Below the pieces are notes generated by a model that did not search any database, was not told the DNA's origin, and saw only the letters and a program-made list of their open reading frames with translations. Positions 1 to 32,220 of a stretch of 32,220 nucleotides of DNA are shown one piece after another (the stretch's first letter is position 1; each line of letters begins with the position of its first letter). Source of the stretch: Bacteroidales bacterium (lineage in GTDB: Bacteria > Bacteroidota > Bacteroidia > Bacteroidales > VadinHA17); contig JANYJP010000051.1 of assembly GCA_025358455.1 (NCBI GenBank), positions 1 through 32,220 of the forward strand, read 5' to 3'. A program made the position numbers and the translations under genes.

Positions 1-957
1 AAAGTTTACAGCATCATTCACATTTACAGAATCCTTATTTAATACTGCTTTTAGTTCAAGTTTTCCAACTACCCCCGAGAAATCTGCAGGCTGGGTTCCC
101 GGCAACGGTTTAACTTTAATAGACATTGCCTTGCTGGTCAACGCTTTTGGTGTTGTCTGATATGATGCAAATACATCACCAAAAAACGGGTCAGCCTGAC
201 CTGACTTTTGTTGGACAAGAACTGATATCTGCACAGGGTCAATAGTTATCTCACCTGTTACCTGAGGATAAAGCAAAAATTTCTGAATCACACCAGTTCC
301 ATATACTGTTCCATTTATGGTCTCCTGTTGTAGTGATGTAAGCGGAGGTGTTTCAAGGTCAGTTTTCAGAAAACTATTAAATGACGGGTACTTGATTTCA
401 TTGATACCGGAAAGATTAACTCTGGTGAATAATTTAACTGTCGCCATAATAGGTTCGCCCAGATAGACTTCTTTCCTGTCAAGTGAAAGATTTACGAAAA
501 TGTCACTTCCTGATGATTCTACTCCTGAATTCTCTTTGGCTGCGTTGTTCCCTGCTGCACGATTTTGCAGCTTTGAGGAAGCTCCAACAACTTCAATATG
601 CATTGAGTCTGAACGGTATTCTTTATTTTTGAGAGTGAATAATGCTGGTGGTATTACATACTTTCCTTCCTTAAGAGCCTGAAGAAAATAAACATAGCTA
701 TAAACAGTCTGGCTCGATTTTTTTCCGTTAATAATCTCGACACTGGAGCTGTAGGAAGTTTGCGGGCCCATAAGTTTGTAGAATCCAGTGAAGGCGGGGA
801 CTGAAAATTCTCCTCCACCTGCATTTACGGTCCACATAATACGGAACTGCTGCCCGGCATTAACCATAGTTGGAAATTCTGCATTAACCACAACATCCTG
901 GGCTGTAAGGGATAGTGACAATAATAATAATAGATTATATAAAAGTACTTTTTTCAT
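1..957 (-). CDS. batD: BatD-like oxygen tolerance protein (5' part, runs off the window)
   Basis: The minus frame from the ATG at 957 stays open for 319 codons to the window edge, so this is the N-terminal part only. It starts with a signal peptide (MKKVLLYNLLLLLSLSLTAQ) and continues as secreted beta-rich sequence. That sequence includes the phrases FSVPAFTGFYKLMGPQTS and YVIPPALFTL and a repeated module around LDRKEVYLGEPI, typical of the BatD family (beta-sandwich repeats facing the periplasm with a C-terminal membrane anchor). It lies 14 nt after batC in the same direction, which is the usual Bacteroidota batC-batD order. The family is linked to aerotolerance in Bacteroides; the biochemical role is not settled. 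The gene name rests on family resemblance plus operon position. Confidence 0.85.
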   Translation of the reverse strand, partial: MKKVLLYNLLLLLSLSLTAQDVVVNAEFPTMVNAGQQFRIMWTVNAGGGEFSVPAFTGFYKLMGPQTSYSSSVEIINGKKSSQTVYSYVYFLQALKEGKYVIPPALFTLKNKEYRSDSMHIEVVGASSKLQNRAAGNNAAKENSGVESSGSDIFVNLSLDRKEVYLGEPIMATVKLFTRVNLSGINEIKYPSFNSFLKTDLETPPLTSLQQETINGTVYGTGVIQKFLLYPQVTGEITIDPVQISVLVQQKSGQADPFFGDVFASYQTTPKALTSKAMSIKVKPLPGTQPADFSGVVGKLELKAVLNKDSVNVNDAVNF

Positions 958-971
958 TATTAAAAATCGGT

Positions 972-1730
972 TTACCAGTTTTTTATTGTCCTTACTTTAG
1001 ATTTTGAGGCTTTTGCAAGTTCAACTTTTTTCTGGACATTCTTTTCATCATTAGCCAGAGCATTCAGTAAGCGCTGGGCATCATCCTTCGAAATACCCTG
1101 CTGCTGTTCCTGTGACTGTTGTTTTTGATCCTTATTATTCTGATCTTTTTGCTGGTCCTCATTTTTATTTTTCTGGTCTTTCTTATCTTTATTCTGATCT
1201 TCCTTGTTTTTATCTTTATTCTTATCCTGTTTGTCTTTATCCTGTTGTTGCTTCTGTTGCTGCTGTTGTTGTTTCAGCACATCCTGTGCATAAGCAAGAT
1301 TATATTTGGCCTCTTTACTTTCAGGATTGAGTTTCAGTGAACTTTTATAAGCTTCAATGCTCTCCTGAACCTTATTTGCCTTAAGAAGAGAATTTCCTAA
1401 ATTATATAATCCTGCAGACTTTTTGCCTTTGTCTTCACTTTGATTTGCGTTCTCAATGAATTGTTTGCCTGCATCTTCAAATTTATTCTGCCGATAAAGG
1501 GCATCCCCAATATTGAATACTGCATCAGGTGATTGTTTATTTTTGTCGACTGCTTTACGATAAAGTATTTCTGATTCGGAAAATTTGCTGTTCGCGTATT
1601 CCCTGTTTCCCTTCCTGATAAATTTTTTATCAGATTGAGCATTCAATCCATACGGAATTATCAGAAACAGACAAATCAAAATTCCATTGATTAAGCCCTT
1701 CCTTTTTATATAAATGTTCCTGATCATCAT
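972..1730 (-). CDS. batC: BatC-like TPR protein with Q/K/D/N-rich tail
   Basis: 252 aa. A signal peptide or anchor spans about residues 10-31 (ending GLNAQ). Three tetratricopeptide-like repeats follow at about 34-150, recognisable from phrases such as AVFNIGDALYRQNKFEDA, LYNLGNSLLKANKVQESIEAYKSSLKLNPES and AKYNLAYAQ. Residues about 152-210 are a low-complexity stretch made almost only of Q, K, D, N and E, a common feature of BatC/BatE proteins. The C-terminus (SKDDAQRLLNALANDEKNVQKKV) is the conserved helical end of the family. It sits between batB (34 nt upstream) and batD (14 nt downstream). The product is probably a periplasmic protein-interaction factor of the Bat complex. The repeat-rich DNA produces long hydrophobic open frames on the plus strand that are not genes. 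The start could be either of the first two Met residues. Confidence 0.85.
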   Translation of the reverse strand: MMIRNIYIKRKGLINGILICLFLIIPYGLNAQSDKKFIRKGNREYANSKFSESEILYRKAVDKNKQSPDAVFNIGDALYRQNKFEDAGKQFIENANQSEDKGKKSAGLYNLGNSLLKANKVQESIEAYKSSLKLNPESKEAKYNLAYAQDVLKQQQQQQKQQQDKDKQDKNKDKNKEDQNKDKKDQKNKNEDQQKDQNNKDQKQQSQEQQQGISKDDAQRLLNALANDEKNVQKKVELAKASKSKVRTIKNW

Positions 1731-1764
1731 AGTTACAATAATCGAATTATTTTAACCTTTGCCT

Positions 1765-2805
1765 TTAAACTTTAAACTTAAACAGCCTTATGTCTGCCAA
1801 TCGCCTGTTTTTCCTTTCCATAATAATAAAGTCAAATAATAATAGAAATATAGCTATCGCTGCAAATATCTGAAACTGATCATTATACTCAGTGTACATA
1901 GTACTTTCCAATTCCTGCTTTTTCATTTTTTTGATTTCGTTGAAGATTTCATCCAGACCAATGTTTGAGTTACTGGCTCGTACATAACTTCCATTACCTG
2001 CTATCGCAATTTTTTTAAGAATTTCTTCATCCAGTTTGGTAATAACAGAATTGCCATCGGCGTCCTTAAGAAAATCTTTTTTACCGTTTACCAGTACCGG
2101 AATTGGCACTCCTTTAGTAGAGCCGATGCCAATTGTATGTATTATTACACCGGCTTTAGATGCTTCAACCGCACTTGCAACAGGATCATCTTCATGATTT
2201 TCTCCATCGGTTATTATTATCAGGGCCTTACTCTTTCCTTCACCGGGGCTGAATGATCTTATTCCCAGGTTGATTGCAGCACCAATAGCAGTTCCCTGTT
2301 TTGGTACCATGTCAGGACCAATGGTTGATAGAAACATTTTTGCCGACACATAGTCGGTTGTAATGGGGATCTGGGTATAAGCATCACCAGCAAAAACAAT
2401 AAGGCCAATTTTATCTTTATCAAGATCATCGACCAAGTGTGAAATCGCCTGTTTTGCCCTTGTAAGCCGGTCAGGTTGAATATCTTGTGCAAGCATTGAA
2501 TTACTCACGTCAAGGGCAATTATTACTTCCACCCCCTGCTTTTTAACATCTTCAATTTTTGATCCGAACTGAGGTCTCGCGAGCATAATTATTCCTGCTG
2601 TAAGAGCCATTAATTGAAGAATAAATTTTATAAGAGGCCGTACTCTTGACATTTCAGGAACAAGTCTGCCAACCAGCTCGATGTTCCCTAATCGTTTAAG
2701 TGCCCTCTTTTTCCTGAATTCATTAAGTATAAAAAGCAATATCACTACTGGTAGCAGAAGTAACGAGTATAAAAAATCCGGATTTGCAAACCTGAACAAT
2801 TGCAT
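1765..2805 (-). CDS. batB: BatB-like von Willebrand factor A membrane protein
   Basis: 346 aa. Two N-terminal membrane segments (about 10-28 and 58-76) precede a von Willebrand factor A domain with an intact metal-ion-dependent adhesion site: DVSNS at 99-103, followed by MLAQDIQPDRL and later a TDGENHEDD motif. A third membrane helix lies near the C-terminus (FQIFAAIAIFLLLFDFIIM). This N-anchor, VWA, C-anchor layout is that of BatA and BatB. It is called BatB because it is the second of two adjacent VWA genes, 14 nt after the first, and precedes the TPR gene. The VWA domain probably faces the periplasm or lies at the membrane surface and works with the MoxR ATPase encoded upstream in the same run; that partnership is inferred from family context. 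Confidence 0.88.
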   Translation of the reverse strand: MQLFRFANPDFLYSLLLLPVVILLFILNEFRKKRALKRLGNIELVGRLVPEMSRVRPLIKFILQLMALTAGIIMLARPQFGSKIEDVKKQGVEVIIALDVSNSMLAQDIQPDRLTRAKQAISHLVDDLDKDKIGLIVFAGDAYTQIPITTDYVSAKMFLSTIGPDMVPKQGTAIGAAINLGIRSFSPGEGKSKALIIITDGENHEDDPVASAVEASKAGVIIHTIGIGSTKGVPIPVLVNGKKDFLKDADGNSVITKLDEEILKKIAIAGNGSYVRASNSNIGLDEIFNEIKKMKKQELESTMYTEYNDQFQIFAAIAIFLLLFDFIIMERKNRRLADIRLFKFKV

Positions 2806-2819
2806 AGAATCTCCTGCGT

Positions 2820-3812
2820 TTAAGTAAGGTTTCTGAATAATGTGTTTCTTGCAAGCAACTCAAGTAACAGCAGACAAAAAGCAATTAAGGCCGGAGCCAG
2901 ATATTTCTCTTCTTTTCTGCTGAATTGTTTTACATCAATCTTCGACTTTTCCAGTTTATCTATTTCACTATAAACCTGTATTAGCTTATCATTATCCGTT
3001 GCCCTGAAGTATTTACCTCCGGTTTTGTGTGATATCTCCTGAAGAATTGCTTCATCGATCTCAACTGGCATGTCCTGGTACTGGATCCCATAAGGCGTCT
3101 GAACCGGATATGGAGCTACACCTTCGGTTCCCATGCCAATAGTATAAACTCTTATTTCAAAAGTTTTTGCAATGTCAGCTGCAGTCGCCGGCGCAATTTC
3201 ACCCCGGTTATTAACACCATCGGTGAGTAGAATTATTACCTTGCTTTTAGCTTCGGAGTCTTTGATTCTGTTAACAGCAGTTGCAAGTCCGTTCCCTATT
3301 GCAGTACCGTCTTCGATCATTCCGCTTTGAACTTCATTCAGCAGGTTTATAAGAACAGCATGGTCAGTTGTCAATGGACATTGGGTAAAACTTTCGCCGC
3401 TGAAAATAACCAGACCTATCCTGTCATATGGTCTACCGGAAATAAATTCTGTTGCAACATTTTTTGAAGCTCCTAACCTGTCAGGTCTGAAATCGCGTGC
3501 CAGCATACTGCCTGAAATATCCAGGGCCAGCACTATATCGATACCTTCAGTCGAAGTATTCTGAAACTTATCCGTTGCCTGGGGCCGTGCCAGCACAATT
3601 ATAAGAAATAAGACGCCTATTGTCCTTAATGCGAATAAAATATGTCTGAGATAGTGACGAAAAGTTATTCCTGCTTTTGCAAACTGCTGTAAACCAGGCA
3701 TTCTTAAAGCTGCCGTAGCCTTCTGTTGTTTAAGCAAATAAAATACTACCATCACAGGAACCACTGCAATAAAATACAGGAAAAGTGGCTGCTCAAATGT
3801 TATTCTACTCAT
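2820..3812 (-). CDS. batA: BatA-like von Willebrand factor A membrane protein
   Basis: 330 aa with the same plan as its downstream neighbour: two N-terminal membrane helices (about 10-27 and 55-76), a VWA domain with the MIDAS motif DISGS at 98-102 (then MLARDFRPDRL) and ILLTDGVNNRG, and a C-terminal helix (YLAPALIAFCLLLLELLA). The start ATG overlaps the stop of the upstream gene by 4 nt, which points to translational coupling. BatA and BatB are recognisable paralogues, with shared phrases such as LARPQ, GTAIG and GLVIF/GLIVF. Members of the family are required for oxygen tolerance in some Bacteroides. The direct molecular function is unknown. Confidence 0.88.
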   Translation of the reverse strand: MSRITFEQPLFLYFIAVVPVMVVFYLLKQQKATAALRMPGLQQFAKAGITFRHYLRHILFALRTIGVLFLIIVLARPQATDKFQNTSTEGIDIVLALDISGSMLARDFRPDRLGASKNVATEFISGRPYDRIGLVIFSGESFTQCPLTTDHAVLINLLNEVQSGMIEDGTAIGNGLATAVNRIKDSEAKSKVIILLTDGVNNRGEIAPATAADIAKTFEIRVYTIGMGTEGVAPYPVQTPYGIQYQDMPVEIDEAILQEISHKTGGKYFRATDNDKLIQVYSEIDKLEKSKIDVKQFSRKEEKYLAPALIAFCLLLLELLARNTLFRNLT

Positions 3813-4798
3813 TGACCACCCTCCTTTCCTATACCTTTATTATCTTCATTGACTGAAAAAGCTTCCACTGCTTTAGTCACATCTACAAAATTCCATGAAT
3901 TCTTAAAATGTGATTCATTTTCATTCGAATCCGGATTATACTTTGCAAATTTGACGAGGTCAGCTCCGGTAAGAACAGTTTTCAGCTGATTATACGATGT
4001 ATCTTTTTTAAAACCGGTTTTAACCAGAGCATTAAGAGTTTCAGTTGTTGTAAGTTCAAGAGAAAAGACTCTGAACCTGTTCTCAAGATATTGTCGCAGG
4101 ATCTCAGTAAGCCTCGTGTAGTAATACTTAATCTCACCCTTTTGCCATAGTTCTTCGTTCCTTAATTTCTCAAGTTCACGAAAGGCAATAATGTGAGCCG
4201 GATCAGGATTTACTTTTGGTTCAACTCCTGTACTGACCTTTTTGTGATTCCTTATAAATATTATCGCAGCCCAAATAACAGCACCAAGTACAACAGCAAG
4301 TAAGACCCAGGGGACAACTTCCCCCAGGGTTACCGGAGCCTTGTATGGTTGAATAATATCATAAATTTTTGCTGTTGTATCAGCAGGGGCAATTTTAAGC
4401 CGGGTCACTTCCAGTCTGGCATAATCAGAATAAAACCTTTTAAGCCCTCCGGAATTTTTTACTTCTGCAAAAACGGGCGGTACCTGATAAAGCCCTGAAT
4501 CAAATGAGGTTATAAGATATTTCTCAATTATTTTAATTCTGCCATCCTTAGCCGAGGAGCTATCCATTACAGGTCCTGAGAGAATTTCAATGTTTTTGAT
4601 TAATGTGTCCTTAAAGATGGGAAGAGTTACCTTCAGATCTGAGGGTTTATCAATTGTGACTGTATATTTTATCTGATCACCGGCGTAGATTCTTGTTGAA
4701 TCGAATTTTGAGGTAACCATCACATTCTGACCGTTTGTGACGGAAACCATTGCAAAAAACAGAAATATATAAATAACGGTTTGCTTCATTTTTATCAT
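3809..4798 (-). CDS. Secreted/membrane BatD-like or DUF4381-like protein of the Bat operon
   Basis: 329 aa. A signal peptide (to about residue 23, ending TNGQ) leads into a short beta-rich extracytoplasmic domain (about 25-140) that resembles one BatD module, with the phrases YAGDQIKYTVTIDKPSDL and GLYQVPPVFAEV. One membrane helix follows at about 163-183 (VVPWVLLAVVLGAVIWAAIIF), then a cytoplasmic helical tail with YYTRLTEILRQYLENRFRVFSLELTTTET. That tail resembles the DUF4381 family often found between DUF58 and VWA genes. Both its start and its end overlap neighbouring genes by 4 nt, so it is an integral operon member. It probably links the DUF58 and VWA proteins at the membrane; this is inference from gene order. 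Confidence 0.78.
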   Translation of the reverse strand: MIKMKQTVIYIFLFFAMVSVTNGQNVMVTSKFDSTRIYAGDQIKYTVTIDKPSDLKVTLPIFKDTLIKNIEILSGPVMDSSSAKDGRIKIIEKYLITSFDSGLYQVPPVFAEVKNSGGLKRFYSDYARLEVTRLKIAPADTTAKIYDIIQPYKAPVTLGEVVPWVLLAVVLGAVIWAAIIFIRNHKKVSTGVEPKVNPDPAHIIAFRELEKLRNEELWQKGEIKYYYTRLTEILRQYLENRFRVFSLELTTTETLNALVKTGFKKDTSYNQLKTVLTGADLVKFAKYNPDSNENESHFKNSWNFVDVTKAVEAFSVNEDNKGIGKEGGQ

Positions 4799-5658
4799 CT
4801 GTTCTCAAACAACTTTATGAGTGGCTTCACGTAATCAAGATCAGTTCTTAATTCAGCCGAATCCACACCACATCTTCTGAATATGTTCCTTATAAGATCA
4901 ATATGTGAGACCCACCAATTTTCATAAGCAATTCTCGTAAACTTCGATGAGGTATCTATCCATTTCTCCTCTCCTGTTTCAGCATCAACAATTTTAATAA
5001 GACCTATATCGGGAATTGCCTGTTCAATAGAATCAAAAACTTTTAATGCAACAATATCATGCTTATTAGAGGCAATTCTCAGAGTTTTTTCAAAATCCGG
5101 TACAAGGAAATCTGAAATAATAAAAGTTGTGCATCTTTTTTTTATGGCATTTGTAAGAAAACGCAAAGGCTCATCAAGATTCGTTTTTCTGCTCAGTGAT
5201 TCAAAATTAAGAAGCTCACTTATAATCCTGAGAATATGTTTACGTCCCTTTTGAGGCGGAATGAATCGCTCAACTTTGTCGGAAAAAAATATAACACCTA
5301 TTTTATCATTGTTAAAAATTGCAGAAAAGGAAAGTACTGCAGCTACTTCGGTCATTATATCTCGTTTATAGCTGACCGTTGTCCCAAAATACCCTGAACC
5401 ACTTACATCAATCAGAAGCATTACCGTGAGTTCCCTTTCCTCCTCGAATATCTTTATATATGGATGGTTGAACCGGGCTGTAACATTCCAGTCGATACTT
5501 CTGATATCATCACCATATTGATATTCACGCACTTCGCTGAAAGCAATACCCCGGCCTTTAAAAGCACTATGGTATTCCCCTGCAAAAATATGCTTGCTGA
5601 GACCTCTTGTTTTGATCTCTATCCTGCGTACTTTCTTTAATAATTCAGTCGCTTCCAC
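4795..5658 (-). CDS. DUF58 family protein (VWA-like, Bat operon)
   Basis: 287 aa, soluble, with no signal peptide or membrane segment. The DUF58 signature is clear: FKGRG at 33-37, REYQYGDDIRSIDWN at 44-58, followed by a degenerate VWA fold with DVSGS at 84-88 and a later FIISDFL. DUF58 proteins almost always accompany MoxR ATPases and VWA membrane proteins, and are thought to act as their adaptor or substrate. Here the MoxR gene is upstream, separated by one small secreted-protein gene, and the next gene overlaps its stop by 4 nt. Confidence 0.9.
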   Translation of the reverse strand: MEATELLKKVRRIEIKTRGLSKHIFAGEYHSAFKGRGIAFSEVREYQYGDDIRSIDWNVTARFNHPYIKIFEEERELTVMLLIDVSGSGYFGTTVSYKRDIMTEVAAVLSFSAIFNNDKIGVIFFSDKVERFIPPQKGRKHILRIISELLNFESLSRKTNLDEPLRFLTNAIKKRCTTFIISDFLVPDFEKTLRIASNKHDIVALKVFDSIEQAIPDIGLIKIVDAETGEEKWIDTSSKFTRIAYENWWVSHIDLIRNIFRRCGVDSAELRTDLDYVKPLIKLFENR

Positions 5659-5669
5659 TCTACAACAAA

Positions 5670-6074
5670 TTATTTAACAGGTTCCATTGTTATGATGGAT
5701 GCCCATTTATCGTCATTTAATTTAATAATGAAGTCTTTGCCGTCACGGGAATCAACCCACGTATTATCCTTTCCCATTTTATAAACATTATTGAACTCTT
5801 TTATCTTCTCCGCCTTTACAGACTCATCACATATGATCCTTATACTTTTGCAAATTGAGTCTGTATTTAAAAAGAACAACAGTGTTTGACTACTATAATT
5901 ATCACTGTATTTGAGATATATAAATTTACTGTTTGTAACCTTGTCAAAATTCATATCCTTTCTGTTCTCCTTCATATACTTTCTGATTTCTTTGTTTTTA
6001 TATCCAATGAGGTTCTGACCAGATGCCATTGAACCTGTAACTATAAATAACGCAAATATCACGAATGTCTTCAT
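5670..6074 (-). CDS. Small secreted protein of unknown function in the Bat operon
   Basis: 134 aa. A signal peptide is clear (MKTFVIFALFIVTGSMASGQ). The mature part of about 114 residues is hydrophilic and mixed alpha/beta, with a pair of cysteines (DSICKSIRIICDES). I do not recognise the family. The gene lies 9 nt downstream of moxR and 11 nt upstream of the DUF58 gene in the same direction, so it is almost certainly co-transcribed. Its position in an otherwise standard operon suggests an accessory periplasmic role, but nothing in the sequence gives a mechanism. Confidence 0.75.
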   Translation of the reverse strand: MKTFVIFALFIVTGSMASGQNLIGYKNKEIRKYMKENRKDMNFDKVTNSKFIYLKYSDNYSSQTLLFFLNTDSICKSIRIICDESVKAEKIKEFNNVYKMGKDNTWVDSRDGKDFIIKLNDDKWASIITMEPVK

Positions 6075-6083
6075 AAATGATTA

Positions 6084-7079
6084 TTATGGAACCTCTACAG
6101 TATTCAGTATTTCGGAAATGATATGATCCTGGGTAATGTTTTCCGCTTCTGCTTCATATGTCAGCCCTATCCTGTGACGCATCACATCACCGCATATCGT
6201 TCTGATATCTTCCGGAATAACATATCCCCTTCGCTTGATAAATGCAAAAGCTTTTGCGGCAAGTGACAGGTTGATCGAAGCCCTTGGTGAAGCTCCGTAG
6301 GAAATCATATTTTTGAATACAGGAAGTCCATATTTTTCAGGGTTACGGCTTGCAAAGACAATATTAAGAATATAGTTTTCGATCTTTTCATCCATGTAAA
6401 CCTCCCTGACAACATTGCGGGCCCTTATTATATCATCAATTGTGAGAACTGAATTCGCTTTTGGAAAATCTTTAGCCAGGTTTTCCCGAACTATCATTTT
6501 CTCTTCTTCAATAGTTGGATAATCAATAAGTACTTTCATCATAAACCGGTCAATCTGTGCTTCCGGAAGCGGATATGTACCTTCCTGTTCAATAGGGTTC
6601 TGAGTTGCCAGTACCAGAAATGGTTCAGCAAGCTTAAAGGTTGTTTCACCTATAGTTATCTGCCTTTCCTGCATTGCTTCGAGCAAAGCGCTCTGCACTT
6701 TGGCAGGAGATCTGTTAATTTCGTCCGCAAGAATGAAATTGGCAAATACTGGGCCCTTTTTAACAATGAACTCCTCCTTCTTCTGGCTATAGATCATAGT
6801 TCCGATAAGGTCGGCTGGCAGAAGATCAGGAGTAAATTGTATCCTGCTGAATTTAGCATCTATAATCGATGCCAATGATTTTATCGCGAGTGTTTTTGCA
6901 AGGCCCGGTACTCCTTCCAGTAGAATATGGCCGTTAGCAAGCAGACCGATCATAAGACTATCGATCAAATGTCTCTGACCGACAATTACCTTATTCATCT
7001 CTAATCTGATTATGTCAACGAATGCACTCTCCTTTTCAATTTTTTCATTTAAGATCCTGATGTCAGCAGTTTGCTCCAT
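6084..7079 (-). CDS. moxR: MoxR-family AAA+ ATPase
   Basis: 331 aa, full length for the family. Walker A is GVPGLAKT at 56-63, Walker B is ILADEINR with D119 and E120, and a sensor region reads LATQNPIEQEGTYPLPEAQIDRFM. The C-terminal lid domain includes GASPRASINLSLAAKAFAF, the MoxR sensor-2 region. MoxR ATPases act as chaperone-like partners of VWA-domain proteins. This is the first gene of the Bat operon and its start is preceded by a candidate -7 element. Bacteroidota gene order (moxR, DUF58, VWA, VWA, TPR, BatD) is preserved. Confidence 0.93.
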   Translation of the reverse strand: MEQTADIRILNEKIEKESAFVDIIRLEMNKVIVGQRHLIDSLMIGLLANGHILLEGVPGLAKTLAIKSLASIIDAKFSRIQFTPDLLPADLIGTMIYSQKKEEFIVKKGPVFANFILADEINRSPAKVQSALLEAMQERQITIGETTFKLAEPFLVLATQNPIEQEGTYPLPEAQIDRFMMKVLIDYPTIEEEKMIVRENLAKDFPKANSVLTIDDIIRARNVVREVYMDEKIENYILNIVFASRNPEKYGLPVFKNMISYGASPRASINLSLAAKAFAFIKRRGYVIPEDIRTICGDVMRHRIGLTYEAEAENITQDHIISEILNTVEVP

Positions 7080-7098
7080 AGTTTTAAAATTTAAGTAG

Positions 7099-7106
7099 CA
7101 AATATA
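7099..7106 (-). promoter_or_regulatory. Candidate -7 box upstream of the Bat operon
   Basis: Read on the minus strand the bases are TATATTTG, a perfect match to the Bacteroidota -7 consensus TAnnTTTG, 20 nt before the moxR start codon. No TTTG at the expected 19-21 nt upstream is visible; the nearest is 13 nt away. It is only a partial promoter match. Confidence 0.4.
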
Positions 7107-7272
7107 ATAAAACGTATTTCAAAAATCATCCCTGAAATGGTTCAGAAATTCAGTTACAAAAGAAGCTTAACTATTTTTAAAAAGACGTTAAGGAATGTTA
7201 AACATTCGTTAAAGGTTACTATCCAAACTCGCCACCTGAACAAATATTGTCTTTCCCCCTTTTCTGGTTCAG

Positions 7273-7353
7273 ATGTATTCATCCATTTAATCCATTTTTG
7301 AATCTAATGTACTCACCAATTTAATCCCCTGCTGAATTGAATGTACGCACCCA
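7273..7353. repeat. Degenerate 34-bp tandem repeat, about 2.4 units
   Basis: Units begin at 7273, 7307 and 7341, each 34 nt apart, with the starts ATGTATTCATCCATTTAATC, ATGTACTCACCAATTTAATC and ATGTACGCACCCA. The first two units agree at most positions in their first 20 bases; the third is cut after about 13 bases. There are no spacers, so this is not a CRISPR array. Confidence 0.7.
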
Positions 7354-7390
7354 GCCCAACCTTAGCTTGACGGCTATGACCATTTGGGGT

Positions 7391-7642
7391 AAGGAGATCC
7401 CACGCTGGCATTGCTAATGACAACATTTTATATGTACCAGACTATATGATACTTGAAGAATGCTCTTTGAAGATCTGTTTTTGATAGTTCTGTTTCGGGA
7501 GCGGGAGATCCCTCGCTAACCCTGCTGCTAATGACAACATTTCATAAATCAAACATTATCAGATACTCGCATTATTGTCAGAATACTTTTAGGAGTACCA
7601 CAATGGGATAAGGAGATCCCTCGCTGGTGCTCGGGATGACAT
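7391..7642. repeat. Three direct copies of a GGAGATCC-CGCT repeat at ~110-bp spacing
   Basis: The word GAGATCC followed by C(A/T)CGCT occurs at 7394, 7505 and 7613, giving spacings of 111 and 108 bp. Copies 1 and 2 also share GCTAATGACAACATTT downstream (about 7413 and 7528) and a more diverged (A)GATACT stretch after it. Copies 1 and 3 share the left flank GGG(G)TAAGGAGATCC / GGGATAAGGAGATCC. A further related word, ACTTTTAGGAGT(A/G)CC, occurs at about 7586 and 7865. This looks like decayed duplications of one intergenic element. Confidence 0.7.
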
Positions 7643-7787
7643 GGAATTTGGGTGGTTACCGGGGTGAAGAAGTGGCGATTCGCGGATGTAACGTTACAAA
7701 ATGATAACAGCTGTCGCGAATCGCCACTTCTTCACCCTAATTGCTCCTCAACAGCGCTGTCATCCCGAACGCCAGTGAGGGATCTCC
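7612..7787. repeat. Composite inverted repeat with perfect 23-bp inner arms
   Basis: Outer arms at 7612-7640 and 7759-7787 are inverted complements at 26 of 29 positions, and two of the three differences could be G-U pairs in RNA. Inner arms at 7662-7684 and 7715-7737 are a perfect 23-bp inverted repeat around a 30-nt loop (core words GTGGCGATTCGCG and CGCGAATCGCCAC). The outer arm ends in CGGGATGAC, a word I recall from intergenic repeats of many bacterial genomes. The structure resembles a REP or MITE-like element; no transposase is present. Confidence 0.75.
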
Positions 7788-7901
7788 ACTAGTCGTTACA
7801 GATCTTTGCAAATAATGTCATATTACCCGGTGTACAAATTTGTATAGGGACTACTAATGACAAAACTTTTAGGAGTGCCCATTCGGGGCGTTAAGCTGAC
7901 A

Positions 7902-9077
7902 CTATTTCAATGTCAGTGGATTCCATTCAAATCCTGCTCTTACCGAACTTCTGAAAAGGAGCATTATCATCAAAGGGAAAAAAGCAATATTGAATGCCTG
8001 AGGCAAAACTATCAGAACAACTAAAAATATGGTTGATAGTATGAAAACAATTCTAAACCAGATCGTTCCTGCACGATTCATAATTACAGAGTGAAGGCAT
8101 AAAAGAATGAACGGATTCAGCCATATTATGTTTAGATTCCATTTCATTTGCTGATGATCAGTGAAAAAATTAAAGAAAATCAAGAGAAGAGCAAGGATTG
8201 AAAAAATCGCATAAATAATTATGTCAATCAACTTATTGCTTTTTCTGGTTTTCATCAACGACGACAGGATAATTATTATTATAAGAAGAAGAGTAAAGAC
8301 AAAAACAGGCGATATTAATAAGTTTTCTTTTACGACAGGAGGATTAAAATCAAGAATAGTTACAGGATTTTGCAGTAACGGAATCATTTTCCCGGACCTG
8401 TTAATTACGGCTTCAGATAATTCATTTTTCATCTCAATAGGAAGGAACATTCTGTCTCTGAAAGGAGCCTTTTTGTCGGCTGGAAACCCCATAATAAGAT
8501 CAATCCCGAAATTCAACCAGGGTAACGATTTCTGGTATTTGCCAACCAGGTACCTGAATGACGGATTTTTCACCGTTTCCACCGGAGGATATAACAACTT
8601 TTCACCGACAGATTTTTCAAGCAAATCTCTTATCCGGGTTGTACAATCATCGTAGAAAAAGTCATACCGGTAATTAATATTCTCAGGTTTCAGATTTTCA
8701 TTTATCAGATCAATTAGTCTCTTTGTTTCGTTTGAATCAAGGTTGATTCTCTGTGATATTACATATCTTTTCTCTAAGAAATAACCTCGTATAAATCCAC
8801 GGAATGACTCTGTATCAAGCATATAATCAAGGCGTCCTTTGGCAAATTTCCAGGCAAAATTAGGTGTACTGAAATCGAAAACACCCCAGTTATAAACATT
8901 ATCAATGTTTTGTGCCGGTATTGCAATCCTCAAAGCACCATGCCCGTATATTGAGTACGTATCGGTTCCCGGGCCACAAGTTACGAGGTAAACCAATGTG
9001 TCATTCGATGGCTGAGAAAAAACCCGGGGAAGATATAATAGTACCAGAAAAAAGGTGATTAAAATTTTATTTTTCAT
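7902..9077 (-). CDS. Lnb-like DUF4105 lipoprotein N-acyltransferase
   Basis: 391 aa. A signal peptide or first helix (to about residue 22, ending VFSQ) precedes a DUF4105 domain at about 25-240. Its hallmarks are CGPGTDTYSIYGHGALRI with H46, VYNWGVFDF, and FFYDDCTTRIRDLL with C145 and R148; His and Cys look like a papain/NlpC-type catalytic pair. Five hydrophobic segments follow (from about 255 to 385). DUF4105 plus a membrane domain is the layout of Lnb, the enzyme that N-acylates the N-terminal cysteine of lipoproteins in Bacteroides, which lack Lnt. The lipoproteins encoded in this window would be its kind of substrate. The assignment to Lnb function is by domain and residue pattern; paralogues of unknown role exist. 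A hairpin without a T-run (7896-7916) spans the stop codon. Confidence 0.78.
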   Translation of the reverse strand: MKNKILITFFLVLLYLPRVFSQPSNDTLVYLVTCGPGTDTYSIYGHGALRIAIPAQNIDNVYNWGVFDFSTPNFAWKFAKGRLDYMLDTESFRGFIRGYFLEKRYVISQRINLDSNETKRLIDLINENLKPENINYRYDFFYDDCTTRIRDLLEKSVGEKLLYPPVETVKNPSFRYLVGKYQKSLPWLNFGIDLIMGFPADKKAPFRDRMFLPIEMKNELSEAVINRSGKMIPLLQNPVTILDFNPPVVKENLLISPVFVFTLLLIIIIILSSLMKTRKSNKLIDIIIYAIFSILALLLIFFNFFTDHQQMKWNLNIIWLNPFILLCLHSVIMNRAGTIWFRIVFILSTIFLVVLIVLPQAFNIAFFPLMIMLLFRSSVRAGFEWNPLTLK

Positions 9078-9315
9078 CGATTATTTTTTAATACCATAAA
9101 GCAATCCTAATCAATCTGATCCCGGATTCAGAGTGTAAACCTAAGTGATTTTTATCAGAAATGAAAGATTGTTGCAGATTTAGACACAGTTGAAAATAAG
9201 AGCCGGAGTATTTTGATGCTGACCTCCTTTTTGTTAGTTTTATGCCTTCTTTAAAATATTGGTTTTAACAGGAACTAAACTGAAAACATGATTTAATAAC
9301 ATAACATAAAAAACA

Positions 9316-10104
9316 ATGAAAAAAATTTTATTAGTAATCATGGGATTTTTAGCAGTTCTCCCTGTCAACAGTCAGAATAACTACCCTTTCCCTTTAACGG
9401 ATCTGCATGTTCATATCAAAGGCAAACTAACAATAGAGGATCTGGTTAAAAAATCTGTTGATGATAATATTAAATATGGGATAGCAATAAATTGCGGTGT
9501 AGGATTCCCGGTTCACAATGATTCCCAGATTGATTCCGCATTGCAGATATTTAAGAACTATTCTCAGTTTTATGTAGCCATGCAGGCTGAAGGAAGAGAA
9601 TGGCTAAATATTTTCTCAAAGAATTCCAGAGATAAATTCGATTATGTTTTTACTGATGCTATGACATTTACAGATGCAAAAGGCAGGAGAAACAGGATCT
9701 GGATTAAAGAGGAAACATGGATAGATGATGAACAGCAGTTTATGGACTATCTGGTAAATACTCTTGTAAAAATCCTGAATTCAGAACCAATTAATATTTA
9801 CGTTAATTCAACCTATCTTCCTGCTCAAATGGCAGACAGATATGATTTTTTCTGGACACATGAGAGAATGGACAAAGTAATTAAAGCAGCAAAAGATAAT
9901 AATATTGCCATTGAAATAAATAACAGGTTTAAGATACCCTCTGCTGATTTTATCAAAAGAGCTAAGCTTGCCGGTGTGAAATTCACCATCGGAACAAATA
10001 ATGCTGATGAGAATTTCTCAGGTGCGGAATATGCACTTAAAATGATCAGCGAGTGCAAATTAGCGCAGGCTGACTTCTTTGTACCAGTAAAAAAGAAACG
10101 GTAG
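9316..10104 (+). CDS. Secreted PHP-like metal-dependent hydrolase
   Basis: 262 aa. The signal peptide ends at about residue 20 (VLPVNSQ). The mature protein opens with FPLTDLHVHIKGKLTIEDLV, in which DLHVH is the first metal-binding motif of the PHP and amidohydrolase-like TIM-barrel families. Later blocks (DKVIKAAKDNNIAIEINNRFKIPSADFIKRAKLAGVKFTIGTNNA) match the end of PHP barrels, with IEIN and a short TIGTNN strand where PHP enzymes often have a GSDAH. Substrate is unknown; the export signal makes DNA-polymerase-type PHP roles unlikely. It is 29 nt upstream of the M50 peptidase gene and may be co-transcribed with it. Upstream, 9078-9315 contains no clear promoter match. Confidence 0.7.
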   Translation: MKKILLVIMGFLAVLPVNSQNNYPFPLTDLHVHIKGKLTIEDLVKKSVDDNIKYGIAINCGVGFPVHNDSQIDSALQIFKNYSQFYVAMQAEGREWLNIFSKNSRDKFDYVFTDAMTFTDAKGRRNRIWIKEETWIDDEQQFMDYLVNTLVKILNSEPINIYVNSTYLPAQMADRYDFFWTHERMDKVIKAAKDNNIAIEINNRFKIPSADFIKRAKLAGVKFTIGTNNADENFSGAEYALKMISECKLAQADFFVPVKKKR

Positions 10105-10133
10105 TCACTTATTAATATAAATATTTAAACGAT

Positions 10134-10778
10134 TTGGAAAGTTTTGACCTGGCGAGGGCATTAAAATATCTACCCGGGATAATTATTGGATTAACCGTTC
10201 ATGAATTCTGCCATGCGTGGGTTGCTCATTTGTGTGGTGATTCAACATCTAAAGATCAGGGAAGGGTGACATTAAACCCATTGAAACATATTGATCTCAT
10301 AGGTTTTATATTCTTACTCTTTGCCGGATTCGGCTGGGCAAAACCTGTTCAGTTCAATGAACAAAATTTACGTAATCCGAAGTATGATGTAATGAAGATT
10401 GCATTAGCAGGACCGCTATCCAATGCTGTGATTGCAATGATCCTTTCTGTTATATTTTCAATTGTTTCTGCATTAACAACAGCAAACTACAGTTCGGAAA
10501 TGCAGATATTAAGGGAAGTTTTTCTGTATGCCATTTACATTAACTGGGGATTATTTATTTTCAACCTCATTCCACTTCCTCCTCTTGATGGCTCTCATCT
10601 TTTATTCTATCAGCTTAGAAGGTTCCCGGCTATATATGACGGGTTATATAAATATGGATCGTTGCTCCTGTTTGGGCTTCTGATTGCAACATTCATCACA
10701 AAAATCAATTTATTGCCAATCTGGCCTGTGATCCAGTTTTTTGGAAAAGGATTTCTTTCTCTGGTAGGATACAATTAG
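10134..10778 (+). CDS. Site-2-protease-like M50 membrane metallopeptidase (TTG start)
   Basis: 214 aa. The zinc-binding HEFCH motif lies at residues 23-27 in the first membrane segment, and the second metal ligand is in NLIPLPPLDGSH, the conserved NxxPxxxLDG motif of M50 proteases. About five membrane segments are visible. The short form without PDZ or CBS domains matches the M50B group often annotated as site-2 protease family protein. The frame has an in-frame stop at 10113 and no ATG before the HExxH motif, so the TTG at 10134 is the only start that keeps the catalytic site. A strong terminator follows 12 nt after the stop. Confidence 0.88.
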   Translation: MESFDLARALKYLPGIIIGLTVHEFCHAWVAHLCGDSTSKDQGRVTLNPLKHIDLIGFIFLLFAGFGWAKPVQFNEQNLRNPKYDVMKIALAGPLSNAVIAMILSVIFSIVSALTTANYSSEMQILREVFLYAIYINWGLFIFNLIPLPPLDGSHLLFYQLRRFPAIYDGLYKYGSLLLFGLLIATFITKINLLPIWPVIQFFGKGFLSLVGYN

Positions 10779-10790
10779 TAAAAAATTAAT

Positions 10791-10836
10791 AAACGCAACT
10801 CATTGAATTTCAATTGGGTTGCGTTTATTTTTTTTT
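10791..10836. terminator. Bidirectional rho-independent terminator
   Basis: AAACGCAAC at 10791-10799 pairs with GTTGCGTTT at 10819-10827, with further imperfect pairing inside. On the plus strand a T-rich tail follows (to 10836) and ends the M50 peptidase transcript. On the minus strand the hairpin is followed by TTATTAATTTTTT and could end the tRNA-Arg transcript. Confidence 0.8.
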
Positions 10837-10837
10837 G

Positions 10838-10911
10838 TGATTCCGGTGAGACTCGAACTCACGACCCACAGCTTAGAAGGCTGTTGCTCTATCCAACTGA
10901 GCTACGGAACC
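10838..10911 (-). tRNA. tRNA-Arg (anticodon TCT)
   Basis: On the minus strand the 74-nt cloverleaf begins GGTTCCGTAGCTCAGTTGG and ends in the T-arm GTTCGAGTCTCAC plus CGGAATC and discriminator A. The acceptor arms GGTTCCG/CGGAATC pair throughout with one G-U. The anticodon loop CTTCTAA gives TCT, reading AGA and AGG. The CCA end is not encoded. No integrase or duplicated tRNA end is visible nearby. Confidence 0.95.
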
Positions 10912-11074
10912 AATATTTAAAAATCAAACAATTATCATAAACTCTTGCTCTAGTCTCCCAATAGCTATAAGGATGAACTATGGAACCTTTTACAGGCTGC
11001 AAAAATACATTTTTTTTCAATTTTTGCAACCACATTAACTAATTCAACTCAATATTAAAATATTAAACAACCAA

Positions 11075-12850
11075 TTATTGAATTTTCATATAGTTAACAA
11101 GCCCTTTTCTGTCAATAATCTGTTTTAGTTTCTCCGGTAGCGGTTCAAAAGAGAATACTTCAGATCCAATAGATATCTCTCCCTTATCAAAGCTTACTGT
11201 AACTTTGTTCCCTGGTTTATAAGCTTCCACAGCTTCTTTATGAACTATTAGCACAAGCCCCTGATTTATTGAAGACCTGTAAAAGATCCTGTTGACTGAT
11301 TTTACAATTATTGCTTTTATACCTGAATAGGCCAGGCCTACTGATGGATGTTCCCTGGAGCTTCCGCAGCCAAAATTATCTCCGGCTATAATGAAATCGT
11401 CTTTCTTAACATTCCTACTGAATCCCGGATCAAAATCTTCAAAAAGGTGAGGTATGATGGCTTCCGGATCAGTGCTCAGAACATTATAAGTGTATTTTCC
11501 TGCAAACATCTGATCAGTATTCAGATTATCAACATCTGAATAATTCCATACTGTTCCAATCCTTCTGTTTTCACCTGGTTTTATCTCAAATGTTTTACTC
11601 TGTGTTACTTTATATGGAAATTTTTCCTTACCCTTAACAATTCTTGGATCGGTTATAACTCCGAATAAAGAGGAGCATGCTACTGTGGCTGGTGAAGCAA
11701 GATAAATCTGAGCCTCTTTATTACCCATCCTTCCCGAAAAATTGCGGTTAGCCGTTGAAATTACCGTATGTCCGTTTGCAGGTATCCCCTGTCCGGTTCC
11801 AAGACATGGACCACATGAAGGTGTCAGTACATTTGCACCTGCATTTATGAATGTTGAAATAATTCCTTCGTCGATTGCCTGGAGGAAAATTTTTCTTGAT
11901 GCCGGAATAATGTTTAACTGAAAACTATCCCTGATACTTTTCCCTTTCAAAATACCTGCGGCAATTCTCATGTCCTCTATCCTTCCGTTTGTACACGTAC
12001 CAATCAGACCTTCGTGAACTACCGTACCCGCTACTTCTGCAACAGATTTGATATTATCCACATTATGAGGTGCTGCAACCACAGGAAATACTTCATCCAG
12101 GTCGATATTAATTTCGCTGAGGTACTTTGCTCCTTCATCGGCCCATACTCGGGTTATCTTCTCATTAAAAAATTTATCCAGTATCTCATCAGCAGGAAAC
12201 ACAGCATTTTTTGCTCCCATCTCCGAAGCCAGATTAGCTATAGTCATCCGGTCTGACATATCAAGTGTTACTACGCCTTCACCATGATATTCAATTGACA
12301 TATAGTTTGCACCGTCTGACCCGATCATTCCAATGATCCATAATGCCAGGTCTTTAGCCGAGACATTCTCTGCCAGCTTTCCGGTAAGGGTAATTTTAAT
12401 TGATTCCGGCACCCTGAACCAGGTTTCTCCTCTTTTCCAGATCCCAGCAGATTCTGTGCGGTCAATTCCAGCTGCCAGTGCGTTAAATGCCCCTGCTGTT
12501 GATGTATGACTATCGCTTCCAACAATCAGCATACCGGGTTTCGCATGGTACGACATTATCTGATGACAAATTCCCTTGCCAGCATCATAAAATTTTTCAA
12601 TGCCCTGCTGTTTAACAATATCCCTTATCTCCTGATACTGAGTTGCAAGTTTTGCATCAGCAGGCGGGGCATTATGATCAAGAACCACAAGTATCTGGTC
12701 AGGATCAGCGACATTCTTCCCATCCATCTTCTGAAATGTCTTATAAATACTTGATGTATTGTCGTGTGTAAGAATAATATCCGGTCTGGCAAATACAATT
12801 GCGCCAGCTGGCGCTTTGAATATTTTTTCAGCAAATGTTTGCGGTATCAT
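11075..12850 (-). CDS. Aconitase-superfamily hydro-lyase, fused large and small (LeuC+LeuD-like) domains
   Basis: 591 aa. The large domain has VLDHNAPP at 57-63, a GSDSHTSTAG motif at 111-120, and the three cluster cysteines at C286 (TCTNGR), C346 and C349 (SCGPC). The swivel domain occupies about 435-591 with GCGSSREH at 494-501. All hallmarks for a [4Fe-4S] aconitase-type dehydratase are intact. The length of about 590 aa is much shorter than the common bacterial AcnA (about 890) or mitochondrial-type aconitase (about 750) and equals a LeuC plus LeuD fusion. Its start overlaps the upstream paralogue's stop by 4 nt. It may be a short aconitase, isopropylmalate, homoaconitate or methylated-malate dehydratase; sequence alone does not decide. 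No leu genes flank it. Confidence 0.88.
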   Translation of the reverse strand: MIPQTFAEKIFKAPAGAIVFARPDIILTHDNTSSIYKTFQKMDGKNVADPDQILVVLDHNAPPADAKLATQYQEIRDIVKQQGIEKFYDAGKGICHQIMSYHAKPGMLIVGSDSHTSTAGAFNALAAGIDRTESAGIWKRGETWFRVPESIKITLTGKLAENVSAKDLALWIIGMIGSDGANYMSIEYHGEGVVTLDMSDRMTIANLASEMGAKNAVFPADEILDKFFNEKITRVWADEGAKYLSEINIDLDEVFPVVAAPHNVDNIKSVAEVAGTVVHEGLIGTCTNGRIEDMRIAAGILKGKSIRDSFQLNIIPASRKIFLQAIDEGIISTFINAGANVLTPSCGPCLGTGQGIPANGHTVISTANRNFSGRMGNKEAQIYLASPATVACSSLFGVITDPRIVKGKEKFPYKVTQSKTFEIKPGENRRIGTVWNYSDVDNLNTDQMFAGKYTYNVLSTDPEAIIPHLFEDFDPGFSRNVKKDDFIIAGDNFGCGSSREHPSVGLAYSGIKAIIVKSVNRIFYRSSINQGLVLIVHKEAVEAYKPGNKVTVSFDKGEISIGSEVFSFEPLPEKLKQIIDRKGLVNYMKIQ

Positions 12851-14658
12851 AGTAAGCCTCCCCTTTGGTAGATTTCAAACTGAACATCTGAAAATGGATC
12901 TGATTTGTACAATTGTTTATTCCTGAGATTTTCAATCTCTCCTGTTTTAAGGTTTACTCTTACCCGATCTCCATCTTTCATATCGTTCTGCCCAATATCT
13001 TTGAATGTTATTATCGGAAAAGCGGCATTAATAGCGTTACGCTCATAAATGGCCCCAAAAGATTCAGCAATAATAGCTTTTATCCCCAGTGAAGAAAAAC
13101 AATCGACTGCCTGTTGTCTGGAACTGCCACATCCAAAATTCTTTCCTGCAATAATTATATCACCCGGCTTGGCTCTTTTTGAAAAGTCTTCGAAGCCTTT
13201 AAGATTATCGAAGGTATACTGTCCCATTTCTTTAATATCAGTAATCGCCAGATATCTGTTATGAAAAATCATATCCGTATCGATATTATCCTTTTGAATA
13301 ACCCATATCCTGCCTTCAATCACTGAGTCCTTAATTACAGAAGATTTTTGTATGGAAGCTGATTTCTTAATTTCAGCCGGTCTATCGGGCGATCTGAATA
13401 ATGCCGGTTCAGAAGGGATGTTATCAGGAGTTGTGATATAACCGGCAATAGCAGATGCAGCAACTACTTCAGGAGATGCAAGGTATACGCTTCCTTTACC
13501 TTGTTTGCCGGGAAAGTTCCTGTTCCCCGTACTGATAGTTACCTCCCCCGAACCATTTTGACCTACCTGTCCTGAAGCACAACCGGCACAACCTGCATTT
13601 GAAACAAGGGCTCCTGCATTTTTAAAAATATCAATCAGCCCTTCATCAAGGCATTGTTTCCAAATTTCATCTGTTGCCGGAACAATTTTCAGGATTACTC
13701 CTGGTGCTACTTTTCTGCTTTTCAGAACAGAAGCAACTTTAAACATGTCTTTCATCCTTCCGTTTGTACAACTGCCAATAAAAGCGGAGTCAATTTTTTT
13801 GCCATTTACTTCTGATACATTTACAGTATCATGAGGTTCTCCCGGACGAGATACCATCGGTCTGAACTCCGATACATTAATATCGAAACTCTTTTCATAA
13901 TGTGCATCCTTATCAGCAAAGACCGGTTTAAATTTTTTAAATGAACGATCGGTACAATAGTCAATTATCGCCTTTGAAGGAGGAAAAATAATTATTATGG
14001 CTCCCATTTCAGTAGCCATAGATGAGATAGTAATTCTGTCATCAAGTTCAAGATCATCTACAGAGGCGCCATAAATCTCAATTGAATATCCCAGTAATGA
14101 ATTCGCCCCGAATATTTTAAGAAGATTAAGCACAATGTCTTTCGCGCTAACGTCAGCAGGCATTTTACCTGAGAAATTTATTCTTACAGATGGTGGAATT
14201 TTAAACCAGACTTTCCCGTTATGCCATGCAGCTGCTATATCCATATCGCCCATTCCCTGACCGAAAGCGCCTACTGCACCAAGAATATTTGCATGAGAAT
14301 CAGTTGATAATGCAGTTGAACCAGGATACACATATCCTTTTTCTATAAGTATATGTGTTCCTATACCTGCATCAATATCAAAAACTTTAATACCCTGTTC
14401 CCTGGCAAATAGTCTGCAGATATGTTGATTAACGGCATATTTCTGATCTGATCCGGTTGGATTACAATCAAACGTAAAAAAAGTTTTTTCCGGATCGTTA
14501 ATTGTAAGTCCGAAATCTTTAATGTTTTTTATAACATTCGCACCTCCAAAATCGCGGGCTGCTCTTGAATCTATTTCCACATCAACAATTTCACCTGGTT
14601 TTACACTTGAATACTTTGAGTGTGCAGCCAGTATTTTTTCAAGCAGGGTCATTGCCAT
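12847..14658 (-). CDS. Divergent aconitase-superfamily hydro-lyase, fused large and small domains
   Basis: 603 aa, paralogous to the gene it overlaps by 4 nt downstream. Cluster cysteines are present at C297 (SCTNGR), C357 and C360 (NAGCAGC), with the usual GPC changed to AGC. The swivel domain at about 450-603 has GCGSSRQQ at 509-516 instead of GCGSSREH. The usual DHN near the N-terminus reads DCN (64-66), and DSHT reads DSHA (120-123). Together these point to a hydro-lyase for a substrate other than that of its partner. The motif run TDSHANILGAVGAFGQGMGD recalls the homoaconitate/dimethylmalate-type branch, from memory only. Translation could also start at Met3. It lies 54 nt downstream of an AraC regulator gene that probably controls both. 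Confidence 0.85.
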   Translation of the reverse strand: MAMTLLEKILAAHSKYSSVKPGEIVDVEIDSRAARDFGGANVIKNIKDFGLTINDPEKTFFTFDCNPTGSDQKYAVNQHICRLFAREQGIKVFDIDAGIGTHILIEKGYVYPGSTALSTDSHANILGAVGAFGQGMGDMDIAAAWHNGKVWFKIPPSVRINFSGKMPADVSAKDIVLNLLKIFGANSLLGYSIEIYGASVDDLELDDRITISSMATEMGAIIIIFPPSKAIIDYCTDRSFKKFKPVFADKDAHYEKSFDINVSEFRPMVSRPGEPHDTVNVSEVNGKKIDSAFIGSCTNGRMKDMFKVASVLKSRKVAPGVILKIVPATDEIWKQCLDEGLIDIFKNAGALVSNAGCAGCASGQVGQNGSGEVTISTGNRNFPGKQGKGSVYLASPEVVAASAIAGYITTPDNIPSEPALFRSPDRPAEIKKSASIQKSSVIKDSVIEGRIWVIQKDNIDTDMIFHNRYLAITDIKEMGQYTFDNLKGFEDFSKRAKPGDIIIAGKNFGCGSSRQQAVDCFSSLGIKAIIAESFGAIYERNAINAAFPIITFKDIGQNDMKDGDRVRVNLKTGEIENLRNKQLYKSDPFSDVQFEIYQRGGLL

Positions 14659-14712
14659 GTTTTAGATTTAATATAATGCAAAAATAGTATTTAAAATCAG
14701 GATTACAGATCT

Positions 14713-15561
14713 TCAATTGAATTGTGCCCTGTAATCTCTGGGGGAGATTCCCTCAGTTTTCCGGAATTGTTTATTAAAATTTGATATACTTGCAAAGCCG
14801 CATTCCATAGCAATATCCTGTACCTGGTATTCTGTTTCACGCAAAAGGTAACATGCCTTGTTTGTCCGAACCCTGTTAAGGTATTCAACGAACCCGGCGC
14901 CGCAATTCTTTTTAAAATACCTGCTAAAAGCAAATGGGCTCATAACGGCAATTTTTGCAATATCATCAAGAGAAATTGGTTTGAAATAATTTTCCCTTAT
15001 GTATGTGTAAACATCTGTCATCCGCTTATTTCCCCGTTCATCATAAGCGAGTTTATAATTCTCAGAACACAGGTATCCTTTTCTTTCCGATGATGTTAGA
15101 ACTTTAATCAGATTGAAAAAATCAATCATTTTATCGATTCCCTTATTATTTACCATCTGAACAAAGTGCTTTTCAGCTTTTTTCGCATCTTCAACCGAAA
15201 AAACTATTCCTCGCTCTGCTTCATATAGTAGTTTCTTAAAGTCATGAAATTCGTGTTGCGACAATAGTTCGTCACCAATTGAACTAAGTTTAAAATGAAC
15301 TATTATACCGGGCTTTTCCTGAAGAGTATTATTATGTCTGTAATAGTTCCAGCAGTGAGGAATATTCCCGGCAAAAAAAACCATGTCGTATTGATCAAAT
15401 AATTCCACACTGTCCCCTATAATTCTGGTTCCGTTGCTTTTTATATTCAAAACCAGTTCACATTCCGGATGAAAGTGCCAGAAGCCATTAGTATCACTGA
15501 TGTATGCAGCTCTGAATCCACCGCTGTCATCATACATTATCTTTTCAAGTTCAGCAACCAT
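14713..15561 (-). CDS. AraC-family transcriptional regulator with cupin sensor domain
   Basis: 282 aa. Residues about 15-110 form a cupin-like sensor (GFWHFHPECELVLNIKSNGTRIIGD, later FFAGNIPHCWNYY). The C-terminal 100 residues contain the two helix-turn-helix units of AraC, SLDDIAKIAVMSPFAFSRYF and VQDIAMECGFASISNFNKQF, and end with the family signature GISPRDYR. It is encoded immediately upstream of the two aconitase-like genes in the same direction (54 nt gap), so it is likely their regulator, responding to a small molecule. On the minus strand a TAAATTTG -7 match lies at 15592-15599, without a well-spaced -33 element. Confidence 0.92.
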   Translation of the reverse strand: MVAELEKIMYDDSGGFRAAYISDTNGFWHFHPECELVLNIKSNGTRIIGDSVELFDQYDMVFFAGNIPHCWNYYRHNNTLQEKPGIIVHFKLSSIGDELLSQHEFHDFKKLLYEAERGIVFSVEDAKKAEKHFVQMVNNKGIDKMIDFFNLIKVLTSSERKGYLCSENYKLAYDERGNKRMTDVYTYIRENYFKPISLDDIAKIAVMSPFAFSRYFKKNCGAGFVEYLNRVRTNKACYLLRETEYQVQDIAMECGFASISNFNKQFRKTEGISPRDYRAQFN

Positions 15562-15653
15562 GGTTAATTATCATTTTTATACGCGTACTATCAAATTTAA
15601 CTAATTATTTTCCAATTACCTATAGAAATATTTTACATTTAATTAAAGATAAA

Positions 15654-15685
15654 TTTGATTATTGATTTAATATTCTTTAAATTTG
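15654..15685 (+). promoter_or_regulatory. Bacteroidota-type promoter for the structured RNA
   Basis: TTTG at 15654-15657 and TAAATTTG at 15678-15685 are separated by 20 nt, matching the TTTG-N19/20-TAnnTTTG consensus. Transcription would begin near 15692, just before the first arm of the long hairpin. Confidence 0.65.
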
Positions 15686-15691
15686 TTCCAA

Positions 15692-15903
15692 GCTCATGCT
15701 ATTGGTATAAAGAGGAGATGAGCAAGGGTAGATAGTGAAAATCAACAGGATTGTATTGCAGACATTGACTTTCACATCAGGGATCTTAGGAATAGCGCCA
15801 GCTAACCATGGTTCCATCCTTTTATCAGACAGTAGATACGGGAATTATCTCATAAATAAAGCCCGCTCCTGATTTTCGCAACTACCCTTCCTCCTCTTTT
15901 TTA
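15692..15903 (+). ncRNA. Candidate structured non-coding RNA (~210 nt, 6S-like architecture)
   Basis: The stretch has no open frame, but its two ends pair over a long distance. AAAGAGGAG (15709-15717) pairs with CTCCTCTTT (15891-15899), AAGGGTAG (15724-15731) with CTACCCTT (15882-15889), and GAAAATCA (15737-15744) with TGATTTTC (15870-15877). These are three collinear helices separated by small bulges. The last arm runs into a run of six to eight T, as in a terminator. A promoter match sits directly upstream. A rod about 190-210 nt long with a large unpaired centre (about 15751-15866) is the shape of 6S RNA. I could not match primary sequence to any family, so 6S is a guess from size and form; the RNA gene itself is better supported. 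Confidence 0.55.
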
Positions 15904-16028
15904 ATATTCCTTCTTCTTCCGGCTAAGCCGTTAAATAAGATTCCTGAATTTTTAACAATAAAACATTATTCCTTCGTACAGGGACTCTCCATTTAATTTT
16001 TAATGCGTCTTAACAAAAAAAATTAAGT

Positions 16029-16036
16029 TAACTTTG
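16029..16036 (+). promoter_or_regulatory. Candidate -7 box for the BioG-like gene
   Basis: TAACTTTG matches TAnnTTTG and lies 58 nt before the start codon. No clear TTTG lies 19-21 nt upstream. Confidence 0.4.
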
Positions 16037-16094
16037 TGTTCTTTCAGAAAAAAGGGGGAAACTGAATTAATATTAAAAACCTGTATAGAGTACA

Positions 16095-16826
16095 ATGAAG
16101 ACCTATATCAGAAGAAGGGAAAAGAATAAGCAGCTTGTAGTTTTATATGGTGCATGGGGAACAGATGAAAACGTATTTGCTCCGCTTTGTAATGATGAAT
16201 TTGATTTTATTCTTTTCTACAACTATTCGGCCGATGAAGCCCTTGTACTTCCTGAAATGAAGACATATGAAAAAATAACTCTTATTGGATGGGCTTTTGG
16301 TGTGTGGGCGGCCGAGTATTTATCTCCTAAAACAGGCATTATCCCGGATGTTACTATTGCTGTTAACGGAACTCCTGTTCCGGCGGATGAACAATATGGT
16401 ATTCCGCTTAATTTAATTGAAGGTACTTTAAATAATATTACTGAGGAAAATATCGGGAAATTCTATCTTCGGATGTTTGGGGACAAAAAAACATATCAGG
16501 CCAATATTGACAGGGTTCCGCATAGAACACTCAAATCATTACACGATGAACTCCGATGGTTATATAACCGGATAATGGAACAGAAGGAATCCGGATTCAG
16601 GTGGGACTATGCAGTTACTAGTGAAATAGACCGGGTTTTTCCTTCAAAGAATCTCGAAGGGTACTGGACCAGGGAAAAGAATACTAAGCATATTATCCTT
16701 CCCTTACCACATTACTTCTTTCATAAGTGGGGGACATTTACCGATTTCATAAGTTTCGTTGAAAACTACGAGAAACAAACTCCCAAACAAAGAAAAGCTT
16801 CCATAAAGGAAATTAAAGGTCTTTGA
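16095..16826 (+). CDS. BioG-type pimeloyl-ACP methyl ester esterase homologue with Ser-to-Ala nucleophile
   Basis: 243 aa, typical length for BioG (DUF452). It has the family's blocks: LVVLYGAWGTDENVF, the nucleophile elbow, AVNGTPVPADEQYGIP, then DRVFPSKN and LPLPHYFFHKWG. BioG is an alpha/beta hydrolase that releases pimeloyl-ACP from its methyl ester in biotin synthesis. In this copy the elbow reads GWAFGVW, so the expected serine is Ala67 (codon GCT), while the probable Asp179 and His206 of the triad are kept. No other biotin genes are in the window. It may be an inactive or re-purposed member, or carry a recent point mutation. Its 3' end overlaps the convergent YihY gene by 14 nt. Confidence 0.8.
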   Translation: MKTYIRRREKNKQLVVLYGAWGTDENVFAPLCNDEFDFILFYNYSADEALVLPEMKTYEKITLIGWAFGVWAAEYLSPKTGIIPDVTIAVNGTPVPADEQYGIPLNLIEGTLNNITEENIGKFYLRMFGDKKTYQANIDRVPHRTLKSLHDELRWLYNRIMEQKESGFRWDYAVTSEIDRVFPSKNLEGYWTREKNTKHIILPLPHYFFHKWGTFTDFISFVENYEKQTPKQRKASIKEIKGL

Positions 16827-18150
16827 TCAAAATATTATAATCTGATTTAGCTATTAGTTTGTCAAATTTTTCGAGCATAGAGATTACTTTATCATAATCT
16901 TTGTTTTTGGCTACCATTATCTGACTTACACCACTCTTATCAAGTCGCGAAAACACATAACTTACAGTTAACTTGTTAATATCCAGTGCCGGCTGATATA
17001 ACCGTTCTTTCTGTTCATTTACATGAATTATTGATACCAGGTTCACACTTGACAGATCCTGAAGAATATCACGGGCGAGCCTGACTGGAATTTTTAATGT
17101 TATAGCAATTGTCTCAGCACTAATAGGTTTCTCACCTGTAGAAAAATTATTAATAATCTTTTGCATAATCATAAGAACAAGCGCTCTTTTCTGATAATTG
17201 CTGATATTTAAAGCATCCGATTCGAATTCATATCTTGAAACATTCTGGTTGGCAAATGAAAGTTCAGCGCCAAGCAAAACAACAATCCATGTAGTTTGTA
17301 GCCAGATAATGAATAAAGGGACTGCAGCAAAGCTACCATAAATAGCACTTAGTTTGGCTATACCGAACTGAAGATCAATATATACCCACTGTATAATCTG
17401 GATTGCGGTACCGGCAATTATACCTGAAATAAGTGCAGGAATAAATTTCACTTTTGCATTTGGCATGATTATGAATAAGATAGTCATGGTCATCCATGTC
17501 AGTAAATAAGGGGCAAATTTTATCAAAAAGCTTATTAATGGTTTAAAAAAGCTAAGAATCGCGGCATTTGACATAAAATCTGTAAGCTGAGTACTTATAA
17601 AAATGGTAATACTGCTGGAGAGTATTATAAAAACCGGAGCAATTACCATAATAGTCAGATAATCAGTAAATTTTCTATACCATGGACGCGAGGATCTGAT
17701 TTGCCAGATTTGATTGAAGGAGCTTTCAATATGGTCGAGCAATGATAATACCGACCAGAAAAGTATAATTACACCTACTCCTGCCATATACCCGCCCCTG
17801 GTTGCATCTATGGCGCTCCTGACTTTTACTAATAACGGACCCAGCATATCTTTGTACATATCGAATTTATCCATTATAATCTTCTCAAGGTTTTTGTCAA
17901 GATCAAAACCTTTTGCGATTGCAAAAGCAATAGCAGCAACCGGAATAACAGAAAGTAGTGAATAAAATGTCAGCGCTGACGCCCTGAGTGATACTTTATC
18001 GTTAGAGAAACCCCGGGCAGCCAGAACAATAATTCTCAACTGTTTAAAAACAAACGTCTTCCCTTTCGATAATTCCGATAGTGGAGTGTGCCAGATTGCA
18101 TCATTCAATCGCTTAATCTGATCAAGAACCCATAAAACAGGATTTGCCAT
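16813..18150 (-). CDS. YihY/BrkB-family inner membrane protein
   Basis: 445 aa. Residues about 30-300 contain six to seven hydrophobic segments and the family phrases RASALTFYSLLSVIPVAAIAFAIAKGF, GVGVIILFWSVLSLL, ESSFNQIWQI, and YGSFAAVPLFIIWLQTTWIVVLLGAELSFA. These identify the YihY/BrkB group, once called RNase BN, for which the RNase label is considered wrong. The C-terminal 140 residues form a cytoplasmic winged-helix-like extension (ISAETIAITLKIPVRLARDILQDLSSVNLVSII), as seen in longer family members. Function is unsettled; transport or envelope roles are proposed. A minus-strand TATATTTG box lies at 18195-18202. Confidence 0.9.
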   Translation of the reverse strand: MANPVLWVLDQIKRLNDAIWHTPLSELSKGKTFVFKQLRIIVLAARGFSNDKVSLRASALTFYSLLSVIPVAAIAFAIAKGFDLDKNLEKIIMDKFDMYKDMLGPLLVKVRSAIDATRGGYMAGVGVIILFWSVLSLLDHIESSFNQIWQIRSSRPWYRKFTDYLTIMVIAPVFIILSSSITIFISTQLTDFMSNAAILSFFKPLISFLIKFAPYLLTWMTMTILFIIMPNAKVKFIPALISGIIAGTAIQIIQWVYIDLQFGIAKLSAIYGSFAAVPLFIIWLQTTWIVVLLGAELSFANQNVSRYEFESDALNISNYQKRALVLMIMQKIINNFSTGEKPISAETIAITLKIPVRLARDILQDLSSVNLVSIIHVNEQKERLYQPALDINKLTVSYVFSRLDKSGVSQIMVAKNKDYDKVISMLEKFDKLIAKSDYNILIKDL

Positions 18151-18194
18151 AACATGTTATTCCTTTAATTTCTACTAAGAAACCGCCTTTGGAT

Positions 18195-18202
18195 CAAATA
18201 TA
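18195..18202 (-). promoter_or_regulatory. Candidate -7 box for the YihY/BrkB gene
   Basis: On the minus strand the bases read TATATTTG, an exact TAnnTTTG match 44 nt before the start codon. The -33 element is not clear. Confidence 0.35.
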
Positions 18203-18299
18203 CGAAACTTTTTTTACCATGAAATCTCAGGTACCTTTCACTTCGTAGCACCATGGTTAAAAAAATATTTATAATTTTACTATTAAATTCAAGCGTAGT

Positions 18300-18992
18300 A
18301 TGAAGGTTGAAATTCTGGAGTTTGTTGAAGGGTCGAAAAAAGCAAAAGGAGTTACTGTAATAATTGATGTATTCAGAGCTTTTTCTGTTGCATGTTATGC
18401 TTTTGATGCAGGTGCAGTACGTGTAATAGCTACTTCAACGGTTGAGGATGCATTTTTGTTAAAGAAATCTTATTCAAATTCTGTTCTTGTTGGTGAAAGA
18501 AATGAGCGTAAAATTGAAGGATTTGACTTTGGGAACAGTCCAACTGAAATCATTAAAGCCGATCTTTCCGGTATTACAGTTATCCATACTACAACTGCCG
18601 GTACCCAGGGACTAATTAATGCGAAAAATGCTGATCTGGTTTTAACAGGCAGCTTTGTCAATGCAGGTGCAATTGTAAAGTATATCAAAGCAATTAATTC
18701 TGAAGAGGTAACTCTGGTTGCAATGGGGTTCAGAGCCACACAATCGGCACCAGAGGACCTTTTGTGTGCGGAACTGATTGAGTCGTCACTTAAAGGAAAC
18801 AGGTCTTTTAATGAATCAGGGATTTCAGATCTTAAGTATACTTCCGGTAACCGGTTCTTTAATCCTGACAATATAGATTTTTCACCACCAACTGATTTTT
18901 TCCTTTGCACAATGGTAAATAAATTCAATTTTGTTCTTAAAGCCTGCACAAGATTGGATGGTAATATTGATCTGATGAGGATTGACCTGTGA
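18300..18992 (+). CDS. comB: ComB-family 2-phosphosulfolactate phosphatase
   Basis: 230 aa, standard length for ComB (PF04029). Family blocks in order: VTVIIDVFRAFSVACYAFDAGA, GERNERKIEGFDFGNSPTEI, VIHTTTAGTQGL, VLTGSFVNAGAIVKYI, and a C-terminal SAPEDLLCAELI with acidic metal-binding residues. In methanogens ComB removes phosphate from 2-phosphosulfolactate in coenzyme M synthesis. Many bacteria without coenzyme M carry it, sometimes in sulfolactate metabolism, so the substrate here is uncertain. No comA or comC is nearby. The gene appears to stand alone between the divergent YihY gene and the convergent glycosyltransferase. Confidence 0.88.
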   Translation: MKVEILEFVEGSKKAKGVTVIIDVFRAFSVACYAFDAGAVRVIATSTVEDAFLLKKSYSNSVLVGERNERKIEGFDFGNSPTEIIKADLSGITVIHTTTAGTQGLINAKNADLVLTGSFVNAGAIVKYIKAINSEEVTLVAMGFRATQSAPEDLLCAELIESSLKGNRSFNESGISDLKYTSGNRFFNPDNIDFSPPTDFFLCTMVNKFNFVLKACTRLDGNIDLMRIDL

Positions 18993-18995
18993 AAA

Positions 18996-19082
18996 ATGGA
19001 AAAGAAAATGATTGCGAATACAGGTAATTTAAACCTATTTGAAGAACCGTCGCAACCTTTTTATACAAATTGTAATGATTAA
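18996..19082 (+). CDS. Possible 28-residue small ORF after comB
   Basis: A reading frame from the ATG at 18996 runs for 28 codons (MEKKMIANTGNLNLFEEPSQ, then PFYTNCND) to a TAA at 19080-19082. It starts 3 nt after the comB stop and its last 4 nt overlap the end of the convergent glycosyltransferase gene. The close spacing would allow translational coupling. There is no recognised family and the length makes chance likely. Confidence 0.2.
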   Translation: MEKKMIANTGNLNLFEEPSQPFYTNCND

Positions 19083-20014
19083 AAAATCGGCAGGATATTC
19101 TTTCTCATATGAATCATCCTGAATGTGCAAAACATACAAATTTTATAAAATCCAAATAATCTCAAAGATATATTGTTTGAATCAAGTCTTATCTCCATTC
19201 GATCTCTGTATCTGATAAATACTCCGGCTAATACCCCTGTTAATCTGAAAAATCTGAGTTTATTATAGAGTCTGAGTATATTGACTGTTTCAGAAAATGC
19301 TCTCTTATCCGTAACATTGTCATAAAGCATACTCAGGTTTTCCATACCAAGTTTTGTTTTACCAAGAAATTCCTTATTTGATTCTAACCCATCATGTACC
19401 AGGGCATTATCAATATGAAGAATATTAATTCCAGCTTTCTTAAGCTGGTAACCCATCAGAGTATCCTCATGACCGTACTGCTTCAGCTCCTCATTGAATC
19501 GTATTTTCGAAAAAACAGATTTCTCAATAAGAACATTAAATGTTGAGAAGCTTGCATGTGGGTGCTTATTCCTCTCAGCAGCCTTAATTTGTTCTTTCTT
19601 TTTGCCGTATTTCCATCTGAGTAGTTTATCGGGATCTCCGGGATGACTATCATGATACAGAGTTCCACCCGATAATACTCTGGCTCTGGTCATTGCGGGG
19701 ATCCACTTCAAGATATATGCTTCAGCAGTACCGGGGAACATTGCATCGGCATCGATAAAAAGAAGAAAATCACCCTTTGCTTCCAGGGCCAATCTGTTTC
19801 TTATTGAGGCTCTTCCAATATTCTTTTCGGAAATTATCAGCCTGACCCCGCCTCCCTCAAGTAAACGGTATTTCTCCCTGAACTCAATGGAAGAGCCATC
19901 ATCTCCAATAAGTATTTCACACAATTCAGGTACTGTGCCTATGACACCCTTCATGCTATGCACCAACGCAACTATATCATAATCAAATACCGGGATTAAC
20001 AATGAGATTTTCAT
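19079..20014 (-). CDS. Family-2 glycosyltransferase
   Basis: 311 aa. The GT-A nucleotide-binding fold is evident: MKISLLIPVFDYD at the start, IGDDGSS at about 37-43, NIGRASIRNRLALEAKGDFLLFIDADAMF with the metal-binding DADA, and later a GHEDTLMGYQLKKAGI motif carrying the usual ED acid/base position. One short hydrophobic patch near the C-terminus may contact the membrane. The acceptor and sugar are unknown. It is a lone gene rather than part of a polysaccharide cluster. On the minus strand a TATATTTG -7 box lies at 20037-20044. Confidence 0.9.
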   Translation of the reverse strand: MKISLLIPVFDYDIVALVHSMKGVIGTVPELCEILIGDDGSSIEFREKYRLLEGGGVRLIISEKNIGRASIRNRLALEAKGDFLLFIDADAMFPGTAEAYILKWIPAMTRARVLSGGTLYHDSHPGDPDKLLRWKYGKKKEQIKAAERNKHPHASFSTFNVLIEKSVFSKIRFNEELKQYGHEDTLMGYQLKKAGINILHIDNALVHDGLESNKEFLGKTKLGMENLSMLYDNVTDKRAFSETVNILRLYNKLRFFRLTGVLAGVFIRYRDRMEIRLDSNNISLRLFGFYKICMFCTFRMIHMRKNILPIF

Positions 20015-20076
20015 TATCTGAATAGGCTAGATAAATCAAATATACAATTTATTTTCTTAATATTTGCTCAACAAAC

Positions 20077-20107
20077 TTTGGCAAAGAAATTGCAATAGTT
20101 AATTTTG
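20077..20107 (+). promoter_or_regulatory. Consensus promoter of the TlpA-like gene
   Basis: TTTG at 20077-20080 and TAATTTTG at 20100-20107 are separated by exactly 19 nt, a textbook Bacteroidota sigma-ABfr type promoter. Transcription would start near 20114, about 22 nt before the start codon. The divergent glycosyltransferase gene has its own box at 20037-20044. Confidence 0.7.
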
Positions 20108-20135
20108 GAAATGTCTTTAATAATCTGAACTATAA

Positions 20136-21554
20136 ATGAGAAAGATAGCATTTGCCTTTTTCCTTACTCTTATTCCTGTGATTTTGTCCGCACAGTTAAA
20201 AAGTGGCTATGAAATTGATGTTACTATTCACGGGCTACGTGATTCTACAATATTTTTCGCCTATCATTATGGTGAAAAACAGTACATTAAGGATACTTTA
20301 AAACTTGATAATTCGGGTAGAGGAAAGGTTATGAGCCAAGAATCTCTTCCTCAGGGCATTTACATGATTGTTCTTCCGGGCAAAAAATATTTCGAAGTAC
20401 TGATCTCAAAAATCCAGCACTTTTCTATTGAATGTTCCTACGATGATTTTTTTGGAACACTCAGGTTCAAAGGATCTGATGAAAATACCTCGTTTGTTGC
20501 CTACCAGAATAAATGGTTAACTATGCAAAAAGAAGCTGCTTCTCTTGCAAAAAGAGTTCAAAATAACAAACAGAATAACGATTCACTTAAATTTCTGACC
20601 ACTGAACAGAAGTCTCAGGAGTATAATATGAAATTGTACCTTAAGAGCGTAATCAGTGAAAATAACGGAAATCTTCTTGCTACTCTGGTTAAAGCACTAC
20701 TTCCGCTTGATGTTCCGGAATTTAAGGTTCCATCAATGGTTTCTAATCCCGATTCGGTTAAATGGATTTATAATTACAACTATAACAAATACCATTTCTT
20801 TGATAATATTGACTTTACCGATGAAAGATTATTACGTACACCTATTATATATGGAAGATTAGAAGCTTTCTTTACAAACGTTGTTATTCAGGCTCCGGAT
20901 TCTATAAACAAGGAGATTGATAAAATAATTAAAAAATGTGAAAGCGACTATAAGATTTTTCAGTTTGTTTCTGTCTATCTTTTTAACCATTTCAGGGAAA
21001 GTGAAATAATGGGACATGATGCAGTTATGGTCAAACTTGCTGATGATATTTATCTTTCAGGGAAGGCAGACTGGGTATCAAAAGAATTTAAAGATGATCT
21101 CAGAAAGCAGGTTGATCTTATACGGCCTAACCTTATTGGCAAAAAAGCTGTAGACCTCATAATGGACTCTTATAAAGGGATATTTGTTTCATTATATGAT
21201 GTTAATAAGGAATTTACCGTATTATATTTCTGGGAACCTGATTGCGGGCATTGCAAAGAAGCCACACCGAAGCTCAAGGTCTATTATGACAAACCCAGGG
21301 ATTACAGTCTGGAAATATTTGCTGTATGTACTACAGCTGAAAAAGCAAAATGGACAAAATACATTGAGGATAATAAGCTAACCTGGATCAATGGATGGGA
21401 CCCTGATAGAAAATCTCATTTTGACTATTATTATAATGTGCAATCAACACCTTTGGTTTATATTCTTGATAAAAACAAAAAAATCATTGCAAAGAAACTG
21501 GCTGTTGAGCAGATAGGTACGTTCATTGAAAACTACAGGCGATATTTTAAATAG
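20136..21554 (+). CDS. TlpA-like thioredoxin-domain protein (DUF4369/DUF5106 type)
   Basis: 472 aa. A signal peptide (to about residue 19, ILSAQ) is followed by a DUF4369-like beta domain (about 22-115; VTIHGLRDSTIFFAYHYGEKQYIKDT). A helical middle part like DUF5106 spans about 120-335. A C-terminal thioredoxin fold spans about 335-472 with the redox motif WEPDCGHCKE (C370, C373) and cis-Pro region QSTPLVYI. Such proteins are periplasmic disulfide or cytochrome-maturation type oxidoreductases common in Bacteroidota. The CGHC active site resembles DsbA/PDI more than the CxPC of classical TlpA. The gene has its own promoter and its last 8 nt overlap the convergent btuD. Confidence 0.85.
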   Translation: MRKIAFAFFLTLIPVILSAQLKSGYEIDVTIHGLRDSTIFFAYHYGEKQYIKDTLKLDNSGRGKVMSQESLPQGIYMIVLPGKKYFEVLISKIQHFSIECSYDDFFGTLRFKGSDENTSFVAYQNKWLTMQKEAASLAKRVQNNKQNNDSLKFLTTEQKSQEYNMKLYLKSVISENNGNLLATLVKALLPLDVPEFKVPSMVSNPDSVKWIYNYNYNKYHFFDNIDFTDERLLRTPIIYGRLEAFFTNVVIQAPDSINKEIDKIIKKCESDYKIFQFVSVYLFNHFRESEIMGHDAVMVKLADDIYLSGKADWVSKEFKDDLRKQVDLIRPNLIGKKAVDLIMDSYKGIFVSLYDVNKEFTVLYFWEPDCGHCKEATPKLKVYYDKPRDYSLEIFAVCTTAEKAKWTKYIEDNKLTWINGWDPDRKSHFDYYYNVQSTPLVYILDKNKKIIAKKLAVEQIGTFIENYRRYFK

Positions 21555-22566
21555 AAATGTGTTCATTTTCGACTAATCCACTTATCAAATCGTAAATTGA
21601 ACTAAACGCTTTTTCCTGTTTTTCAGATATTACCTTCCAACTATTCATAGTGCCTGAAATTACCTTTATATATGGTGTTGTTTTTGTCGCTGATATAGAA
21701 AACCCTGCTCTTCTGACTGCTTCTTCTGTCCAGTGCTTTTCTACTCCGTCCCCTTCAATATAAAAAGAACCCTTCTCCTCTTCCATGAACGAAAAAGTTC
21801 CTGTTTCAGAATTAAAATGAAGAGATGAAGATTCAAAGAGGTGATCAAATGCTCCATCAATCATAAGATCTTCCGGCGCTCCTTCCCTTAACTGATTGTC
21901 AAGAATTAACCAGATCTTATCAGATTGACTTATTGCCATTTGCAGATCATGTGTCGAAAATATAATTGTCTTTTTGCCTTTTTGAGAAAGCTGATGAAGC
22001 AGATGAAAAATCTCATATTTGCTGCCAATATCGAGAAAAGCTGTCGGCTCATCCATAACCATTATATCTGTATCCTGGGCAAGGATCCTCGCTATCATAG
22101 TTTTTTGACGTTCGCCATCTGATAATTCCGATATCAATCTGTCTCTGAATGCTGACATTGAGGTTTTTTCCAGCGCATCAAGTATTTTCTCATGATCAAT
22201 TAAACTTATTTTTCCGAACCAATTCGTATGAGGATATCTTCCAAGAGAAACAAGATCGTAAACTCTCATATTTGTTGCCTTCACTGTTTCAGTAGAAATA
22301 TATCCTACTTTCCGGGCGAGATCAGTCCTTGAGTATCCACGTATACCCCTGCCGTCATAATAAATTTCACCACCAAGAGGTTCCTGCAGACCGGTCATCG
22401 TTCGCAGAAGTGTACTTTTACCAATACCATTCCTGCCGATTACGGCTATGAGTTCCCCTTTCTTTGCACTTGCATTAAGCGGAGGCAGAAGAACAGTTCT
22501 GCTGCTTCCTGAAACATACCCTATTTTCAGTAAATTAAGAGATAATATTTTGTTCAGTTTCGTCAT
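21547..22566 (-). CDS. btuD: BtuD/FecE-type ABC transporter ATPase with C-terminal extension
   Basis: 339 aa from the ATG at 22566. The frame is open to a TTG at 22611, but that start would overlap the permease gene by 43 nt, whereas the ATG leaves 2 nt after its stop. ATPase motifs are complete: Walker A GRNGIGKST, signature LSDGERQK, Walker B DIMVMDEPTAFLD and switch STHDLQ. Cobalamin and ferrichrome-type ATPases usually have about 250-270 residues. This one carries about 80 more (FMEEEKGSFYIEGDGVEKHW to the end), a small mixed alpha/beta domain I do not recognise. It is the last gene of the B12 operon and would drive uptake through the permease just upstream. Substrate assignment rests on the riboswitch and BtuB. 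Confidence 0.88.
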   Translation of the reverse strand: MTKLNKILSLNLLKIGYVSGSSRTVLLPPLNASAKKGELIAVIGRNGIGKSTLLRTMTGLQEPLGGEIYYDGRGIRGYSRTDLARKVGYISTETVKATNMRVYDLVSLGRYPHTNWFGKISLIDHEKILDALEKTSMSAFRDRLISELSDGERQKTMIARILAQDTDIMVMDEPTAFLDIGSKYEIFHLLHQLSQKGKKTIIFSTHDLQMAISQSDKIWLILDNQLREGAPEDLMIDGAFDHLFESSSLHFNSETGTFSFMEEEKGSFYIEGDGVEKHWTEEAVRRAGFSISATKTTPYIKVISGTMNSWKVISEKQEKAFSSIYDLISGLVENEHISI

Positions 22567-22568
22567 AA

Positions 22569-23678
22569 TCAGAAGAGACCCGAGTATTTTCGATTTCGCA
22601 TTATCACCCAAATAACTATTGGAATACCAATAAGCGAAGTGACCGAATTAACAGGAAGCACATTGTCGGACCCGGGCAGTTGAGAAATAATATCACTTAG
22701 AAGCATAACAGCACCTCCTGTAAGAATTGTTCCCGGGATTAAAATCAAATGATCAGATGTTTTAAAAAGTATCCGGGTTATATGTGGTACTGCTATTCCG
22801 ATAAATCCGATTGGCCCGCAAAAAGCTGTAACAGTCCCGGTCAGAATACTGGTACAAATGAATATCATAAACCTGGCTAATTTTACATTAAGCCCTATAC
22901 TTCCCGCGTAAGTCTCACCCAGCAATAAGGCATTCAGCATTTTAGTTGTTATAAGGGTCAGTATCACCCCTGCAGAAACAGAAATAATAAGTACATTCAA
23001 CTGACCCGATGTAAGATTTCCAAGACTTCCCATTGTCCAGATAACATATGCTTTTAACATTGTTTCATTACTGAAATACTGCATAATTATAACTATCGCA
23101 GATATTCCGCTTGAGAGCATAATTCCAAGTATCAGTATAGTCATTATGTCCTTTACTTTTGAAGAAAGAACCATTATCAGTGCCAGAACAACTCCTGCAC
23201 CAACCCAGGAGGCAGCGACAAGAATCCAGTTACCCAGCCCGCTTACATTTTCAGGGGACAGGTGGGAAGAAAACCCAAGTATTACAAAGGCAACTCCAAG
23301 GCTTGCACCGGAACTGATCCCCAGAACATCAGGTCCGGCCATTGGATTCCTGAATACAGTTTGCATTTGTAATCCGCTCAATGATAGCGCTATACCAACT
23401 GTCAGAGCAGTAATAGCCTTTGGAATTCTGAATTTAAGAATAATAGTTTCGAAATTACTTCCGCTGTGTGTGAAAATTGCTCTGATTACTTCAGAAGCTT
23501 TTATACTAACCGATCCAAAAAAAATATCCAGAATAAAAAGACTGATAACAATCAGAAAAAGTGCTCCGAAAAGCAGTTCTTTCCGGTTTCCCGATTTTGA
23601 AATGCTAAGAGTTTGTATCTGATTGTCTGTTTTCAAAATTTTCAGATTAGTTAATTTTCCGGTAATAAAATAACTCAT
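22569..23678 (-). CDS. btuC: BtuC/FecCD-type ABC transporter permease
   Basis: 369 aa from the ATG at 23678; a TTG 9 nt upstream is less likely. About nine to ten hydrophobic segments. FecCD signatures include LSLSGLQMQTVFRNPMAGPDVLGISSGA (about 110-140), LLGETYAGSIGL, and FCGPIGFIGIAVPHITRIL. The N-terminal 35 residues are hydrophilic and longer than usual, so translation could begin further in. The gene overlaps the binding-protein gene by 32 nt and is followed after 2 nt by the ATPase. It forms the inner-membrane channel for vitamin B12. Confidence 0.9.
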   Translation of the reverse strand: MSYFITGKLTNLKILKTDNQIQTLSISKSGNRKELLFGALFLIVISLFILDIFFGSVSIKASEVIRAIFTHSGSNFETIILKFRIPKAITALTVGIALSLSGLQMQTVFRNPMAGPDVLGISSGASLGVAFVILGFSSHLSPENVSGLGNWILVAASWVGAGVVLALIMVLSSKVKDIMTILILGIMLSSGISAIVIIMQYFSNETMLKAYVIWTMGSLGNLTSGQLNVLIISVSAGVILTLITTKMLNALLLGETYAGSIGLNVKLARFMIFICTSILTGTVTAFCGPIGFIGIAVPHITRILFKTSDHLILIPGTILTGGAVMLLSDIISQLPGSDNVLPVNSVTSLIGIPIVIWVIMRNRKYSGLF

Positions 23679-24804
23679 GATCACCAAATAAACCGGGATG
23701 CAAAATTGAAGCTATATCTTGAAGAATAAGATGCGGGTAAACACTTCCCATCTCCCAGTAATCATTTCCGCCATTTGAAGTTACACGTTTGTTGTTATTA
23801 TACAGATTCCCGCTTTTAAAACAAGGAAGTTCATTAAGGCGCTGATCAACAGCCGATATTTCATCTTTTATTTTTACAGTTCCGATATTCAGCCAGAAAT
23901 CAGCAGTAAGCGCACGCAAATAAACATTCTCAAGTCCCAGTGGCATTGATATTGAAGACTCTGTATTTTTCCAGAGATATTCTCCTCCGGCATCCGTTAC
24001 CATCTTGCTTATAAATGAGTTACCGGGTGAAATGTACCATGTATCTTTAAAAGGAAGTCCTAACAAAACCTTTGGTTTTTTGGAGATATTTTTGCTGATA
24101 TATGATTTCAATTTTTTATATGCTTCATATTCTGAAGAGTAAATACTATCAGCCAATTCTTCCTTACAATAAAGTGCGCCAAATAACTTGATCCATTCGG
24201 CCCTGCTTAACGGGTCTGTTTCCAGGTAATCTGCGTTAAAAACTACTTTTATACCCAGCTCTTTAATTTTTCCAAAATAACCATCTGATTCATTTCCTAT
24301 TCCATACATCATTATCAGGTCAGGAGAAATTTTAAGAATCAATTCTTTATTCAGGTTGGCATCGTACCCGACATCTTCAACCAGACCCTTTTTAATATTC
24401 CCTGTAAGGCTTTCGGAAAATATGAATCCGCTGCCTGACACACCTGATATAGTGTTCTCTTCACCCAATGCTGAAATCATTGCTATATGTGTGGTCGACA
24501 TGCATATTATCTTTTTAACAGGAACAAAAATTACAGTTGCCGAATCCATTCCAATGGGTAATTCTGCTCCCCTTCTGACAAGATAGTATATCAGGTTAAT
24601 ATTTTCTGCTCCCTGCCATGGATTAATAATTTTAAGTATTGTATAACCGTTCCCTTTTTCAATAGTGAATCTTTCAGCTTTTGAAATACCATTTTTAAAA
24701 TCAGGAAATTTTTCACGTTCCTTTTTATAACTATTCACGCAACCGGAAATAGTAATTATTAACAGAATTAATGTTGATTTAAGGACATTCACGTTTGTCT
24801 TCAT
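23647..24804 (-). CDS. btuF: BtuF-like cobalamin-binding lipoprotein of the ABC transporter
   Basis: 385 aa from the ATG at 24804; a GTG three codons earlier is possible. The signal ends in a lipobox, ITISGC, so it is a lipoprotein. The body is a two-lobed class III binding protein (PF01497) with the blocks IICMSTTHIAMISALGEENTISGVSG, SPDLIMMYGIG, GKIKELGIKVVF and LTADFWLNIG. It is about 120 residues longer than E. coli BtuF, as is common for Bacteroidota. It lies 34 nt after the beta-propeller lipoprotein gene and overlaps btuC. It would hand B12 from the outer-membrane receptor to BtuCD. Confidence 0.87.
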   Translation of the reverse strand: MKTNVNVLKSTLILLIITISGCVNSYKKEREKFPDFKNGISKAERFTIEKGNGYTILKIINPWQGAENINLIYYLVRRGAELPIGMDSATVIFVPVKKIICMSTTHIAMISALGEENTISGVSGSGFIFSESLTGNIKKGLVEDVGYDANLNKELILKISPDLIMMYGIGNESDGYFGKIKELGIKVVFNADYLETDPLSRAEWIKLFGALYCKEELADSIYSSEYEAYKKLKSYISKNISKKPKVLLGLPFKDTWYISPGNSFISKMVTDAGGEYLWKNTESSISMPLGLENVYLRALTADFWLNIGTVKIKDEISAVDQRLNELPCFKSGNLYNNNKRVTSNGGNDYWEMGSVYPHLILQDIASILHPGLFGDHELFYYRKIN

Positions 24805-24838
24805 ACTCCTCACGAAGGATATTTCATTTATATGAGTA

Positions 24839-25873
24839 TCAATATATTAACTTAAAACACATTGCGCCCGGAATAATGCCCGCTTTATCTTTAGATACAA
24901 ATTTTCCGTTATTCTTATAAAATAATACGTAGCCCTGCTGTACAAAATCGACTGCATCGGTAACAATTATGTCACTGTTGATAGGGTTAATTGCAATTTT
25001 ATAAAAATATGCATTTGATTCAGGAATGAGTGGAGAATAAGCTAAGTCAACTGAGTTGACATTCAATTGAAAGACCCCCTTGTCGAGATAGTAAAGAGTC
25101 AGCCCGGCACCATCAATTGCAAGCGATGTAGGAGAATTCTGAAGTGTTGGAAATGCAAATTTTTTCTCTACATGATTTGTTCCGGGATAAATTACATCCA
25201 ATTCTGCAACGTTTTGTCTTGCCCAACCGCCATTACAAAGTACCCATATTCTTCTGTTAACATCCATAACCATGCTTTCAGGTTCCGCACCAACTTCTAT
25301 AGAATCAATAACCCTGTCATTTAATGTATTAATGACCATAACCTCTTTACCTCCCATCCAACTTGAAACATACGCGTTAAGCCCTGATACAACAATCGAT
25401 TCAGATGATCGCCTCAGGTTTATATAACCGGAGATCAAATTACTTGAAAGGTTTATTATTGTTACCGAATCTGAATATAGACTTGTAACATAGGCCTTGT
25501 TATCATTTATGATTCTCATGTTCCGTGGTGAGTTTAGCCCTGTAATTGTTGCTTTTGACACAAGAGTGGCCTGATCCACGACTTCGATTTTTCCCGAATT
25601 ATTTACTAAAATATATGCTTTATCAGAATAAATAATCATTGAATTAGGTACATCCCCGAGATGCCTTCCATTTATATTAAAGAACAAGTCATTAAATATT
25701 TTAGTAGAATCATAGGAATAAAAGGAAACAGTCCCGTTTCCGCCTCTGAAGTTTCCTTCATTAAGTATGTAAACTCCCCCTCCGAACGTGTGGTCTGCAA
25801 TCGGAATGACTGGTATCTTAGTACATGAAATAAGTAATGATAATAACACTACAGTATTTAATAAATTCTTCAT
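24839..25873 (-). CDS. btuG: YncE/BtuG-like beta-propeller surface lipoprotein
   Basis: 344 aa. Lipoprotein signal with LLISC at about 13-17. The rest is a seven-bladed beta-propeller pattern of repeating units: YILNEGNFRGGNGTVSFYSY, KAYILVNNSGKIEVVDQATL, KAYVTSLYSDSVTIINLSS, NAYVSSWMGGKEVMVINTLN, RIWVLCNGGW and others. Bacteroides BtuG is a propeller lipoprotein that sits on BtuB and captures cobalamin with extreme affinity. The same fold here, 7 nt after btuB and under a B12 riboswitch, supports that role. The name is by context and fold, not by residue-level proof. Confidence 0.8.
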   Translation of the reverse strand: MKNLLNTVVLLSLLISCTKIPVIPIADHTFGGGVYILNEGNFRGGNGTVSFYSYDSTKIFNDLFFNINGRHLGDVPNSMIIYSDKAYILVNNSGKIEVVDQATLVSKATITGLNSPRNMRIINDNKAYVTSLYSDSVTIINLSSNLISGYINLRRSSESIVVSGLNAYVSSWMGGKEVMVINTLNDRVIDSIEVGAEPESMVMDVNRRIWVLCNGGWARQNVAELDVIYPGTNHVEKKFAFPTLQNSPTSLAIDGAGLTLYYLDKGVFQLNVNSVDLAYSPLIPESNAYFYKIAINPINSDIIVTDAVDFVQQGYVLFYKNNGKFVSKDKAGIIPGAMCFKLIY

Positions 25874-25880
25874 TTTCTTG

Positions 25881-27797
25881 CTATTTAGATAGTTGAATTA
25901 AAATCTTTATAAAAAAGGAACGTCCTGGTAATGGGTAGAAGGCAATTGTCTGATAAGTAACATCAAAAAGATTGTCTATACTAAAATTAAAATCGATAAT
26001 ATTCTCTTTGCGTTTAATCCTTATGCCGGTTGTTACACTATTAATAAAATAACCCGGAAGATAGCTTGTATTATCCACCGTAATAAATCTTCTTCCTGTC
26101 AAATTTGCCATCCAGGAAGAATATAAATTTTTATAGTTGATACGGAATAAGGTATTTGCCTGATGCCCGGGAATATACATAAGTTGTTTTCCGTTATAAA
26201 CACTATTTCTTTCAGATGAACTTACATTCGTTGCCCTGGTAAATGAATAACCTGCACGAAAGGATGAAGTAACACTATTAATTTTGTAATTAATTGATAA
26301 TGAAGACTCAATTCCCATTGAATTGACATTCTGAATATTATCAGCTGTCCAGTATGAAAACTCTCCCGGATGCCATTGGATCATATCTTTAATTGTATTC
26401 TTGAAAACCGACAGATCATAATTTAATGTCGTACGAGATGAAATTTCCGAATTCATCACATAAGAGAGCTCATAGATAAAAGCATATTCATTTTTCAAAT
26501 TTGGATTTCCGCCCGGGACCCAGAACATATCATTCATTGTAGGAATTTTGGAGTTTCTTGAAATGTTTGCTTTCAGAAAATATTCCTTTGACTCAATTAT
26601 CCTTAGTTGGGCTCCGGCAGAGAAATCAGGGAAAAGTAAATTATTCCTGTCAAGCATTTCTCTGATTAATATAGATGTGCCAAACCTTCCTGCCCTATTG
26701 TATTCAGCGGAAGCAGTAATATCCGCAATGTTACGGGTCATATTCTGGTCATAATTATTTGACTTAATGACATTAAACATTTCTGTCAGGAAAACTTTCA
26801 GCCTAACATTTTGACCGAGAAATTTGTCCATTCCGGTTTTCACTGTCAGCAAATCGGAAAGATTCCGCGATGCTATTGATGCAAGACGGTTTGTATAATT
26901 TAATCTGTTAAATTGCCAAGCTCCGGTTAAAAAGTATTTGATCTTCTCTTTATTAATGTCATAATTAAACATGACCCGTAGTGACTCATCAGATTGGTTT
27001 TCGCCAGAACCCTGCGATTCAGTAAGTAATGAAGAAGGAAGATTACGATACGCTGACTGGCACCATATTCTGCCTGATCCTGAAATATTTGATTTCCTGT
27101 AATAAAGTTCCTGGATAAATCCCTGCTGATGCACCTGGCTGTTTTTTCTTGTTTCCCAAACAGGTATGGCACTGATCTCCCTGTTCAGGTATCTGAAGTC
27201 ATTTTCCGATGATTGAAAAAATGCCTTGGTTACAGTCTGAAAATCAACTGTACCGCTCTTTAAAGCTAAATATCCCGAATATCTCCCAAAGCTTCCCATT
27301 CCGGGACTCAATGAAATACGAGTTTCTTTTTTCCATTCAGGCTTTGTTTGCAGATTGATGATACCCCCTATTCCTCCGCTATTCAGTGCCATTGATGCTC
27401 CTCCGTAATATATCTGGATGTCATCTATCATTCCGGCAGGTAATATGGAAAGATCGGACTGACCAAGCATAGGATGATCAATATTAATGCCATTCCATGC
27501 TATTTGTGTATGGCTTGCCCCGGTACCCCTGAAGGAAGGAGTTGCCGTACCTCCCATCCCATAGCTTTTAATAAATATTCCTGTATTTTCTGCAAGTAAC
27601 TCAGAAACAGTTCTATGGCTATAGTTTAGAAGAATGGAAGAATCAATGTTAGTTTTTTTAAAGCCCGCGGGTTCTTCCGAAACTTTTCTCCCGTTTATCA
27701 CAACCTCATTGATTTTAATAGTATCATACTGAAATGACAGTTGTCCATACACAGGCATGGTTATTAAAAAAACTATATATAATAAGGTATGTTTCAA
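25881..27797 (-). CDS. btuB: BtuB-like TonB-dependent outer-membrane cobalamin receptor
   Basis: 638 aa. The signal peptide ends at about residue 18 (PVYGQ). A TonB-box-like segment (IKINEVVINGRK) precedes the plug domain at about 30-150, with ENTGIFIKSYGMGGTATPSFRGTGASHTQI and GGASMALNSGGIGGIINL. The remainder is a 22-strand barrel ending FFIKILIQLSK. Size and plug match BtuB rather than the roughly 1000-residue SusC type. It is the first gene after the cobalamin riboswitch, 175 nt downstream of it, which makes B12 or a related corrinoid the likely ligand. Confidence 0.9.
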   Translation of the reverse strand: MKHTLLYIVFLITMPVYGQLSFQYDTIKINEVVINGRKVSEEPAGFKKTNIDSSILLNYSHRTVSELLAENTGIFIKSYGMGGTATPSFRGTGASHTQIAWNGINIDHPMLGQSDLSILPAGMIDDIQIYYGGASMALNSGGIGGIINLQTKPEWKKETRISLSPGMGSFGRYSGYLALKSGTVDFQTVTKAFFQSSENDFRYLNREISAIPVWETRKNSQVHQQGFIQELYYRKSNISGSGRIWCQSAYRNLPSSLLTESQGSGENQSDESLRVMFNYDINKEKIKYFLTGAWQFNRLNYTNRLASIASRNLSDLLTVKTGMDKFLGQNVRLKVFLTEMFNVIKSNNYDQNMTRNIADITASAEYNRAGRFGTSILIREMLDRNNLLFPDFSAGAQLRIIESKEYFLKANISRNSKIPTMNDMFWVPGGNPNLKNEYAFIYELSYVMNSEISSRTTLNYDLSVFKNTIKDMIQWHPGEFSYWTADNIQNVNSMGIESSLSINYKINSVTSSFRAGYSFTRATNVSSSERNSVYNGKQLMYIPGHQANTLFRINYKNLYSSWMANLTGRRFITVDNTSYLPGYFINSVTTGIRIKRKENIIDFNFSIDNLFDVTYQTIAFYPLPGRSFFIKILIQLSK

Positions 27798-27971
27798 TTT
27801 TTAATTAGTTCATCCACTGCAATGCAAAACCGTTAACATATTTATAGTTCAATAAAAACCAAATTATCAGATAACATCTCTGATATTCTTTGCCGGGTGG
27901 GAAATTAAAAGGTAGGAATCAGTATATGATTCGGCGCTTTTTTTCCCGAAAGCTTTGAATAGTAGCCTTGT

Positions 27972-28125
27972 ATGGCAGGTCTTCTGACTTATCCCGGTTT
28001 CATGAAGCCTTCCCATGACTCCTTAACGTCACAGTGGCAGGTATTTCATAAAGCCATCATCGTTAGAACGATCGGGCATCACAGCAGCGGGTACTGTTGC
28101 GGATTCTAACCGCATTCCCTTTTCA
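27972..28125 (-). promoter_or_regulatory. Cobalamin (B12) riboswitch
   Basis: Read on the minus strand, the conserved blocks of the AdoCbl-type riboswitch appear in order: GGGAATGCGGTTAGAATCCG, then CAACAGTACCCGCTGCTGTGA, the B12 box region TGCCACTGTGACG, GGGAAGG, and the 3' block AAGTCAGAAGACCTGCC. The aptamer ends 175 nt before btuB. No strong terminator hairpin is seen between them, so control is likely by translation initiation. It would shut the whole btuBGFCD-type operon when cobalamin is plentiful. Confidence 0.95.
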
Positions 28126-28150
28126 TTACAATGATTTTATTTCATTGTAA
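28126..28150 (-). repeat. Perfect 9-bp hairpin at the 5' end of the riboswitch transcript
   Basis: TTACAATGA (28126-28134) and TCATTGTAA (28142-28150) are perfect inverted complements around a 7-nt AT-rich loop. The hairpin begins within about 10 nt of the predicted transcription start and directly precedes the aptamer. It could protect the 5' end of the mRNA or be an operator; both are inferences. Confidence 0.6.
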
Positions 28151-28163
28151 CACCAAAACATAA

Positions 28164-28196
28164 CAAAGATAAATGAATTTTTATAACGAATTCAAT
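28164..28196 (-). promoter_or_regulatory. Promoter of the B12 uptake operon
   Basis: On the minus strand ATTG (28193-28196) is followed after 21 nt by TATCTTTG (28164-28171), an exact TAnnTTTG -7 element. Transcription would begin near 28157, just upstream of the hairpin and riboswitch. Confidence 0.55.
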
Positions 28197-28266
28197 TTGA
28201 TTTGTTTCAGATATCAACATTTATTAACACTGTTCAGGAAATAGACGCGACTTTTGCCTGCATTTT

Positions 28267-30918
28267 TCATCTGATGTGTTTTAATATTTGTTCGCCTATT
28301 CCAATCCTGTATCCGGCTGAGGTAAAAAGAATATTCCCGTCTTTATCCGCCATAACAGCAAACGGCAATCTAAGTTCAGGAACTGGATTTATCTTCACTG
28401 AATTTTTGAAAAGAGCCATCTGATCATCCTGTCCAAACCAGGTATTGACCGGGAGTCCTTTTAAACTTTCAGGATTATATGTGGAACTGCTCTGAGTTGA
28501 GGCAGACAGAAATATGAAATATCCGCCCCATGCATCAAGTTCATTTCTGAGAAGAGGAAGGTCATTAAAAATATGTTTTGAGGGTTCCTTCTCAGGATCA
28601 ATCCAAATGATTACAACTCCTTTTTTTATGAGATTCTGTAGCGAAAGGCCGTTACCTGTCCTTTTATTATTTTTATCAGGCAGATCTGCAAAATTCCTAA
28701 GATTAATCTTACCTGCAATCTTATTTTCAGTAATATCTTTTCTAAGTTTAATATTAAGAGTTTTATGCTCATTCCCTGTAAGATTGAAGAAAGTGATACC
28801 AGATAATATTTTACTGTCATTTAATCTGTTGCCTGTAACCAGCATATAACTTCCGGGAGGCAAAGGAAGCTCTTCTTTGAAATCACTTACCTTTTTATTG
28901 AAATCATACTCAAGAGTGTTATACCTTCCATTTTCAAATCGCGCAATTGTAAAATGAATGTAATACTCCGGTACTGGTTTTGTATCAGAAGATTGCAGTT
29001 TCAGAAATCCTTTCTCACTGACTGGATACTTTTGATCTGCAAAATAGACGTCATTCCAGGAGTCATTCAGATAATACTGAGGCACATTTCTTCCCGGCTC
29101 GAGCCTGGACGGAATTCCAAGGCTTCTGCAAATTGCCACAAAGCAGATTGAACGAGAAACGGCATCTGAAACCTTAAGTTCATTAACGCCTCTGGGTGTT
29201 ATTGGAGTATTATAATAGTTTTCATCATCGGCAATTTTAATGTTCTCATTAAGATAAGCGGCAATTATGGAAGGATCACCAGATGCCTTTTCCATTAATT
29301 GAGATGAAAGCTTCTTTCTGAAATAACCACGCCATGATACTAACATTTCATTTGCAATCCGGGGGTTAAGAACATAATCCAGAAACAGCTTCTCCCCTTT
29401 TTCTCCCTTCAGACCAACAGATTTGAAACTGTTTCGCAAATGATCTGCAAGTACATCTTCCTTTATATCACGAAGGTCCTTGTCGGGAAGCATTTCAAGT
29501 AATGAAAGAGCCAGATCTTTTAATGAATCAGGGGTATTTACCAGAAAATTTCTGATTTCAATATAGTTCCCCATGCTCCTTTTAATACAATCTGTTGTTT
29601 TTAACGTATCGATGTTTAGTTTTTGAGCGAAAGCGGTTGATTCAGAAGGTTTCATCCATGAATCAATATATTTCTGGCGGATGTTATTCTCATCACTTAT
29701 TCTTCCGGAGTTCTGATCATTCAATTCTGCAGATGGAACAGGAAGAGGTGATCGCACGATTGGAACATTCAGATCGAGATCAATGCTATATTCGTCTTCA
29801 GCTTTACGGTTAAGCTTCAACACTAAAGTATCTGTTTCGCTGACTGATATTTTTTTATAATCAAAATGATCATTCTCTGAAGCCCAGATTAACAGATCGC
29901 CCAGTCCGGTCTCGAATTGGCTGATTCCTGACTTATCGGTTCTAATAATGGCGAGGGGATAGAATTCAGCATAATTATATAACTGATATTCAACCTTTGC
30001 ATCATAAACCGGTTGCCCATCTATATCCAGCACTTTCACAAAAATTCTCTTTGTTACAGCGTATTTGGAAAGGTTATTGACATCAGTGAAATTCTTATAA
30101 CGATTTATTGAGTTTTCTTCGCCAAAAGGAGCACCAAAAGATTTTGTATTGACAAGCATGGCTCTTCTTGCAGGTTCGGTGAACCATCCACGATCCAGAA
30201 CGGGTTCCGGTTCACAGGCTCCCATATAAAACCACTCCCCATTATACCATATTTCAACCCAGGCGTGGTTATCGTCACTGTGTGCCCAACGAGGAGTATA
30301 TACCTGACGGGCAGGAATTCCTGCAGTTCTGAGGGCAGCTACAGTAAAGGTTGATTCTTCTCCGCATCTTCCTCTTCCTGAAAGAATTGTGCTCATTGGA
30401 GCTGATGTTCTTATATCTGCAGGCTGATAACTCACCTTTTCATGGCACCAATGATTAATCTCCAAAGCTGCTTGCTTTATGTCCAATCCTCTGATTCTTT
30501 CAAGAATCTCATCATAATAGACTATCCGGAATGAATCAAGATTTTCATTGTTTATCCTGTACGGAAGAACATAGTGTAGAAAAATATCTTCCGGGATATC
30601 TTTTCCCCATGATGTTTCAGATTTTGCAAGCAAAGCAATATCTGCATTTGCCAGAAAAAACTCACCATCGTAGTCAGCCAGGTCGCTTAATGGCATGAAT
30701 GCGTAAAGAAATTTCAGAGCTTCGGTTTGCGTGTCGGTAAGTTCGTCATTAAAAACCTGGAACAAATCCGTATCCCTGTTGCCGGCAAGTTGCATTCTGT
30801 AATCAAATGACTTTTCAACTGTTTTAATGTAGTCTTTATCAGTTATCAGATGCTTACCGCTACAACCAGAGCTAAGTGCCATTATTAGCGCCACCAAAAA
30901 TTTTAGAAATTTCTCCAT
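28267..30918 (-). CDS. Large lipoprotein with active and degenerate transglutaminase-like domains and thioredoxin-like C-terminus
   Basis: 883 aa. Lipobox ALSSGC with C19. The first transglutaminase-like domain (about 140-260) has Cys185 in GRGRCGEES, His218 in DDNHAW and acidic residues in ACEPEP, so the protease-like centre is intact. A middle part contains a beta-sandwich (KVEYQLYNYAEFYPLAIIRTDKSG). At about 550-640 a second region (SRSICFVAICRSLGIPSRLEPGRNV) aligns with the first around VAALRTAGIPAR but lacks the Cys. The last 130 residues resemble a thioredoxin/peroxiredoxin fold without CxxC (GVVIIWIDPEKEPSKHI, LPFAVMADKDGNILF). A secreted peptidase or amidase role is plausible. It follows a LacI regulator by 12 nt and is likely controlled by it. 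Confidence 0.8.
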   Translation of the reverse strand: MEKFLKFLVALIMALSSGCSGKHLITDKDYIKTVEKSFDYRMQLAGNRDTDLFQVFNDELTDTQTEALKFLYAFMPLSDLADYDGEFFLANADIALLAKSETSWGKDIPEDIFLHYVLPYRINNENLDSFRIVYYDEILERIRGLDIKQAALEINHWCHEKVSYQPADIRTSAPMSTILSGRGRCGEESTFTVAALRTAGIPARQVYTPRWAHSDDNHAWVEIWYNGEWFYMGACEPEPVLDRGWFTEPARRAMLVNTKSFGAPFGEENSINRYKNFTDVNNLSKYAVTKRIFVKVLDIDGQPVYDAKVEYQLYNYAEFYPLAIIRTDKSGISQFETGLGDLLIWASENDHFDYKKISVSETDTLVLKLNRKAEDEYSIDLDLNVPIVRSPLPVPSAELNDQNSGRISDENNIRQKYIDSWMKPSESTAFAQKLNIDTLKTTDCIKRSMGNYIEIRNFLVNTPDSLKDLALSLLEMLPDKDLRDIKEDVLADHLRNSFKSVGLKGEKGEKLFLDYVLNPRIANEMLVSWRGYFRKKLSSQLMEKASGDPSIIAAYLNENIKIADDENYYNTPITPRGVNELKVSDAVSRSICFVAICRSLGIPSRLEPGRNVPQYYLNDSWNDVYFADQKYPVSEKGFLKLQSSDTKPVPEYYIHFTIARFENGRYNTLEYDFNKKVSDFKEELPLPPGSYMLVTGNRLNDSKILSGITFFNLTGNEHKTLNIKLRKDITENKIAGKINLRNFADLPDKNNKRTGNGLSLQNLIKKGVVIIWIDPEKEPSKHIFNDLPLLRNELDAWGGYFIFLSASTQSSSTYNPESLKGLPVNTWFGQDDQMALFKNSVKINPVPELRLPFAVMADKDGNILFTSAGYRIGIGEQILKHIR

Positions 30919-30930
30919 ATTAATCCATAA

Positions 30931-31965
30931 TTAAATGGTTCCGCAGGAACTTCTGACAATAAGTTCAGGAGATAAATTAATCTGTCTTTTAAATTTTCCT
31001 TTCCCGGAGTTCTTAACTTCTGACCATATCATGTTCGCAACTTTGATTGACATTCCCGAAAGAGGCTTTCTCAGGCAGGTTACAGGAGAAAACATAAGAT
31101 CAAAACCGGTACCTTCTTCCATCGATATAACAGCAATATCCTGTGGAACGCGCAATTTTTTCTTTCTAAGTAATGACATTATAGGATAGACAAGATTGGC
31201 GTTCATAACTATCATGGCATCTGCACGAAATGGCGGTCTTAGAAATTTTTCGAATTGCACCGGATCCAGCTCATCACCCGCGGATGGTTTATCAAGTTCA
31301 ACAACAACAGGTCTGTTGATACCAGGTTTAAGCCCAAGGGCATCAATAACATCCTGAATACAAGAAGGATATTCACGAATTGATTTACGATCAGATATAA
31401 TCAAAATATTTTTATATCCAAGTTTCTCGATATGGTTTACAACAAGCAAAGCCCCAGCTGCTGAATCGGTGCTAATAGTATTAAGGCGAAGAGTCTTTGT
31501 TGTTTTTTCCAGAAGAACGAAAGGGTAATCGGTCGTCCTAAGTGCTCTTATAGTGTTATCATCTGCCGCGTCGCCGAACAGAATAAGGCCACTATAGAAC
31601 TTTTTAAATGCTCCAATCAACCGGTCGTATCTCTGATCATCCGGATCCTTGGTAACAATCGAGAAACCAACGCCAATACTTGAAAATGCTTTTTGCAGAA
31701 AAGGCGTGATCTGAACAACAAAAGGGTCATTCAGCGACGGAACTATCATTCCCAGAACTCCGGGTTTTTCGTCAACAGGTGAAACCTCATTTTTTTCCTG
31801 AAGTGTATCAAAATAACCCATTTGCCGGGCAAGAGAAAGTACCTTTTCCTGGGTATCCTTACGGATCCCCTGCTGGTCGGCTTTATTATTTAACACGAGT
31901 GAAACTAACGTACCAGAAACACCTAGCCTGGCAGCTAAATCTTTATTCTTAAATTTTTTCCCCAT
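30931..31965 (-). CDS. LacI-family transcriptional regulator
   Basis: 344 aa. The N-terminal helix-turn-helix reads NKDLAARLGVSGTLVSLVLNNK, followed by a hinge (EKVLSLARQMGYF). The periplasmic-binding-like sensor domain spans about 65-340 with GMIVPSLNDPFVVQI, SGLILFGDAADDNTIRAL and PQDIAVISMEEG. The HTH deviates from the common TVSRVLN by reading TLVSLVLNN. The partner gene is the large transglutaminase-type lipoprotein 12 nt downstream, so the pair is likely one transcript. Such regulators usually sense sugars; no carbohydrate genes are in this window. The upstream region has only a weak promoter-like match (about 31990-32015). Confidence 0.92.
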   Translation of the reverse strand: MGKKFKNKDLAARLGVSGTLVSLVLNNKADQQGIRKDTQEKVLSLARQMGYFDTLQEKNEVSPVDEKPGVLGMIVPSLNDPFVVQITPFLQKAFSSIGVGFSIVTKDPDDQRYDRLIGAFKKFYSGLILFGDAADDNTIRALRTTDYPFVLLEKTTKTLRLNTISTDSAAGALLVVNHIEKLGYKNILIISDRKSIREYPSCIQDVIDALGLKPGINRPVVVELDKPSAGDELDPVQFEKFLRPPFRADAMIVMNANLVYPIMSLLRKKKLRVPQDIAVISMEEGTGFDLMFSPVTCLRKPLSGMSIKVANMIWSEVKNSGKGKFKRQINLSPELIVRSSCGTI

Positions 31966-32080
31966 TTCCCCTTAATATTGGATGTAATAAATTTAGTCTA
32001 TTTTTTGAATCTGCAACTTAATTTAATATTTTTTAACTTTTAAATTATTTAGGTAGGGAAAGGTCATGCCATGGCCTTGA

Positions 32081-32220
32081 ATCGAGTAGGAGGAAAATAA
32101 AGTAGTTTTCCTCCTACTTTATTTTCCGACCTCTCACACCACCGTACGTACGGATCACGTATACGGCGGTTCCTTAATACACAACTCTTACCTTTTCATA
32201 ATAATCCAGCAGGAAAACGT
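32081..32220 (-). mobile_element. Group II intron, 3' end (domains V and VI); body lies beyond the window
   Basis: On the minus strand a 34-nt domain V lies at 32171-32138. ACCGCCGTA pairs with TACGGTGGT, followed by the upper stem TACG/CGTA and the 2-nt CG bulge. Domain VI spans 32135-32084. Its lower helix GAG-AGG (32135-32130) pairs with CCT-A-CTC (32090-32084), leaving A at 32087 bulged as the expected branch point. A perfect 14-bp upper stem is formed by 32092-32105 and 32114-32127. The intron would end at 32081 with the consensus AT, six nt after the branch A. It is inserted 116 bp upstream of the LacI gene in the same orientation. Confidence 0.85.
32174..32220 (-). CDS. C-terminal end of the group II intron reverse transcriptase/maturase (partial)
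   Basis: The minus frame gives the last 14 residues VFLLDYYEKVRVVY and a TAA at 32174-32176, ending 2 nt before domain V. Intron-encoded reverse transcriptases commonly end just ahead of or near domain V. The residues visible are too few to prove the family; the call rests on position. Confidence 0.45.
   Translation of the reverse strand, partial: VFLLDYYEKVRVVY

Follow-up and report, generated by a model that had tools for sequence, protein, structure and literature searches.

6S RNA folds as a single rod with a central bubble and one terminal arm. Within the Bacteroidales, 6S RNA and pRNAs have been validated in B. thetaiotaomicron (PMC7366714), and Bacteroides carries paralogous small RNAs, FopS and GibS, that are bound by RbpB (PMC11697453). 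According to the latter report, FopS is about 65-70 nt long, has a single-stranded 5' seed ahead of a terminator hairpin and is present in 12-15 copies per genome; a spread of such sRNAs by phages was suggested (PMC11697453). Two further reports cover 104 candidate RNAs (PMC2864571, which lists Bacteroidales-1 RNA, RF01693) and transcripts of Flavobacterium (PMC9723704). In the literature searched, we found no description of the RNA presented here, termed RNA-A.

RNA-A is encoded on the plus strand of an intergenic gap in the genome of an uncultured member of the Bacteroidales. The gap is flanked by an AraC-family gene on the minus strand and a BioG-family gene on the plus strand; the window, that is the whole stretch of DNA analysed, spans 32,220 nt (Table 1). 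A full Rfam scan including Bacteroidales-1, a check proposed in the original prediction, gave no match at the gathering threshold at this locus and placed RNA-A in no catalogued family; the best match at a permissive E-value was Lnt, on the minus strand and within the AT-rich promoter (E 0.19). Elsewhere in the window, Rfam identified a Cobalamin riboswitch (27957-28173, minus strand, 98.2 bits) and, near the window end, a Group II intron match (32081-32171, minus strand, 40.5 against a threshold of 40), and two adjacent aconitase-family genes on the minus strand (11075-14658) carry the large and the C-terminal domains in one protein each.

Compared with the systems above, RNA-A shares with 6S (RF00013) and 6S-Flavo (RF01685) RNAs its length class, a promoter of its own and a long-range closing stem, but it differs from both in that its core sequence hardly varies, two hairpins lie inside it, hairpin paralogues exist and no Rfam family matches. 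Like FopS and GibS, RNA-A and a second RNA described below, RNA-B, are paralogous small RNAs of Bacteroidales with canonical promoters and terminator hairpins. In contrast to FopS, RNA-A is about 205 nt long and keeps its conserved part within closed helices, and both RNA-A and RNA-B are mostly single-copy; a 5' seed layout of the FopS type was not found, as helix P1 closes RNA-A about 20 nt from its 5' end. A conserved core, a terminator-like closing stem and a position upstream of bioG are features common to RNA-A and attenuators or riboswitch leaders, yet a promoter box precedes bioG in many loci and relatives of RNA-A lie ahead of various genes. Bacteroidales-1, finally, is likewise a Bacteroidales noncoding RNA candidate, but its model did not match at the locus.

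Table 1. Features of the RNA-A locus, with positions in the window unless stated otherwise, and the RNA-B copy of the source genome.
Feature	Position	Strand	Basis or remark
Divergent AraC-family regulator (HTH_18)	14713..15561	-	Pfam
Bacteroidota-type promoter, TTTG-N20-TAAATTTG	15654..15685	+	Sequence; pattern kept upstream of homologues
TTTG box, then 20 nt, then TAAATTTG	15654-15657 and 15678-15685	+	
RNA-A, structured noncoding RNA	15692..15903	+	Predicted 5' end 15690-15692, 3' end in T-run
P1, 5' strand	15710..15717	+	8 pairs (two-sided changes in 6); 97.6% of cells paired
P2, 5' strand	15724..15729	+	6 pairs, 5 with two-sided changes
P3, 5' strand	15735..15744	+	10 bp including one U.G; two-sided changes in 9/10 pairs
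Conserved block 1, AGGAUUGUAUUGCAGACAUUGACUUUCACA, 30 nt	15747..15776	+	Exact in 30/30 loci
P4 hairpin (15780-15785/15810-15815)	15780..15815	+	4/6 pairs with two-sided changes
Conserved block 2, UCCUUUUAUCAGACAGUAGA, 20 nt	15817..15836	+	Homologue comparison
P5 hairpin (15839-15842/15862-15865)	15839..15865	+	90.1% of cells paired; two-sided changes: none
P3, 3' strand	15870..15879	+	Covariation alignment
P2, 3' strand	15884..15889	+	Covariation alignment
P1, 3' strand, into T-run	15891..15898	+	Covariation alignment
T-run	15897-15902	+	Sequence; closing helix P1 runs into it
TAACTTTG, possible own -7 box of bioG	16029..16036	+	TAnnTTTG pattern; 66 nt before ATG
BioG-family gene (PF04301), downstream of RNA-A, same strand	16095..16826	+	Pfam, 2.3e-32
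RNA-B, source genome	G000 contig C102:3651-3688 (L163 about 1470-1562)	-	B' loop search

Promoters of the Bacteroidota follow a consensus of the TTTG / TAnnTTTG type. The spaced pattern TTTG-N19-21-TAnnTTTG was present in 56 of 70 distinct regions upstream of RNA-A homologues, compared with a mean of 0.2 and a maximum of 3 in 200 shuffles. Generic promoter and terminator scans detected neither the promoter nor the terminator of RNA-A; the promoter scan is built for sigma-70 boxes, and the two strands of the closing stem lie far apart. A contig recorded as an ssRNA phage from activated sludge, BK014122.1 (L145), is identical over its positions 1-135 to the RNA-A homologue L111 and switches after base 135 to an apparent phage 5' hairpin. 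The shared stretch begins 5-7 nt inside the predicted RNA-A 5' end and, from the database record, which names run SRR5467091, we infer that the contig derives from an RNA data set. This single case is probably a library or assembly chimera with host RNA, a reading that we prefer over the capture of host RNA by the phage and that argues for transcription of the RNA-A homologue on the strength of one probably chimeric contig.

The stretch 15692-15903 folds with -57.9 kcal/mol (z -2.9), and 1 of 200 shuffles was equally good. As the opposite strand folds comparably (z -2.8), energy alone is not informative about the strand, which was assigned from the promoter, the T-run and the homologues. A first alifold structure (R1, 16 pairs) was poor and was dropped for model R2, a hand structure of 39 pairs designed on L002. 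In the main covariation alignment of 65 homologues (63 distinct), which was made with R2 and hence is fitted to that structure, paired cells made up 88.7%, and 26 of the 39 pairs showed two-sided changes, compared with 12.5 after shuffling (0/500) and 9-19 in slid controls. An alignment of 43 sequences made with MAFFT, and thus not structure-fitted, retained 85.0% pairing versus 41-60% for slid versions; here, two-sided pairs numbered 17 versus 9.0 after shuffling, but 11-21 in slid versions, so that this count is not decisive on the MAFFT alignment. Covariation is carried by P1, P2, P3 and P4. The three collinear helices of 9, 8 and 8 bp originally predicted were borne out closely (P1 8, P2 6 and P3 10 bp), and the pairing of 15709-15744 with 15870-15899, on which that prediction had staked its claim, is kept in homologues across the 65-sequence alignment. 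The proposed stand-alone RNA gene, about 210 nt long and with a promoter of its own, is likewise supported; at the level of sequence, RNA-A is confirmed as a real RNA gene, marked by a promoter of the Bacteroidota type, three collinear helices that close it, and a T-run.

The 5' strand of P3 can also pair locally with 15766-15775, the 3' half of block 1. This alternative reached a mean of -9.1 kcal/mol over 63 sequences, whereas shuffled arms averaged -4.7; for 44 of the 63, no more than 2 of 50 shuffles did equally well. The distal P3 pairing is stronger (mean -17.4), and the modelled energies are compatible with a possible co-transcriptional switch from local to distal pairing.

Between the closing helices, the core of RNA-A is nearly invariant whereas the stems vary. 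The exact conservation of block 1 given in Table 1 refers to the 30 best BLAST places; in 18 further loci found with the covariance model, several of which are the same loci as in the pattern-scan set described below, block 1 was exact in 14, varied in two (only within its first 6 nt or its last nt) and unmatched in two where the sequence holds N. Two of the sequence sets were selected on the core itself: the pattern scan required an exact stretch of 22 bases from block 1, and the full-length set allowed no more than two substitutions in block 2. Invariance in those sets is therefore partly built in, and the 30/30 and 18-locus figures are fairer. A coding function was considered for an AGGAG-AUG with a 5-codon frame in the window (15713-15735). 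By inspection, this frame is absent in homologues such as L022 and L057, and block 1 is without synonymous variation, so no conserved peptide was seen. When pieces of the core were paired with the 16S and 23S rRNA of E. coli, their duplex energies resembled those of 30 shuffles, except for block 2, which was matched by 0/30 shuffles with 16S and 3/30 with 23S; rRNA was not found in the four relatives searched, and this comparison concerns E. coli rRNA, not that of the host. We set the 16S case aside, as the stretch facing block 2 differs in Bacteroidota.

A BLAST search with 401 bases against 98 genomes, including the source genome, gave matches in 54, namely 52 of 58 genomes of the window's genus (one of them, G043, through a mini only; see below) and two weak flank matches elsewhere. 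Of 117 genomes from the window's family, 80 matched the covariance model of RNA-A; these belong to 6 of the 15 genera, with no match in the other nine: 54 of 62 genomes of the window's genus (again counting G043 by its mini only, and with a few copies cut by contig ends or N), 21 of 22 of genus g217 and 5 of the 33 remaining family genomes. Most positives (73/80) had a single match. Searching 393 genomes of the order with R1 under strict filters, and with six candidates scored per genome, yielded only three core-bearing matches, all from the window's genus; the core was absent from the remaining three of six matches, which were dropped as false. A pattern scan of an 84,980-species genome collection returned 87 stretches with the RNA-A motif, whose MAGs are titled Bacteroidales, Bacteroidia, Bacteroidetes/Bacteroidota or Rikenella, with one exception titled Bacillota (L137; see below).

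The neighbourhood of RNA-A is also conserved. Among 67 full-length loci, 62 had a downstream and 62 an upstream neighbour within the fetched DNA; the same BioG protein cluster followed on the same strand in 59/62, and the same AraC protein cluster lay upstream in 52/62. The gap between RNA-A and bioG held a TAnnTTTG box in 30 of the 67 loci, mostly of the window's genus, while in 14 of the 67 the T-run was separated from the bioG ATG by 14-15 nt, leaving no room for a bioG promoter there. Of the family genomes lacking an RNA-A match, 16 were searched for BioG and none gave a hit, in a search that had no positive control; accordingly, bioG and RNA-A may have been gained and lost together.

Among the 98 genomes searched with BLAST, 14 carry part of block 1 at additional places, 22 in all. 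Of the 20 places fetched, a script identified 16 as shorter hairpins, here called minis or A', that combine a stem of 8 bp or more with a T-rich tail, and four not clearly so. Mini stems differ between some copies (for example, AAGGCGACACT versus AAGATGGCATTC). Eight larger mini regions contained six tandem pairs, in each of which A' comes first and a second hairpin, B', follows on the same strand; B' hairpins were also seen singly. Several of the A' hairpins (L031-L050, L176-L183) stand in tandem with B', with a GGTC-N-GACC-like palindrome between them. In L101 and similar minis, block 2 comes before block 1, the opposite of the order in RNA-A. Genes named by eye as HsdM-like, ParA-like and SSB-like are among the neighbours, for which reason we term these sites islands. 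Rfam returned nothing relevant on 11 mini loci. One A'-B' element lies in a MAG titled Bacillota (L137, JAKPZU010000102.1), likely on a misbinned contig.

The B' loop of the minis led to RNA-B, a hairpin RNA of about 95 nt with a core related to that of RNA-A. RNA-B is located just after a fabG-like gene (named by eye) and is followed by either an M48-like peptidase gene or a tRNA-Thr-like gene (also by eye, with an Rfam tRNA nearby in four loci), so that no single downstream gene accompanies it throughout. Compensatory changes are numerous in its stems, and 37 of 42 distinct upstream regions carry a TTATMTTTR box. Aligned with the RNA-B loop, the permuted core of mini L101 scored 34, compared with 15.9 for shuffled sequences and with none of 2,000 as high; in contrast, the natural-order core gave no alignment beyond chance (23 versus 18.9, 322/2000). 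Across 117 genomes, 66 carried both RNAs, 14 RNA-A only, 6 RNA-B only and 31 neither (Fisher p 7e-12, kinship uncorrected), or 63/16/7/31 when the mini-only cases G006 and G020 (B) and G043 (A) were moved. The RNA-B pattern was also found in 17 of 20 further genomes; among these, the genome of L137 has it as a mini only. Rfam returned nothing relevant on four RNA-B loci, and the comparison of RNA-B with phages gave only a 25-nt match (E 0.002), taken as chance.

Taken together, we favour RNA-A as a stand-alone, intrinsically terminated, trans-acting regulatory RNA whose core is bound by a partner shared with RNA-B and is mimicked by the minis, a reading to which we assign a probability of about one half. 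Helices P1-P3 and hairpins P4 and P5 would hold the two nearly invariant strands (30 and 20 nt) together as one core; this core would be the working part, bound by a putative common partner, most likely an RNA-binding protein, perhaps with subsequent pairing to mRNAs. RNA-B would present a permuted version of the same core, on which basis we propose that both RNAs belong to one pathway, and the tandem A'-B' minis would be mimics or decoys for the same putative partner. The neighbouring AraC protein may control RNA-A, and the local and distal P3 pairings may form a switch. A core that is held between two helices and is usable in either circular order is what would be expected of a binding site, which favours a trans-acting pair with a shared partner. 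The main rival, which we regard as doubtful, is that RNA-A is a cis-acting leader of bioG, an attenuator or riboswitch in which a ligand or protein at the core sets termination versus read-through. The almost constant same-strand position of bioG, the loci with the short T-run-to-ATG gap, the alternative P3 pairings and the BioG search in genomes without an RNA-A match, for all its missing positive control, would fit such a leader, but they have to be set against the TAnnTTTG box in front of bioG, mostly in the window's genus, and against RNA-B and the minis, which are not found ahead of one type of gene.

Two further explanations fare worse. The view of the A/B motif as a mobile or recombination (DNA) element, of which RNA-A and RNA-B would be copies that became fixed, appears very improbable: minis do sit at scattered intergenic sites, but promoters, covarying stems and the syntenic copies of RNA-A and RNA-B speak against it, as do searches of IMG/VR, without a match, and of plasmids, with none for RNA-A and one weak 34-nt match for a mini (E 0.05). 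Integron attC sites have conserved outer box sequences and a variable loop; by inspection, the A/B hairpins show the opposite pattern, with varied stems and a conserved loop instead of conserved stem ends. Least likely of all is the original suggestion that RNA-A is the 6S RNA, and thus an RNA polymerase regulator, of the window's family. Its size and long-range closing stem fit, 6S RNA and pRNAs are validated in B. thetaiotaomicron (PMC7366714), and Rfam models detected no 6S RNA in the genomes searched. This last result says little, since RF00013, with 0/98 hits in relatives, matched 4 of 14 controls but missed the one from Bacteroides, and RF01685, with nothing in the source genome, matched no control either. 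The nearly invariant core, the hairpin-sized paralogues and a consensus with P4 and P5 inside the closing helices, unlike the single 6S rod, are at odds with 6S RNA, as are the nine of 15 family genera without an RNA-A match and, within the limits of the filtered order-wide search, the lack of core matches outside the window's genus. Thus, from the original prediction, the RNA gene, its promoter, its helices and, as far as searched, its restriction to a lineage stand, while the 6S suggestion is not supported and the statement that there is no conserved primary motif was wrong in view of the two blocks; RNA-B, the minis and the AraC/bioG synteny were absent from it.

RNA-A, RNA-B and the minis may be an RNA-based regulatory system that has so far escaped description. 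In its widest form, which we put forward only tentatively, RNA-A and RNA-B would be inherited together as a two-RNA system in a single uncultured family of the Bacteroidales; one permutable core would recruit a putative RNA-binding protein, and the tandem A'-B' minis of mobile islands would mimic both RNAs to hijack or block it. If the trans-acting reading is true, a structured RNA of housekeeping-like character with an almost unchanging core, its co-occurring paralogue and their miniature copies would constitute a new RNA-based regulatory module in a phylum that is not known to have Hfq-type chaperones. Where the core recurs in permuted form, as in the minis and RNA-B, it hints at the portion of the RNA that matters, and the core would provide a ready bait for its protein or mRNA partner.
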